This document shows positions 1-64,000 of a stretch of 64,000 nt of DNA, piece by piece. Position 1 is the first letter of the stretch; each line of letters starts with the position of its first letter. Source of the stretch: Spirochaetales bacterium (lineage in GTDB: Bacteria > Spirochaetota > Spirochaetia > Treponematales > UBA12059); assembly GCA_016928955.1 (NCBI GenBank), contig JAFGJV010000004.1, forward strand, positions 1 through 64,000, in the 5' to 3' direction. The translations under genes were made by a program, and so were the position numbers. The notes beneath the pieces were generated by a model, which made no database searches, was not told the DNA's origin, and saw nothing but the letters and a program-made list of their open reading frames with translations.

Positions 1-3
1 CCG

Positions 4-417
4 TTGGCTTCGAGTGAGAAATCAGCACCGAAAAGCGGAAAGTTGAAATCGGTGAAAAGCGGAAAATCTAAATCGGTGTTGACAGATATCACAGTATCCA
101 CACGGGATGCTATATATCCGCTCCAATCGGGGGGTGTCCACTTCGGTACTCTATTCGGGGCGGAAGTCGGTTTTACGTATGGATATGTAGTACCAATTAA
201 AAAGGTAAGTATGATACCTTTCCTCAGGATAGGTGGAGGACCGGCTTGGGACACACTCTTAAACATAGGGCCAAATTTTTTGGTCAAACCAGCTCTCGGG
301 GTCGTGCTTATGACATCGGAGAAATTCGGATTTCAGCTGCGATTGAAATCCGATATCGCTATTGGCGCGGGGCTTCATATACAAGGTTTGTCCGTAGAGG
401 CGGGTTTGGTGCTTTGA
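4..417 (+). CDS. Outer-membrane beta-barrel-like protein, probably the C-terminal part of a gene entering from the left edge
   Basis: ORF open near the window edge; alternating aromatic/Gly beta-strand pattern (GTLFGAEVGFTYGYV, FLRIGGGPAW) ending in a hydrophobic strand (LSVEAGLVL). Confidence 0.4.
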   Translation: MASSEKSAPKSGKLKSVKSGKSKSVLTDITVSTRDAIYPLQSGGVHFGTLFGAEVGFTYGYVVPIKKVSMIPFLRIGGGPAWDTLLNIGPNFLVKPALGVVLMTSEKFGFQLRLKSDIAIGAGLHIQGLSVEAGLVL

Positions 418-836
418 CTTTGTGACCGACAGTTGACAAAGCTTCCGACACCCTGAGGATTAAGACGAAATATCAGCAGGCCGCTGGCGAACTGGCATGT
501 GGGTTGCCGGCGGCTGCGTTTATCTGATTTTTGTTCAGCATGCCGCAGGTATTCAGGCACCTGCGATGTCCGATAATTATGAACGGGGGCTGCCTGCGGT
601 CTGTAAGTGGAAGGCCAAATGTGCCTGCGATTTCCGGCGGCGGCTTAACCCTTCAGATCTATAGGGTCTTGCCAAAATCCGTGTTCTGGGCTACAGTAAC
701 GCCGACGGGCGCTGCCCGTCCTTGGCCACTCTACACAGCTGGCCGGGAAGGAGCTCATATGTCGAAGCGCGGACAGATTTGCATTCACCTCAATTCCGCA
801 GCCTCCATGTGCATGCCCCTCATGCCCTCCTCCTTC

Positions 837-965
837 ATGATGATGTGACGCCCCGGGCGTCCAAGAAAACTGGATTCCATCCGGTAGGTTCGGCCCAGTC
901 GACGCGGGCCGGATGACGCCCGGGCGGCACACGCTCCCAAGTCGAGTTTCCATCATCCTCATCAT
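837..965 (+). promoter_or_regulatory. Candidate structured 5' leader upstream of the aspartokinase-met operon
   Basis: Nested inverted repeats: ATGATGA 837-843 / TCATCAT 959-965; CCCGGGCGTC 852-861 / GACGCCCGGG 915-924; CATCCGG 878-884 / CCGGATG 909-915; CGGCCC 891-896 / GGGCCG 906-911. Confidence 0.35.
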
Positions 966-1090
966 AAGCGGGTCGATCGCCCGCCATTGGCCACGGTGCG
1001 TTTGCGCGTCCGTTCGGCAATGGCTCGCGCCGATACCGTTGCTCCCGTTGGACGACGCCTGTCGCCCGCGGGAAGGTAAAGGAGCGGCAT

Positions 1091-2251
1091 ATGTCGCGTA
1101 CGGTAATAAAGATAGGCGGTTCCATCCTGGAATCGCCAACGGCCTCGATACACCTGCGGTCCTGCCTGGAACGTCATGACAAGCCTGTTGTGCTGGTCGT
1201 GTCGGCGCTAAAGGGGGTGACCGACGAGCTCCTGAAGCTGGCCGCCGAACATACGCAGGCGGCGTATGAGTTCGCGCTGGATCTTGTGGACCGGTATCAA
1301 AAGATGGCGCGCGCCCTTGATCCGGCATCATGCGCGCTTTCTGGTATAGACGCTCGGCTGGCCTCGCTTGGACGTCAGCTGAGCCTGACCCTTGCGGGCA
1401 AAGACCCTGACCGCCGTGAACGGGTGGCCAGTTTTGGCGAACGCATGTCAGCGGTGGCCGCCCTGGCCGCCTTCTCAAGTCTGGGTAGGCCGGCGAGCGT
1501 CGTGGAACCGGATGAACTTGGCCTTAAAGCCATCGGCTTGCAGAACGACGCGAGCGTGGACGTGTCGTCGTATGCTCACATCCGCGACAGCCTTGTCCAG
1601 CGGGCGGATGTGGTGGTGCCAGGATTTTACGGCGTTGGCCCGGGCGGCCGGGTCAAACTGTTTGGCCGCGGCGGATCCGATTACAGCGCGGCCGTCATCG
1701 CGGCTGCCATCGGTGCGCGTGCCTGCGTTTTTGTGAAGGACGCCGATGGCATACGCACCGCGGATCCATGCAAAGTGCGCGGCACCTCCGTGGTCAGTTT
1801 CCTGACCTATGCCGAGGCGTCGGCCCTGTCCCGCGGCGGCGCTAAAGTGCTCCATCCGAGGGCCGTGGATCCGCTCTCGGAGAGCGGGGTGCCATTGTGG
1901 ATAGAAGGACTGGACGGATCGGGGACCATGGTGGCCACGACACGCTCTGTGTCGGAACGGGGAACGTCCAAGCCGCTGGACGCATCGCCCGGGGCGATCC
2001 GGGCCATTGCCCTGTCGGCCTGTTCTGGCGGCACGGCAACGCTGACTCTGGCCGGCGACGGTGCGGGCGCCCAGGCCCTGAATGGCGTGCTGGAAATCCT
2101 CGACCTTGAGGCAGGCGGCCCGTGGAGCATCCACGGTGGGAAGGATGCCTCCGCGGTTCGGCTCAAGGTTCCCTCAGCCAGGGCCGACCATGTCCTGCGC
2201 GCCCTGCACGCGGCCCTGTTCGACCGGCGCGGATCGGAGGCGGCGTCATGA
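1091..2251 (+). CDS. Aspartate kinase
   Basis: MSRTVIKIGGSILESP N-terminus, FGRGGSDYSAAVIAAAIGA, KDADGIRTADP; typical aspartokinase motifs; first gene of the met operon. Confidence 0.88.
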   Translation: MSRTVIKIGGSILESPTASIHLRSCLERHDKPVVLVVSALKGVTDELLKLAAEHTQAAYEFALDLVDRYQKMARALDPASCALSGIDARLASLGRQLSLTLAGKDPDRRERVASFGERMSAVAALAAFSSLGRPASVVEPDELGLKAIGLQNDASVDVSSYAHIRDSLVQRADVVVPGFYGVGPGGRVKLFGRGGSDYSAAVIAAAIGARACVFVKDADGIRTADPCKVRGTSVVSFLTYAEASALSRGGAKVLHPRAVDPLSESGVPLWIEGLDGSGTMVATTRSVSERGTSKPLDASPGAIRAIALSACSGGTATLTLAGDGAGAQALNGVLEILDLEAGGPWSIHGGKDASAVRLKVPSARADHVLRALHAALFDRRGSEAAS

Positions 2252-3249
2252 GCGTGCTCGAAGCGTTGAATCGCGGCCCGTGCGTTTCCATTGAAGTGGT
2301 GCCGCCGGAACGCGGAGCCGGCTTGGACGAGCTCTTGCGCGCGGTGGAAGCGGTCATGAGCCACGGGCCGGCATTTGCCAGCGTCACCGATCATATGGGC
2401 GGCGCCGCCGTTGCAGAGGCTGACGGGCGCGCCGTGCTCCGGCCAGCTCGCCGCAAGCCAGGGAGCCTGGGCAGCGCCGTGGCCATACAGAAGCGCTTTG
2501 GCATCACAACGGTGCCGCACGTGCTCGCCCTGGGCCAGGACAGGTTCTCCCTTGAGGACATGCTCATAGACATTCATTACGCGGGCTTTGAGGATATTTT
2601 CGTGGTGAGGGGCGACGATAGGCGGAGCGGCCCCCGTCCACACGCCGCGCCTCCGGGCGGCGGGCTCGGCGACCAGAGGGCGGGATACGCCCACGCCGTG
2701 GACGTGGTCAGGCACGCCGCTGACTTGAACGGCGGACGGTACCTGTCCGGCAACGGCCATACAGCTCCCACGTCCTTCCAGATCGGGGTGGCCGGTTATC
2801 CGGGCAAGCATTTCGAGTCGCCCAATCCCGAGGCCGACAGTGCCCATCTCAAGGAAAAGATAGACGCCGGCGCGTCGTATGTCATTACGCAGATGGTGTT
2901 CGATCCGGACACCTACACGCGCTATGTGGAACGACTGCGGAACGCGGGCATACGCGTTCCGGTCATACCAGGAGTCAAACCGGTTACCAGTCTGTCCCAG
3001 GCTTCGTCCCTGCCCGGGGCTTTTTACATAGACGTCCCCGCTGACCTTTTGGCCAGGCTCGAATCAGCCAGGACCAGGGACCAGGAGCGGGCGGCGGGGA
3101 TAGCGTGGACGGCCGATCTTGTGGAAGCCTTGATTGGAGCCGGGGCCCCGGGCGTTCATTTCTTCACCATGGGCAAGGGCCTGGCTACAAAAGCCGTTCT
3201 AGACGCCGTCTTTGGCGGAACGCGCCTGGGCGCTGGGAGGGTCGCATGA
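2248..3249 (+). CDS. metF: Methylenetetrahydrofolate reductase
   Basis: SIEVVPPERGAGLDELL, DNxF-region equivalents, VITQMVFD, GVHFFTMG; ATGA overlap with the upstream stop sets the start at 2248. Confidence 0.87.
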   Translation: MSVLEALNRGPCVSIEVVPPERGAGLDELLRAVEAVMSHGPAFASVTDHMGGAAVAEADGRAVLRPARRKPGSLGSAVAIQKRFGITTVPHVLALGQDRFSLEDMLIDIHYAGFEDIFVVRGDDRRSGPRPHAAPPGGGLGDQRAGYAHAVDVVRHAADLNGGRYLSGNGHTAPTSFQIGVAGYPGKHFESPNPEADSAHLKEKIDAGASYVITQMVFDPDTYTRYVERLRNAGIRVPVIPGVKPVTSLSQASSLPGAFYIDVPADLLARLESARTRDQERAAGIAWTADLVEALIGAGAPGVHFFTMGKGLATKAVLDAVFGGTRLGAGRVA

Positions 3250-6200
3250 ACCTTGAACGGCTTTTGCGCGACCATACCCTGCTGGCTGACGGTTCGACCG
3301 GCACGGCGCTTGAGGCCCTGGCGCCGGATTGGCGCGGGCCCGGCCAGCTTTTGCCCCTGGAACGCCCAGACCTGGTTCTAAAGCTCCACCACTCATACAT
3401 AGAAGCCGGCTCGGATCTGATAGAGAGCGCCAGCTTTTCATCCAGCGCGCGCAGTCTAGTCAGGGCCGGCGTTACGGTGGACACGCGCGAGCTTAACCGG
3501 GTGGCTGGTTCCCTGGTTAGGCTCGCGTGCGACCATGCATACGGGCGCGACGGGCGGCGGCGCTGGGCAGCAGGCTCCATCGGTCCCGGGGAGGAGGCCC
3601 CCAGCCTTGGCTCGGGCAGTTGGGCGGAGCTCAGGGACTCGTACCTGCCTCAGATGCTCGGGCTTTTAGACGGCGGCGTGGACTGTTTTGTCATAGAAAC
3701 CTGCCAGGATCCCCTGCAGATCAAGGCTGCCCTGGCGGCCGCGCGCGAGGCCGGGCACCGCGCCGGCAGGATAGTGCCGTGCGTGGTATCGGCCACGGTT
3801 GAGAGCAACGGCCGCATGCTGACCGGAACCAGCATGGAAGCCCTGGTCGCCATCGTCGCGCCGTACAAGCCGGCGGCCCTTGGCGTCAACTGCTCGGGCG
3901 GGCCTGACGAGTTGTCCCTGGCGCTTGGGTTGTTGGCGTCGGTATCGCCCTTTCCCTTGTCGCTCATGCCCAATGCCGGGCTTCCGGTCATGGTAGACGG
4001 CCGCACTGCCTATCCGCTCGGCCCGGACGCCTTTGCGCGGGGCACGTCAGCCCTGGCCCGCCGATACGGGGTGGCCCTGGTGGGCGGCTGCTGCGGCACG
4101 GGGCCCGAGCACATTTGCGTTCTTGACAGGCTCATGCGCGAGCGGCCAAAGCCCAGTGAGCGCGCCCAAGCACGCGCCTCCCTGGCGTCGCTGTATGACG
4201 CCCGACCACTGGGCCCAGGTCTCTTCCGGATAGGCGAACGCGGCAACGTATCCGGCTCGGCGGTGTTCAGAAAGCTCATGGCTGAGGGCAACCGAGAAGC
4301 CATGGCCAGCTTCATGGTCAAGCAGGAGGCTGAAGGCGCGGAAGCCCTGGACCTGCATGTGATGCGCCCGGGCCGCGACGAGGCGGCAGACCTTGTCGGC
4401 ATGGCGCGGGCGCTCAGGGGACGCGCGCGTTCTGCCCTCTGCCTGGATTCGACCGATCCTGAGGCCTTGGAGGCTGCGCTCAGGGAATATCCCGGCCGCA
4501 CCTTGATTAATTCGGCCAGCCTTGACGACGAGGACAAGGCCAGGCGCGTTGTTGCCCTGGCGCGGGAATACGGGGCGGCCTTGGTGTGCCTGTGTGTCGG
4601 TGCGGCGGGACCGGCCAAGACCCTTAATGAAAAACTAGGCTTGGCCCACACCTTGTACAAGCTGGCCGTGGATGGGGGGCTTGGTCCGGACGACATTTTT
4701 GTGGACACGGTGACCTTCCCGCTGGCCGCGGCGTCCAAGGGACTTAGGGGTGCCGCCAGGGCCAGCCTGGAGGCCCTGGCCCTGGTCAAGGAAAAACTGC
4801 CCGGCGTACGGACCATACTCGGCGTCGGCAACAGTTCCTTTGGTTTACCCAAGGCGATCCGGCCCGCCGTAACCGCGGTGTTTCTCGACGAGGCCCTTCG
4901 GCACGGTTTGGACGCCGCCATCATGGATGCCGGGCGCCTTCCCGACCTGTCGGCCCTGGATCCTGCGTTGGTGGACGCCGCGCGACGCCTGATCAACGCG
5001 GGCCCCACTGACGACACGGACGATGCCATGTCCGCCATCCTGTCGTTTGGTGGCGTGGGAGAGCGGACGGGCGACGAATCCGAACCCGGCCAGGCGCCTC
5101 TGCCGCCGGAAGAAGCGCTGGCGGCCGCGGTCATTGATGGAGATCCGTCGAGAGCCTATGAGTCGGGCAAGGAAGTGCTTGCTATCCAGGCGGATACAGG
5201 GTTCTACTCCCGGGTGGTGGCCGGCGCGCTCAAGCAGGTGGGAGACGGTTTTGCGGACGGAAGCATACCTTTGCCCTTGGTGCTTCGTTCGGCCGAGGCG
5301 GCGGAGAGGGCCCTGTCGTTGTTGGCCCAAAGCCAGGAGCGCGCGGACACGACCGGTGGCGTTGTGATACTGGCCACGGTCAAAGGAGACCTCCACGATA
5401 TAGGCAAAAACCTGGCTGGCCTCATCCTGGCCGGAGCCGGCTACCGGGTGGTGGACCTTGGCGTGGATGCGGGCGTGGCTGACATCCTGCAAGCGGCCAG
5501 GCAGGAAGCTGCCATGGCCATCGGGCTGTCGGGCCTGCTCATGCGCTCGCTTTCGGAAATGGAGGCGGTGGCGGGCGCCTTGGCCGACGCGGGCTGTTCG
5601 GCGCTCCTGCTTTTAGGCGGCGCCGCTGTGGACAAGTCGTATGTGGACAAACGGATAGAGCCGCTCTACCCAGGCAGGGTCATGGCCTGCGCGGACGCTT
5701 TTGAGGCCATACGTGTTCTGGACCGAGTCGATAAGAGCCAGCGGAAAAACCAGACGTCAAGTATCCCTCCGCGGGCCGTGCCCAAGCACGGCGGGCGACG
5801 TCAGCTGGACGGCCAGCGATCCTCAACGCCCGTGGTTCCGCAAAAGCCCAGGCTGCCGTGGGTGGACGTCGGCGCGTGCGGCGTTGGCGACGTGGAAATG
5901 CTCGCCTGGGACGAGCTTGGCGAGGCCCTGAATGCACGGTCCCTAATGGACACGCGTTGGGCCTATGGCAGGTCGCGGAGGGACGAAGCACGGGCCCTGC
6001 TTGACGGCCATCTTGCGGACCTGAAAAAGGAAGGCGCCCTCAAAGCCTATGTCGTGCGCGCCCTGCTAGCATGCGAGCGGGACGGCGAGACCTTGCTTGT
6101 GGAAGCGCCGGGCGCTTGGGATAGCCGGAAAGCCTTTCCGTTCCCGCGGGAACCCAGTCACGCTTTCTGGTTCTTGTCCGGACTGCCGGACGGGGTAGAA

Positions 6201-6581
6201 GGCCGGTTGCCGGTGCTTGCCGCCACGGTGGGACGCCTGCCGCTCGAGCTGGCCCTGGCCGAGAGGGAACGGGGCCGGCACGGCGCGTACCACCGCGTCC
6301 ACTGCCTGGGCGCGGCCCTAGCCGAGGCGGCCATGGAAGCCGCGCACCGGCGCTTTGCGCGGGAACTGGGCGAAAGGAAGAGCGCGGGTAGGGCGAAATG
6401 GCGACGCGTGTCCTTTGGCTACCCGCGTTGCCCGGGACTGGAACGTCAGGCCGACCTTCTAGACGCGCTGGACACCGGGCGCATCGGCCTCAGCTTGAGC
6501 GCGTCGTGCCAGCTGGTGCCCGAACTGTCCGTCACCGCCGTCATGGAACCCTATGCCGTGGGAGAAAGGGAGCCTGTATGA
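3246..6581 (+). CDS. metH: Cobalamin-dependent methionine synthase (homocysteine, pterin, B12-binding and activation domains)
   Basis: LLADGSTGTALEAL, GGCCGTGPEH zinc ligands, ERGNVSGSAVFRKLM pterin domain, GDLHDIGKNL B12 motif, C-terminal activation-like domain with SFGYPRCP; start 3246 by ATGA overlap. Confidence 0.9.
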   Translation: MNLERLLRDHTLLADGSTGTALEALAPDWRGPGQLLPLERPDLVLKLHHSYIEAGSDLIESASFSSSARSLVRAGVTVDTRELNRVAGSLVRLACDHAYGRDGRRRWAAGSIGPGEEAPSLGSGSWAELRDSYLPQMLGLLDGGVDCFVIETCQDPLQIKAALAAAREAGHRAGRIVPCVVSATVESNGRMLTGTSMEALVAIVAPYKPAALGVNCSGGPDELSLALGLLASVSPFPLSLMPNAGLPVMVDGRTAYPLGPDAFARGTSALARRYGVALVGGCCGTGPEHICVLDRLMRERPKPSERAQARASLASLYDARPLGPGLFRIGERGNVSGSAVFRKLMAEGNREAMASFMVKQEAEGAEALDLHVMRPGRDEAADLVGMARALRGRARSALCLDSTDPEALEAALREYPGRTLINSASLDDEDKARRVVALAREYGAALVCLCVGAAGPAKTLNEKLGLAHTLYKLAVDGGLGPDDIFVDTVTFPLAAASKGLRGAARASLEALALVKEKLPGVRTILGVGNSSFGLPKAIRPAVTAVFLDEALRHGLDAAIMDAGRLPDLSALDPALVDAARRLINAGPTDDTDDAMSAILSFGGVGERTGDESEPGQAPLPPEEALAAAVIDGDPSRAYESGKEVLAIQADTGFYSRVVAGALKQVGDGFADGSIPLPLVLRSAEAAERALSLLAQSQERADTTGGVVILATVKGDLHDIGKNLAGLILAGAGYRVVDLGVDAGVADILQAARQEAAMAIGLSGLLMRSLSEMEAVAGALADAGCSALLLLGGAAVDKSYVDKRIEPLYPGRVMACADAFEAIRVLDRVDKSQRKNQTSSIPPRAVPKHGGRRQLDGQRSSTPVVPQKPRLPWVDVGACGVGDVEMLAWDELGEALNARSLMDTRWAYGRSRRDEARALLDGHLADLKKEGALKAYVVRALLACERDGETLLVEAPGAWDSRKAFPFPREPSHAFWFLSGLPDGVEGRLPVLAATVGRLPLELALAERERGRHGAYHRVHCLGAALAEAAMEAAHRRFARELGERKSAGRAKWRRVSFGYPRCPGLERQADLLDALDTGRIGLSLSASCQLVPELSVTAVMEPYAVGEREPV

Positions 6582-7627
6582 AGGAACGCATACCGGTAGC
6601 TGTCCTGGGGGCCACGGGCGCCGTGGGTCAGCGTATCGTTGCCATGGTGGCGGGTCACCCATGGTTCAGGCTGGATGCCGTGGGCGCGTCCGAGCGGAGC
6701 GCGGGTAAGGCCTACCAGGACGCGGCGCGCTGGCTCCTGCCTGAGCCCATGCCCGAGGAGGCGCGTGCGCTGACTGTGCGGCCCTGCGATCCTGGCGCGT
6801 TGCGTCAGCCGCTGGTTTTTTCGGCGCTGGACGCCGACGCGGCCGGCCCCATAGAGGAAGCGTTCGAGGCGGCAGGCCGCCTTGTCGTCACCAATGCCAG
6901 AAACCACCGCATGCGAGCGGATGTGCCCCTGGTGGTGCCCGAGGTAAACGGAGCGCACCTGGACCTGGTTGCTGGTCGACCGGGAGCCATCGTCACCAAT
7001 CCCAACTGCTCGACCATAGGACTGGTTATGGCGCTGGCGCCGCTCTGGGAGCGCTTTGGGCTTGAGGCAGTGTCCGTGGTGACCATGCAGGCCCTGTCCG
7101 GAGCGGGATATCCTGGCGTTCCGTCCATGGACATGATCGACAACGTGGTCCCCTTCATAAGCGGAGAGGAGCAAAAACTGGAAGCCGAACCCAGGAAAAT
7201 TTTTGGAAGGGTGACGCGGGGCACGGTTGTGCCCGCCGAGCTGGCCCTGTCAGCCTCATGCAACCGCGTGCCCGTGTCTGACGGTCACCTGCTCCGCGTG
7301 TCGGTCAAGCTCGGTGCCCGCGCACAGCGGCGGGACCTGGAAGAAGCCTGGATTCGGTGGAGGGGGTGGGAGGGCGCCCGAAAACTGCCGTCGTCGCCCG
7401 AGTTAGCGCTTGCGTACCGGAGCGAGCCGGACCGCCCCCAGCCACGTCTCGATCGAGACGCGGGCGGCGGCATGACGGTAAGCGTGGGGCGCCTGGAACC
7501 TGACAGCGTCCTGGACTACCGCTTTGCCGCCCTGGTGCACAACACCATACGGGGAGCGGCCGGAGGGACCCTGCTTCTGGCAGAGCTCGCGCTGAGCCGG
7601 GGGCTGGGATCTCTGGCCGCGGTCTAG
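6578..7627 (+). CDS. asd: Aspartate-semialdehyde dehydrogenase
   Basis: VAVLGATGAVGQRIV, TNPNCSTIGLVMAL, QALSGAGYPGVPSMDMIDNVVPFI; ATGA overlap with metH. Confidence 0.9.
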   Translation: MKERIPVAVLGATGAVGQRIVAMVAGHPWFRLDAVGASERSAGKAYQDAARWLLPEPMPEEARALTVRPCDPGALRQPLVFSALDADAAGPIEEAFEAAGRLVVTNARNHRMRADVPLVVPEVNGAHLDLVAGRPGAIVTNPNCSTIGLVMALAPLWERFGLEAVSVVTMQALSGAGYPGVPSMDMIDNVVPFISGEEQKLEAEPRKIFGRVTRGTVVPAELALSASCNRVPVSDGHLLRVSVKLGARAQRRDLEEAWIRWRGWEGARKLPSSPELALAYRSEPDRPQPRLDRDAGGGMTVSVGRLEPDSVLDYRFAALVHNTIRGAAGGTLLLAELALSRGLGSLAAV

Positions 7628-7643
7628 CGTGTTGTAGATAAAG

Positions 7644-7689
7644 CATAGGGGAGCCTCTAAAGACTGCAGTTTCTAGAGGCTCCCCTATG
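7644..7689. terminator. Palindrome between convergent genes; member of the CCTCTAAA...TTTAGAGG repeat family and possible bidirectional terminator
   Basis: Perfect 16-bp arms CATAGGGGAGCCTCTA / TAGAGGCTCCCCTATG between the asd stop and the stop of the minus-strand gene. Confidence 0.6.
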
Positions 7690-7693
7690 AGCG

Positions 7694-8635
7694 TCAGCCG
7701 GCGGCGGCGCCGTTGCGGCCGCCGGCTGCTAGCAGCGACTTGCGCTCCGCCGTTGCCTGCAGGGGCAGGGCGACCAGGATGTAGGCCACGATCGCCATCA
7801 GGGAGCTGATCAAGGCGAGGGCCAGGGTGGGGCCGGCTCGCATGCGGTCAAGCCAGTCCTTGATCATGAACACGAACCCCGTCGAGAAGCCGATGAGGCC
7901 CGCGCTGCGTATGACCGTGGTCAGGTACCTGAACGTGCGGCTGGCGGAATCCAACGCGGCTTTGCCCGCGTGCTCTGAGCGGATTGCTGACACAGCGTCT
8001 CGCCAGGAATGCCGCCCGGTTATTGCTATAAATGCTCCTACGGAAACAAAGACCACGAGGATGGCGGACGCCAGATCCAAAAGAGTAAAGAGACTCAAGG
8101 AGCCAAAAGAATACGCGGCAAATCCAGCGATCATGACCAGTATGCCAGCCATATGCCGTGCCAGAGACCAGGTTGGCATGGCCGAGGCATGTGAGGACGT
8201 TGCCGCGTCCCCGAGTTCGGCCAGCCGGCCGAGGGGCAGGCGGATGCCTACCCACACAAGCAAGGAGGAAATGGCGGGCGCAAGGGCGTAGGCAAGGTTG
8301 GTCCAGATGGCCGCACGGTCTGAAAGGTTTTTCATCATGCACAGGAAGTGAATCAGGAAACCTCCCAGCGCAGCAGCGCCCAGGGCCTTGTCGATCAGCC
8401 GCAGTGTCGCCGGGGCAGCCGAGCGTTCAGCCGGATCGCCGTTGGCGGCTTTGAAGAGCCCGCGGATGGCTCCGAGTCCGGGTCCCGCAATAAGGACGCC
8501 CAGGGGAACCAGGATAGCAAGAGCCAGGACCTGAACCGCCGACCATGGGTCGAGCGTGCCTCCCGAGGTAAAAATGGCACCGATAACTGCGGCTGCGCTT
8601 ACCAGGAAACCGAATAAAATGCGGATAGTCATCAT
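7694..8635 (-). CDS. Multi-pass membrane protein of unknown function, third gene of the sigma-factor cassette
   Basis: About 8 hydrophobic segments; start overlaps the stop of the upstream gene. Confidence 0.65.
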   Translation of the reverse strand: MMTIRILFGFLVSAAAVIGAIFTSGGTLDPWSAVQVLALAILVPLGVLIAGPGLGAIRGLFKAANGDPAERSAAPATLRLIDKALGAAALGGFLIHFLCMMKNLSDRAAIWTNLAYALAPAISSLLVWVGIRLPLGRLAELGDAATSSHASAMPTWSLARHMAGILVMIAGFAAYSFGSLSLFTLLDLASAILVVFVSVGAFIAITGRHSWRDAVSAIRSEHAGKAALDSASRTFRYLTTVIRSAGLIGFSTGFVFMIKDWLDRMRAGPTLALALISSLMAIVAYILVALPLQATAERKSLLAAGGRNGAAAG

Positions 8636-8970
8636 GCTCCTCCGTTGTCGTCAGGGAATGTTTGGGGAGCCTGGAAGGGGTCGAGTACCCCGATCCTCTG
8701 GGCGGCTTCCACCATTGCATTCACAAAATGCTGTAGGCCCACAGGTTCGAAAGCCTGCGGTTTGGCCAGCTGGGGGCTGGCCACGATAAAAGCGAGGGAA
8801 GCGGCGGCAAGTAGGATGCCTCCCAAGGAGCCGCTTCTCGAACGATGGTCGGGGGTGGCCGCCTTACTACCAGGCAATGCTTTCATTGGTAGGCGTTTTG
8901 CCGCCTCACGGGCAAGCTCGTCTGAGTAGTAGGCACGCAAAAGACGTTCGGGATCCATCGTTCTCTTCAT
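8632..8970 (-). CDS. Small single-TM protein, candidate anti-sigma factor
   Basis: MKRTMDPERLLRAYYSDELAREAAKRLP cytoplasmic segment then one TM segment (GGILLAAASLAFIVA); ATGA overlap with the sigma-factor ORF. Confidence 0.5.
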   Translation of the reverse strand: MKRTMDPERLLRAYYSDELAREAAKRLPMKALPGSKAATPDHRSRSGSLGGILLAAASLAFIVASPQLAKPQAFEPVGLQHFVNAMVEAAQRIGVLDPFQAPQTFPDDNGGA

Positions 8971-10436
8971 ACGTTGCCCCCCTGATACCGGTCGGCTAGT
9001 CGACGCCTCAGGCTGGCCAGCTTCCATTTAACCGTGCCCAGTGGCAAGCCAAGCAACACAGCTATGCGCGGGTAGGGCAGTTCTTCCGCGTAGGCTAGGT
9101 GCAATAGTTCCCGGTCCCTGTCCGACAGGCTATCCAGAAAACCCCTCACCATCATCCGGTCGCTTTCCGCCAATAATTCCTGCTCGGGCCCGGGCAGTTT
9201 TGAAGGCGTTTGGGCGATCAGCGTGTCGTGGCCGTCCTGGTGGTCCGAAAGCCGCGAACTCTCCCTCCTCCGGCGCCGGAGGATGTCTATGGCGCGGTTG
9301 CGTGCGACTCTGTACAACCAGGGACGGACATCGCCAACGGAACGCGGGCCTCCAGACCATAGGGCCGCCATGGCTTCCTGCAGCGCGTCTTCCGCGTCCT
9401 GGTAAGCCAGGCCTTTGAATGAGCGCAGATACAGAGCTATGCGCGGAGCCATGTCGTTGACCAGCGTTTGGATTGATGTTGCGCCCGATGAGGCGCCGTT
9501 GTCCTTGTCCATCACCTCATACAGCGTTGGAGAGTGGCTTGCGGTTGGCTGAATTGTTAAGGTTTTCATCACGTCCAACTCAGACGCTCGAGTAAGGGGC
9601 GGAACGATAGTCGCTCGGATGAACAAGTGGTCGGACGGGAGCCGTGCGCGCTGGTCCCTATTCACGGGGATGATGCCCTCTATGACGCCGCCGTTCAGCA
9701 CGTCTATGTCCGGCGTGCAGAAAATGTAGTCAAGCTGGGAAAAGCTTGGCTTGCGGCCGAAGTGGTAATGGGTGCGGCGTTCCGACACCGGTATCCCGAC
9801 CCTGTCCAACACGTCCCTGAGGGGCAGGTCGAGCAGGGGCTGGAATTCGAACTGGTGCTCGCCTCGTATGGCTATGCCGTTGAAATCTCCCATAACCACG
9901 CAGGACTCATGGCGTATCAGGGCGGACAGGCGCTTGACTTCGGAAAAGCGTTGCTCAAGGCCTAGGTCCCCGCCTCGCTGGGATTTCAGGTGGACCACGA
10001 ACACCCTGAGCGAGCGGTCCTGAAGCTCGATATCAAGCCTGAGCAGGTTGCGGGAAAAGTCCCCGGGCATGGATGCCGCCGTCACCCGGGCGAAGCGGCC
10101 TCGCTTTACGAGTGCCCCCACAAAGATGCCCCTGCGCGAGTTCGTCTCGTCTATGAAACAGTCATAGCGCCCGGCCAGGTAAAGACGGTTGAAATTCTCC
10201 AGGCTCTCGCGCCCGCCCACTTCGCACAGGCCAAGAAGATCAAAGTCGTGGTCGCGTATTATGCCGGCTATGTCGGCTACCTTTGACCGGGCCTTGTTCG
10301 GGTTGTATATGGACTGGTTCATGGCCTGGTAGTCGCGATCGCTCAGGGCATCCAGGCTTGACCTGTCGTGAGGGCCGTCAAGCAGAAGGTAGAAATTTTC
10401 CGCGTTGAATGACGCTATCCTGAGCGGGTGTTCCAC
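8967..10436 (-). CDS. Endonuclease/exonuclease/phosphatase (EEP) domain in frame with an ECF-type sigma-70 factor
   Basis: N-terminal MRIASFNAENFYLL-type start, VVMGDFNG, PSDHLFIRA (EEP motifs); C-terminal DAEDALQEAMAALW (sigma region 2), RPWLYRVARNRAIDILRRRRR, LSDRDRELLHLAYAEELPYPRIAVLLGLPLGTVKWKLASLRRRL (region 4); no stop between. Confidence 0.75.
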   Translation of the reverse strand: MEHPLRIASFNAENFYLLLDGPHDRSSLDALSDRDYQAMNQSIYNPNKARSKVADIAGIIRDHDFDLLGLCEVGGRESLENFNRLYLAGRYDCFIDETNSRRGIFVGALVKRGRFARVTAASMPGDFSRNLLRLDIELQDRSLRVFVVHLKSQRGGDLGLEQRFSEVKRLSALIRHESCVVMGDFNGIAIRGEHQFEFQPLLDLPLRDVLDRVGIPVSERRTHYHFGRKPSFSQLDYIFCTPDIDVLNGGVIEGIIPVNRDQRARLPSDHLFIRATIVPPLTRASELDVMKTLTIQPTASHSPTLYEVMDKDNGASSGATSIQTLVNDMAPRIALYLRSFKGLAYQDAEDALQEAMAALWSGGPRSVGDVRPWLYRVARNRAIDILRRRRRESSRLSDHQDGHDTLIAQTPSKLPGPEQELLAESDRMMVRGFLDSLSDRDRELLHLAYAEELPYPRIAVLLGLPLGTVKWKLASLRRRLADRYQGGNV

Positions 10437-10672
10437 CGCGCCAGTGTAGCCCGAACGGGTGCCCGGCGGAAAGCCCGCAGCGGATTTTCCCTGCCGCGCC
10501 GTCTCTTGCCGGCTCGCCCGGAAATGGGTATCCTAAGCACGCAGGCCGCAAGGGCGGGCTTTCCGTGGCCACGGTGCGGAAGCCCGCTGTCGCCCGAATA
10601 CAGGGGACCCCAGGGTGCCTCCATGATGAGGTTAACCTGCGCCAAACGCGTGCGGTCGTGCCGGAGCGTACC

Positions 10673-12016
10673 ATGAGTACCAGCCATAGCCCAGCGCAGA
10701 CGCGTTGGGCTCCCCGTTTTTTCCTTATCTGGACCGGCCAGGCTCTCTCCCTTTTTGGCTCATCGGTCGTGCAGTTCGCCTTGGTATGGTGGATGACCAG
10801 AACAACGGGGTCGGCCACCGCCCTTGCCGCGGCTACCATAGTCGCCATCCTGCCTCAGATTGTGCTCGGTCCCTTTATAGGCCCCCTGGTGGACCGGCTG
10901 GACCGCAAGCGCATCATGATTGTGGCCGACTCGGGCATAGCCCTTGCTACCGCCGGTCTCATGCTCCTGTTCTGGTTCGACGCCGTCCAGCTCTGGCACG
11001 TGTACGCGCTCATAGGGCTGCGGTCCCTTGGCGGGGCCTTCCACCATCCGGCCATGGCCTCGTCAACCAGCCTTCTTGTGCCGGAAGAGCACCTTACGCG
11101 GGTGGGCGGCCTCAACCAGACCCTGCAGGGTGTCATGGCGATTGTTGCCCCTCCGCTCGGCGCCCTTCTTGTCATGGTCGTTCCCACCCAGGGCATTCTG
11201 GCCATAGACGTTGTGACCGCCGCGCTGGCTGTCCTTCCCCTGTTCTTTGTCCACATACCCATGCCGGCACGGTCAGGCACCGAGGCGCGCGACGGGAAGG
11301 CTGGTTCAAGCTACGTCCAGGATCTCAAGCACGGACTTCAGTACATAGTCCGGTGGCCCGGGCTTTTCGGTCTCATAGCAGTGGCCATGCTGGTCAATTT
11401 CCTGTTGGTGCCCAGCTCGTCGCTCATGCCGCTTCTGGTAACCAAGTCGTTCGGGCGCAGCGCCTTGGAACTTGCCTGGACGGAAACGGCCATGGGTGTC
11501 GGCATCATAGCAGGCGGGCTGGCTTTGTCAGCCTGGGGCGGTTTCAAGCGACGCATCGTCACGTCCATCATGGGTATCGCTGGTCTCGGGCTCGGGGTTT
11601 TTCTGATTGGCGCCGCGCCGATGGACGGATTCTGGGTGGTGCTGGCTGGCTGCTTTGTGGTCGGGGCCATGCAATCGGCGGCCAACGGTCCTATTCACGC
11701 AATCCTACAATCCGCCGTCAGGCAGGACATGCAGGGAAGGGTGTTCTCGCTGGTGAACGCGGCCGCAACGGCCATGATGCCGCTCAGCCTTGTGCTTGCT
11801 GGTCCCCTGTCCGACTCTTTTGGGGTCAGGACCTGGTATCTGGCCGGCGGAGCCGTGTGCGTAGTGGTCGCTCTTCTGACCCTGGGCATACCGGCGATCA
11901 TGAATATAGAGGAAACCCGTACTGACCGCGCCGGGGAAGTACCTGCCCAACCGGGTTTGCTTGAGACCATGGAACCCGCGGTCCAGGGAACAGCCCAGAC
12001 GGCGCCCGCTGATTGA
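10673..12016 (+). CDS. MFS transporter (DHA3/EntS-like)
   Basis: 12-TM pattern; FFLIWTGQALSLFGSSVVQFALVWWMTRTTGSATALA; FIGPLVDRLDRKRIMIVAD. Confidence 0.85.
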   Translation: MSTSHSPAQTRWAPRFFLIWTGQALSLFGSSVVQFALVWWMTRTTGSATALAAATIVAILPQIVLGPFIGPLVDRLDRKRIMIVADSGIALATAGLMLLFWFDAVQLWHVYALIGLRSLGGAFHHPAMASSTSLLVPEEHLTRVGGLNQTLQGVMAIVAPPLGALLVMVVPTQGILAIDVVTAALAVLPLFFVHIPMPARSGTEARDGKAGSSYVQDLKHGLQYIVRWPGLFGLIAVAMLVNFLLVPSSSLMPLLVTKSFGRSALELAWTETAMGVGIIAGGLALSAWGGFKRRIVTSIMGIAGLGLGVFLIGAAPMDGFWVVLAGCFVVGAMQSAANGPIHAILQSAVRQDMQGRVFSLVNAAATAMMPLSLVLAGPLSDSFGVRTWYLAGGAVCVVVALLTLGIPAIMNIEETRTDRAGEVPAQPGLLETMEPAVQGTAQTAPAD

Positions 12017-12063
12017 TGCAAGCACGGGAGCCTGTGGTACTATCCGTACTGCGTGCTCCCATT

Positions 12064-12103
12064 AGGCAACCTCAAATAACCCCATGGTTATTTGAGGTTG
12101 CCT
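12064..12103. repeat. Palindrome AGGCAACCTCAAATAACC-CCAT-GGTTATTTGAGGTTGCCT
   Basis: 18-bp perfect inverted arms read directly. Confidence 0.8.
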
Positions 12104-12126
12104 GCGTTTTCGGCAGAAAACGCAGG
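12101..12126. repeat. Palindrome CCTGCGTTTTC-GGCA-GAAAACGCAGG (second copy at 37032-37059)
   Basis: 11-bp perfect arms; same arms recur at 37032-37059. Confidence 0.8.
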
Positions 12127-12140
12127 GTTTCTAAGGTAAC

Positions 12141-12166
12141 CCTCTAAAAACTGATGTTTTTAGAGG
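12141..12166. repeat. Palindrome CCTCTAAAAAC-TGAT-GTTTTTAGAGG (dispersed family)
   Basis: 11-bp perfect arms; related copies at 7644, 55412 and 57906. Confidence 0.8.
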
Positions 12167-12418
12167 CTCCCATTAGACGGTTTTTTTCCGCGATAAACCG
12201 CGTTTTTTAAGCTAATCGAATTATTCCCGATAAACTTGTGGTAATTATTCAAAATGTGTTATAGTTCTAGCATCCACCCCGGAAACGAGGCGCGCCATGC
12301 GTCCGTGCCGGGAGGATGGCAGCAGTTCCGCTCGCACCGCACGGCGCACGCGGAGGCCGCCCAGCCACACGGCCTGGCAGCTGCCACATCGTTCCTAACC
12401 AAATGGAGAAATGACGCC

Positions 12419-14011
12419 ATGTACAGAGTAACGCGCATCGCTAGGGTTCTTTCCTGGTTCGCCGCGCTCGCGACTATCGCCGTCGTGCTGGCCTCGTGCG
12501 CCAGCCTTCCGCTTCCGGCGGATCTGCAGCGCGAGGAAGGCTACTATTACGGCACGGGCACGGGAGCCAGCCAGGAGGAAGCGACGGCAGAGGCCAAACG
12601 AACGCTCATACAGCTGGCCATCATAGAATCGCGGGAGAGCGCCGGCATCCGGTCAAAAATTGTCGTCAGCGAGGAAGTGGCCGACTCCTTTGCGCCGGCC
12701 GGTATCAAGCCGGTGGCCCAGGGCGAGGACGGAGGAACCTGGACGGTGGTCTGTCGCGTCAAGCGCAGCGACTGGGATGCGTTCCAGGCAAAGCGCATGG
12801 ACGCTGCCCGCGCCGAGATCCTGCCGATGCTGCCCGAGCTTGCCCCGGACGGCGGCATGAGCCTGGGAGACAGGCTCGGCAAGTCGGCGGCCATCATCGA
12901 CCGCCTCTACCGGGAAGCTCTTGCAGACATCCTGACCGAGGGCAAGGACGGCACTCCCCTGGTAGCGCGGACCCTGGAATCATCAATGTCCACGCAACTG
13001 GCCGCGGTCAGCGTGAGCATGGACACGCCGCAGGGTTTTGTGGACAACGACACCGAGTTCAAAGGCACGGTCCATGCGGACGGCGATACCGGTCCCGTGC
13101 CCATACTGGCCCGCTGGAGCGTGCGCGGAGCGGAGCCCGTAGACAACGTGGTCACCAGCTCCAAGGACGGAAGCTTTGAGCTCAGCTTCCCCGCCGATCC
13201 GGCTTTCCACAACCACGCCGTGACCCTGGAGCTTGCCACGGCGTTTTCCGCGGACGTGTACGGCTCGGACGCCCTGCGCAAGGCCGACGAGGGCACGAGC
13301 GTCGCCTTTGTGTACCAGCACTTTGACGACCTTGCCGGGTACTTTGGCAACGAAGTCCTGGTACCGGGCGGCACCTACGCCATAGGGGCGGTGGCCAGGG
13401 ACACAAGAGCCGCACGCAAGGAAGCCGCCCGCAGTGCAACCGTCAAGGATTTCTTCATGGACAGGCAGCTGGTGACCAACGCCCTGTATGCCATGTTCCT
13501 GGCGGACACGGGTTCCGAAAGCTTCCCGGAGTACTGGGATAACCCCGACTACAACCAAGACGATCAGCCTGTGATCGGAGTCAGCTACCAGGACGCCGTG
13601 GCCTTTGCGGCTTGGCTGTCTGGAAAGCTGGGCGTCGTCAAGCGCCTTCCGACAGAAGCCGAGTGGGAGGTGGCGGCCAGGGGAGGCAAGGACGTGATCT
13701 ATCCCTGGGGCGACCAGGCCCCCGACGAGGGAGCGTACGCCAATTACGCTGGCGACGACGGTTTCCCGGCCACGTCGCCCGTGGGCAGCTTTGCGGACGG
13801 ACTGAACGCGCTGGGCATAGCGGACATGGCCGGCAACGTGTGGCAGTGGACCAGCACTCCCCGCGACGCGGCGTCATCCAACATGATCATCAAGGGCGGT
13901 TCCTGGATGGACGGGCCGCTGGAGTTGCGAATATCGAACCGCCGGGACGTGAACCCATCCAGAGGATATGTGGACGTGGGCATACGCCTGGTCAGGGAGG
14001 TGTCTGAATGA
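12419..14011 (+). CDS. Lipoprotein with LPP20-like N-terminal region and C-terminal formylglycine-generating-enzyme (SUMF1/EgtB/PvdO) domain
   Basis: Lipobox VVLASC; DFFMDRQLVTNALYAMFL, RLPTEAEWEVAARGG, YPWGDQAP, DMAGNVWQWTS, IKGGSWMDGP. Confidence 0.82.
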   Translation: MYRVTRIARVLSWFAALATIAVVLASCASLPLPADLQREEGYYYGTGTGASQEEATAEAKRTLIQLAIIESRESAGIRSKIVVSEEVADSFAPAGIKPVAQGEDGGTWTVVCRVKRSDWDAFQAKRMDAARAEILPMLPELAPDGGMSLGDRLGKSAAIIDRLYREALADILTEGKDGTPLVARTLESSMSTQLAAVSVSMDTPQGFVDNDTEFKGTVHADGDTGPVPILARWSVRGAEPVDNVVTSSKDGSFELSFPADPAFHNHAVTLELATAFSADVYGSDALRKADEGTSVAFVYQHFDDLAGYFGNEVLVPGGTYAIGAVARDTRAARKEAARSATVKDFFMDRQLVTNALYAMFLADTGSESFPEYWDNPDYNQDDQPVIGVSYQDAVAFAAWLSGKLGVVKRLPTEAEWEVAARGGKDVIYPWGDQAPDEGAYANYAGDDGFPATSPVGSFADGLNALGIADMAGNVWQWTSTPRDAASSNMIIKGGSWMDGPLELRISNRRDVNPSRGYVDVGIRLVREVSE

Positions 14012-15465
14012 AACGCTTACTGATGGTACTGTCGGCCGTGGGCCTCATAGCGTCCATGTCCGCTTGCGTGTCCACCGGAGCGCCGGCTGGAGCCAGCGCG
14101 GACGAGAAGGCCGTGGCCAAGGGCGTCAAGGCCTGGAACGACCGCAATCCGCAGGCAGCCAAGGCGCCGTGGAGCGGGATAGACGACAAGGCGCTCAAGG
14201 ACAAGTATCTAGGCTATCTGTCGGCGTACGAGTCCGGAGCCAAGACGCTTGAGGACGCTCTCCTGTTCAAGGAAACCGAGACCGCAAAGATATCGGCGTC
14301 GTACGACAAGGCGTACGGCTACCTGTCAAAACTGCCAAAAGACCTGGAAATACCGCGCAAGGACAAGGACCGGGCCCTGGCCATGGCCGAGACGAGGGTG
14401 CGCACGCACATGGCGTCAGGCAACATGAGCGCGGCCAAGACATCAGCGGACGGCGCCCGGAAGCTCTTTGGGGATTCGGCCGCCCTGGCCGCCCTGGTCA
14501 AGGAGATAGACCTGGTGCTGGCCTCCAGGAAACGCGAGGCCGAAGCGGACTCAGCGCTGGACAAGGGCAGGGCCACCGAGGACTTTGACGGGCGCATAGC
14601 CCTGTTCGATGCGGCTATCAAGGACTACGGCAAGGCCGAGTCGACGCTGTCGTCCGACGCGTCCAAGCTTGGGCTCGGGAAGAGCCCCTACGTGGCCGCC
14701 GAGAATTCGCGCCTCAAGAAGAAGCGCCAGGACGCCACCATAGAGCGTGAGCGCCTCTTGCGCGAGCGCGCGTATTATTACAAGGACCGCGCCGGCGAGG
14801 AGTTCGCGCGCGCCCCGGTGGGCAAGAAGCCGGGCACCTTGACGCTTGAGGAACTCCTTGCGCACCATGAGACCGTCAAGGCCAACATATCCAAGGTGTA
14901 CGACGAGATGAAGGCCTTCTCGGCCAAGTATCCAGGAGCCATAGACGAAGACGCGATGGCAGAGCTGGAGGCGTACAAGAGGGACCTGGACGCCAACATC
15001 GCCAAGGTGGTCGCCGAAATAAAGACGGCCAAAGAGATAGCCAGCCGCGGCAAGGTGGTCATGCCCGTTATGATAGGCCTGTTCAATCCCGAGCCGGGCA
15101 GCACGGAAGAGGCCAAGAAGAGCCGGCCGGCATTGTTCAGCGCGACCGGCGTTACCAAGAACGACTACTGGTGGGGCATGGTGTCCATACCTCGAGGCGT
15201 GATGAACGACCTCGTGATCACGGTGTCTGACGGCCGGACGGTCAGGGTGTTCCCGGCCAACACCGTGTCGGGCTCGCTGATTGCCAAGAACAAAATCCCA
15301 GACCTGGTGAACCGGGGCTACAAGGTGGGCAATTCATGGCCGGTGCTGAACGCAGGCAGCCAGCTGCCCACGGACAAATATTTCTTCGAGATCCAGCCCG
15401 GAAAGACCGGCGACTACTCAGGTGAGGTCGTCGTGTACAGCTCCTTCATAACGAGGTCCCGCTGA
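14008..15465 (+). CDS. Lipoprotein of unknown function
   Basis: Signal peptide and lipobox MKRLLMVLSAVGLIASMSAC; Lys/Ala/Glu-rich helical body; ATGA overlap with upstream gene. Confidence 0.65.
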   Translation: MKRLLMVLSAVGLIASMSACVSTGAPAGASADEKAVAKGVKAWNDRNPQAAKAPWSGIDDKALKDKYLGYLSAYESGAKTLEDALLFKETETAKISASYDKAYGYLSKLPKDLEIPRKDKDRALAMAETRVRTHMASGNMSAAKTSADGARKLFGDSAALAALVKEIDLVLASRKREAEADSALDKGRATEDFDGRIALFDAAIKDYGKAESTLSSDASKLGLGKSPYVAAENSRLKKKRQDATIERERLLRERAYYYKDRAGEEFARAPVGKKPGTLTLEELLAHHETVKANISKVYDEMKAFSAKYPGAIDEDAMAELEAYKRDLDANIAKVVAEIKTAKEIASRGKVVMPVMIGLFNPEPGSTEEAKKSRPALFSATGVTKNDYWWGMVSIPRGVMNDLVITVSDGRTVRVFPANTVSGSLIAKNKIPDLVNRGYKVGNSWPVLNAGSQLPTDKYFFEIQPGKTGDYSGEVVVYSSFITRSR

Positions 15466-17054
15466 TGACGAACGCGAAAAAAACCACGCTGATCATAGCC
15501 CTTGGCCTGCTCTTTATAGCGGTCCTGGTCGGCGTCTTCCTGTTGTGGAAGCCCCAGCCCAAGGGCATTACGGTGGCGGTGTCCAACCTGCCGGACTCGC
15601 TCAACCCGGTCCTTGCCCAGAACACGTCGGGCATGAACGCTGCCGAGCTCGTGTTCGACGGCCTGGTGAACTTCGAGGTCGACTCGCAGAGCCGCAAGCT
15701 CTATCCCGAGCTTGCCCTGGCCGAGAGCATCGAACAGGATCCGGTCACCAAGAAGACGTACACGGTGCTTTTAAGGCAGGTGTTCTGGCACGACGGCACG
15801 GAGTTCAGCGCGGAGGACGTGGTGTACTCGTTCAACGCGTACATGGATCCCAAGAACGACTCGCCCAGCCGCGACTACCTGTCGTCGTTCATTGAGAGCA
15901 TCGAGGCGGTTGACGAACACACCGTTACCATCGAGTTCCACAAGCCCCTTCCGCCGTTCCGCGTGTATCCGGTGCTCACGTTCAAGATCATCCCGGCCCG
16001 GTACCGCGGGACGTCTATGTCCACGGACCTGCGCTCGGGTGAGAATGAGCGCAACTTCGCCGTTGAGCCCGTGGGCACGGGTCCGTACCGACTGACCGGC
16101 TGGGAGATAGGCAAATGGGTGAGCTTCCAGGCCAACGGCACGTATTTCAGGGCCATTCCGCCCATAGAGACCCTGCTCATGAAGAAGGTGATCGACCCGA
16201 TCATCCGCATGAACGAGCTCAGGCGCGGCCGCGTCAACCTGATCCTGGAAACGTCGCCCATGGACCGGCCCAAGGTTGAGAAGATGACCAACGTGGACAT
16301 CAACTCATTCCTGCCGTACGCCTTCTACCAGGTGTGCGTGAACACCAAGCTCTTCCCCGACGCCTCCGCCCGTGCAGCCATGTCCATGGCCGTTGACCGT
16401 GCCGCCCTGGTGCCCGGCATCACCGACCGTGACGAGGGCATAGTCAGGGGTACCAGCGTTTTCCCGGCCGACCTGTTCACCAGCAACATTCCAGAGTACG
16501 TGAACAGCCCCGTACCGGACCTTTTGCCCGAGAACCTGGAACAGGCCAAAACCCTTGCGGCCAGCTCGGGACTGGACGGCCAGACGGCCATTCTCCTGTA
16601 TCCCGACTCGCTCGGCGAATTCGGCACGGCGCTGGCCAAGTCCCTGGTCGAGCAGCTCGGGCGGATTGGCCTCAAGGTGGAGGCCAAACGCACGGGCGAC
16701 CAGGTGTTCAAACGCCTAGTGTTCGCCGAAAAGAACTACGAGCTCGCCTTGGTGTACAGCGAGGGCTTTGACAATCTGTACTCCAGCATAGGCAGGCAGT
16801 TCAGGTCCGAAGGAGCGGAGAACGTGACCGGCGTGGCCGACCCGGAGCTGGACGCGCTCTTTGACGAGTGGGAAAAGGCCGTGGTCACGGCCGACTGGGT
16901 GGACCTTACCCTGCGCATCAACCAGAAGATGGCTGAGCTGGCTCCCTCGGTGTTCCTGTTCAAGCTCCAGAAGGATGTGTATTCGCGCGGGCTCAAAGGC
17001 GTGGTCATTGCCACGGACAATCCCTTCCTGTCCGCTGAAGAGTGGTCCCTGTAG
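15465..17054 (+). CDS. ABC transporter substrate-binding protein, family 5 (peptide/nickel type)
   Basis: ITVAVSNLPDSLNPVLAQNTSG..ELVFDGLV, FSAEDVVYSFNAYMDP, GTGPYRLTGWEIG. Confidence 0.85.
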   Translation: MTNAKKTTLIIALGLLFIAVLVGVFLLWKPQPKGITVAVSNLPDSLNPVLAQNTSGMNAAELVFDGLVNFEVDSQSRKLYPELALAESIEQDPVTKKTYTVLLRQVFWHDGTEFSAEDVVYSFNAYMDPKNDSPSRDYLSSFIESIEAVDEHTVTIEFHKPLPPFRVYPVLTFKIIPARYRGTSMSTDLRSGENERNFAVEPVGTGPYRLTGWEIGKWVSFQANGTYFRAIPPIETLLMKKVIDPIIRMNELRRGRVNLILETSPMDRPKVEKMTNVDINSFLPYAFYQVCVNTKLFPDASARAAMSMAVDRAALVPGITDRDEGIVRGTSVFPADLFTSNIPEYVNSPVPDLLPENLEQAKTLAASSGLDGQTAILLYPDSLGEFGTALAKSLVEQLGRIGLKVEAKRTGDQVFKRLVFAEKNYELALVYSEGFDNLYSSIGRQFRSEGAENVTGVADPELDALFDEWEKAVVTADWVDLTLRINQKMAELAPSVFLFKLQKDVYSRGLKGVVIATDNPFLSAEEWSL

Positions 17055-17062
17055 GAGGGGCG

Positions 17063-17947
17063 ATGAGATTCCTGCGTTTTCTGACACGCGAATTCCTCAT
17101 CCACGGCGTGGTATTCGCCGTGGTGGGGACTGTCGCCTTGGCGCTGTTGTACCTTTTGTCCATCGGCGCGCCGCCTGAGAATTACCTGGAGGCCGGAAAG
17201 TCTTTCCTGCTCCTCATGACGGGGGCCCAGGATTTCTCGGCGGCGCATCCCGGTTTCAGCGCCGGAAGGATCATAGCCAGCGGGGCGGCAATCACGCTGC
17301 CCCTTGCCCTGGCGTCGCTCCTCATACTCACACTGATCGCCGTGTGCGGGGCGTCGTTCGCCACCACGTCCCGCTACCTGGCAGTTCGTCACAACCAGAA
17401 GGGCGGCCTGGGTTCCAGCCGGGCGCTCGGCGCCATGCTTGGCGCCCTGGCCGCCGTGCCCTTGTTTGTGGGCTTTTGGGTGCTGGCCAACGGCTTTGGG
17501 AGCGAGGCTCCCTTCCCCCTGATAGCCCTTGCCACGGTGGTGATGGGCGGGCTGGGCTGGGACGCTCTGTCCTTCCTGCGCGCCGACATGGAACGCCAGC
17601 TGGGTACCACGTACGCCGAGGTGTTCAGCACCCTCGGCGCGCCGCTAGGACGCGTCCTGCCCCTTCCCGGAACCCTGTCCGGCTACCTGTTCTCGTCGAG
17701 CCTGCCCGGGTTCATACCCTATCTGGCGGGCAAGGTGCCGGCCATCATAGGCGCGGTGACCATAGCGGAAATCGTGTTCTCCTTCCCTGGCCTCGGGAGC
17801 ACGCTCCTGGACGCCCTCCTCAACATGAACACTGATCTGCTTCTGGCCTCGGTATTCATCCTCTTGTGCGTGAACGCCGTGGTGGCGTTTATCGTCAAGT
17901 CCATCCTGTTCCTGGTATATCCGAGGTGGTATGAAAAAGCCGTATAG
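17063..17947 (+). CDS. ABC transporter permease (DppB-like)
   Basis: MRFLRFLTREFLIHGVVFAVVG; AIIGAVTIAEIVFSFPGLGSTLLDALL typical of DppB C-terminus. Confidence 0.8.
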   Translation: MRFLRFLTREFLIHGVVFAVVGTVALALLYLLSIGAPPENYLEAGKSFLLLMTGAQDFSAAHPGFSAGRIIASGAAITLPLALASLLILTLIAVCGASFATTSRYLAVRHNQKGGLGSSRALGAMLGALAAVPLFVGFWVLANGFGSEAPFPLIALATVVMGGLGWDALSFLRADMERQLGTTYAEVFSTLGAPLGRVLPLPGTLSGYLFSSSLPGFIPYLAGKVPAIIGAVTIAEIVFSFPGLGSTLLDALLNMNTDLLLASVFILLCVNAVVAFIVKSILFLVYPRWYEKAV

Positions 17948-18722
17948 GATCCTGTTCTGGCTGCTCGTGGCGGTCCTTCTGGGGCCGCTGGTGGCGGCCT
18001 GGCTGCCCGCGGGTAGCCTGCCGGGCTTTCTGCCTGTGGACTATCAGTCGTCCCTGCTCACGGCATTCAGGCAGCTGTCCATCACGCTGGCGGCCACGCT
18101 GGTGGTGTCGACGCTCATATCCCTGATCCTGGGATACGTCAGCGTGCTGTCCATGCGCCTGGGCCGCTTCCTGTCCAGCGTGCTCAAGGCTGTGGAGTCC
18201 GTGCCGTCTATACTCATAGCCCTGTTCTGCTACGCGCCGGTGGCGGTGTACCTGGCCAAACAGGCGTCCCAGGTGTCTGAGTTGGCGTCTCTGGCGGTAT
18301 TCATATTCGCCGCTACGCTGACCGTCCTGCCGGAATCAGTGCGCGGCCTGGCCATACCCCTGGGCGACCTGTACCACCGCAAGTACAGCCTATCGTTCCG
18401 TTCCTATGGCTTCAGCAAGGCCCATATACTCTCGGTGCTGATGAAGACGGACACCATGCTGGCGGCCGTGCGTCACGCAGCGGCCGGCATCCTCCTCAAG
18501 ACGCTGGTGCTGGACTGCTCTTTCGGTTTCGTGATCCAGCTTGGCTTTGGTAGTTACGGCACGCCGGCGCACCATAGCCCGGGCGCCCTCATAGCGGCCA
18601 ACCGGGACGCCTTGTTCGAGGGCGGTAATCCGCTGCTGTTCTGGATACCGTCGCTGGTCCTCGCCACGACGAGCATAGCCTTCCTCCTGGTCCTGGGCCA
18701 GAAAAAGGACGCACGATCATGA
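17931..18722 (+). CDS. ABC transporter permease (DppC-like, divergent)
   Basis: Multi-TM; located between permease 1 and the ATPase; SRSYGFSKAHIL EAA-loop-like region. Confidence 0.72.
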   Translation: MKKPYRILFWLLVAVLLGPLVAAWLPAGSLPGFLPVDYQSSLLTAFRQLSITLAATLVVSTLISLILGYVSVLSMRLGRFLSSVLKAVESVPSILIALFCYAPVAVYLAKQASQVSELASLAVFIFAATLTVLPESVRGLAIPLGDLYHRKYSLSFRSYGFSKAHILSVLMKTDTMLAAVRHAAAGILLKTLVLDCSFGFVIQLGFGSYGTPAHHSPGALIAANRDALFEGGNPLLFWIPSLVLATTSIAFLLVLGQKKDARS

Positions 18723-20188
18723 CGCAACGACCGCTCACCCTTAAGGGGTTTTCCATACGGCTGGGCGACCGCACCCTTCTGGACGCGGCCGACTTTGAGC
18801 CGGACGCGGGTAGCTCCATCGTCATCATAGGCAAGACCGGCGTCGGCAAATCGGTGCTCTTGCGGGCCGTCGCTGGCTTTTTGCCTCCAGGCGTCTTTGG
18901 CCTGGACGGGTCCATGCTGATTCACGGCCTTTCCGCCTACGAGGGTGGCAAGAAGACCACCCAGGAAACGTGGGCCCAGATCATGGCGCGGGGCCTGGTC
19001 TTTGTGCCCGCGGAAAGCGCCCAGGCCATGAATCCGGCCCTTACCCTGGAGCACAACCGTCGGCTTCTGGCGCCAGACTCCAGGGACGAGGTGACGCGCA
19101 GGCTCAAAAGCTACTTCAACCTAGACTTTGACGCCTTTGCGCGGCTGTACCCGGACGAGGTGTCCGGGGGCGAGCTCCAGCGCATCACCCTGATGATACT
19201 CCTGTCCAGAAAGGGCAACCTGGTCCTTTTGGACGAGCCGACGGTCAACCTGGACCGCAACCTCCGCGCGCGCTTTGCTGATTTCCTAAATAAGGAGATC
19301 CTGCCTGACAGGACGAAGACCGTTCTCATGGCCAGCCACGACCTGGATTTCATCCAATCCCTGAAGCTGGACCAGGCGTACGCCCTGGATGGGGGACGCC
19401 TGAACGCGCTCCCGTCCATACCCAGGGCTGAGGGTTTTGAAAAACAGCCGGCCGCCAGAAGGGAAGGCAAGGGACTGGACCTTGAGAGCGTGTCGCAGAG
19501 CTACTTCAAGCGCGGCATCTTTGGGGAACGCACGTTCAGCGCATACAAGGGCCTGTCCATACGCTTTGAGCGATCCACCATCTACGGCATCACAGGACCT
19601 TCCGGCTGCGGCAAGTCGAGCATGATCAAAGGCATACTCAGGCTCATAGACGGCACGAAGGGCGCCATACTGCTGGACGGCCAGGACCTGGTAAGGGTTA
19701 AGCCGGACGAAAAAGGCACAGACCCGGCTGAATTCATACCCTTCCGCCGGCGCATGACCGTGGTACAGCAGGATTCCCGGTACGCCTTTTTCCCGGACTT
19801 ACGCATTCGCGACTCTGTCCTCCAGATAGCGGCGGCCAGAGGCGGTTCGGAGCATCTGGACGAGCGCGCCCTGGCGTTTTACATGGACAAGGTCGGCCTC
19901 AAGCCAGTGCACTACAACGCGTACCCGCGCTCGCTGTCGTCAGGCGAGATGAAGCGTATGGACATAGCGCGGGCCCTGGCGGCCAAACCTGAGGTGCTCC
20001 TGTTGGACGAGCCGTTCGCGCATATCGATTTTGAGACGCGCGCCACGGTGATGAAGGCCATAAGCGAGTATATGGCGGAGAACGCCACCATCGTCATCGT
20101 CGTGACCCATGAGGACTTTGACCTGCGGTACTTTGTGGAGCAAAGCTTTGATTTTCCCGAATTGGTCGGCCAAAACGCAGGCGCCTAG
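18719..20188 (+). CDS. ABC transporter ATP-binding protein with two fused nucleotide-binding domains
   Basis: Walker A GKTGVGKS and GPSGCGKSS; signatures VSGGELQR and LSSGEMKR; Walker B LVLLDEPTVNLD and LLLDEPFAHID. Confidence 0.88.
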   Translation: MTQRPLTLKGFSIRLGDRTLLDAADFEPDAGSSIVIIGKTGVGKSVLLRAVAGFLPPGVFGLDGSMLIHGLSAYEGGKKTTQETWAQIMARGLVFVPAESAQAMNPALTLEHNRRLLAPDSRDEVTRRLKSYFNLDFDAFARLYPDEVSGGELQRITLMILLSRKGNLVLLDEPTVNLDRNLRARFADFLNKEILPDRTKTVLMASHDLDFIQSLKLDQAYALDGGRLNALPSIPRAEGFEKQPAARREGKGLDLESVSQSYFKRGIFGERTFSAYKGLSIRFERSTIYGITGPSGCGKSSMIKGILRLIDGTKGAILLDGQDLVRVKPDEKGTDPAEFIPFRRRMTVVQQDSRYAFFPDLRIRDSVLQIAAARGGSEHLDERALAFYMDKVGLKPVHYNAYPRSLSSGEMKRMDIARALAAKPEVLLLDEPFAHIDFETRATVMKAISEYMAENATIVIVVTHEDFDLRYFVEQSFDFPELVGQNAGA

Positions 20189-20223
20189 ACGGCGTCCACC
20201 GGCGCAAGGAAGATTGTGATCAC

Positions 20224-20251
20224 AGCCCCGGCCAATCCGGGGCTTTTTTTT
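20224..20251 (+). terminator. Rho-independent terminator of the FGE-lipoprotein/ABC operon
   Basis: AGCCCCGG-ccaat-CCGGGGCT followed by T run. Confidence 0.85.
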
Positions 20252-20337
20252 AAAAATTGGCGACAGTGCATACCCAACGTGAGCGGCGGCATTCTCGCCG
20301 AGGAAAGGCCCTTGCGTGTCTTTTTTTTCTAAGCGCC

Positions 20338-21474
20338 ATGAGCGATACTGGTAGCTGTATGGATGACCACAAACGCGGCTGTAGGATAAAACCAGGCCAG
20401 GCGGCTATCTTGGCGCTGGCGGCCATGGCGACGCTCGTGTCCTGCGAACGGGCGCCTGAGTATGTCATCGGGTTTACGGCAAGCCTGAGCGGCGTGGACT
20501 ACCTTCTGGGTACGGAGGGCAGGAACGCGGCCGAACTGTACGTGGCCAAGCTCAACCAGGAGGGCGGCATACGCGGCCATACCGTGCGCCTGGAGGCGAG
20601 GGATCACGCAGGCGACCTTGGCGCCCTTCAGGGTATCCTGCGCGGGTTGAAGGATGCTGGAGCCCTGGCTGTGATCGGCGCCTATACCAGTGCGGAGGCA
20701 GAAACGGCCCTTCCCGTCCTTGCGGAGCTCGAGCTGCCCCTGGTCAGTCCGAGCGCCACGGCTGCCAGCTTGTCCGGAAAAAGGGACTGGCTATGGCGCA
20801 CTATCATGAGCGGGGAATGGGACGCGGAAGTACTGGCGCGGCTCATGGACCAGGAGGGTTTAGGCACGCTCCTGGTGGTAGCCAGCTCGCGCAACCGGGC
20901 TTATGTGAATACCTACGTACAGCCCCTTGACGCCCAGGGCAAAGTAGAGGCCCTCCTTGTCTTTGACCGGCCCGAACAGCTGGACTGCGCTCCGTACATA
21001 CAGGCGGCCGGCTTTGACGCCATCCTCATCATTGGCAATTCCATGGAGTCTGCGGCTGTGGCCCAGGAACTCAGGGCGAACGGATGTGCCAAGCCCCTGT
21101 TCGTGAGCGGTTGGGCCGGTAACGTCGAATTCGCGCGCTATGGGGGAGCCTCGGCTGAGGGAGCGCGCTTTGTGCACCAGGTTGACGCAGACCATCCCGG
21201 CCTAGAGGAGCTTAAGAACGACTATTTCCGGGTGTATGGCGAGGAACCTGGATTCAGCGCGATAGAAACCTGGGAATCCCTCCAGTTCCTCTGCCTGGCC
21301 CTTGAGGGCTGGTCGCGCGGTCAGGTATCCCTGCGCCAGGCTCTGGAGGCAATATCGTCGTTTGAGGGCCCAACGGGAACCATAATCATGGATGTCAACG
21401 GAGACGCCAAGCGGCCCATGTACATAAAGGAAGTCAGGTCGGGGAACATAGTTGTGGTGGGCCGCATTGACTGA
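20338..21474 (+). CDS. Branched-chain amino-acid-type (LivJ-like) substrate-binding lipoprotein
   Basis: LVSC lipobox; IGFTASLSGVDYLLGTEGRNAAELYVAKLNQEGGIRGHTVRLEARDHAGD; type I periplasmic-binding fold pattern. Confidence 0.82.
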   Translation: MSDTGSCMDDHKRGCRIKPGQAAILALAAMATLVSCERAPEYVIGFTASLSGVDYLLGTEGRNAAELYVAKLNQEGGIRGHTVRLEARDHAGDLGALQGILRGLKDAGALAVIGAYTSAEAETALPVLAELELPLVSPSATAASLSGKRDWLWRTIMSGEWDAEVLARLMDQEGLGTLLVVASSRNRAYVNTYVQPLDAQGKVEALLVFDRPEQLDCAPYIQAAGFDAILIIGNSMESAAVAQELRANGCAKPLFVSGWAGNVEFARYGGASAEGARFVHQVDADHPGLEELKNDYFRVYGEEPGFSAIETWESLQFLCLALEGWSRGQVSLRQALEAISSFEGPTGTIIMDVNGDAKRPMYIKEVRSGNIVVVGRID

Positions 21475-21492
21475 GCCACAGGGGCTTTTGGC

Positions 21493-23514
21493 ATGAGAAT
21501 CAAATCCACCACCCTGCTTGGCGTTACCTTCATGGTGCTGGCCGCCCTGGCCCTGAGCACCTTCGGCTGGCTGTCCTACAGCAGATACCGAACAGAAATG
21601 GGCGACTCCATGAGGAAGTCTGGCATGCTCCTGTGCTCGGCGCTTGCCCATGAGATATCCACCTATTTGGACCTTCATGCCACGGTGCTCAAGACGGCGG
21701 CTGGGCGTATCGACGTGGATCCCGGAGCCTTTGCCGCGGTCAAGCAAAGCTTTTCTGCCTCTGGTCGCATCATCCTACTCAACGAGCGGGGCAGGGTCGT
21801 GTTTCCCTCCGACTCGGCCGACTATGGGTACGACCTGTCCTACAGGGAGTTTTTCGACATACCGTGGCGTTATGGCCGTACGTACGTATCGGCGTCCTTC
21901 ATTGAAGAGCAATCGTATTTTCCCACGTCGGTGGTGTCCTTGAAGGTGGGGAATTTCGTCGTGGCCGGTTACTTGACCCTCAACAGCCTGGACAGCTATG
22001 TCCAGGGTCTGCCCAGCATGGGCTCGGGTAGCGTGGCCGTCATAGACAGAAACGGCTATTTCATTGCACACCAGGAAGGCCAGAGGGTCAGCCAGCGCAG
22101 GTCGGCGGGGCTCGAGCCGTGGTTCCAGGGCCGCTCGTTTCCGGGTTCCATGATTATAGGCTCAGGCGGGCAGGCGACCCTGGTTTCCTGGTCGCCCGTC
22201 AACGACAGTTCGGGTTGGACGGTGATCCACACCCAGTCGCTTGAGGCCTTCACCGTGACCGGCACGGTCATGTTCCAGTCCGTGGTCCTGATTATCGTTT
22301 TGTACCTCGGGGTGGCCGCTGTCGCCGTGGTGCTCCTCCTCAGGCTGGCCAGGCACGACATGGACCGGCTGTTGGCCAACGCAGCGTCCATAGCAGAGGG
22401 CGACTATGGGCCGCACCCGGGAGCCGAGCGCTTCTCGGACTACATGGAGCTTTCCCAGCGCTTCGAGTCCATGGCAAATGCCCTGGGCGAGCGCGAGCAG
22501 ACGGTGCGGGAAAACGAGACGCGCCTGCGCGCCATTCTGGATTTCATTCCCGTGCCCGGCATGATCCTAGACGACTCGGGCCGGCTCTTACTGGTCAACC
22601 GGGCCATGCAGGCAACGTTCGGCTGGGATCTGGAGGACTTGCCGGACATGGACGCGTGCTGGGTCAAGCTCTATCCTGACCCGGGGTACAGGGCAAACGT
22701 GATGAGCAACTGGACCAGCTATCTGGACAAGCTCGGGCGCACCGGCCGGCAACCTGAGAACTTTAAGGGCGTCCTGCGCTGCAAGGACGGCTCGAACAAG
22801 CTGGTCCAGGCTGACGCGGCCATGATAGCGGACAGGACTGTGGTCGTATACGTAGACGTGACGGATTCAACCAGGGCTGCCGAGACCCTCAGGCAAAGCC
22901 TTGCTGAAAAAGAAGTCCTCCTTAAGGAAATTCACCACAGGGTCAAGAACAACCTCCAGATGGTCATAAGTCTTCTCAGCCTGCAGGCTGGCGTGAGCGT
23001 TGGCCCGGATGGTAGGCATCCGTTCTCTGATTCCGTGGACAGAATCCAGGTCATGTCGTCCATCCACGAGCTGTTGTACCAGTCTAACGACCTCTCTCAT
23101 GTCTATCTGAACGAATTCGCTGGCAATATAGCCCAATGGCTCCTGTCAACGGCCCCGGTAGGCGCCGTTCCGGAATTGCTGCTGGACGTGCAGAAAGTGC
23201 CTCTCACCATAGACCAGGCCATACCCTGCGGACTCATGCTGAATGAAATGCTCACCAATTCGCTCAAATACGCCTTTGACGAGTTCCATCCCAATCCCCA
23301 GCTCCGTGTGGGTGCCTGGCTGGAGAACGGCCGCCTTACTTTGCAGGCGGGGGACAACGGAAAAGGCCTACCGCCTGCGGTGGACCCAGCCACATCGGAT
23401 TCGTTGGGCATGCAGTTGATTGTTTCCCTGTGCTCACAGCTGGGGGCGGACTGGAAGCTGTCCAGAGAGGGTGGCACCACCTGGCGCGTTACGTTCTCCC
23501 TTGACGAACTTTAA
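21493..23514 (+). CDS. Membrane sensor histidine kinase (Cache-like ectodomain, HAMP, PAS, HisKA_2, HATPase)
   Basis: Two TM segments around a Cache-like region; PAS IPVPGMILDDSGRLLLVNRAM; EKEVLLKEIHHRVKNNLQMVISLLSLQ; GDNGKGLPP. Confidence 0.86.
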   Translation: MRIKSTTLLGVTFMVLAALALSTFGWLSYSRYRTEMGDSMRKSGMLLCSALAHEISTYLDLHATVLKTAAGRIDVDPGAFAAVKQSFSASGRIILLNERGRVVFPSDSADYGYDLSYREFFDIPWRYGRTYVSASFIEEQSYFPTSVVSLKVGNFVVAGYLTLNSLDSYVQGLPSMGSGSVAVIDRNGYFIAHQEGQRVSQRRSAGLEPWFQGRSFPGSMIIGSGGQATLVSWSPVNDSSGWTVIHTQSLEAFTVTGTVMFQSVVLIIVLYLGVAAVAVVLLLRLARHDMDRLLANAASIAEGDYGPHPGAERFSDYMELSQRFESMANALGEREQTVRENETRLRAILDFIPVPGMILDDSGRLLLVNRAMQATFGWDLEDLPDMDACWVKLYPDPGYRANVMSNWTSYLDKLGRTGRQPENFKGVLRCKDGSNKLVQADAAMIADRTVVVYVDVTDSTRAAETLRQSLAEKEVLLKEIHHRVKNNLQMVISLLSLQAGVSVGPDGRHPFSDSVDRIQVMSSIHELLYQSNDLSHVYLNEFAGNIAQWLLSTAPVGAVPELLLDVQKVPLTIDQAIPCGLMLNEMLTNSLKYAFDEFHPNPQLRVGAWLENGRLTLQAGDNGKGLPPAVDPATSDSLGMQLIVSLCSQLGADWKLSREGGTTWRVTFSLDEL

Positions 23515-23606
23515 CAACCATGTTTCCGCTGACTCCAGTCACGTGCTATACTTATATTAGCGACAATGGGTAAACTGGAGAAAATGCAGATATTGTGTCG
23601 CCGGTA

Positions 23607-24773
23607 ATGTTCAGCAGGGCGGGAGGACATGGGTTGGAACAAGGACGGACGCTCTCGGGCACGGTAACCAGCCTCCTGGCAAGCACATTGTTTGTGCTGG
23701 CGCTCGGCTCATGCACGGATGTTGGAGCCTGGGACAGGCTGTCGGCCATGGAAGCCATGCTAGCCGAGGCTCGCCTGCCCACCAAGCGCATGTCCGTGGA
23801 CATAGGTCCTTTTGGCCAGGCCGACGAACTGAACAATTTCCCCGTCCTGGTGCGCCTTCCCGCCGATTTTCCTTACGACCAATGTGCGCCGAACGGACTG
23901 GACATCGAGTTCAGGACCGAGGATGGCCTTACGCTCCTGGACTGGGAGCTCGAGTCCTGGCGACCGGGACAGACATCCGTATTCTGGGTAAAGTTGCCGG
24001 TGCTTCCCGCCAACCCTTCAAGCACCCGAATATGGCTGTACTACGGCGCCGACTACCCGCTGGACAGGTCCAATCCGGAAGCCGTGTGGTCCAACGGCTA
24101 TGAAGCCGTGTGGCACGGCATAGTGGACACCGTTGACGGCAGCCTCCGCTATCGCGACAGCACGGGCAGGCACCACGGCTTTTCAAACGATGGCACGCTT
24201 ACGCCGCCGGAGCTTATAGAAGGGGCAATAGGGAGAGCATTTAGCTATACCGGGGATTCCGAATGCGGCATAGCGGTGAACGCCACGGGTGCCTTGAACG
24301 ATATTGGGACATTTCAGCTGGATTTTGTCATTCGCGACCGAAGCTCGACTTCTTCCGACAGATACCTGTTGTCCAGAGACAATTTTATCCTTGGGATCAA
24401 GAATGGACGTGCTCCGTTTTTGTCGATTGACTTCTCCGGGGGTACCCTCGAGGTTAATGGGCCGACGTTATGGGATCTTACCACGTGGACATATGCTTCA
24501 ATAAGCTGGGATCAGAGTCAGGTGGTTTTTTGGGGAGGGGACAGTCAGCGAGGCTCCTTCCCCGCTACTGGATCCGGCACCCAGGAAGCATGGACGGAGC
24601 AGACCTGGGTGCTCGGCAATTCCAGCCCCCCGCCCGCAAAGCTGGAAGCGGATCTGGACGAAATACGTCTTTCCAGGATAGCGCGTTCGAGCGCCTGGAT
24701 GTTCGCCGAGTACAAATCCCTGGAAGGTACATCTGTGTCGCTTGGTACTCCAGAGGATGTTGTGTATGACTGA
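23607..24773 (+). CDS. DUF2341/LamG-type concanavalin-like surface protein
   Basis: NNFPVLVRLPADFPYDQCAPNGLDIEFRTEDGLTLLDWELESW..WVKLPVLPA..IWLYYG; LamG-like C-terminal half. Confidence 0.65.
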   Translation: MFSRAGGHGLEQGRTLSGTVTSLLASTLFVLALGSCTDVGAWDRLSAMEAMLAEARLPTKRMSVDIGPFGQADELNNFPVLVRLPADFPYDQCAPNGLDIEFRTEDGLTLLDWELESWRPGQTSVFWVKLPVLPANPSSTRIWLYYGADYPLDRSNPEAVWSNGYEAVWHGIVDTVDGSLRYRDSTGRHHGFSNDGTLTPPELIEGAIGRAFSYTGDSECGIAVNATGALNDIGTFQLDFVIRDRSSTSSDRYLLSRDNFILGIKNGRAPFLSIDFSGGTLEVNGPTLWDLTTWTYASISWDQSQVVFWGGDSQRGSFPATGSGTQEAWTEQTWVLGNSSPPPAKLEADLDEIRLSRIARSSAWMFAEYKSLEGTSVSLGTPEDVVYD

Positions 24774-25332
24774 ACGGGTGATCCGCGCGTCATTGCTTGC
24801 ACTACTCATAGCCGCCCCAGGTTTATCGTCCTTTGCTCAGGACATCCCGCCCCGGACCCACGCTATCGGGGCCGAACTGGGCTTTTTAAGCGTTCCGTTT
24901 GACCGGGAGGATCCGTATTCCTTCGCGGCGCTCGCCGGCCTGTGGTATGATTGGCGTCCCGGACCCCAGGGGCGGTTTGGGCTTGGGCTCTGGGCGGACG
25001 CGGCGGGTTTCAGGCCGCTTGACCCGCTGTTCGGCTACTCGTTCATGGCGACAGGTGGCTTGGACGTGAACTGGCTCATGCCCGTACTGGATGCGGAAAC
25101 GGCCTGGGCGGGACTCGGTCCCTTTGTCCGTGCCGGGTGGTACCTGAGATACGTGTCCCTTCTGGGTTCGGACGAATGGCTGTCACGGCCGTACATGGCG
25201 GGAGGGCTGCGCTTCATGCTGTACCAAGGAAAAAGCATGGTGGTGGGCATGGACGCCCAGGTGGTTCTTCCGATAGACAAGACCGTTCCCGTCCTGGTCG
25301 CTCTCATCCAAAGGTTCGGACTATGCTTCTGA
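24766..25332 (+). CDS. Secreted/outer-membrane beta-barrel-like protein
   Basis: Signal peptide MTERVIRASLLALLIAAPGLSSFAQ; beta-rich; overlaps the previous stop. Confidence 0.6.
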   Translation: MTERVIRASLLALLIAAPGLSSFAQDIPPRTHAIGAELGFLSVPFDREDPYSFAALAGLWYDWRPGPQGRFGLGLWADAAGFRPLDPLFGYSFMATGGLDVNWLMPVLDAETAWAGLGPFVRAGWYLRYVSLLGSDEWLSRPYMAGGLRFMLYQGKSMVVGMDAQVVLPIDKTVPVLVALIQRFGLCF

Positions 25333-26384
25333 GACGAATCGCGCTCGCCCTCGCGCTGGGCGCAGGCATATCGGCCCTGGCCCAGGAGGGACCGAACGTG
25401 GCGCAGGTGCTGTTTGTGACCAGCGAGCCCCTGGGCGCCGAAGTATGGCTGGACGGGCAGAAGCTGGAAGGACGGACCCCGCTCCTTGTGCGCGATCTTT
25501 CGGCTGGTCCCCATGTCCTCGGCTTTAGGAAAGATGGCTGGTACGACACTGAGCTCGACCTGGTCACGCCGGACGCGGCCCAAGCCAGGGCACTCCTTGC
25601 CCGGCGCGTGGTGGACGTGAGTTTCCCGGGTCAAGGTCAGGTCCGCGTCGCGGGCATTCCCCTGGACGACCCCGCAGGCGCGGTCAGCTTCTCGGCCGGC
25701 GCCATAGAGCTGCAGCCCAGTCCGGACGGCCTTGACGTGCGTCCCGTGTTTCCCAAGCAAAGCACCTTGGACGGCGTGCGCTTTGCCCTGCCCGTGGTAT
25801 TGGGCTTGTCCGTGGTGCTCTGCGCCCGGGAGGCGGCCATGCCGCGGGACTCGCTGGACCTGATATCGCCCGAGCTGGTAGCGGCCCTGGCCATGGGAGC
25901 CGGCCTTATGGCCTGGGATGTGGCCCTTGAGGCCGAACGGGCCAGGTTTGTTGCCGGCTGGGACCAGTCGAGCGTGTCATCGTCAAGCGCGCTTCGTTCG
26001 ATGATGGATGACTATGATGCCGTGCGGGCCGAGCTGGCGGGCGGAAACCTTGGGTCGTCGATGCTGCGTGTGGACGAATTCGCGCTCCGCTACCCGGATA
26101 GCGAACAGGCCGCAAAGGCGCATTTTGACCTTGGTATGCTGCTCCTTGTGTTCGGCGATACTGGCCAGGCGGCTCTGCGCTTTGAGCTGGTCCTGGAACG
26201 CTATCCCCTGATCGAGCTGTATGACCGGGCGGTCAAGGCTTTGTCGGATTGCCGCATGGCCCAGGGCGACCCGCTGGCTGCCCTGGAGCTGCTGGATTTG
26301 CTCACCTTTAGGGGCCCCGGCCTAAGCCGCGAGGATATAGAGCGGCACCGGGAATACATCCAGGAAACGCTGGATTCTCACTGA
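25323..26384 (+). CDS. PEGA-domain protein with TPR-like C-terminus
   Basis: Signal peptide; VTSEPLGAEVWLDGQKLEGRTPLLVRDLSAGPHVLGFRKDGW (PEGA); DSEQAAKAHFDLGMLLLVFGDTGQAALRFE (TPR-like). Confidence 0.68.
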   Translation: MLLRRIALALALGAGISALAQEGPNVAQVLFVTSEPLGAEVWLDGQKLEGRTPLLVRDLSAGPHVLGFRKDGWYDTELDLVTPDAAQARALLARRVVDVSFPGQGQVRVAGIPLDDPAGAVSFSAGAIELQPSPDGLDVRPVFPKQSTLDGVRFALPVVLGLSVVLCAREAAMPRDSLDLISPELVAALAMGAGLMAWDVALEAERARFVAGWDQSSVSSSSALRSMMDDYDAVRAELAGGNLGSSMLRVDEFALRYPDSEQAAKAHFDLGMLLLVFGDTGQAALRFELVLERYPLIELYDRAVKALSDCRMAQGDPLAALELLDLLTFRGPGLSREDIERHREYIQETLDSH

Positions 26385-27778
26385 TTGTTGGCCAGTATGC
26401 CCAGTATGGTGCTTCGTTCGGACATGAACGCGTCCACTACCGCCGGGTCAAAATGCTTGCCGCGCTCTCCTGCAATCAGCTCGATGGCCTTATCCGGCTC
26501 CCAGGCCGACTTGTAGGGACGCTCGGATACAAGCGCGTCGAACACGTCCAGAAGGGCCAGGATACGGCCGCAGAGGGGAATGTCCTGGCCGCGCAGGCCC
26601 CGGGGATACCCGGCGCCGTCCCAGCGCTCGTGATGTGTCAGGGATATGGTCGCTCCCATGGCAAGGAAGGGATTCTTGAATTCCTTGAGTATGGAGTGGC
26701 CGATCACGGTGTGCGTCTTCATGAACTCGAATTCCTCGGGCGTGAGCTTGCCGGGTTTCAGCAGTATGGAATCCGGTATGCCGATTTTCCCAAGGTCGTG
26801 CATGGGAGCCGCGTTGGCCAGGATGGACAGGCGTTCCTCGTCGTCAATGAAGTGCGCAGCCACGACGCGCGCGTACATGCCCACCCGCAGGGTGTGTTTG
26901 CTGGTGTCCTCGTCCCGGTATTCGGCCACCTTGCCCAGGGCGGCCAGAGCCTCAAGGTCCCGCTCGACCACCTGGGTTTGCGCCTCGACCTCGCGCAGGG
27001 CTATGGTGCCGATACGGCGGTAGGACCGGTCTATCTCCGAGCACAGGGCGTTGAAATAGATGGTGAGCTCCCCGATCTCGTCGTTGTTCTCCGGCTTGAG
27101 CGACCCGCTGAAATCGCTGGTCCTGAGCACAGCGGACATGGCCGCGGTCACCCGCGTGAGCGGCCTGGAGATGGACGCTGACAGAATGACCAGCAGTATG
27201 AAGGCAACAACCACGGATGCGGATGTGGCCCACGTGATGGCCGACGTGAGTCCGCTGGTTTCCTTGAGCACGGCCGTTTCCCGGTCGGACACCACAACGT
27301 ACCAAGCGTAGGGCTCCAGGTAGAAGGCCTGACCAAGGCATGCGTCCTTGCCGGACCCGAATCGTATCGGGCCCGTGATGCCCGAGCGCATGAGCTCCAG
27401 AAGGTCAGGGGGAACGGCCAAAGGCAAGGGGCCCAGGCTTTCCGAAAAGCCCAGCGAGCCGTCAAGGTTCAGGGCGGCCGTCCACTCGGACTCGTCCCTG
27501 AGCAGCGACCGGGCGTACGTGGCCAGGGAATCCCTCGCCGCCTGGACAAAAACCGGATCGCCTTCCAGGTTTTGATTGCGGAGAAGGTTCCATTGCGACT
27601 CGCCGAACTGGAGGAGGGTCTCCGACTTGAAGGAGAGCGAGCGCATGGCCAGCCTGATCATGCCCGAGCGGGACATGATCAGGGCGGTGCTGCCAAGAAT
27701 GGACAGCGCCGCCACGAGCGCCGGCAGTATCGTGATTACGACCTTCATCCGTATCGTGGTTTTCATCGCGCCTCGCAC
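26378..27778 (-). CDS. HAMP plus HD-GYP domain c-di-GMP phosphodiesterase-like protein
   Basis: Two TM segments; APMHDLGKIGIPDSIL; HHERWDGAGYPRGLRGQDIPLCGRILALLDVFDAL. Confidence 0.88.
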   Translation of the reverse strand: MRGAMKTTIRMKVVITILPALVAALSILGSTALIMSRSGMIRLAMRSLSFKSETLLQFGESQWNLLRNQNLEGDPVFVQAARDSLATYARSLLRDESEWTAALNLDGSLGFSESLGPLPLAVPPDLLELMRSGITGPIRFGSGKDACLGQAFYLEPYAWYVVVSDRETAVLKETSGLTSAITWATSASVVVAFILLVILSASISRPLTRVTAAMSAVLRTSDFSGSLKPENNDEIGELTIYFNALCSEIDRSYRRIGTIALREVEAQTQVVERDLEALAALGKVAEYRDEDTSKHTLRVGMYARVVAAHFIDDEERLSILANAAPMHDLGKIGIPDSILLKPGKLTPEEFEFMKTHTVIGHSILKEFKNPFLAMGATISLTHHERWDGAGYPRGLRGQDIPLCGRILALLDVFDALVSERPYKSAWEPDKAIELIAGERGKHFDPAVVDAFMSERSTILGILANNQ

Positions 27779-27827
27779 AACCTTCCTGTTCGAACCCAGC
27801 AGAATGCAGTATAGTGGTCATAGAGTC

Positions 27828-29123
27828 ATGGATACAAGCGACAAGCGCGACGCGGCCGGCGGCGCCGCGGACGAATTCAACGCTCAGCTCCTCAAGGAAC
27901 GGATCCAGAGCAGGCTCCAGTCCAAGCTCAAGACCGAGCTGGAAGACAACAGACTGCCAGGCGCATCCGAGCGCGACCTGCCCAGCGGCGGACTGGCGAA
28001 GCCGCTTGTCCTGGCTTCGGTCACGCTCCTTTTGGCCTTTTTGGGAGTGTTCGCGGCCTACCGTTTCAACCAGGTACGTGAGGAAAGCTACCTTTTGAAC
28101 CCTACCGACCTATTCCGAACCGAGGGCCTCCTCATAGAAGCGCTCAAGGAAAGAACAGACCTGGAAATAGGCAAGCGGGACCAGCTGATAGCCAAGTTCC
28201 AGGCCAGGGAAGAGAAACGCGAGGCTTTTGCCAGGAGCGTTTTGAGCGACGATCGCAAGCCGATACCTGGGGAGGTCTACAGCGCCGAACCGACCGCAAA
28301 GTCGGAGGAAGATATCGTGCTTGAAGCCCTGGTCAGGGAAGCCAACTTCAGACAACTGTTTTTGGGCCTGGTCGGGTCAGCCCTTGACCAGGCAGCCCTC
28401 AGGCTGGGTGAGTCGGACTACGAGGGAGCCAGGGCTGTGGCGGCCGAGCTTGACCGGAGCGCCGGCCAGCTGGTGCGCGTTGATTCGGCCAGTTCGGACG
28501 CGGTGATGAGCATAGCCGACTCGCTGACCGGATTGGTGGACAACCTGGAAGATGAAGCTGCCCGGGTGGCATCCTTGAATTTTGGTGACGACGAAATTCT
28601 CACCGATCTGCAGGGCGAACGCGACCAGCGGCGCGAGCTGAACGACCGGCTGGCAGCCTTGCAGGCCGAGCTTGACGCCTTGAGGCAGGAACGCGCCGCT
28701 AGTGGTGCGGCCTCAGAGACCGAAGGAACCTCGGACGCCTTGGATACGGCCAGGCGAGAGGCTGAACAGGCCGAGGCTTTGGCCGGGCGCCTGCGGCTGG
28801 AAAATGCCCGGCTGTCCGAACAATTGGCCGTGGCCCTGAGGCAGGCGGCCCTGGGCGCCCAGAGTCCCCAGCCATCCCGCTTTCTGGGCAGCGTGTCCGT
28901 CATAGACGGGCAGCGGATAGTCATAGACCTTTCCGGGCTCGCGTCGGCCAAAGCGGGCGACCCTGTTTTCATTTTCCGCGCCAACGAGTCGGGAGGCGGC
29001 ACCCTGGTGGCCCTGGCCTACGTGTCGTCGATCGACGCGTCCAGCGCCGACCTGAGCCTGACCATGTACGCGGACCAGGGATACACGCTCCAGCTGAGGG
29101 ACGCAGCGTATAGAGGCGAGTGA
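27828..29123 (+). CDS. Single-TM coiled-coil protein of unknown function
   Basis: TM segment PLVLASVTLLLAFLGVFAAYRF; long Glu/Arg/Ala coiled coil. Confidence 0.55.
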   Translation: MDTSDKRDAAGGAADEFNAQLLKERIQSRLQSKLKTELEDNRLPGASERDLPSGGLAKPLVLASVTLLLAFLGVFAAYRFNQVREESYLLNPTDLFRTEGLLIEALKERTDLEIGKRDQLIAKFQAREEKREAFARSVLSDDRKPIPGEVYSAEPTAKSEEDIVLEALVREANFRQLFLGLVGSALDQAALRLGESDYEGARAVAAELDRSAGQLVRVDSASSDAVMSIADSLTGLVDNLEDEAARVASLNFGDDEILTDLQGERDQRRELNDRLAALQAELDALRQERAASGAASETEGTSDALDTARREAEQAEALAGRLRLENARLSEQLAVALRQAALGAQSPQPSRFLGSVSVIDGQRIVIDLSGLASAKAGDPVFIFRANESGGGTLVALAYVSSIDASSADLSLTMYADQGYTLQLRDAAYRGE

Positions 29124-29142
29124 GGGCCTGCCTGGCTTCCGG

Positions 29143-29643
29143 TTAGAACGGCTCGAACTGGTTTATGTCGAACCAGTGTCGCTCCAGCTCCTCCTGGATG
29201 ACCAGCAGATCGGCGTAGTGTCGCTCTTCCCATTCAACAAGGGTTTTGAGGAGTTCCCTGAGCTCGGGGTTCTCGCTGCGAGCCGACCAGTCGCGGTACA
29301 GCCGTATGGAGTCGGCTTCCAGGTGGATGGCCGACGCTATGGCCGCCGTCAGATGCCTGGAGGCTGCCACCTGGGCCAGGAATTCCCTGCTGGTGATGGC
29401 CGAACGCCAGCCGTCGCCTTTGAGCTCGGCTTCCACGCTGCGTTCGGGCGTTAGGTTGACCGTGCGGGTGCGGTAATAGCCGAGCAGGTAGTTGAAATGC
29501 GAGCGTTCCTGGGCGGCCCGTTCCTCAAAAAAGCCTCGGACCTCGCCTTCGGACGCTTTTGCCGCGTCCTCGTACACGGTGACGGAATCCATCTCGCCTT
29601 TCATGGCCGCCTTGATGGCCGCCACAACGTCAGCGTCTTTCAT
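29143..29643 (-). CDS. Ferritin-like/rubrerythrin-family protein
   Basis: Repeated carboxylate/His helices: AMKGEMDSVTVYEDAAK, ERAAQERSHFNYLL, IHLEADSIRLYRDW, EWEERHYADLL. Confidence 0.72.
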   Translation of the reverse strand: MKDADVVAAIKAAMKGEMDSVTVYEDAAKASEGEVRGFFEERAAQERSHFNYLLGYYRTRTVNLTPERSVEAELKGDGWRSAITSREFLAQVAASRHLTAAIASAIHLEADSIRLYRDWSARSENPELRELLKTLVEWEERHYADLLVIQEELERHWFDINQFEPF

Positions 29644-29823
29644 GCCCTGCCTCCCGACAAAAGTGAAACGATGGCGTTCCCCGCCCGGCTTTCAGTCCCC
29701 GGCGCGCGTGTCCAAAACGGCGTACAACGCATACCTAGAGGGCCGCCGGTATGGGGGGTCTCAGTTAAGTGTAGTATACGTGAGTACCAACGCAAGCCAT
29801 CCGTGCCGCCCCCGGACTCATCC

Positions 29824-29852
29824 TTGCCATTCGTCCGCTTTCTCCCTATAAT
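29824..29852 (+). promoter_or_regulatory. Sigma70-type promoter TTGCCA-N17-TATAAT
   Basis: Hexamers read directly; ORF-track ATG at 29853 abuts the -10, so the start is more likely 29943. Confidence 0.6.
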
Positions 29853-29942
29853 ATGGCGATCTTCCGCCGGCCCGTCCGACGCGGGGGAAACCGCCAAAAC
29901 ACGCAACCGTCAAGCATAGCAAGGACGCTCTGGAGGATGACC

Positions 29943-32900
29943 ATGGCTTTACAATCGGAAAACGACAGCGGCGGATCATCGCCGGTCAACCAGGCGCCCA
30001 GGCGCGGAAAACGGAGGATGCCTGCATGGCTCGCAAAGCCCCTGGACGCGGTGCGATCCTTTGTGGGCGGGGTCTTGGGAACCGTGACCACGTTTTTCAG
30101 GAAAACCGCGGGCGCTGTGGCGTCCTTTACGCGGCCGGCGTTCTCGGCCGTAGGTAAGGCCGTGCGGACTTTCTGGTCAGGCGCCAGGAAAGCCAACGAA
30201 TTCCTGAGTCCGTCCTGGCTGATGCCGCCGCGGACGCTCATTCTGGTGCTCGCCATGGCCCTGGTGTCGGCCCTGGTGATGGCCGTTGAGGGCGTGCAGT
30301 TCAACATGCTGTTCTTCGTGGCCAACTACGTGAAGGCCACGTCGGTCATATCCATAGCCATGATAGGCATAGCCATAGGCGGCTTCCTGGCCTTTGCCCT
30401 CGGCAAGGCCAGGCCCTTCCTGACCATGGCCGTGGCATCGGCCCTGCTGTTCGTGTCCCTGGCCCTGTCCTATCTGGGCATCGTCAATTTCGGGGCCATG
30501 GGCTTTCCCATCTACATGGTTCTGCCCTACGTGGCCGCGTCGCTGATCGTGTCGGTGATATTCACGCAGGCCAAGTCCACGCTGGCGTACTTCGCCAACC
30601 TGGTGGCCTCCGGCCTGGGCGCCATATGCCCCATTTTCCTGGTACCGGTCCTCAAGAGCGAAGGCACCCTGTTCGCGTTCATGCTGGTGCCCATCGCCAT
30701 CCTGTTCCTCTTCTCCCTGCGGATACGCAACGTCATAGGCAAGGTTGCGGCCGCAGTCCTAATCTTTGTGGCTGGACTGCAGTTCTACGGCTTCCTGACC
30801 AACAACGTGTCCTATCCCGAGCGCATAGCCAAGGACGTTTTCGAGACCAAGATCGTTTCGGAAATGCAGCCGGTCGCCGGTGAGAGGGCCAGCGTCAACT
30901 TTACGAGCGACTTTTTAAAGCGCGTGTACACCCTGGACACCGAGGCCGGCCTGTACCAATTCTCCTCGGACGAATACGACCTTGACCGGGCCAGGCACTT
31001 CCTTGGAGTGCTGGGCTTTACGGGACGTTTCGGCATGGAGTGGCTCGGTTTCTTCGACTACAGCGACTACGTGGCCGACGTCCGGTCCATACCCAAGGAC
31101 GTGTTCGAATTCGAAATCCTGCCGGCGTCGTCGCGCCGCTATAGCTACGCTTTCCCACGCTCCTACGACCTGGGCTTTATCACCGCGGCATACTCGCTCG
31201 AGGGCGACGAATACGTCCTCAGCGACGACCGCTGGGACCGGGAACGCGCCCGGCTCCTCCTTGGTGACCTGGGGCATTTCACCTACCTGGATCTTGCCCT
31301 GGACATGAGGCGCAACGGCTATTATTCCGACGCCCAAAAGTCGTTCAACAACAACGAGCGCATCGTGGTTGACCTGGATTCCACGCTCGGACGCGTCCAG
31401 TACACGCGGAACGGCGTCAACTACAACATGGGCATTAACGGCACCCTCCTGGACAACATGGACTCCTACAACGGCAGCTACCTCGACCCGCGCGTGCCGC
31501 ACATGGAGAATCCCAAGATATTCATCGTGGGCCTGTCCGCGGACGGCATCGTCAAGTCGGCCAGGCGCAAGCCGGGCGCCAAGGTATACGGCGTGGAGCT
31601 CAATCCCATCATATGGGACAGCATGACCGACGGGGGCGTGTACCAGGTTCATTCCAACGACCCGTACAAGGACGTGGAAGCGGCGCGCGCCGAGGCCCGC
31701 TCGTACCTGGAGACCAGCGACGAGCGCTACGACATGATAACGCTCATGAACATCCATCAGGACCACGGCGTGGTTGCCACGCTCGGCCCGGAGCACTTCC
31801 ACTCGGTGGAGGCCACGCTCATGATGTTCGACAAGCTCACGGACCGCGGTTACCTCAACTACGAGGAAATACTGATCGGCCGCCGCTCCGAATTGGCCTT
31901 CCTCAAGATGCTGAACACCCTGAAGGCGGCTATCCGTGAGGCCGGCCAGGAAAACCCCGAGCTCTGCATATACATTTCCAAGTGGGATTTCTGGGGCGGC
32001 GACGCTTTCCGCACGGTGTTGGCCCGCAAGACGCCGTTCACCAAGGAAGAGGTGAGGGATTTCAACGACTATTACGCCCAGGTCAAGGCCACCGGCTACT
32101 ACACGGGAGTCGGGATCGTCTACGATCCGTACTCGCCGGCCAAGACCAGCGTGGACGCCTTCATCCGCGGTGAGGACGTGACGGCCATGCGGGAACTGCC
32201 CACCAGGATCCGCTCCACGGAGCTGGCCAAAAAGGTCCTGGCAACCGTGTCGGACAGCCGCGACGCGGATTTTGTCTTGTCCAAGTACGTGTACTCCGGC
32301 GGCTACTACTACCTGAACGCGTCCAAGCTGTCGGTTGCCGAGCGTTACCGCATGGAAGGCATCATGGACAGGGCCGGTTATTCCCTGGACCTGGATTTGT
32401 CACCGGTGCGTGACGATACCCCCTTCCCGTTCAACGTGTACGCCAAGAAGACCGAGGTCATAGATATTTTCATGGGCATCCTGCCGCTTGTCCTCCTCTT
32501 GGCCGTTCCCCTCCTGGTCATTCTCCTCCGCAGCGTCAAGAGCTACTCCATATCGCTGTGGCCGCCCGTTGCCTTTGCCGCCATTTCTGGCTTCGCTTTC
32601 ATGCTGATAGAAATAGTTCTCATGCAGAAGTTCCAGCTCTTTGTCGGGGACCCAACACGGTCGCTGATCGTAGTACTCGGCGGCATGCTCCTATTCAGCG
32701 GGCTCGGAAGCTTTGCCAGCGGCTTTCTGCCGCGCAGGATACTGCCCTTCGTGGTGCTGCTCATACCGGTGCTCCTGGCCCTGTACGGGGCAAAGCTGGA
32801 CGTGTGGTTCTCGTCGCTCGCCCACCTGCGGGGAGCGTCCAGGCTGTGGGCCGCGGGCGGCATCATAGCGCCGCTGGCCTTCCTTATGGGCATGCCCTTC

Positions 32901-33125
32901 CCGAACGCGCTCGAGGCCATCAAGGAAAAAACGTCCCCGGATTTTGCCAGTCTCCTGTTCGGCGTCAACGGGCTTGCGTCCACGCTCGGATCGGTTGGCG
33001 CCATCTTCATCAACGTCAGCTGGGGCTACTCCAAGAGTTTTGAGGTTGGGACCATAGCCTACATAGCCGCCCTTGTGTTCTTTGTGTACTTCATAGCGCG
33101 GTCTCTCCGGAAGGCAAAGGCCTGA
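29943..33125 (+). CDS. Multi-TM spermine/spermidine-synthase-like membrane protein
   Basis: Two TM bundles flanking a methyltransferase-like region PKIFIVGLSADGIV..KVYGVELNPIIWD..YDMITLMNIHQDHG. Confidence 0.7.
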   Translation: MALQSENDSGGSSPVNQAPRRGKRRMPAWLAKPLDAVRSFVGGVLGTVTTFFRKTAGAVASFTRPAFSAVGKAVRTFWSGARKANEFLSPSWLMPPRTLILVLAMALVSALVMAVEGVQFNMLFFVANYVKATSVISIAMIGIAIGGFLAFALGKARPFLTMAVASALLFVSLALSYLGIVNFGAMGFPIYMVLPYVAASLIVSVIFTQAKSTLAYFANLVASGLGAICPIFLVPVLKSEGTLFAFMLVPIAILFLFSLRIRNVIGKVAAAVLIFVAGLQFYGFLTNNVSYPERIAKDVFETKIVSEMQPVAGERASVNFTSDFLKRVYTLDTEAGLYQFSSDEYDLDRARHFLGVLGFTGRFGMEWLGFFDYSDYVADVRSIPKDVFEFEILPASSRRYSYAFPRSYDLGFITAAYSLEGDEYVLSDDRWDRERARLLLGDLGHFTYLDLALDMRRNGYYSDAQKSFNNNERIVVDLDSTLGRVQYTRNGVNYNMGINGTLLDNMDSYNGSYLDPRVPHMENPKIFIVGLSADGIVKSARRKPGAKVYGVELNPIIWDSMTDGGVYQVHSNDPYKDVEAARAEARSYLETSDERYDMITLMNIHQDHGVVATLGPEHFHSVEATLMMFDKLTDRGYLNYEEILIGRRSELAFLKMLNTLKAAIREAGQENPELCIYISKWDFWGGDAFRTVLARKTPFTKEEVRDFNDYYAQVKATGYYTGVGIVYDPYSPAKTSVDAFIRGEDVTAMRELPTRIRSTELAKKVLATVSDSRDADFVLSKYVYSGGYYYLNASKLSVAERYRMEGIMDRAGYSLDLDLSPVRDDTPFPFNVYAKKTEVIDIFMGILPLVLLLAVPLLVILLRSVKSYSISLWPPVAFAAISGFAFMLIEIVLMQKFQLFVGDPTRSLIVVLGGMLLFSGLGSFASGFLPRRILPFVVLLIPVLLALYGAKLDVWFSSLAHLRGASRLWAAGGIIAPLAFLMGMPFPNALEAIKEKTSPDFASLLFGVNGLASTLGSVGAIFINVSWGYSKSFEVGTIAYIAALVFFVYFIARSLRKAKA

Positions 33126-33901
33126 TGAGCGGATCGCTCCGGCTCGGATCGGTCCTTGCCCTGGTGCTTCTGGCCGCTACGGCTTGCGCAAAACCGGCCG
33201 TCCCTTCAAAGGGGGCGGCCGCTGAGCCGCAGCCAGAGCGACCAAGGCTCACGGCCTACCGCTACGGCGTGTCCCCGGACATGCACTGGCTGTTCTATTC
33301 ACTCCGTAAGGACGGCAAGACCATCCTCATTGACTGCGGTTTCCTGGATGAGGACAGGGCTCGGGCTTTCAAGGTAGAGATGGTGTCGCCCTTGGTCATG
33401 CTCGACAGGGACGGGATAATCCCGGCGGATGTGACGGACATAGTCATCACCCACGCCCACTTTGACCACCTGGGGCTGGCGTCGTCGTTTCCAAACGCGA
33501 CCATCTGGATACACGAAGATGCGTACGCGTCCTTCATGAAGGCTCCCTTTTCCAAGACCCTGGCCGCGTATTTGGCCGAGTACCCGCGAGTCAACCAGGT
33601 GCGGACGGACGGCCAGATACTCCCCGGCATAGCCATGGAGCTTGTGGGTACCCATACCCGTGGCTCCTGCGTCGTGCATCTCGACTTGGCAGGCACGCCG
33701 GCCACCATAACTGGCGACGAGTTCTACTTCAGGCACGAATGGGAACAACCCAGTTCGTCTTTCCCACCCGCAAAGCTGGCTTTGGCAGAGCGGCTACGGG
33801 CTTTGGAAGCTGCTGGAGGGTTGGTCTTGGCCATGCACGACCAAGGGGTGGCGCCTGAGGGTTCCGCGGCTGAAGGATCAATCAAGGTGGTGTACCCATA
33901 G
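33125..33901 (+). CDS. MBL-fold metallo-hydrolase (lactonase-like), secreted/lipoprotein
   Basis: Signal/lipobox ATAC; VTDIVITHAHFDHLGLASSF; TITGDEFYF. Confidence 0.8.
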   Translation: MSGSLRLGSVLALVLLAATACAKPAVPSKGAAAEPQPERPRLTAYRYGVSPDMHWLFYSLRKDGKTILIDCGFLDEDRARAFKVEMVSPLVMLDRDGIIPADVTDIVITHAHFDHLGLASSFPNATIWIHEDAYASFMKAPFSKTLAAYLAEYPRVNQVRTDGQILPGIAMELVGTHTRGSCVVHLDLAGTPATITGDEFYFRHEWEQPSSSFPPAKLALAERLRALEAAGGLVLAMHDQGVAPEGSAAEGSIKVVYP

Positions 33902-33932
33902 CGCCATGCCAGCTAAAAACAGCTGCCATACG

Positions 33933-33962
33933 AATCCCAGCCCCAAAGGCTGGGATTTTTTA
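33933..33962 (+). terminator. Rho-independent terminator
   Basis: AATCCCAGCC-ccaaa-GGCTGGGATT followed by T run. Confidence 0.85.
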
Positions 33963-33968
33963 TGGAGC

Positions 33969-33998
33969 TTGACGGATCATGTTTTTATGGAGTATATA
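33969..33998 (+). promoter_or_regulatory. Candidate promoter TTGACG-N18-TATATA for the Gpx/MarR pair
   Basis: Hexamers read directly upstream of an SD (AGGGGG) and ATG 34028. Confidence 0.5.
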
Positions 33999-34027
33999 TA
34001 GTGCGCAATATAATAGGGGGCTATACA

Positions 34028-34513
34028 ATGGATCAGGATTTTTATTCGCTCAAGGCCAAGACCAGTTCGGGCAGAGAGGTGGTTATGAGCCACTACCAGG
34101 GAAAAGTCGTTCTTGTGGTGAACACGGCCAGCAAGTGCGGATTCACCCCGCAATACGCTGGTCTGGAGGCCTTGCACAAACGCTATCATGAAAAGGGCCT
34201 GGTGGTGCTCGGGTTCCCCTGTGACCAGTTCGCGCACCAGGAACCAGGCAACGCCGCGGAAATCCAGGCTTTTTGCCAAAAAAACTACGGGGTCACGTTC
34301 CAACTAATGGAAAAAACCAACGTGAACGGGTCCAAAGCCCATCCGGTTTTTGCCTTTCTCAGGCACAAGGCGCCCGGGCTTATCGGAAATTCTGTCAAAT
34401 GGAATTTTACCAAGTTCCTGGTCTCAAAGGACGGCAAGCGCGTCAAGCGTTTTTCCCCCAGCGTTAGCCCTGAGAATTTGGAGGCGGATATCCTGAGGGA
34501 ACTAAAAGCGTGA
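34028..34513 (+). CDS. Glutathione peroxidase family protein (Cys type)
   Basis: VVLVVNTASKCGFTPQYAGLEALHKRY; LGFPCDQFAHQEPG; VKWNFTKFLV. Confidence 0.92.
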   Translation: MDQDFYSLKAKTSSGREVVMSHYQGKVVLVVNTASKCGFTPQYAGLEALHKRYHEKGLVVLGFPCDQFAHQEPGNAAEIQAFCQKNYGVTFQLMEKTNVNGSKAHPVFAFLRHKAPGLIGNSVKWNFTKFLVSKDGKRVKRFSPSVSPENLEADILRELKA

Positions 34514-34950
34514 GCGACGATTCCCTGCTTCTGTCCAACCAGCTCTGTTTTCTGGTTCACAGGCTGGACAGGGCTATCGTAGCCCGTTACAAACCCCTGC
34601 TGGCCGCCTTGGGGCTGACATATCCCCAATACCTGGCCATGCTGGCCCTGTGGGAGCACGGTCAGCTGAGCGTGGGGCGACTGTGCGAGCTCCTGGATTT
34701 GGACACGGGCACGGTGTCGCCCCTGCTCAAGCGCATGGAAGCAGCCGGTTTTGTCGAGCGCAAGCGCCGTGCGGACGACGAGCGGGAGGTCTGCGTATCC
34801 TTGACTGAACGCGGGACAGCCCTGAAAAAGCGGGCGGCGTCGGTACCGGGCGCCCTTGCTTCCTGCGTCCTGCGCGGCAGAGATGAATACGCGTCGCTCA
34901 TGGCCACCCTGGGAGGGCTTCTTGCCCGCCTTTCGGGGCCCCCGTGCTGA
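34510..34950 (+). CDS. MarR/OhrR-family regulator
   Basis: GTG start overlapping the Gpx stop; LSNQLCFLVHRLDRAI with N-terminal Cys; wHTH GQLSVGRLCELLDLDTGTVSPLLKRMEAAGFVERKR. Confidence 0.85.
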   Translation: MSDDSLLLSNQLCFLVHRLDRAIVARYKPLLAALGLTYPQYLAMLALWEHGQLSVGRLCELLDLDTGTVSPLLKRMEAAGFVERKRRADDEREVCVSLTERGTALKKRAASVPGALASCVLRGRDEYASLMATLGGLLARLSGPPC

Positions 34951-35049
34951 AGGAACGCGGACAAGGAAGAATGCCTGCCGCTTGCGGCAGGTGGGACTTG
35001 GATTTTTTCCCGAGCCCGCGGTAGAATAGGGCACACCGTTTTTCTGGAG

Positions 35050-37026
35050 TTGCTCATGTACAAAGCGTATTCAAAACTCAGCTTGCCGGCGCTCTTGGTG
35101 CTGGCCGCGCTTGCTCTGTCATCCTGCGTCAGTTCCCCACCGGGCGTTGCCCAGCTTCAAGACCTGATAAGCAAATCGTGTTTTGAGGTGGTGATCCCCA
35201 GGATAGAGCGCGCGGACATTGCGTATGAGCGCGACCTTCCCTGGTCGTCATTGCCGTACAACGAGCGGAACGACACGTTCTTTTCTATCGGTACGGCCTT
35301 TGCCGTGGCTCCGGACCGTTTCGTGACGGCTGCCCATGTGCTCTCCCCGGGCGACTACTCATGGGTAAGCAACGAGTACTATATCCGCGACGCGCAAGGC
35401 GGCGTATACCGCGTGGACAACGTGGTAGCCTTCGACACGGCCAAGGACTACGCCGTGTTCACGGTGGAAGGTTTCACGGCCCCCGCCACGCTGACCATCG
35501 ATCAGAACTACTCCCGGGGCCAGAAGGTGTACCAGGTAGGCAACATCTACGGTCAGGGCATTGTGGCCGTTCCCGGCACCATCCTTGAGGAGTTCAAGGA
35601 GGAGCGGGACGGACGCTGGGTGTATATAAAATCCTCGCCGCCCAACGACAAGGGCTCGAGCGGCGGCCCCCTGTTGGACGAGAAATTCAACGTGATAGGC
35701 ATCATCGACATGAAGGACAATACCTTTGCGTATTCCCTGCCCATGTCCCTGGTCCAGCTCGAGTCCGACGCTGGCGTCATAGAGCAGAGAATGCAGTATG
35801 GCTTCCTCTTGATGCCAGAAGCCAAGGGCCCCGTGGCCTATTTTGACACGACCATACCGCTTCCGGCCAAACTAGCCGATATCAAGGAAGAAGCGCGCTC
35901 GCGGTACGAGACCGTCTATCGGCAGAGCATGGAAGCGTTCTTCAAGAGCCATGGCGGCCTGTTCCCCGCGGGCGCGGGATCCGCTGGGTCGCTCCGAAAC
36001 TCGACGTCGTCACCAGGCATCCAGGTGGTGTTCCGCCGCGACAGCGACGGGGAATGGCGAATATCGGAGCTTGAAAAGGAAAACGCCAACCTGTACGGCG
36101 GAGCCAGCCTCAGCGTTGCCAACGTCAGCGGCTTCAACTTCATCGACCTGCGCGTGCCGGCGGAAGGCTGGGGCAAGGACGGCGTGATGAGTTCCAATCA
36201 GCGCATCATGGACACGCTCCTGGCCGGACTTGCGTACCACCGCAACATGGGCGGCGAGAAGATACGCATGCTGTCTTTCGGGAAGCCGCTCATGACGGAG
36301 CGCCACGTTGACGCGTACGGCCGCGAGTGGAACCTGGTTACATGGACCATCGACTTTGGCTACAGCCTGGCCATGCTGATGTGGACGCCAACGCCGGCAG
36401 GGGCTGCCTGCATCTTCAGCCTGGAAGACGGCAACTCGTATGACTGGCTGAGCTACGACATGAAGCGCGTGGCCGACCTGTGCTACGTGCCGTATTCGGC
36501 AACCCTCGAGAACTGGGTAGGGTACCTGGCTTCCGGCCAGAAACTCTACGGCGACATGGAAGGCATGACGGTGTCCTACGACGACACAGGCGTCAGTGTG
36601 GACTCCTCGGCCGTGAGCCTCAAGCTTGGGGCCGACGCGTTTACCGTTGAGGATGACAATTTCCTAGGGTTGCCGTACTGGTTTACCGTGGGGAAAAACG
36701 GGGAGCTGGGCTGGAAGCTCCGCAAGGTGGAGTATTCGCAGGCCGACGACAAGGCATACTTCGTCTCCTACCTCCACATGAAACCCGCCGCGGACGCTGA
36801 CAAAGCCCAACTGCGCGACTGGGAATCCATTGCCAACGCCAGCGCGCCGTACGACCGTATTCCCATCGCCAATGACGGAAGACGCGACATCGGCGGCCTG
36901 CACCCGTCGTTCAACGCGGACAGCGGAGCGGGCTTTACCATCTACGTTGGCGTGACCGGCTCGCCGAGCGACGAGGAGTTGGCCGCAAAGCTGGCCGCGG
37001 TGGAAAGCGGCCTGATATTCAAATAA
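35050..37026 (+). CDS. Trypsin-like serine protease lipoprotein
   Basis: Lipobox LALSSC; GTAFAVAPDRFVTAAHVL, KDYAVF, DKGSSGGPLLDEKFNVIGI (His-Asp-Ser). Confidence 0.8.
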   Translation: MLMYKAYSKLSLPALLVLAALALSSCVSSPPGVAQLQDLISKSCFEVVIPRIERADIAYERDLPWSSLPYNERNDTFFSIGTAFAVAPDRFVTAAHVLSPGDYSWVSNEYYIRDAQGGVYRVDNVVAFDTAKDYAVFTVEGFTAPATLTIDQNYSRGQKVYQVGNIYGQGIVAVPGTILEEFKEERDGRWVYIKSSPPNDKGSSGGPLLDEKFNVIGIIDMKDNTFAYSLPMSLVQLESDAGVIEQRMQYGFLLMPEAKGPVAYFDTTIPLPAKLADIKEEARSRYETVYRQSMEAFFKSHGGLFPAGAGSAGSLRNSTSSPGIQVVFRRDSDGEWRISELEKENANLYGGASLSVANVSGFNFIDLRVPAEGWGKDGVMSSNQRIMDTLLAGLAYHRNMGGEKIRMLSFGKPLMTERHVDAYGREWNLVTWTIDFGYSLAMLMWTPTPAGAACIFSLEDGNSYDWLSYDMKRVADLCYVPYSATLENWVGYLASGQKLYGDMEGMTVSYDDTGVSVDSSAVSLKLGADAFTVEDDNFLGLPYWFTVGKNGELGWKLRKVEYSQADDKAYFVSYLHMKPAADADKAQLRDWESIANASAPYDRIPIANDGRRDIGGLHPSFNADSGAGFTIYVGVTGSPSDEELAAKLAAVESGLIFK

Positions 37027-37031
37027 GGACC

Positions 37032-37059
37032 CCCTGCGTTTTCGGAAGAAAACGCAGGG
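37032..37059. repeat. Palindrome CCCTGCGTTTTC-GGAA-GAAAACGCAGGG
   Basis: 12-bp perfect arms; same family as 12101-12126. Confidence 0.8.
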
Positions 37060-37125
37060 TTCCCATAAAGAAGCTATAGAAACTACAGTTTTCAAAGCTA
37101 CCATGCAAAAAAGACATAGATGGCC

Positions 37126-37164
37126 AAGCCAATTTCAGAAGTCTCTTACTTCTGAAATTGGCTT
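37126..37164. repeat. Palindrome AAGCCAATTTCAGAAGT-ctctt-ACTTCTGAAATTGGCTT
   Basis: 17-bp perfect arms read directly. Confidence 0.8.
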
Positions 37165-37381
37165 TGCGATTGCTCGCGGTTGTTTGCATATATCGCGACC
37201 GCCACGCAAATCATGTCTCAATATGTAGCTCTTTCAAAACTCGTCCGACTTCTGAAAGAGCCTCGGAAGTGAATTCTATTGAAAAGCGGGGAGTCCCTGA
37301 TGGCCGCACGGCTTTATGGGGCTCCCCGAACTTTGCGCCCAAGGCACTTGCCTTCAAAGTGCATGGCACTATACTGAAAGC

Positions 37382-37825
37382 ATGAAGGTTCCACTGCTTG
37401 TCGTGGTTGCGATCTGCGCGGCCGTGTGCGCGGGAGGCTGCGCCAGCCTGCCTTCGGGCGGGATAGACGCCTTGGCGGGCACCTGGTGGGTGCTCGATAG
37501 CCTTGGCGGCCAAGCGGCCGCGGCCGGAACGGACGGCTCGCCGCTCACCCTTATGTTCACCACGGATGGTACCGGCATGGCCGGCTATTCCGGCTGCAAC
37601 CAGTATGGGGCTCGGGTGGCTATCCAGGATGATGGCCGTATCGTCGTAGACCAGCTGTACGCCACCAAGATGGCCTGCGACAATCTGGTATACGAGTGGG
37701 CTTTTCTGGACGCGCTGAAAAAAACAGCGAGCTTTCGTCTTGAGGGAGACCGCCTGATTTTCAATGACGCGGCCGGTTCAGAGGTGGCTGTGTTCCAGAA
37801 AAGCAGCCCGCCCGATCAACTGTAG
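37382..37825 (+). CDS. META-domain (HslJ-like) lipoprotein
   Basis: Lipobox CAGGC; LAGTWWVLDSLGG..LTLMFTTDGTGMAGYSGCNQYGA..ATKMAC. Confidence 0.8.
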   Translation: MKVPLLVVVAICAAVCAGGCASLPSGGIDALAGTWWVLDSLGGQAAAAGTDGSPLTLMFTTDGTGMAGYSGCNQYGARVAIQDDGRIVVDQLYATKMACDNLVYEWAFLDALKKTASFRLEGDRLIFNDAAGSEVAVFQKSSPPDQL

Positions 37826-37888
37826 CACGGTGGAGCATGCCACGGATTCCTCGCGTATACGCACGAAAGGCCGGATACAATGGCAGTC

Positions 37889-38395
37889 ATGAAGAAAGAG
37901 TATCAGGATATATTGAAACGAGCTCAGGAACGCGCCGATTTCATACAGCGGCAGATGAGGTACCTTTCGCGGTTTCACATCAAGAATTTTGACCATGTTA
38001 TAGCCCAGTACCAGGATGAGGCCTTTCAGGAAATCGATTGCCTCAAGTGCGGCAACTGCTGCAGGCAGAGAAGCCCGGTATTCTCAGAGACTGACTTGAA
38101 ACGCCTGGCCAAAGCCCTTGGTTTCCAGCGCGACGCATTTGTGCGCGACACCCTTGAGCGCGACCAGGACGGCAACTGGGTCCTGAAGAGCCTTCCCTGT
38201 CCCTTTCTGAACGACGACAATACTTGCCAGGCCTACGATGTGCGTCCCAAGGATTGCGAGGCCTACCCCTACTGCGCGGAACGCGGTGCCCAGCGAGCGC
38301 TCGGACGCCTTGCCCGCAACGCCACCATATGCCCGGTTGCTTACATGGTGGCCGAGCGCCTGATCGAGCGCTACGCTCCGGGTACGGACGCGTGA
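37889..38395 (+). CDS. YkgJ-family cysteine-cluster protein
   Basis: DCLKCGNCCRQRSPVF..CPFLNDDNTCQAYDVRPKDCEAYPYC. Confidence 0.85.
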   Translation: MKKEYQDILKRAQERADFIQRQMRYLSRFHIKNFDHVIAQYQDEAFQEIDCLKCGNCCRQRSPVFSETDLKRLAKALGFQRDAFVRDTLERDQDGNWVLKSLPCPFLNDDNTCQAYDVRPKDCEAYPYCAERGAQRALGRLARNATICPVAYMVAERLIERYAPGTDA

Positions 38396-39912
38396 AGGCG
38401 GCCGGCGGAAAAACGAAGGGGCGTTTTCCTGCGCTCTACGTGGCATCCGCCGTTCTCATGTTTTCCCTGGTCATGTTTGCCGCGGGACTGGACCACAGGG
38501 CCAGAAAACAAACGTACATAGACGAGCATATCGAGCTTCTTACATCGCGCCTGGATGCCACCGTAAAAAGCCTGGAAACCTTCTCCCGCTACGTGTTTGA
38601 GGTATCGGTTAACAGGCCAGAACAGCTCGGATTGGTATCAAGCGCCTGGCGTGAGCACCCTGAAGCCCGGGCCCCGTACCGGGACCGGCTCTATGAGCTG
38701 ATGCTGCCTTTGTACGAGCGGCTCGAGAGCTTTGACTTCCGCCAGCTACATTTTCATTTTCCTGACAGCGTCAGCTTCCTCAGGATGCACAGCCCCGATT
38801 TCTTTGGCGATGACCTGAGCGGTGTGCGAGAAAGCGTGCGGCTCGCAAATTCGGAGCTAAGGCGCGTGACCGGCTTTGAGGAAGGGCGCATATTCAACGG
38901 CTACCGTTTCGTGTATCCCCTGTTTTTTGAGAACGAACATTGCGGCTCCGTTGAGGTGTCTTTTTCCATGGGCTCGTTCATATCGGTACTGGAGCGGCTG
39001 TCGGATTGCGCGTACCTGTTTGCCATCAAACGTAGTTTGGTGGAGGCGACCGTCTTTGAGGAGAAGCAGGGCAATTACGTGCCCAGCTGGTTTTCAGACG
39101 ACTACCTGTTTGATGTCGCGATTAAGAATAGACAGGAAGATGAACGCCTGTTTTACTCCATGCGGGAAGGGATACAGGGGCTGCTCGAGGCAGGCGGGGA
39201 TTTTGGCGTGGTCATACGATGGAACCACCATGACTACCGCGTTTTGTTCAAGTCCATCCGGAACTTGCATGGCGACGAGGTTGCGTACCTGGTAACGTGC
39301 GACCAGGATCAAGGGTACAGGCAGCTCAGAAGCGACTTTCTATCGTATTCGGCCATAGGCACGATAGGCTATGCCGTGCTGACCGTGCTTCTATACCTAG
39401 TGATCCGGGAACGGCGCAAGCTCAAGCTTATGTCCACCACGGACGCCTTGACAGGGTTGAGCAACCGGCGGCGCTTTATCGAGCTGACCGAGACCGAGCT
39501 TGGGCGCAGCCGCCGTTATGGCACAGCAACTGCCCTCATCATGCTGGACATAGACGATTTCAAGCGCATCAACGACCAGTACGGACACAACCAGGGCGAC
39601 GTGGTACTCAGGGCGGTGGCCAGGATACTCAAGGAGTCGCTCAGGGTAACCGACGAACTGGGACGCTGGGGCGGCGAGGAATTCATAGTGCTGCTTCCGA
39701 ACACGGTCGCCGCCGCCGCCCTGTCCGTGGCCGGAAAGGTGGTGAGCGCGGTCAGGGATAGCCGCCTTGGGCCGGAAGCGTCGCTTACCATCAGCGCGGG
39801 CGTGGCCGAATACCGCCGACCGGAAGGCATGGAAGCCCTGGTGGCCAGGGCCGACGCCGCCCTGTACCAGGCAAAGAGCCAGGGCAAGAACAGGGCCATC
39901 GGTTCCGACTGA
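38392..39912 (+). CDS. Membrane diguanylate cyclase (GGDEF) with Cache-like ectodomain
   Basis: GTG start overlapping previous stop; TDALTGLSNRRRF; RWGGEEFIVLLP. Confidence 0.87.
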   Translation: MKAAGGKTKGRFPALYVASAVLMFSLVMFAAGLDHRARKQTYIDEHIELLTSRLDATVKSLETFSRYVFEVSVNRPEQLGLVSSAWREHPEARAPYRDRLYELMLPLYERLESFDFRQLHFHFPDSVSFLRMHSPDFFGDDLSGVRESVRLANSELRRVTGFEEGRIFNGYRFVYPLFFENEHCGSVEVSFSMGSFISVLERLSDCAYLFAIKRSLVEATVFEEKQGNYVPSWFSDDYLFDVAIKNRQEDERLFYSMREGIQGLLEAGGDFGVVIRWNHHDYRVLFKSIRNLHGDEVAYLVTCDQDQGYRQLRSDFLSYSAIGTIGYAVLTVLLYLVIRERRKLKLMSTTDALTGLSNRRRFIELTETELGRSRRYGTATALIMLDIDDFKRINDQYGHNQGDVVLRAVARILKESLRVTDELGRWGGEEFIVLLPNTVAAAALSVAGKVVSAVRDSRLGPEASLTISAGVAEYRRPEGMEALVARADAALYQAKSQGKNRAIGSD

Positions 39913-39928
39913 GAAAGCGCCAGCCCCG

Positions 39929-41536
39929 CTAGAAGGCGGCAACGCAGCCGTCGGTGCGCTTTTCCGTGGCGCCGCATAGCACGCCGGTGCCGTCCCGCCA
40001 TATGATCTGGCCGCGCCCGAACGACCCGGCATCCCTCTCCACCGTGATGTCGTGCCCGCGGGCAAGCAGGGCTTCAACAAGCGAGCTGTCATAGTCGGCC
40101 TCTACCTGCACCGCCAGGCCTTGAGTCCACTGGAAGCGCGGGGCGTCCAGGGCTTCTTGTGGATTGCGGCCGTGTTTCAGGGCGTGGACAAGCACCTGAA
40201 GGTGGCCCTGCGGCTGCATAAAGCCGCCCATCACGCCGAAGGGACCAACGGCCGCGTCGTCCTTGGTGAGGAAACCGGGAATGATGGTGTGGTATGGACG
40301 CTTGCCGGGTTCAAGCATGTTGGGGTGCCCGGCGCGGGTGGAAAAATTGTGCCCGCGGTTGTGCAGGGCTATGCCCGTGCCTGGCACCACGATGCCAGAG
40401 CCAAAGCCCATGTAGTTGCTCTGTATGTACGACACCATGCAGCCGCTGGCGTCCGCAGTGGCCAGGTATACCGTGCCGCCCCGGTCAGGAGAACCGGCCG
40501 CGGGGACCAACGCGCGCTGGCCGATCAGCGAGCGTCGTTCCGCAAGGTAGCCTGGATCAAGAAGGCTATCAGCCCCGTATGGCATGGCTCCCGGTTCGGC
40601 AACGTAGGCGGCGGCGTCGGCAAAGGCCAGCTTGAGGGCCTCAATCTGGAGGTGGGCTGCCTGGTCTGGCGGCAGGCCGGCAAGATCGTCCGTATCCAGC
40701 ATGCCCAGGGCCATGAGGGCAACGAGTCCCTGCCCGTTGGGCGGTATTTCCCATACCCGGTGGCCCATGAAGTCTACGCCGACCGGCTCCACCCACTCGG
40801 GCTGAAAGGCGGCCAGGTCGGAGGCGCGCAGGAAGCCGCCGGTAGCGCGGGAGTGCGCGTCAACGAGAGCGGCCAGGCGGCCGCGGTAGAAGGACTCGCA
40901 GGCCGTGTCTGCCAGCTCGCCCAGGGTGGCCGCGTGCTCGGGGCTGTTCCACAGGGAGCCAGCGCGAGGGGCATGGCCGGCAGGAGCGAATACGCGGAAC
41001 CACTCCCTGAACACATCGTCCTTGAGGGCGACGCTATACGCAGCGTGGGCCTTGCCCCAGTACCGGGCGCACACCGGCGATACCGGATAGCCATCGCGCG
41101 CGTAGCGCACGGCCGCCTCAAGGAGGTCGGCAAAGGGCAGGGCTCCGAAACGGCGCGACAGGGCGGACCATGCAGACGGAGCTCCGGGAACGGTAACGGG
41201 CTCCCAGCCGTGCTTGGCTATGAGAGGAGGATCCTGGCGAGCCAGCGCGGCCAGGGATAGCGCCTTGGGCGCCGGGCCCGACGCGTTCAGGCCATACAAT
41301 CGGCCGTCTTTCCATACCAGGGCAAAGGCGTCACCGCCTATGCCGTTGGCCGTGGGTTCCAGCACGGTCAGGGCGGCGGCCGTGGCCACCGCGGCGTCCA
41401 CGGCGTTGCCGCCGCGTTTCAGGACATCAAGGCCGGCCTGGGCAGCCAGCGGCTGGCCGGTGCATACCATGCCGTTCCTGGCATAGACCACGGAGCGGGC
41501 CGAGGGGAATTCGCGCGAGTCGGGGTTGAAATTCAT
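39929..41536 (-). CDS. Gamma-glutamyltransferase family protein
   Basis: GMVCTGQPLAAQAGLDVLKRGGNAVDAAVATAAALTVLEPTANGIGGDAF; IPPNGQGLVALMAL; MGGFMQPQGHLQVLV. Confidence 0.9.
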   Translation of the reverse strand: MNFNPDSREFPSARSVVYARNGMVCTGQPLAAQAGLDVLKRGGNAVDAAVATAAALTVLEPTANGIGGDAFALVWKDGRLYGLNASGPAPKALSLAALARQDPPLIAKHGWEPVTVPGAPSAWSALSRRFGALPFADLLEAAVRYARDGYPVSPVCARYWGKAHAAYSVALKDDVFREWFRVFAPAGHAPRAGSLWNSPEHAATLGELADTACESFYRGRLAALVDAHSRATGGFLRASDLAAFQPEWVEPVGVDFMGHRVWEIPPNGQGLVALMALGMLDTDDLAGLPPDQAAHLQIEALKLAFADAAAYVAEPGAMPYGADSLLDPGYLAERRSLIGQRALVPAAGSPDRGGTVYLATADASGCMVSYIQSNYMGFGSGIVVPGTGIALHNRGHNFSTRAGHPNMLEPGKRPYHTIIPGFLTKDDAAVGPFGVMGGFMQPQGHLQVLVHALKHGRNPQEALDAPRFQWTQGLAVQVEADYDSSLVEALLARGHDITVERDAGSFGRGQIIWRDGTGVLCGATEKRTDGCVAAF

Positions 41537-41618
41537 GTGGCAAGTATACACGCTCCCAAGCGGCGGGGGGAGAGCGAACTTGCGCATTTTGCTCCAGGCG
41601 GCGATACTCCCTTGCGGC

Positions 41619-42320
41619 ATGGAAACAGGCTTTGAACTGGACATAGGAAGCAAGCTCTATCGGGCAACGGTGGGCGCGGACGGACGCGTGCGCGTTCGGC
41701 CGGAACCGCGAGCCGCCCAGACGGAAGTTCTGGTCCGCTTAGGGCCCGGCGGCGGAACAGTGGCCGCCGGCCAGCATCAAGAGCTTGCGGATACATTCTC
41801 GGACAAGGAGTTCTGGGAAACCCTGGGTGCGGCTGATGCCGACAAGCTGTCGGAGTTGGCGGGTCGGGCCGCCAAGGAAGCAGCATCTGCGGATCCAGGC
41901 GCCAGGACCATGGCCGGGGCGCTTGCCATAGAATTCGCCGTGACGGCGGCCAGGGCGCGCGCGATGGTGTCGGGCATGCGCTGGCGCGAACCGGCTGGCG
42001 TGTGGTCGCTGGACGATGTTGTGCGCTGCATAGAGCTGAACTACAGCCGCAATTTCAGCCTGGAATTTTTCGTGGGCAAGTGCGCCAGCAACACTTCGGA
42101 TTTTTCCAGGCGCTTCAAGGAGAGGGCGGGGTGCCCCCTATTCGAGTACATAAACCGCCAGCGCGTAAAACGGGCGGCGGCCCTGCTCAAGGCAACATCC
42201 AGGCCCATCATCGAGATATCGGAAGCCGTGGGCTATAACAACTTGTCGTTTTTCAACCGCTATTTCCTCCGCATCATGGGCATGAGCCCACGGGATTTCC
42301 GTTTATCCTCCGCAAGATAG
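41619..42320 (+). CDS. AraC-family transcriptional regulator
   Basis: C-terminal double HTH: CIELNYSRNFSLEFFVGKCASNTSDFSRRFKERAGCPLFEYINRQRVKRAAALLKATSRPIIEISEAVGYNNLSFFNRYFLRIMGMSPRDFR. Confidence 0.85.
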   Translation: METGFELDIGSKLYRATVGADGRVRVRPEPRAAQTEVLVRLGPGGGTVAAGQHQELADTFSDKEFWETLGAADADKLSELAGRAAKEAASADPGARTMAGALAIEFAVTAARARAMVSGMRWREPAGVWSLDDVVRCIELNYSRNFSLEFFVGKCASNTSDFSRRFKERAGCPLFEYINRQRVKRAAALLKATSRPIIEISEAVGYNNLSFFNRYFLRIMGMSPRDFRLSSAR

Positions 42321-42355
42321 TGCCTGATTCGCAGGCCAAATACGCAAGATAGTGC
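42311..42355 (+). promoter_or_regulatory. Direct repeat CGCAAGATAGTGC x2, candidate operator between AraC gene and the fliN operon
   Basis: Identical 13-mers at 42311-42323 and 42343-42355, 32 bp apart. Confidence 0.5.
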
Positions 42356-42463
42356 AAGACCCCAACGCGTAACCGGTTTACGTTTGTGCATAGGCGCCAG
42401 GGTAGCCAGGCATCACTATGGCACGTCCAGATGCCAGCCACGGGCGGCGCGTTGGAGGCGACA

Positions 42464-42733
42464 ATGAAGGAACAAGCGGAAAAGGGCGACGCTCGTGTGG
42501 ACTCAGGCAGGGTACAGCTGGACGCCGTGGTGGTGTTGGCGCGATCCGAGCTGAGCCCGGCCGAGGCCGACTCAGCCAGGACCGGGTCTGGCCTGCGCAT
42601 GAAGGCGGCACAGGGAGGCACCGTGTGGCTGGAAGCCGGCGGCGTGACGCTGGCCGAGGGCCGACTGGCCAGGAGAAAGGGCGTTACGTCCTTTGTGGTC
42701 AGCAAGGTATACGGAGAGGAGGCCGGACGATGA
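42464..42733 (+). CDS. Small SpoA/FliN-like protein (divergent)
   Basis: SD GGAGG; VQLDAVVVLARSELSPAEADSARTGSGLRMKAAQGGTVWLEAGGVTLAEGRLARRKGVTSFVVSKV resembles a SpoA domain; first gene of the switch operon. Confidence 0.6.
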   Translation: MKEQAEKGDARVDSGRVQLDAVVVLARSELSPAEADSARTGSGLRMKAAQGGTVWLEAGGVTLAEGRLARRKGVTSFVVSKVYGEEAGR

Positions 42734-42969
42734 AAACGGGAAACGTGAACGACGCTATGGTCAGACTGCAGGTGGTGCTCGGGGAGCGGTGTTTGTCCGT
42801 ACGGGACCTGGGCACCGTGGGCGAGGGCTCCATCGTAAAGCTGGACGCCATAGCCGGCGAGCCCGTGGCCTTGCTGGCCGAGGGACAAACTGTGGCCTGG
42901 GGAGAGGTGGTGGTGCTTGACGAAAATTTCGGCATCAGGGTCACCAAGCTGGACAGGGGCTCGCTATGA
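42730..42969 (+). CDS. Flagellar motor switch protein FliN-like (SpoA domain)
   Basis: VRLQVVLGERCLSVRDLGTVGEGSIVKLDAIAGEPVALLAEGQTVAWGEVVVLDENFGIRVTKL. Confidence 0.85.
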   Translation: MKTGNVNDAMVRLQVVLGERCLSVRDLGTVGEGSIVKLDAIAGEPVALLAEGQTVAWGEVVVLDENFGIRVTKLDRGSL

Positions 42970-44783
42970 GCGCGGGACCAGGTACGGTTTTGCCCCCCTT
43001 TATGGTGGGGCCGCGGGGCAGGGAACCCCTGCCGGAGCGCGTCAAGCTGTACGATTTCCGCCGGCCTGACAAATTCACCAAAGACCAGATCCGCACCATG
43101 CAGATACTGGCCGAGACGTTCGGAAAGCTGGCAGAGACGGCCTTGTCGGCAAAGCTGCGTACCCTGGTGGCCCTGGAGCTGGATACAGTCGACCAGGAGA
43201 CCTACGACGAGTTCACGGCTCCGCTCTGCGCTCCAACCGTGCTGGCAGTGGCGACCATGCGGCCTCTCAAGGGCCAGGCCGTGCTGAGAATCAGCATGGA
43301 CGCGGCTGACGCCATCCTGGAGCGAGCCTTCGGCTCGCAGGATGCGGTTTTGCCCGAGGCGTTGAAACGCGAGCTTACCGACATAGAGTGCGCCAGCATG
43401 GAACGGCTCATGCCTGCCTTCCTGAATCCCCTGGCCAGCGCCTGGGAATTCGCCGGAGCCCTGGAAACGGAGCTGGTGACTCTGGAGACCAATCCGCGCT
43501 TTTGCCAGATAGTGCCTCCGAACGAAATGATCATCATCACATCGTTCAGGCTGAAGGTGGGCGGCTCGGAAGGGCGCCTGGACGTGGTGTATCCCTTCCT
43601 GCTCCTTGAGCCGCTGATATCCAAGCTGTCGGCCAAGTACTGGTACTCGCGCCGAGTGCCCGAGGAAGATCGTCCCCTGGAAGCGACAGCGCGCGCCACG
43701 CGCCTGCCTGCTGAGCTGGTGTGCCCCGCGGGAAAAATCAGCGTGGGCGAGCTGTCGCGCCTGAAGAGGGGTACGGTCATCCCGTTACCCGCCCTGGACC
43801 AGGGCAGAACCGTACTCAGGCTGGGCGGCAGGGTCGTTGCGGTCTGCCCGGGTACGCGGAAGGACGGCGGTGACTGGACGGCGTGCGCCAACGGTAGCCA
43901 CGCGCAACGGCCGAATGGCGAAGGCGACGACACGCCGGCGGCGGTGGCCGCTGGCATCAAGGATGCCCTGTCGTCGCTCAAGTCCGGACTGGCTGAGGCC
44001 GTGGACGGACTGGGGAAGCGCATAGACGAGCTTAAAGGCAGCCAGGAGGACATGGCGGACCGCGTGTTCTACGGCCAGGCAGACGCCCAGGAACGCCGGC
44101 GCCCCTTCCAGGAACTCGGCGGCGCGGATGCCAAGGCTTTGGCCCTGTTCCTGGCCAACGAGAGGGCCCAGCTGTGCGCCCTGGTGTTGTCCCATCTGGA
44201 CGAGGCGGCGGGCGCGCGCGTGTTGCCCTTCCTGCCGGACGCGGCGCAGACGGACATCATACGCCGGGTGGCCCTGTTCGATGGCGCCCCCCAGGACGTG
44301 GTTGCCGAGGTGGACCGCGTGCTCGGCGTCAAGATGGCGGCCATAGAACGGTCCAGGGCCAGCCAGGGCTCCATGGGCCTGTCCAAGGCCGTGGGTATAC
44401 TCAGCCTGGTGCCTCGCGACACGGAGAAGCTGGTCATCGGGACCATGGAAAGCGCCAACGCCGAGCTTGCCGAGAGCATCAAGCGCAACATGTTCGTGTT
44501 CGAGGATATCGTCATACTGGACGACGAATCCGTGGAAGCCGTGCTCAACATGGCTGATAGGCAGGACCTGCTGGTGGCCATGAAGGTCATGGACGACAGG
44601 GAACGCGAGCGGCTGTTTGCCCGCTTTCCGGCGGCCGCGCGGGACGGGCTGCGGGCAGAATACAAGACCCTTGGACGGAAGCGGGTCCGCGAATGCGACG
44701 AGGCGGGCGCCCGCGTGGTGGCCGTCATCAAGGCCCTGGAGGAGGAAGGCCGCATAGGCATACTCCGGGCGGACGAAGGCTGA
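42966..44783 (+). CDS. FliM-FliG fusion flagellar switch protein
   Basis: N-terminal FliM (VKLYDFRRPDKFTKDQIRTMQILAETF..), SpoA-like region (ISVGELSRLKRGTVIPLPALDQGRTVLRLGGRVVAVC), then FliG middle/C domains (DAKALALFLANERAQLCALVLSHLDEAAGARVLPFLPDAAQTDIIRRVALFDG..LAESIKRNMFVFEDIVILDDESVEAVLNMADRQDLLVAMK..). Confidence 0.85.
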   Translation: MSAGPGTVLPPFMVGPRGREPLPERVKLYDFRRPDKFTKDQIRTMQILAETFGKLAETALSAKLRTLVALELDTVDQETYDEFTAPLCAPTVLAVATMRPLKGQAVLRISMDAADAILERAFGSQDAVLPEALKRELTDIECASMERLMPAFLNPLASAWEFAGALETELVTLETNPRFCQIVPPNEMIIITSFRLKVGGSEGRLDVVYPFLLLEPLISKLSAKYWYSRRVPEEDRPLEATARATRLPAELVCPAGKISVGELSRLKRGTVIPLPALDQGRTVLRLGGRVVAVCPGTRKDGGDWTACANGSHAQRPNGEGDDTPAAVAAGIKDALSSLKSGLAEAVDGLGKRIDELKGSQEDMADRVFYGQADAQERRRPFQELGGADAKALALFLANERAQLCALVLSHLDEAAGARVLPFLPDAAQTDIIRRVALFDGAPQDVVAEVDRVLGVKMAAIERSRASQGSMGLSKAVGILSLVPRDTEKLVIGTMESANAELAESIKRNMFVFEDIVILDDESVEAVLNMADRQDLLVAMKVMDDRERERLFARFPAAARDGLRAEYKTLGRKRVRECDEAGARVVAVIKALEEEGRIGILRADEG

Positions 44784-44831
44784 GATCAGGGCGTCAGAGG
44801 CGGCGCGGAACAAAGCGCGCAACCAAACGGT

Positions 44832-44864
44832 CCCTCCGCTGTCGAAGGATGGCGGAGGGTTTTC
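44832..44864 (+). terminator. Terminator-like hairpin after the switch operon
   Basis: CCCTCCGC-12 nt-GCGGAGGG followed by TTTTC. Confidence 0.65.
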
Positions 44865-44868
44865 ATTT

Positions 44869-46596
44869 ATGGCATACGACTACACGCGCGACACCATAGC
44901 CGATATTCCGGCCCGCGGGGCCCTTTTGTACTGCGATATGCCCGCCCTGGGCATGGCCGGCGGATCGACAATCACCTACAAGGAACTCGAGCTTCAGTCC
45001 AGGCGGGCGGCCGCCCGGCTCATGGCCATGAACGTGCGCACAGGCGACCGGGTATTGATATTGTCTGAGAACCGACCGGAATGGGGCATCGTGTCCTTTG
45101 CGGTGGCCAGGGCGGGAGCAGTGGCCGTGCCCGTGCTCACGGATTTCTCCGCCGACCAGATACGGGCCATCGCCGAGCACTCGGGAGCGACCGTGGCGTA
45201 CGCGTCGTCCAAGCAAGAGGGCAAGCTGGCTGGCCTCGGGCTCCACGTGTTGGCCATCAAGGATCTGTCCAGACTGCCCACCGCGGATGACAGTGGCGTG
45301 GCCTTCATACAGCCAGAGATACGGCCGAGCGACCTTGCGGCCATCGTGTACACGTCCGGCACCACGGGCGCGCCCAAGGGCGTGATGCTTACCCACGCCA
45401 ACTATCTGTCCGACGCCCTTGCCTGTCGTCCCGTTATCAGCCTGCGCACGGACGACGTGGCCCTGTCCATACTGCCTCTGGCCCACACCTACGAGTACAC
45501 CATAGGCTTCCTGATTCCGATGATGAGCGGAGCTTCCGTTCGCTATCTGGACAGGCCGCCGTCCAGCTCCGTGCTTCTGCCGGCTTTGGCGGCCGTGAGG
45601 CCGACCATCGTGCTGTCCGTGCCGCTGGTGATCGAGAAGATATACCGCGCGGCCGTGCAGCCGGGCCTTGAGCGACTGACTCTGTACCGCTCGCCCATGG
45701 CGCGACGCCTGCTTGAGCGCCTGGCCGGAGCCAAGCTCAGGCGGAGCTTTGGAGGGCGCTTGCGCTTCTTTGGCATAGGAGGGGCGCCTTTGGATCCGGA
45801 AGTGGAGCGTTTCCTTCTGTCGGCGCGCTTCCCCTTTGCCATAGGCTACGGACTCACGGAGACTGCGCCCATCATCGTGGCGGCGGCCGTGGGCAAAACC
45901 GGACCGCGGCTTACCGGTACGGCCTTGCCCGGCGCCGATATCGTCATAGCCGACGCAAAACAGGAAGACGGCGGACGCGAGGTGGGCGAGCTCCGCGTAA
46001 AGGGACCTATGGTGTTTTCCGGATACTACAAGGACCCGGCGCGCACGGCGGACGCCTTTGACCAGAACGGATACTTCCGCACGGGCGACCTTGCCAGCCG
46101 CGACGAGGGCGGGCGCATACGCCTGCGGGGCAGGCTGAAGACCATGATCCTTGGTCCAACGGGGGAGAATATCTATCCCGAGGACGTGGAAGCGGTGCTC
46201 AATTCGTCGCCCTGGGTGGCCGAGTCCCTGGTGTACGGCGGGGAGGACGGGCTGGCCGCCCTCATCATGCTCAAGCCCGAGCTGGTCGAGGAGCTGGGCG
46301 CCTGTGTGGTGGACGGCATGAAGGGCGCTGAGAGGGCGGCCGCGCGCTGGGGAGCCGTCATAGGCGCGGCCATCCTGTCGGCGGAGAAATCCGCGGAGAA
46401 GGCCGTGGTCCGCGTGCTGGACGCCGTGAGGAGGGAGACTAACGCCAGGCTGGCCGGTTTTTCCCGCCTGTCCAGGGTGTATGCCCAGACCGAGCCTTTT
46501 GAGAAAACGCCAACGCAGAAAATCAAGCGCTACCTGTACCCCCGCTCTTCTCAAAAAGAGCCTGAGGCACAGGACGCGTCAACCGTCAGCGCTTGA
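44869..46596 (+). CDS. AMP-dependent synthetase / long-chain acyl-CoA synthetase
   Basis: AIVYTSGTTGAPKGVMLTHANY; YGLTETAPI; YFRTGDLASRDEGGRIRLRGRLKTMI. Confidence 0.9.
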   Translation: MAYDYTRDTIADIPARGALLYCDMPALGMAGGSTITYKELELQSRRAAARLMAMNVRTGDRVLILSENRPEWGIVSFAVARAGAVAVPVLTDFSADQIRAIAEHSGATVAYASSKQEGKLAGLGLHVLAIKDLSRLPTADDSGVAFIQPEIRPSDLAAIVYTSGTTGAPKGVMLTHANYLSDALACRPVISLRTDDVALSILPLAHTYEYTIGFLIPMMSGASVRYLDRPPSSSVLLPALAAVRPTIVLSVPLVIEKIYRAAVQPGLERLTLYRSPMARRLLERLAGAKLRRSFGGRLRFFGIGGAPLDPEVERFLLSARFPFAIGYGLTETAPIIVAAAVGKTGPRLTGTALPGADIVIADAKQEDGGREVGELRVKGPMVFSGYYKDPARTADAFDQNGYFRTGDLASRDEGGRIRLRGRLKTMILGPTGENIYPEDVEAVLNSSPWVAESLVYGGEDGLAALIMLKPELVEELGACVVDGMKGAERAAARWGAVIGAAILSAEKSAEKAVVRVLDAVRRETNARLAGFSRLSRVYAQTEPFEKTPTQKIKRYLYPRSSQKEPEAQDASTVSA

Positions 46597-49500
46597 TCAC
46601 CAGGGTCGGCATGGCCGAGTGGATGCCGCCAGGCCGCCTGATACCGGCGGTCACGGCGGCATTTTTGTCGGCGGCCAGGCTCACGCGCAGCACGATGGCC
46701 TTGCTGCCGGCCTTGGATACGGCCGACTTGAACAGGGCCAGCGGCACGCGCGCCACGTAATAGCCCCTCCTGTCGGTGGACGTCTCGACAGCTGTGTCAG
46801 CGCCTCCGATGCGCAGTACCACGGGAAGCTTGGCCACGGCATCGGGACGCGCCAGGTTCACGACCCTGCCCACCACGATGGCGGCGCTGTCCCCCAGGCG
46901 TCCGCCAAAGACATCAGTGAAGGCGGACGGCTTGACCGAGCGGTGGCCGTTGGCCACCTCGCCGCCGAGTTCCCCGCTGAAGTAGCGTCTGGCGTCGGCG
47001 GGGGCAAGGCGGAAGCCCTCCTGCACGGCCATATCCGGCGACGTGAAGGGGACCAGGGCGTCGTGCGGCACGGCCGCGAATACGTTCGGGTTCTGCCTGG
47101 CGTCGTATATGGCGCCCGTGCGGCGGTCGGCCACAAAACCCACGCTCTTGCGGGCAAGGATGTCAACTACGGTGCGGTAGGCGCCCACGGGCTTGCCGTT
47201 TGCCGTCTGCGTCAGTGTTACGGTACGGCGGCCGGGTTTGGTTCCCGGAAGCGCCAGGTAGAAGACGCGGAGCGCGGATGCCTTGGCCCGCGCAAGGCGC
47301 GTGCCCGCGCGCACGGCAGACAGGCCTTCCAGCGTTGCCTCGACGCCCCCCACGAACAGGAAGAAACGGTACGCAGGCCGCGCGGCCGGTTCCCAGGGCT
47401 GGGGCTTGCCTTCAAGACCGGGCAGGGGCTTGCCGCCGAACGCGGCAGCGGGTTTCCTGTCCAGAACGCGCGTGCCTTCAAACGGAAGGAATACATGTTT
47501 GCCAGGGATTTTGCCCGGATTCCCTACGATGCGCCCGTCTGGCAAAAGCTCGGCGCAATGCTTGAGGCTGACGCCCTTGCACATAGCCAGGGGCAGTCTC
47601 AGTATGAACACCAAGCCGTCCGCGTCGCGGGCGTCGGCCAGAAGTCCCCAGCGGGCGTGGGCTTTGGAAAAGCCCAGCGTGAAATCGTTCGGCATGCGGG
47701 AGAAGTTGACCGGCGAGTCGTCCTCTATGACCATTTTCTGCGACACGATGCCGTCGTCCGCAGCGTGTCCCTGCACGATATTGGCGTTGCGCACGGCCAG
47801 GTTGTTGTTTGCGTGGTCCGCGGACCACACGCTGTCCGCGGTGTTGACCGCCAGGGACGTGTCCAGACCGTTGGTGAATTCAGGGTGTGATCCATTGTCC
47901 CTGAGGTTGACGCAGGCGACGCGGCATCCGTGCGAATCAGACGCGTCCGGCGGGACCTGGTCATGGGGAACGTGCCACACGAATTCGGCCAGGGCGTAAT
48001 TCTTGGCGGCGCCCGGAGTGGACGCACCGGACAGGGCAGGTATGGCGTCAGCCAGCACGGGCTTGTCCTGCACGCCGGGATCATACAGCTGGTAGACGGT
48101 CTGGACGTACTCCGTGCACGCCTGGTTTGCCCATATTCTCTCGTAGGCGTCGTCGCGGGCGTCCGTGCCGTAGGGATCGAAGTCCGCGCGGAGCACGCTG
48201 CCCAGGAAGAACATCTGGGACCGGGCGGGACCCGGCACGATGCCCCGGTTGGACACGCGCATCCACATGCGGTTGTAGTAGTGGTCGGTGGCGGAATAGT
48301 CGGACCAGCCAGAGTCGGTCAGCTTGATGGGTTTTGCGGGATCTGACGACGGTATGTCCACAACGCCAGAAGGGCTGTAGGCGTAGGGCACGGGGTCGCC
48401 CTTGGCAAAGCCCCAGGGGTAGGTGCTCTCGGCCGTGCCGCGGGGGTCGGGAAGCGAGAGCGGCGACGAGCCCCTGAACACGGCCAAAGCCATATCCGGA
48501 CTGAGCGACGAGCTTGTGCCCGGGTCGCCGGTGTTGGACTCGGTGGGGCGCACGTAGAAATCGGGCAGGAACTGCCGCACCACGCCACGCGCGTCGTCCA
48601 CGCGGTCCCCGGCCGCGTCCAGCTTAAAATAGCCTGAGCTGGGCGCTCCGCCGTACAGACCAGGGAGCGGCGCCAGCGGGTAATCCACATAGGCCAACAC
48701 AAAGAGCCTGCGGGCCAGTCGAGCCCTGTCCACGGTCAGTAACAGCGCCGGGCCTGCCACGGTAGCGTCCACGGATGCGCCGCTTGCCACGCTGAAGGCG
48801 GCCGTGGAAATTCCGGCAAGCGGCTTGAGCGACGAGCCGTCGTACGCTGGGAAGGTAGATAGCTGGTTGAAGCCGTCCATGGAAGCTGCGGACGAGTCGT
48901 CCCAGTCGGCAACCAGGAAGCGGAGCTTGGCGTTGACCACCATTCCAGCGTTGTAGCCTGAAGCTGTCTTGCGAACCGTGGCGGCCAGCGGAAGGTTGAC
49001 GGTGTCCGACGCGTATATCGGCTCGTCAGTGGCGTGGCCGTCAAGGGAAATGCGTTCAGAGCGGTAGAACGGCCCGTCCGTCCGGTCCGTGCCCCGGTAC
49101 ACGTCCGGGAAGCCCAGGCTGAGTGCGTTGCCTGCCGCCGGCTCGTACTTGGCGTCGTAGAATGCATAACGCAGGTAATCCAGCAAAAGCGTGCCGGATT
49201 GCCCGATATTCTCAAGCATGCCGAACGACGCGCACGCGTATCCGGCGTGCTCGGAGGCGAATACGCGTGGTAACAGGGTTTCCGCGGTGTCAAAGTCTGC
49301 ATGAGCGACTTCTAGCAGGGTGATACGCCACAACGCGCTGCCCGAGCCATCGTACAGGCGGGCCAATCGGACGGAACGGAACGAATCCAGGTCCGGCAGG
49401 GTAAAGCTCGATATAAGATACGGGATTTTACCGGGCTGGGGGTCGGGGTAGGCAGGGTGGACACGCATGCCCAGGCGCCAGAGGCCGCCTGAGTCCCTAA

Positions 49501-51418
49501 GCAGGGCCAACCGGGCCACGTAGGGACCGTTCCTGATGGACAGTATGTCGCCCATGGAGTCCAGAAGGGTTGCCGGCGCCGACGCGTCGTAGGCAACGCC
49601 TGTGGCTGGGCTTGGTGCCCCAATCTTTATACGCGCCTCTATATACGCACGGGCTCCGTTGGTAAGCGCTTCTCCGGCGTTTGCCAAGGAATACTCGTAT
49701 TCACGCACATACCAGCCGCCAAGGTCACCCGCGCTCTTGGCAAAGGCTAGGTGGCCGTCCGCGTTAACAGCGGGCGCAAGGCTTCCCTCCAGAGCCCAGG
49801 CGGGGACGTGCCCGCCGTCAGGCGCCTTGCAGGATGAGGTGGCCAGGGCCTCGGGGCAGGCTCCCGGCGCGCCCTCCTCCCTCGGATAATATCCCCAGCC
49901 CTCTAGAGCGTCAGAGTGGTTGGCAAAGGTGCTTACGTCAACCAGATCGAAGTAATAGTCGGCGGCGGGCACTGTCACGCCTGCGCCGTTGGTGTATGCG
50001 TCGACATGTAAGTGGTGTGCACCATACGTGTCTACTTCCAAATTTTTTGATAAAGCATTCACGTCGAAATAACTTTGAGAAGAGTCAAAAAATACGGACG
50101 GTTCAATATAGCCAGGGAATAATGTTTTTATTTCGCATATCAGTGTACAGGGATTTTGCAGTGTTATAACCGTGTTACTCCCTGGTTGCAGAGGAGTTAC
50201 TCGCGTTTCAGACCCGATTGTCTCCTCAATAAGCACATTTACTGTGGCTGATATGTCCGCAGTTGGCGACTCATCGACCAAAAACACAAGGGGATCGCTA
50301 TTGCTTGGGCCAAGGCTGAATTCCCGGCGGGCTATATCTACTATGGGCGTGGTTGTGTCTGAGCCGGGAGGAGAATCAAGCATTGGCTTAAACCGAATAA
50401 CATGCCCATCGAGATGCGAGAGGTCATCGAATTCGCATATCCATTTCTCTGCGTTGTTAGTGAGATATGAGGATGCAGGATGTCCAGTAGCCACAGGCAA
50501 GTCTGAGAAAGTCATTCCATATGTATTTTTTATAAGATTTAGATAAATTTGATTATCGGTTGTGTCCTCGAATTTGAATTTATTTGGTTCGTTCGTAGAT
50601 TGGTCTTTTGTGCCATTCCCTATAGGCTTTCCGCTATATGTGAGTACTATTCTACTTCCACTTCTAACTTTTGCTATCGATGACGATATGAAAGTTGTCG
50701 TAGAATCAGGATAGATTGAAATGTAAGGTTGAGGCGACATAGCCGCCTGAATTCTAGACGTTATATAATCCAAAACTGTGCTAGGGTTATAAGGGGCCTC
50801 GGAGAAGGCAGGATCAAAAACAATAAGGTTGGAAATAGATTCTATGTCCCCGATATTGGATAGCTCAGCCGCTAGACCGTTATATGTAGATCGTAGATGG
50901 AACTTATCTATTAAATATTTGTCGGTTGAATTCACACAAACAATTGATATTGGTGAATCTATTATGCCATCGACTGATGTTACTATTGAATTGGCTAAAG
51001 ATCCGGAGTATGTATCCGTCCTTATAACAGGGAATGGTATGTAGTTCGTTGTCTGCGGGTCTCCTGGTATGTCATATCCTGATCCCAAATAGCTAGTGTA
51101 AACAGACGGAGAAGTTATATTCGAATTGCCATTGCGTAGGATTACCGCAACAAGCATGCGGCTGTCTGGGCTGTTAGGGACACCAATGGTGTCAGAACCG
51201 TAGTAATTGGTATATAGAGACGCAAGTATACGCAACCAGCTTTTCTCTGAGGTGGGATTTGACATGTCTATTACAGCGAAAACAGAGACGCTGCAAGAGT
51301 TTAAACAGTCCCCAAAAGTTTGCGCTGATGACAAAATTGCGGAATACATGCCTTTTGTTACGAATGATGTTGTAAGGCTAATCTCGTTTGATGGAATTAT
51401 GTGGTTGGTGATAGGCAT
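46586..51418 (-). CDS. Very large (1610 aa) surface-type protein with C-terminal carboxypeptidase-regulatory-like repeat
   Basis: Single long ORF; C-terminal VVGRVVNLARPDAVAKLPVVLRIGG..TDRRGYYVARVPL; no obvious signal peptide. Confidence 0.65.
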   Translation of the reverse strand: MPITNHIIPSNEISLTTSFVTKGMYSAILSSAQTFGDCLNSCSVSVFAVIDMSNPTSEKSWLRILASLYTNYYGSDTIGVPNSPDSRMLVAVILRNGNSNITSPSVYTSYLGSGYDIPGDPQTTNYIPFPVIRTDTYSGSLANSIVTSVDGIIDSPISIVCVNSTDKYLIDKFHLRSTYNGLAAELSNIGDIESISNLIVFDPAFSEAPYNPSTVLDYITSRIQAAMSPQPYISIYPDSTTTFISSSIAKVRSGSRIVLTYSGKPIGNGTKDQSTNEPNKFKFEDTTDNQIYLNLIKNTYGMTFSDLPVATGHPASSYLTNNAEKWICEFDDLSHLDGHVIRFKPMLDSPPGSDTTTPIVDIARREFSLGPSNSDPLVFLVDESPTADISATVNVLIEETIGSETRVTPLQPGSNTVITLQNPCTLICEIKTLFPGYIEPSVFFDSSQSYFDVNALSKNLEVDTYGAHHLHVDAYTNGAGVTVPAADYYFDLVDVSTFANHSDALEGWGYYPREEGAPGACPEALATSSCKAPDGGHVPAWALEGSLAPAVNADGHLAFAKSAGDLGGWYVREYEYSLANAGEALTNGARAYIEARIKIGAPSPATGVAYDASAPATLLDSMGDILSIRNGPYVARLALLRDSGGLWRLGMRVHPAYPDPQPGKIPYLISSFTLPDLDSFRSVRLARLYDGSGSALWRITLLEVAHADFDTAETLLPRVFASEHAGYACASFGMLENIGQSGTLLLDYLRYAFYDAKYEPAAGNALSLGFPDVYRGTDRTDGPFYRSERISLDGHATDEPIYASDTVNLPLAATVRKTASGYNAGMVVNAKLRFLVADWDDSSAASMDGFNQLSTFPAYDGSSLKPLAGISTAAFSVASGASVDATVAGPALLLTVDRARLARRLFVLAYVDYPLAPLPGLYGGAPSSGYFKLDAAGDRVDDARGVVRQFLPDFYVRPTESNTGDPGTSSSLSPDMALAVFRGSSPLSLPDPRGTAESTYPWGFAKGDPVPYAYSPSGVVDIPSSDPAKPIKLTDSGWSDYSATDHYYNRMWMRVSNRGIVPGPARSQMFFLGSVLRADFDPYGTDARDDAYERIWANQACTEYVQTVYQLYDPGVQDKPVLADAIPALSGASTPGAAKNYALAEFVWHVPHDQVPPDASDSHGCRVACVNLRDNGSHPEFTNGLDTSLAVNTADSVWSADHANNNLAVRNANIVQGHAADDGIVSQKMVIEDDSPVNFSRMPNDFTLGFSKAHARWGLLADARDADGLVFILRLPLAMCKGVSLKHCAELLPDGRIVGNPGKIPGKHVFLPFEGTRVLDRKPAAAFGGKPLPGLEGKPQPWEPAARPAYRFFLFVGGVEATLEGLSAVRAGTRLARAKASALRVFYLALPGTKPGRRTVTLTQTANGKPVGAYRTVVDILARKSVGFVADRRTGAIYDARQNPNVFAAVPHDALVPFTSPDMAVQEGFRLAPADARRYFSGELGGEVANGHRSVKPSAFTDVFGGRLGDSAAIVVGRVVNLARPDAVAKLPVVLRIGGADTAVETSTDRRGYYVARVPLALFKSAVSKAGSKAIVLRVSLAADKNAAVTAGIRRPGGIHSAMPTLVIKR

Positions 51419-51427
51419 GTGTTTTAC

Positions 51428-53224
51428 CTACTCCGATTGGTATGCGCCAATAGTCCAGCCGCCAAGGGTTGGTCGAATAACTCCTGAGAGATCATTAGTA
51501 AAAATCCAGAAGGCAGAATTGCCATTTATACCTCCTGATAGAAAATCTGAAGGACTATCTTTTGTGGGTCGAAAATATTCATCGATCAACGGGTTCATAA
51601 CGATATTCGCGTCATTGTTGTCAAGAGAATTGAGGGTGTTGATTTCATTTATATTGGTTGATGGATAATCATGGTACAGATAATGAGAATCAGTGGAGTC
51701 GAATTCCCAGAAAAAGTTGTTTAGGCATGTTACAGCATCCGTTGTAGCGTAGCTCTCATATATAGCATGAGTAGTTCTAAGACTAGGGGATCGATTTAAG
51801 AAAAGATTGTTGTCGATGGAAGTAGAAAGCGAGCTATGGATATAAATGCCATAATTGTTTGGGATGAAGCTTGTGGAATGACCAGTTATAATCGTGTTGT
51901 TCCTTATAAAGAGTTGGCAGCTCTCGCTATTGATGCCGATAGTAGTGGTTATTGCTGGCCCTGATTTTATTATGTTGTTATTTATGTGTATTGGTGTGTC
52001 TGGAACGGATTCGAGAGAGATGGCTTTGCTTGTGGTGCCCGCGCCGCTTTCGATGATATTTCTGTCGATAACTATTGGATCTGAACCGGCTAGAAACGTG
52101 GCTCGTATACCAAAAGAGGTTGCGTCTGGTGCAGTCGTAGATGTATTTCCTGAAAATATTTGACAGCAACTTATTCTGGGCTTCCCGTAATCGTAAATAG
52201 AAATTCCAGCACACCATTTTGTATTCGTGCCTCCAGATCCTTCGAAATTTATAATACAGTTGGTGATATGTGGCTGACTATCGCCTGATGTTGTGCCGGA
52301 AACGGTGATGGCGGACTTGTCATAATCACCTAAAGATGCAGGGTTGCCTCCAGCATAAATAATGCAATCTGTGATTGTTGGAGATGAATCCTTGCAGAAC
52401 AAAGCAACGCTATTGGTACCAAGTGAACTTCCGATTATATTAAAACCTTCGATTGATGTTGCGGTTGTCAAACCGGTGCCGCAGTCGACCGCACGGTTGG
52501 GATCATTAAATGAGTAATCACCGCTCCCTAAGTCTCGTATGATTGTGGGATATAATGCGGTACTCCGGTCATTCCATATTGGAGAATAGCCACCTTTTAG
52601 AGAAAAACCTACTTGAAGTACAATCCTGCTGGAAAAATCTCCAGAATAATTTACCAGATATTCGTTAGGTGTAACGCTAGATCTTGCGACTCGTACTTCT
52701 GCTCCTGCAGAGTATATATCATCGATAAATCCTATAGCCTTGGCAATGCTATTAAAAGGATGGCGCTGCGTGCCTGCCCATGCTTTTGTTGTGTCATCAC
52801 TTGCGTTGGAATCGCCTCCCTCCACGCATACCCCATTAAAGACCTCAAAAACATACGTGTATGACGAAAGCTGGCCCTTATGCGTTATGTCAACTTTAAG
52901 GCTTTTCCCGTCGCCAGCGCTCCAGTCCACGTCATTGCTCGGGTTGACATTCAAGGTGCGGGCGTCGGCCCAGGACAGGGTTGTGGAATCCAGGAGCATG
53001 GAGCCGGAGACTGACACTGATCCTGGATCCATGTCTTCGTCAAAGCTCAGGGTAATGGTTTCATGGGCGGTGACTATGGTTCCATTGGCCGGAGATATTG
53101 CTGGGCGGTTGGCCTCAGAGGCGAGCCGCGCCATTTCGTCAAGCAAGGCGTCCGAGCAGGACGAGGCGGCCAGGGCAAGTAAAGTAGCCACCGAGAACAA
53201 CAGGGAAAGGCGACTGGTTTTCAT
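51428..53224 (-). CDS. Lipoprotein with Ig-like N-terminal domain and right-handed beta-helix (DUF1565-like)
   Basis: Lipobox LALAASSC; ISPANGTIVTAHETITLSFDEDMDPGSV; GTQRHPFNSIAKAIGF; many NNxI repeats; ends GGWTIGAYQSE. Confidence 0.75.
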   Translation of the reverse strand: MKTSRLSLLFSVATLLALAASSCSDALLDEMARLASEANRPAISPANGTIVTAHETITLSFDEDMDPGSVSVSGSMLLDSTTLSWADARTLNVNPSNDVDWSAGDGKSLKVDITHKGQLSSYTYVFEVFNGVCVEGGDSNASDDTTKAWAGTQRHPFNSIAKAIGFIDDIYSAGAEVRVARSSVTPNEYLVNYSGDFSSRIVLQVGFSLKGGYSPIWNDRSTALYPTIIRDLGSGDYSFNDPNRAVDCGTGLTTATSIEGFNIIGSSLGTNSVALFCKDSSPTITDCIIYAGGNPASLGDYDKSAITVSGTTSGDSQPHITNCIINFEGSGGTNTKWCAGISIYDYGKPRISCCQIFSGNTSTTAPDATSFGIRATFLAGSDPIVIDRNIIESGAGTTSKAISLESVPDTPIHINNNIIKSGPAITTTIGINSESCQLFIRNNTIITGHSTSFIPNNYGIYIHSSLSTSIDNNLFLNRSPSLRTTHAIYESYATTDAVTCLNNFFWEFDSTDSHYLYHDYPSTNINEINTLNSLDNNDANIVMNPLIDEYFRPTKDSPSDFLSGGINGNSAFWIFTNDLSGVIRPTLGGWTIGAYQSE

Positions 53225-53226
53225 GA

Positions 53227-55272
53227 TTATTCCTCCCAGGTAACGGATGGGGTGGACGCGTCAGACGCGCGGGCAGCTCCCGGGGCGGCCACAAAGGCGT
53301 AGCGGGCGGCGGTGTCGGGGCTGGCTTTTTCCAGCTCGCCAAGGAAACGGGATAGGTCATCGGTATGGCCAAGCTCAGACGAGGACAGCACCAGGCCTAC
53401 CAGGGCCGCAAGGCTGGTGGGATTCAGCCTGCGGCCGGTCTGGAACGCGGCCAGGGCGGCTTTGGCGTCTCCCTGAACGAAGAGGACATTGCCGAGGTTG
53501 ATCCACGCGGTGGCTGTTTCCTTGACTTTAAGCGACGAGCGGAAAACCTCCTCGGCTTTGGCCAGCATGCCAAAGCGCGCGTACACAAGACCCTGCTTGT
53601 TGAGGGCTGCCGGGTCCTTGGACGAGCCCGCACTGGCCGTGCGCAGGAAGCTTTCCATTTCCCTGGCAATGAGCGCGTCCATGCTCGCCTTGAAGCGAGC
53701 GCCCAATTGCTCAGCCTTGGGCAATTCCACAGACGACTCGCTGCCTATCATGGCCACGGGCTCGTACAGCTCCCAGGCGTCGCGCACGGGATAGATCACG
53801 GCCTGTCCCTTGGACTTGGCCTCGCGCCACTGGCGGGCGCCCGTCAGCCAGGCTTTCATGAAGCCGTCGTTCCAGAGCGTCACCTCAACCGGCATCCACA
53901 GTTTTCCGTTGTGCTCGATGAGGTCGCCATAGTTGGTAAAGAAAGAGCGGCCCTGGGCGGGGCTCAGGCCGAGGGCAAAGGCCGTGAATATGTGCCCGGG
54001 CACGGTGATGAAGGCGCTCTCCACGCCGGCGGCTTCCAGGAGGGCTGCGTACAGGATGGACATGTCGTCGCAATCGCCGGCGCGGTAGTCCAGGGTCTGG
54101 GCCGGGAACTGGAGATAGTCCACGGCATGCTCGTTCTTGGACGACGCGGCGTAGGGCACCTTGGGATCCGGCACGTACTGGACGCCATACAGACGGAGCT
54201 GTTCAAGGATGCCCACGCCTTGCCTGAGCGACGCGTCCAGGGTCTGGTACCCTGACGAGCGCGCTATGCCGGCCGCGGCCTTGGCCAGGCGCATGACCGC
54301 GGGGTCGTTCATGGTGACAAAGCTGGCCGCCTTGCGGTCGTCGTCCCAGAGCGACGCGTTGCGGTGGTTGATCTCGATAACCGTGGACACGGACGTGGAT
54401 TTCTCCCCGCCCGCGTACTCATAGCTGACGCCTATCTGCGCCTGGGCCTTGGTAGGCTCGAGCACGGTGAGTATCTGCCGCGTGAACAGGGCATAGAGCT
54501 CAACCGTGACAGACTCGCCGCGCTGGATCACGGGTATGGTGGCGCATTCTTTGGGCGCGTCCATGTACTGGGGGACAAAGACGGTGACGCGCACGTTCTT
54601 GATGGCCCCGCCCTCGATATTGTGGAGGGTGAGGGTACCCAGGGAATTTTCGTCGTAGTATTTATAGAAGACCGGGAAGACGGGCACGATGACGATATCA
54701 CGGATTTCCGTGCGAGCCTTGCTGTCAAGCTGGTTGAAATTGACGCCAGCGGACAGGGTGACCGAAAGGCCTTGGTACAAAGGCTCGCTGGCCGCGAATT
54801 GGTGGAGGTAGCCGGCCGCCAGGCGGACTCGGAACGCGGATGACAGGTACAGGGTGGCGGCCGCCTCGGCTGACGCGTACGGCGTCAGCGCCCCAGCCTC
54901 GCCCAGCATGCCATACGACAGGCCACCCCTGCCGTCCAGGCCCAGGGTAAGGGTACCAAAAGGATTCCAGCGCAGCCCGGCGCCGGCGCTGGCTCCGATG
55001 GCGCTCAGGACCTCATCCAGGCCGGAGGGCACGGACGAGTAATCCAGGGAGCCGCCAAGGCAGAGGAACGGTGCCGCGGGTGGTATCCAATCAGCGTCCA
55101 CGGAAGCTCCCCAGCCAAGGCCGAAGCGGTCTACGCTGGGACTGCCTGGAAAGGGTACTAGCACAGAGGGCTCGACCGACAGGGACAGGCCGGAACCGCT
55201 TTGGGCCCACAACGGGGAAAACGCCAAAACCAGGCCCGCGACGGCGAGCCTTAGGAGCATGCGTTGGATCAT
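53227..55272 (-). CDS. Secreted protein with beta-barrel-like N-terminal region, transglutaminase-like domain and TPR repeats
   Basis: Signal peptide MIQRMLLRLAVAGLVLAFSPLWAQ; YRAGDCDDMSILYAALLEAAGVESAFITVPGHIFTAFAL (Cys-His-Asp type); TPR NKQGLVYARFGMLAKAEEVFRSSLKVKETATAWINLGNVLF. Confidence 0.75.
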   Translation of the reverse strand: MIQRMLLRLAVAGLVLAFSPLWAQSGSGLSLSVEPSVLVPFPGSPSVDRFGLGWGASVDADWIPPAAPFLCLGGSLDYSSVPSGLDEVLSAIGASAGAGLRWNPFGTLTLGLDGRGGLSYGMLGEAGALTPYASAEAAATLYLSSAFRVRLAAGYLHQFAASEPLYQGLSVTLSAGVNFNQLDSKARTEIRDIVIVPVFPVFYKYYDENSLGTLTLHNIEGGAIKNVRVTVFVPQYMDAPKECATIPVIQRGESVTVELYALFTRQILTVLEPTKAQAQIGVSYEYAGGEKSTSVSTVIEINHRNASLWDDDRKAASFVTMNDPAVMRLAKAAAGIARSSGYQTLDASLRQGVGILEQLRLYGVQYVPDPKVPYAASSKNEHAVDYLQFPAQTLDYRAGDCDDMSILYAALLEAAGVESAFITVPGHIFTAFALGLSPAQGRSFFTNYGDLIEHNGKLWMPVEVTLWNDGFMKAWLTGARQWREAKSKGQAVIYPVRDAWELYEPVAMIGSESSVELPKAEQLGARFKASMDALIAREMESFLRTASAGSSKDPAALNKQGLVYARFGMLAKAEEVFRSSLKVKETATAWINLGNVLFVQGDAKAALAAFQTGRRLNPTSLAALVGLVLSSSELGHTDDLSRFLGELEKASPDTAARYAFVAAPGAARASDASTPSVTWEE

Positions 55273-55411
55273 AATGAACCTCGATGACGCGAACGATTCT
55301 GCTGATAAGCTCTGATGATTATCCGGTGGCACACGATCAAGGATCGATGCCGCCCTTCATACGAGGAAGTATATACCTCTTTGCCGCGGAATCCAGTAGG
55401 TTTTTCTTTAC

Positions 55412-55470
55412 CTGTGATGTAATGGGAACCTCTAAAAACTGTAGTTTTTAGAGGCTCCCTAATGTCACAG
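55412..55470. repeat. Long palindrome CTGTGATGTAATGGGAACCTCTAAAAACT-GT-AGTTTTTAGAGGCTCCCTAATGTCACAG
   Basis: Near-perfect palindrome of about 59 bp; dispersed family member. Confidence 0.8.
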
Positions 55471-55534
55471 AATACGAAAAATATGGGAAAGCTCTAAATA
55501 GTGCAATCTAAGAAAGATCGTCGATTTGACGCAT

Positions 55535-56389
55535 TTACAACAACTCCCGCTTGTCCATGCTCCACTGGCTGTCCGCGTCGCCCAGGGCGGCCGCCAGGAA
55601 GGGCAGAACGGCGGCCAGGGTTGAGTCCAGGGTCCAGGGCGGGTTGATCACGAACATGCCTGAACCGTACAGCCCCCGTTCGGACGGTGCGCCTATGCTG
55701 AGCCTGGCGTCCAGGCAGGGCCGCCCTGTGGACGCCGCCAGTTCGGTCAGCCGTCCGGCCAGGTCCAGGGCTTCCTGGCGGGACAACAGGGGATACCACA
55801 ACAGGTACACGCCGGTGGCAAAACGGCGGAGGGCGTCGGCCAGGGCGGCGAGCGCGCGTTCATAATCGGCGGCCAGTTCGTAGGACGGATCCACGTGGAT
55901 CAGGGCCCTGCGCTCGCGCGGAGGCAGGAAGCCTTTGAGCGCGGCATAGCCGTCCGTTTGGTGCACGCGGGCTCTGCGGTCCGATCTGAACGCGTCGGCA
56001 AGGGCGACACCGTCCGACGGGTGGAGTTCGCACAGGACCAGGCGGTCGCCCGGCCTGAGGGCGCGCGCGGCCAGGGCGGGCGAGCCTGGGTAGGCCAAGC
56101 CGCCGCGCTCGCCCCTGAACGCCAGCACGGTGTCCACGTAATCTTTAACGGCGGGCGGAGTGTCAGGGGCGCTGGCCGGGCCTTCCAGGCGCGCCCAGCC
56201 GTCCGCCCACTCCGCGTTCTGGGCGGCCTGGCCCTGGTCCAGGATGTACGAGCCGGCTCCGGCGTGCGTGTCCACGTACGCAAGCGCTGCGTCCTTGGCC
56301 GTCATCCTGCGCAGGCAGGCCAGAAGCGTCACGTGCTTGAGAACGTCGGCGTGGTTGCCGGCATGGAAGGCATGGCGGTATCCGAGCAT
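55535..56389 (-). CDS. rlmJ: 23S rRNA (adenine2030-N6)-methyltransferase
   Basis: MLGYRHAFHAGNHADVLKHVTLLACLRRM; YVDTHAGAGSY; HVDPSYE. Confidence 0.9.
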   Translation of the reverse strand: MLGYRHAFHAGNHADVLKHVTLLACLRRMTAKDAALAYVDTHAGAGSYILDQGQAAQNAEWADGWARLEGPASAPDTPPAVKDYVDTVLAFRGERGGLAYPGSPALAARALRPGDRLVLCELHPSDGVALADAFRSDRRARVHQTDGYAALKGFLPPRERRALIHVDPSYELAADYERALAALADALRRFATGVYLLWYPLLSRQEALDLAGRLTELAASTGRPCLDARLSIGAPSERGLYGSGMFVINPPWTLDSTLAAVLPFLAAALGDADSQWSMDKRELL

Positions 56390-56490
56390 GCGACCATACT
56401 GTCCTCAAGGGGCCCAAGCGCGCAAGCCCGGGGACGTCCGGGATGGAAGGGGCCGGGAGGGAAGGGGCTCCTTCTCTCCCGGACAGGAAC

Positions 56491-56519
56491 TTGAGAAGGC
56501 AGACATAAACTGGTATAGT
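56491..56519 (+). promoter_or_regulatory. Sigma70-type promoter TTGAGA-N17-TATAGT
   Basis: Read directly upstream of the SD and ATG 56544. Confidence 0.6.
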
Positions 56520-56543
56520 GTCGGTTAAAAGGAGCGCAACAGC

Positions 56544-57338
56544 ATGAGAACCCTGGACGGCGACAGCTACCACAGCCCGGAGGGCATAGCCCGGGCGCCG
56601 AGCGAATTTTGGCTTCTGGGCACGCGCTGGAGCCCTTATTTCAAATTCTTCGGGGTGATGTTCCGGTCCAGGGCTTTGGCCGTGAAGGGGCTGTACGACG
56701 ACGACGCGTGGGCGTCCAGTTCCATGGACGTGATGACCGCCCTGGAGAGCTGCGGGGCGCGCTTCCATATCGACGGGCTGGACCATGTACGGGAGTTGGA
56801 CGGGCCGGCGGTGCTGGTGGCCAACCACATGAGCACCATGGAAACCACGCTGCTTCCCGGCCTGGTGTCGCCCATACGGAAATGCACCTTTGTGGTCAAG
56901 GAAAAGCTGATGCACGGGCCCATCTGGGGGCCCATCATGCGCGCGCGCGAGGCCATAGCGGTTACCCGCAGGGACGCCCGCGCAGATCTGGACACGGTGA
57001 TGCGCGAAGGCGTGGCCCTGCTGGAACGCGGGCGTTCCGTGATCATCTTCCCGCAGAGCACACGCACGGATATCTTCACGCGGGCCGGTTTCAACAGTCT
57101 GGGAGTCAAGCTGGCATCGCGCGCGGGAGTACCCGTCCTGCCCGTGGCGCTCAAGACAGACTACTGGGGCAACTCAAAAATTCTGCGGGGCTTCGGCCCG
57201 GTACGGCGCTCCCTGCCCGTCTATATTTCCTTCGGGCCGGCCATGCCGGTGACGGGGCGCGGCAAGGCGGAGCACGAGGCCTGCCTGGACTTCATACAGG
57301 GCAAGCTCCGGGAGTGGGGCGCCAAGGTGGCGGACTAG
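56544..57338 (+). CDS. 1-acyl-sn-glycerol-3-phosphate acyltransferase (PlsC-like)
   Basis: LVANHMSTMETTLLPGL; SVIIFPQSTRT. Confidence 0.82.
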   Translation: MRTLDGDSYHSPEGIARAPSEFWLLGTRWSPYFKFFGVMFRSRALAVKGLYDDDAWASSSMDVMTALESCGARFHIDGLDHVRELDGPAVLVANHMSTMETTLLPGLVSPIRKCTFVVKEKLMHGPIWGPIMRAREAIAVTRRDARADLDTVMREGVALLERGRSVIIFPQSTRTDIFTRAGFNSLGVKLASRAGVPVLPVALKTDYWGNSKILRGFGPVRRSLPVYISFGPAMPVTGRGKAEHEACLDFIQGKLREWGAKVAD

Positions 57339-57351
57339 AGTCCGCAGACGT

Positions 57352-57789
57352 TTACGAACCGCTCTTCCGTGGCCCTTTGCGCTCTTCCTCCGCGCGCATG
57401 AAGGTGCCTATGTCCGAGTCGTGCTTCAGGATGTGGTCGGCGTACCAGTCCCGCAGGAACACGAATATCTGCGCGGGCAGGGTGCCGTCGGCGCTGGACA
57501 GGGTCAGGAAGTGCTCGTTGAGTTCCTTGACGAACCATTGGTGGGCCATGCGCTGTTCGGCCAGGCGGGGATACTTGATCTCCAGCATGAGGCGCTCCTC
57601 GGCCGCAAAGTGGTACTTGGTATAGCTGACCAGCTCCGCGACGATTTCCCTCACGCGCTCCGCAGATCCGCCGGCCTCAACCAGGTTGAAGGCGTCGATC
57701 AAAAGGTGCACCAGGCGTTTGTGGTGCTCGTCGATATGCTCTATGCCGGTATACATCTTGTCTGTCCACACGTCGTCAAAACTAGGCAT
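57352..57789 (-). CDS. Bacteriohemerythrin
   Basis: HIDEHHKRLVHLLIDAF; YTKYHFAAEERLM; HQWFVKELNEHF; FLRDWYADHILKHDSDIG. Confidence 0.9.
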   Translation of the reverse strand: MPSFDDVWTDKMYTGIEHIDEHHKRLVHLLIDAFNLVEAGGSAERVREIVAELVSYTKYHFAAEERLMLEIKYPRLAEQRMAHQWFVKELNEHFLTLSSADGTLPAQIFVFLRDWYADHILKHDSDIGTFMRAEEERKGPRKSGS

Positions 57790-57905
57790 GGCCGTATCCT
57801 TTCAAATCGTTCACGTGCTAAAGGGGGCCTCCAACAGGATGCCGAAAAACTCGATGCTTTCTAGCTTCCTGTTTAGAGCCATTGGGTATTCAGGGAATCT
57901 CAAAA

Positions 57906-57975
57906 GGGGGCCTCTAAAAACTTCAGTTTTTAGAGGTTCCCTAAAAGCAAAAGTTTTTAGAGGTTCCCATTAGAG
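57906..57975. repeat. Palindrome CCTCTAAAAACT-TC-AGTTTTTAGAGG plus an adjacent half copy AGTTTTTAGAGGTTCCCATTAGAG
   Basis: 12-bp arms at 57911-57922 / 57925-57936; half copy at 57952-57975. Confidence 0.8.
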
Positions 57976-58059
57976 TTTCACAAGATGTAGCTTAACGCAT
58001 GGGCGGGCCGCGGGAAAGTGCCATCGACGCGCCAAGGCCCGGACGCGTATACTGGCCCC

Positions 58060-58875
58060 ATGGGAACGGACGCTCTCCTTTCGGCCGTGCCGGGCGCCGC
58101 CTCCGGCAGCGGAATCGTGGTGGCAGTGGTGGGCGCGGGGGGCAAGACGTCCGTGATGTTCCGCCTGGCCGAGGAAGCCAGGGCCGCTGGCCGCAGGGTC
58201 CTTGTGGCCACCACAACGCGTATATGGGACCCCCGCGACCAGGGGCGACGCATGGACGCCTTTCTGGAAGACGGCCGCTGGGCCCTGCCGTGGTCGGCGA
58301 CTGCGCCCCTGCCAGAGCCACCCGATACAGCCGGGGGCGGCTGGCTGGCCGTGGCGTCCGCCGGGTCGGAGGGCGGCAAGCTTGTGTCCGTGGATCCGTC
58401 CGTGCTCTGCGCGGCCAGGGCATACTGGGACCTGGTGGTCATAGAGGCGGACGGCGCCCGGGGCCGCTCCATCAAGGCTCCCGCTGACCACGAGCCGGTG
58501 GTGCCCTCCTGCTCGGACTCTGTGCTGGCCCTGGTGGGCATGGATGCCCTGGGAGCGCCCTTGGACGACGCGATAGCGTTCAGGCCTGAACTGGTAGCCC
58601 AGCGGGGTGGCGGGACCTTGGCCGGGCCGGTACGCGCCTGCCTGCTAGTCGCTCTTGCCGCCCATCCTGAGGGACTGTTCAAGGGAACGCCTTCCGGAGC
58701 GGATAGGATCGTGGTGCTCAACAAGCTGGACGCCGCCGATCTGGCTTCCGCCAGGGAGCTGGCCACCGCCTTGTTGGATTCGGGCGCGGTAGACCGCGTG
58801 GTGGCGGGCTCCTTCGGCGCGGGACGCGCGGGCCGCCCGGAGCTTGTCCAAAACGCCACGCATCCGCTACGATAA
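58060..58875 (+). CDS. yqeC: YqeC-like selenium-dependent hydroxylase accessory protein
   Basis: VVAVVGAGGKTSVMFRLAEEARAAGRRVLVATTTRIWDP; VVIEADGARGRSIKAPADHEPVVPSCSDSVLALVGMDALG. Confidence 0.78.
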   Translation: MGTDALLSAVPGAASGSGIVVAVVGAGGKTSVMFRLAEEARAAGRRVLVATTTRIWDPRDQGRRMDAFLEDGRWALPWSATAPLPEPPDTAGGGWLAVASAGSEGGKLVSVDPSVLCAARAYWDLVVIEADGARGRSIKAPADHEPVVPSCSDSVLALVGMDALGAPLDDAIAFRPELVAQRGGGTLAGPVRACLLVALAAHPEGLFKGTPSGADRIVVLNKLDAADLASARELATALLDSGAVDRVVAGSFGAGRAGRPELVQNATHPLR

Positions 58876-58912
58876 GCGCCCGTTTTTTGTTCCGAACCTG
58901 AAAGGATGAGCC

Positions 58913-60514
58913 GTGAACATTCTAAAAAAAGCCGCCGAGCTGGAAGAGTCGTTCGTGCCTTTTGCCCTGGCCACCATTGTAGATTCGTCGGGTTCCACGC
59001 CCAGGGGTACGGGCAAGATGATCGTGCTCGCAGACGGGAGCACCCACGGCACCGTGGGCGGGGGCCTTGTGGAGGCGCGGGTCATTGAAGAGGCGCGCAG
59101 GGCCATGGACGTCAACCGCCCGGTCATGCTGGAGTACAATCTGGACGGCGGACAGGGTCTGGCCAGCCTGGACATGGACTGCGGCGGCTCCCTGCGCGTG
59201 TTCGTCGAGGTGTTCGGAGCCCGCCCGAGGCTGGTCATAGCCGGCGGGGGCCATGTGGGGCTGGCCGTGGCGACTCTAGCCGCCGGCCTGGGTTTCCGGA
59301 CGGCCATCATAGACGACAGGCCAGACTTTGTTACGCACAAACGTTTTCCCATGGCCACGGAACTGTACGTGGATCCGGACATGGATACCGCCCTGGAGAG
59401 CGCGCCCGTGGGCCGCGACGATTTTGTGCTCATAGCCACGCACTCGGCGGACGAGCGCTCGCTTCGCGCCCTGGCTGCCCGGGACTGCGCCTACCTGGGT
59501 TTCCTCGGCTCAAGGCGCAAGGTGCGAATGCTCCTGGACAAGCTCGCGGCTGAGGGCGTGCCTGAAACGGTCTTGGGCCGTGTGCGCGCCCCCGTGGGTC
59601 TCAATCTGGGAGCGGAGACGCCAGAGGAGATAGCCCTGTCCGTTATGGCCGAGATCATGACCGTTCGCTCGGGTAGGGACGGGCTGCCCCTGGCCGGACG
59701 CGACGGCGAACTAGTCGTGGTGCGCGGCGGCGGCGACCTGGCCACGGGCTGCGCGCTCAGGCTCAGGGCGGCCGGTTTCCGCGTGGTCGTGCTGGAGGTG
59801 CCGGAACCCATGGCCATACGGCGGGCCGTTGCCCTGTCCGAGGCCGTGTATGACGGTACGGCCACCGTGGAAGGCGTACGGGCGCGCCGGGCGGAAAGCC
59901 TGGACCAGGTGCGCGCCATCCTGAACGACGACCACATACCTGTGCTGGTGGACCCGGACCTGGCATACCTCAAAGCCCTGTCTCCCCTGGCCATTGTCGA
60001 CGCCACTCTGGCCAAGAAAAACCTGGGGCTCAGGCGGGACCTGGCCCCCATCGTGATCGGGGTGGGGCCGGGATTTGAGGCGGGAGCGGACGTGGACGCG
60101 GCCGTGGAAACCCAGCGCGGCCACGACCTGGGAACGGTCATCCTGTCCGGGCGGACGGCGCCCGACTCTGGTGTGCCCGGCGAGGTGGCCGGGAAGTCGT
60201 CCGCGCGCGTGCTCAGGGCGCCGGTCGCCGGAACGGTAGAGGCAGTGGCCGCCATAGGGGACGCGGTGGCAGAGGGCGACGTGGTCCTCAGGATCAAGGG
60301 CGACGCGGGACTCGCTGACGTTCGGGCACCCTTCGCCGGGGTGGTGCGCGGGCTCATACGACCGGGTTACCAGGCCGGCGCGAACATGAAGATAGCGGAC
60401 GTGGACCCCCGGGGAAAGCGAGACTACTGTTTTACGGTTTCCGACAAGGCTCGGGCCGTGGGCGGCGGCGTCCTTGAGGCGGTCATGCTACTGAAACGGC
60501 GGATAAAACGCTGA
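58913..60514 (+). CDS. XdhC-YqeB (EF2563-type) fusion, molybdenum hydroxylase maturation protein
   Basis: XdhC part: ATIVDSSGSTPRGTGKMIVLADGSTHGTVGGGLVEARV..RLVIAGGGHVGLAVA; YqeB part: VVRGGGDLATGCALRLRAAGFRVVVLEVPEPMAIRRAVALSEAVYDG. Confidence 0.82.
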   Translation: MNILKKAAELEESFVPFALATIVDSSGSTPRGTGKMIVLADGSTHGTVGGGLVEARVIEEARRAMDVNRPVMLEYNLDGGQGLASLDMDCGGSLRVFVEVFGARPRLVIAGGGHVGLAVATLAAGLGFRTAIIDDRPDFVTHKRFPMATELYVDPDMDTALESAPVGRDDFVLIATHSADERSLRALAARDCAYLGFLGSRRKVRMLLDKLAAEGVPETVLGRVRAPVGLNLGAETPEEIALSVMAEIMTVRSGRDGLPLAGRDGELVVVRGGGDLATGCALRLRAAGFRVVVLEVPEPMAIRRAVALSEAVYDGTATVEGVRARRAESLDQVRAILNDDHIPVLVDPDLAYLKALSPLAIVDATLAKKNLGLRRDLAPIVIGVGPGFEAGADVDAAVETQRGHDLGTVILSGRTAPDSGVPGEVAGKSSARVLRAPVAGTVEAVAAIGDAVAEGDVVLRIKGDAGLADVRAPFAGVVRGLIRPGYQAGANMKIADVDPRGKRDYCFTVSDKARAVGGGVLEAVMLLKRRIKR

Positions 60515-60622
60515 ACGACGGTGCGTGACACGGCAAAAAGGCTCGTGTCGGGTTGAAATCGGGTGGCGTAATGATCGCTCTCATTGAAAAACAATTATAG
60601 GAACATTACATTGAGGGGAACC

Positions 60623-61645
60623 ATGCGCGCGCTGTCGGAAAAACCATCCCTACTTCTCATCCCGCTCATAGCGGCGGCCACCCTGGCCGTGGCAGTGGGC
60701 ACTGTCATGGCGGCAACGGCCATGGTGCGCACGTCCAAGGACGCCGAGCTTGTCAACACCGCGGGCATGGTCCGAGGCGGCATACAGCGAGCGGTCAAGA
60801 TGGAGCTGGCGGGAGCCCCTGGTGACGAAGCTTTCAAGATTGTCCTGGGCAAGCTGGCCATCCTCATGGACAGCGGCTCTGAGAATTTGCGCCGGTCGGG
60901 TGAGGACCTCAGGGCTTCCGTGGCCGACTTGCAAGACCTCGCGCTCGCCCACCGGACACAGGCAAGCGCCCAGTCCAAGCTGGCGCTTCTGACACGCAGC
61001 GAGGAAGTCTGGTACAAGTCGGAAAAGTTCGTGCAGCTGGCCACGGACGACGCCGGCGACAAACGCATCCTCTTTGCCTGGGGCCTGGTGTGCATGCTCG
61101 GCGGAGTCATACTCACCGCCCTGTCCGTGCTGGTGTCCAAGCGCCTGGTGGCAGACCGGGTGGAGGTTGAAGCGGCGTATGACGCCATGACCGGCGCCCT
61201 CCGCAGGGACCGCTACATGGAACGCCTGTCACGCGCCATCATAGCGCGCCCGCCGAACCATTCCGTGGGCGTGGTCATGCTTGACCTGGACCGCTTCAAG
61301 GGCATCAACGACAGCTTTGGGCATGACGCCGGCGACAAGGTGCTGGCTGCGGTCAGCGGTGCCCTGCGTTCCCTGCTCCGAGAGGGCGACGATTTTGGCC
61401 GCCTGGGCGGCGAGGAATTCGCCGTGACCATCAAGAGCAAGGATCCGCGCGCGGCCAGGCTGTTCGCCGAACGGGCGCGGGCTGCCGTCGAGTCCCTGCG
61501 GCTTGAGCGCCTGCCAATCATCACCATCAGCGCGGGCTCGGCAATCGTGCGGCCGAACGAGCACGGCATAGACGCCCTGAAGCGGGCTGACTCCTACCTG
61601 TACGCTGCCAAGGCGGCCGGACGCAACAGGGTGCGCGGCGACTAG
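60623..61645 (+). CDS. Membrane diguanylate cyclase (GGDEF)
   Basis: SD GAGGGG before ATG 60623; YDAMTGALRRDRYMERL; RLGGEEFAVTI. Confidence 0.86.
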   Translation: MRALSEKPSLLLIPLIAAATLAVAVGTVMAATAMVRTSKDAELVNTAGMVRGGIQRAVKMELAGAPGDEAFKIVLGKLAILMDSGSENLRRSGEDLRASVADLQDLALAHRTQASAQSKLALLTRSEEVWYKSEKFVQLATDDAGDKRILFAWGLVCMLGGVILTALSVLVSKRLVADRVEVEAAYDAMTGALRRDRYMERLSRAIIARPPNHSVGVVMLDLDRFKGINDSFGHDAGDKVLAAVSGALRSLLREGDDFGRLGGEEFAVTIKSKDPRAARLFAERARAAVESLRLERLPIITISAGSAIVRPNEHGIDALKRADSYLYAAKAAGRNRVRGD

Positions 61646-61660
61646 CAGTCTGAGCCGCCC

Positions 61661-61690
61661 TTGCCTGGGTGGGCGCGTCGCGACTATAAT
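61661..61690 (+). promoter_or_regulatory. Promoter TTGCCT-N18-TATAAT upstream of tyrS
   Basis: Read directly; SD GGAGG before ATG 61726. Confidence 0.55.
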
Positions 61691-61725
61691 CCTCCCCTAC
61701 AGTAGCAACGCATCGGAGGACAGTC

Positions 61726-62952
61726 ATGAATCCCGCCCTGGTTACCCTCAAGGAACGCGGTTTCCTGCAGCAGTGCACCGATCTGGACGGTTTGTCCAAG
61801 CTCATGGATCAGGGTCCGGTCACTTTTTACGTGGGCTGCGACCCTACCCACCATTCGCTCCACATCGGCCACATGGTGCCCTTCTTTGCCTTCCGCCACC
61901 TCAGGGAGCACGGCCACCACGGCATAGCCTTGCTGGGCGGCGGCACGGCCCGCATCGGCGATCCTTCGGGCAAGACAGAGATGCGCCAGCTTCTGTCCTA
62001 CGAGAACCTGGACTCAAACGCCGCGTCCATCGAGCGCCAGCTCAACCGTTTCATATCGTTTGACGGCACGACGGCGTACACGGACAACAACAAGAACTGG
62101 CTGGCCCGGCTCAACTATATAGATTTCCTGCGGGACATAGGCAGGCATTTCTCCGTCAACCGCATGCTGTCCTTTGAGGCGTACCGCATGCGCATGGAGA
62201 CCGGCCTGTCCTTCATCGAGTTCAATTACCAGCTCCTCCAGAGCTACGACTTCCTGGAGCTGTACCGGCGCCACGGCTGCCGCCTGCAGATAGGCGGTGA
62301 CGACCAGTGGGGAAACATCGTGGCGGGCATGGAGCTGATACGCCGCGTTGAGGGCGCCGAGGTGTTTGGCCTGACCTTCCCTTTGGTGACCACCAGCGAC
62401 GGCAAGAAGATGGGCAAGACAGAAAAGGGCGCCCTGTTCCTGGACCCGGCCATAACCAGCCCCTACGACTTTTTCCAGTACTGGCGCAACGTTACCGACC
62501 AGGACGTAGAACGCTTCCTCCTTATGTTCACCTTCCTGCCCACTGACGAGTGCAAGGCGCTGTCGGAGCCCGGGCGCAACGTCAACGAGGCCAAGGAGCG
62601 CCTGGCCTGGGAGCTGACCGCCCTTATCCACGGCAAGGACGAGGCCGACAAGGCCCTGGCCGGCGCCAAGGCGGCCTTCGGGGGCGGCGGCGACCGCAGC
62701 GCCATGCCCACGGTCTCGTTGCCGCGCTCCAAGTTCGACGCCGGCTACCCGGTTCTGGATCTGTTCGTTGACGCCGGCCTGTCGTCATCCAAGAGCGAGG
62801 CCAGGCGCCTGGTGCAGCAGGGCGGGGCAACCGTGGGCGCCGATATCTGGGCTGACGAGAAGACGCCTGTAGGATCTTCAGCCCTGGACGAGGACGGCGA
62901 GCTTATCTTGCGCGCGGGCAAGAAGCGCTATGCGCGGGTGGTTACCGGCTGA
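61726..62952 (+). CDS. tyrS: Tyrosine-tRNA ligase
   Basis: YVGCDPTHHSLHIGHMVP; GGDDQWGNIVAGMELIRR; DGKKMGKTEKGALFLD; C-terminal S4-like domain. Confidence 0.95.
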   Translation: MNPALVTLKERGFLQQCTDLDGLSKLMDQGPVTFYVGCDPTHHSLHIGHMVPFFAFRHLREHGHHGIALLGGGTARIGDPSGKTEMRQLLSYENLDSNAASIERQLNRFISFDGTTAYTDNNKNWLARLNYIDFLRDIGRHFSVNRMLSFEAYRMRMETGLSFIEFNYQLLQSYDFLELYRRHGCRLQIGGDDQWGNIVAGMELIRRVEGAEVFGLTFPLVTTSDGKKMGKTEKGALFLDPAITSPYDFFQYWRNVTDQDVERFLLMFTFLPTDECKALSEPGRNVNEAKERLAWELTALIHGKDEADKALAGAKAAFGGGGDRSAMPTVSLPRSKFDAGYPVLDLFVDAGLSSSKSEARRLVQQGGATVGADIWADEKTPVGSSALDEDGELILRAGKKRYARVVTG

Positions 62953-63137
62953 GGCGGCTTCGCGGCCTCGCCGCAGCCCGCTTGTAATCAAGGGGCGGGC
63001 GGGATAAGGTTAGTGCGTATCGATGACAGACCCGCGGAGCGCTGTGCCCGCGGGCGTTCCCACAGGCGGGCCGACTTGTTGGCCCCGCGGCCTTTGGCCG
63101 ACCCGCGTCGCCAGCGCATGGCGAGAGGAGGTTGGTC

Positions 63138-63629
63138 ATGAAAAAAACGTTGATGACAGGACTCCTGATCGTGGCCCTGCTCCTGGCTTTGGCCCATCCC
63201 GTGGCCGCCCAGGAAGCCGAGTCCGCGTCCTTGAGGGAGGGCAGGATCGGGGCGGGAGCCTATTTCAGCCTTGGCCGCCTTTTGGACGACCCGGTGGCCA
63301 TAGCCGGGGCGGCGTTTGAGTACGGCGTGGTGGACCGCTCGACCCTGGGAATCGGCTACGCGTATCTGGACGGCTACCTTATGCAGGCAGACTGCCTGGA
63401 GGCGTACGCCAGGGTGTATGTTCTCAACGGGGCGCTGGGCCTGTATCTCAGACCGTCCATCTTGATCATAGGCTGGGGAACGGAAACCATGGACGCCGTG
63501 TTCGACCTGGGCGCAGGAATAGAGTGGCAAAGCCCCTGGCTTGTGTACGCGGCTGTGCAGGCAACGGTCCTCTTCCAGAACGACGGGCGCGGCTATATGG
63601 TGGGCGCCTGCCTGGGGCTTAGGCTGTGA
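63138..63629 (+). CDS. Small secreted/outer-membrane protein
   Basis: Signal peptide MKKTLMTGLLIVALLLALAHPVAAQ; beta-rich. Confidence 0.6.
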   Translation: MKKTLMTGLLIVALLLALAHPVAAQEAESASLREGRIGAGAYFSLGRLLDDPVAIAGAAFEYGVVDRSTLGIGYAYLDGYLMQADCLEAYARVYVLNGALGLYLRPSILIIGWGTETMDAVFDLGAGIEWQSPWLVYAAVQATVLFQNDGRGYMVGACLGLRL

Positions 63630-64000
63630 GCAGAAAGGCCCTCTTCCTGGGCGGCACGGGTAATCTGTCGCGGGACGCCGCCCTGCGGGCCTTGGACGAG
63701 GGCTGGGAACTGTGGCTTGCCAACCGGGGTACATCAAACCGGGACGTGGCCGGCGCGCGGACGTTGAGCGTTGACGCCAGGGACTCAGACGCTCTCAGGC
63801 AGGCACTCAAGGATGGCGCCTGGGACTCCGTTGTCGATTTCATATCCTACCAGCCTGCCCATGTGCGCGCCGTGCTTGGCGCCCTGGGGAACGTCGGCCA
63901 GTACGTGTTCATATCCAGCGCGTCCTGCTACCACAAACCGCCGCTGGGCGGTCCGATTCGGGAAGACACGCCCCTGGCCAACCCGTTCTGGGCGTACTCT
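63626..64000 (+). CDS. NAD-dependent epimerase/dehydratase family protein (N-terminal part; runs off the window)
   Basis: GTG start; VSRKALFLGGTGNLSRDAALRALDEGWELWLANRG..VVDFISYQPAHV..YVFISSASCYH read from sequence. Confidence 0.75.
   Translation, partial: MSRKALFLGGTGNLSRDAALRALDEGWELWLANRGTSNRDVAGARTLSVDARDSDALRQALKDGAWDSVVDFISYQPAHVRAVLGALGNVGQYVFISSASCYHKPPLGGPIREDTPLANPFWAYS

Follow-up and report, generated by a model that had tools for sequence, protein, structure and literature searches.

Annotation of the FliM-FliG locus

An open reading frame encoding a protein of 605 aa was found on the forward strand of the window (the whole stretch of 64,000 nucleotides analysed), running without interruption from an ATG at 42966 to a stop at 44783. 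This agrees exactly with the preliminary description, and neither a stop nor a frameshift separates the two halves of the protein. A linker of about 80 aa, also as described there, lies between the FliM/SpoA part and FliG_M. The features annotated at the locus are listed in Table 1.

Pfam matches above the cut-off were obtained for FliM (PF02154; 162.7 bits, 1.3e-47, cut-off 27), FliG_M (61.7 bits, 7.8e-17, cut-off 25) and FliG_C (86.3 bits, 2.1e-24, cut-off 23.3). Both FliG matches fall after residue 385 or so (390–462 and 494–598), and the reported MFVF motif is contained in MFVFED at 509–514. The accompanying SpoA segment (residues 247–294) is degenerate and its FliMN_C match of 18.9 bits is weak, lying below the cut-off of 23.8. 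The FliF-binding domain FliG_N, previously noted as missing, was not found by Pfam at its proper place in the fusion whereas it is present in both the canonical FliG and the FliG1 of the same genome. In phmmer searches against the PDB, FliM_M matched residues 36–226 (2.2e-30) and T. maritima FliG_MC matched residues 379–602 (1.5e-36). Each half scores below the cut-off of the corresponding NCBIfam whole-protein model, namely 185.3 against 219.6 for the FliM half (TIGR01397) and 164.4 against 226.7 for the FliG half (TIGR00207). Over a stretch of 251 residues, the fusion shares about 41% identity with the canonical FliM of its genome.

The AlphaFold2 model of the fusion (10 sequences; mean pLDDT 68, pTM 0.49) was used for single domains and not for their relative placement because its overall confidence is moderate. 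The Foldseek matches to the modelled domains are solved C-ring structures, including a chain solved with MotAB, with TM-scores of 0.77–0.78 for FliM_M, 0.84–0.87 for FliG_M and 0.80–0.83 for FliG_C. These structural matches are in agreement with the PDB sequence search.

Table 1. Features annotated at the FliM-FliG locus and its flanks.
Feature	Positions	Strand	Evidence
Presumed gamma-glutamyltransferase-like gene (flank)	39929–41653	-	named by eye
AraC-family regulator, ~233 aa	41619–42320	+	Pfam HTH_18 2.8e-19; AraC-family gene beside cassette in relatives
SpoA1, degenerate SpoA protein, ~89 aa	42464–42733	+	weak Pfam FliMN_C 5e-4; conserved in relatives
SpoA2, FliN-like, 79 aa, keeps GEVVV	42730–42969	+	Pfam FliMN_C 1.4e-18
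FliM–coiled coil–FliG_MC fusion, 605 aa	42966–44783	+	ORF, Pfam, PDB phmmer
FliM middle domain, residues 29–221	43050–43628	+	Pfam 1.3e-47; TM-score 0.77–0.78
Degenerate SpoA (FliM_C-like) segment, residues 247–294	43704–43847	+	18.9 bits, under cut-off
Linker helix (coiled coil), residues 324–369, with the invariant Gln360	43935–44072	+	heptad 15/15; one helix in model
FliG middle domain, residues 390–462	44133–44351	+	Pfam 7.8e-17; TM-score 0.84–0.87
FliG C-terminal domain, residues 494–598, MFVFED 509–514, stator residues altered	44445–44759	+	Pfam, Foldseek, alignment
Presumed AMP-binding acyl-CoA ligase-like gene (flank)	44869–46596	+	named by eye

Gene order and the coiled-coil linker

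The conserved unit is a cassette of four genes, namely an AraC-family regulator, SpoA1, the FliN-like SpoA2 and FliM::FliG. The upstream SpoA/FliN-like pair, the AraC-type gene and the coiled-coil nature of the linker are additions to the preliminary description. The start of SpoA1 was chosen from its homologues and that of the AraC-family gene by hand. The FliN-type SpoA domain of SpoA2 scores 67 bits in Pfam (cut-off 23.8), and the protein aligns with FliN over its whole length with the GEVVV motif kept (GEVVI or GEVII in a few). ATGA overlaps were observed between SpoA1 and SpoA2 and between SpoA2 and the fusion, and the order of these three genes is kept in related loci; SpoA1 was not detected at the locus of G219. 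An AraC-family gene adjoins the cassette wherever the flank suffices, upstream in most relatives and downstream in Zod353 (L065), G161 (L121) and G219 (L122). This gene order suggests AraC-type control of the cassette. On either side of the cassette in the window lie what we take to be a gamma-glutamyltransferase-like gene and an AMP-binding acyl-CoA ligase-like gene. These are not considered part of the unit because the flanks differ in other genomes.

The linkers were aligned on an invariant glutamine (Gln360 in the window protein). In all fifteen fusions with a recognisable linker, hydrophobic residues occupy positions −22, −18, −14, −11, −7, −4, +3 and +7 from this glutamine and are few elsewhere. 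This is the pattern of a conserved heptad coiled coil with one stutter, and residues 324–369 form one helix in the AlphaFold2 model.

Residues lost and kept in the fusions

FliG Arg281 and Asp289 meet MotA Glu98 and Arg90 respectively (PMC6700473). The equivalent of Arg281 is present in all 25 canonical FliGs aligned and in none of the 16 fusions covering the site, where it is replaced by Glu (5), Ala (4), Asp (3), Gly (3) or His (1). Position 288 is acidic in only one of the 16 fusions compared to 25/25 canonical FliGs, and position 289 is still acidic in six of the 16. The window fusion has Ala at the Arg281 position and Glu at the Asp289 position. Lys264 and Arg297 equivalents are retained, and together with the acidic residues left at position 289 they may allow some residual stator contact. 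Both hinge elements are also largely kept, as the MFXF hinge is retained in 15 of the 17 fusions (MFVF at 509–512 in the window protein) and the GG linker before ARM-C in most of them.

In the FliM half, the CheY-binding motif LSQxEIDALL is absent from every fusion aligned. A CheC-type phosphatase motif was sought by eye in this half and none was found, and the identification of the FliM half as a CheC-type phosphatase was rejected on this basis. The FliG-binding GGxG motif of FliM reads GSQD in the window fusion. In solved complexes GGxG binds the EHPQR motif of FliG (PMC6700473; PMC7355467), and the two motifs are mostly altered together in the fusions: the main group has ERxQ with GA or GS, while the early-branching fusions have GG with EHPQ or ETPQ. 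G025 is an exception, having GG with ERAQ. These paired changes suggest a FliM-FliG interface that is private to the module. The most distant fusion, in G219 (L122, 5384–7186), shows the opposite pattern to the main group: EHPQ and GG are still there, whereas MFVF has been lost and reads ISRM.

The preliminary description had proposed that the fusion could form an alternative switch. A rotor subunit that truly generates torque, holding FliM and FliG at 1:1 and working with the stator as such a switch, could draw on complete FliM_M, FliG_M and FliG_C folds, the retained Lys264 and Arg297 and private FliN-like partners. We nevertheless regard it as improbable and do not favour a rotor that makes torque and responds to CheY, because Arg281 is lost from every fusion covering the site, the 288/289 acidic pair is largely gone and none of the fusions has LSQxEIDALL, while the single flagellar MotA of the genome keeps the canonical partner residues (equivalents of Arg90 and Glu98, aligned by eye to E. 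coli MotA). The absence of the FliF-binding domain also speaks against this role. That the fusion would fix subunit stoichiometry, a further suggestion of the preliminary description, is plausible.

Another role to be weighed is that of an export or assembly scaffold, an off-rotor platform of FliN/FliM type that would bind FliH–FliI through SpoA2 and tune export or C-ring assembly with no part in rotation. Val111–113 of E. coli FliN, which correspond to GEVVV, contact FliH, and in the model of the Borrelia motor the patch is turned towards the FliH spoke (PMC6248999), so the retention of this patch in SpoA2 is consistent with such a platform. The loss of FliF- and stator-binding parts would likewise be expected if rotation were not its job. 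However, a scaffold for export alone has no evident need for the retained FliG_M, GG and MFVF hinges and FliG_C, and this explanation is considered unlikely.

Distribution, origin and selection

At least 16 distinct genomes, all from Spirochaetota, have homologues that span the same FliM/FliG junction without a stop, with identity down to about 31%. As these are independent assemblies, an assembly artefact or frameshift was rejected, and both the natural occurrence of the fusion and its presence in relatives are confirmed. Most of them belong to the window's family, of which about 14 of the 23 sampled members carry a full or partial fusion. One further genome comes from another family of the order (G025) and two come from other families of the phylum (G161 and G219); the fusion is also carried by the MAGs RS_13_41, UBA12037 and Zod_Metabat.353. 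Its presence is patchy, with nine of the 395 sampled genomes of the phylum having the fusion.

Canonical FliM was matched as well in the genomes that carry the fusion, and the fusion is absent from genomes of the order without a FliM or FliG match. Nineteen sampled genomes of the order, with family code f4 (G031, G034, G037 and others), have no FliM/FliG match and are presumably non-flagellate. This co-occurrence bears on a non-motility role, in which the switch-protein folds would have been reused as a sensing or signalling scaffold together with the neighbouring AraC-type protein. The AraC-family gene adjoins the cassette on either side depending on the lineage and the motility-specific residues are lost, as such a role would have it, but the confinement of the fusion to genomes with FliM or FliG and the conservation of the FliG hinge and FliN-type surfaces make it decidedly unlikely.

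After removal of two awkward rows, all 17 FliM halves grouped together in the tree (SH-aLRT 98), and for the FliG halves the tree keeping them together has the higher likelihood. A single fusion event is the simplest reading of the origin. Recent duplication of the genome's own fliM and fliG was rejected because the fusion falls outside both canonical groups, and an origin from FliG1 was not supported as the two are separate in the tree. The conservation of the fusion within Spirochaetota is evidently old.

Fusion branches are long, often about tenfold the length of the canonical FliM branches. Such branches, the patchy presence and the G219 FliG_C without MFVF are what a decaying paralogue would leave, a switch locus duplicated long ago that is now weakly constrained and has no present function. 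On the other hand, close fusion pairs have dN/dS values of 0.28–0.35, indicating purifying selection, the junction remains open in at least 16 genomes and the coiled coil and gene order are conserved, which leaves decay very improbable.

Diverged FliG_C stretches were also observed in large proteins (frames of 523–972 aa) of other Spirochaetota, namely G174:C305, G162:C130, G173:C19, G153:C1 (L171) and G030:C46 (L170). The G030 gene lies about 12 kb from the fliG of that genome.

The ordinary flagellum and a proposed role for the cassette

The source genome (2.87 Mb, 99.5% complete) carries canonical fliG (with FliG_N), fliM, fliY-like, fliF, fliH, fliI, motA, motB and fliP genes on contig C18 and a FliG1-like gene on C8. 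Flagellins are present, and the FliN function sits in the FliY-like protein. This makes the fusion an addition to an ordinary flagellum with a complete canonical set, in line with the accessory status proposed earlier. Only one FliF match and one flagellar MotA were found, and a second flagellar system was rejected accordingly for this genome; there is no second motor for the fusion to serve, as FliF is single and the canonical flagellar operon, which is complete, occurs once. Another putative FliG relative in this genome is a 221-aa protein (G000:C49:708-1370, L077, minus strand) with a FliG_C fragment at aa 31–78 (2.9e-7) and no other Pfam match.

From the architecture, conservation, gene context and residue losses, all read from sequence, we infer a function for the cassette only tentatively. 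Our preferred reading, a possible one, is that of an accessory C-ring (switch) module that is conditionally expressed, blind to both stator and CheY, and clutch-like in its action on the single motor. The AraC-type protein would switch the cassette on, and the fusion and its two SpoA partners would then come together by SpoA pairing and by a FliM_M/FliG_M interface of their own, braced by the coiled coil, whose self-pairing would be a candidate contact only. The assembled units would join or cap the single flagellar rotor by FliG_M/FliG_C stacking and a FliN-type base. Once added, they would not be pushed normally by MotA and would give no answer to CheY-P, and being blind to both they would lower the torque or lock the motor in the manner of a clutch or brake.

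Retained in the module are the hinges of FliG, the middle domains of both FliM and FliG and the GEVVV patch of FliN. The fusion no longer has the domain that binds FliF, the motif that binds CheY or the main residues for stator contact. Rotor joining is a guess, since a protein lacking FliG_N has no direct FliF anchor, and attachment is the main gap of the mechanism. More doubtful is the fuller version of the accessory-module reading, in which an inducible, self-contained second C-ring protomer with two private SpoA proteins and a private FliM-FliG interface is inserted into or onto the rotor as a stator-blind and CheY-blind clutch.

Comparison with known systems

FliM (PF02154, TIGR01397) shares the fold and sequence of its middle domain with the fusion, which differs in having no CheY-binding N-terminus, an altered GGxG, a degenerate SpoA and a FliG attached behind. 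FliG (PF14841/PF01706, TIGR00207; FliG1 and FliG2 in spirochaetes) shares FliG_M, the GG linker, the MFXF hinge and the torque-domain fold, whereas the fusion is without FliG_N, has altered stator residues and stands apart from canonical FliG and FliG1 in the tree. FliY, FliM/FliN-type architectures and the CheC family likewise place a CheC/FliM-like fold and SpoA in a new architecture. FliY joins its CheC-like part to FliN and not to FliG, unlike the fusion.

Neighbouring rotor proteins have also been joined covalently in the engineered FliF–FliG fusions of Salmonella, E. coli and Vibrio, where the joining is tolerated and can shift the rotation bias (PMC7355467; PMC11481574). Those are laboratory-made and join the MS ring to the C ring, unlike the natural FliM–FliG fusion. 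A full-text search of the open-licence literature found engineered FliF–FliG and FliM–FliN-type fusions and no natural FliM–FliG fusion, and all the flagellar switches found described there have FliM and FliG as two proteins. While the families of the parts are known, it is apparently new, and new to us, that they are covalently combined in nature, joined by a coiled coil, accompanied by private FliN-like partners and deprived of the stator surface. A natural protein of FliM, a coiled coil and FliG_MC shows which neighbours can become linked in evolution, and the paired GGxG–EHPQR changes are a natural experiment on this contact. Should the module enter the motor, it would represent a new form of rotation control, with added rotor units that can be neither pushed by the stator nor switched by CheY.
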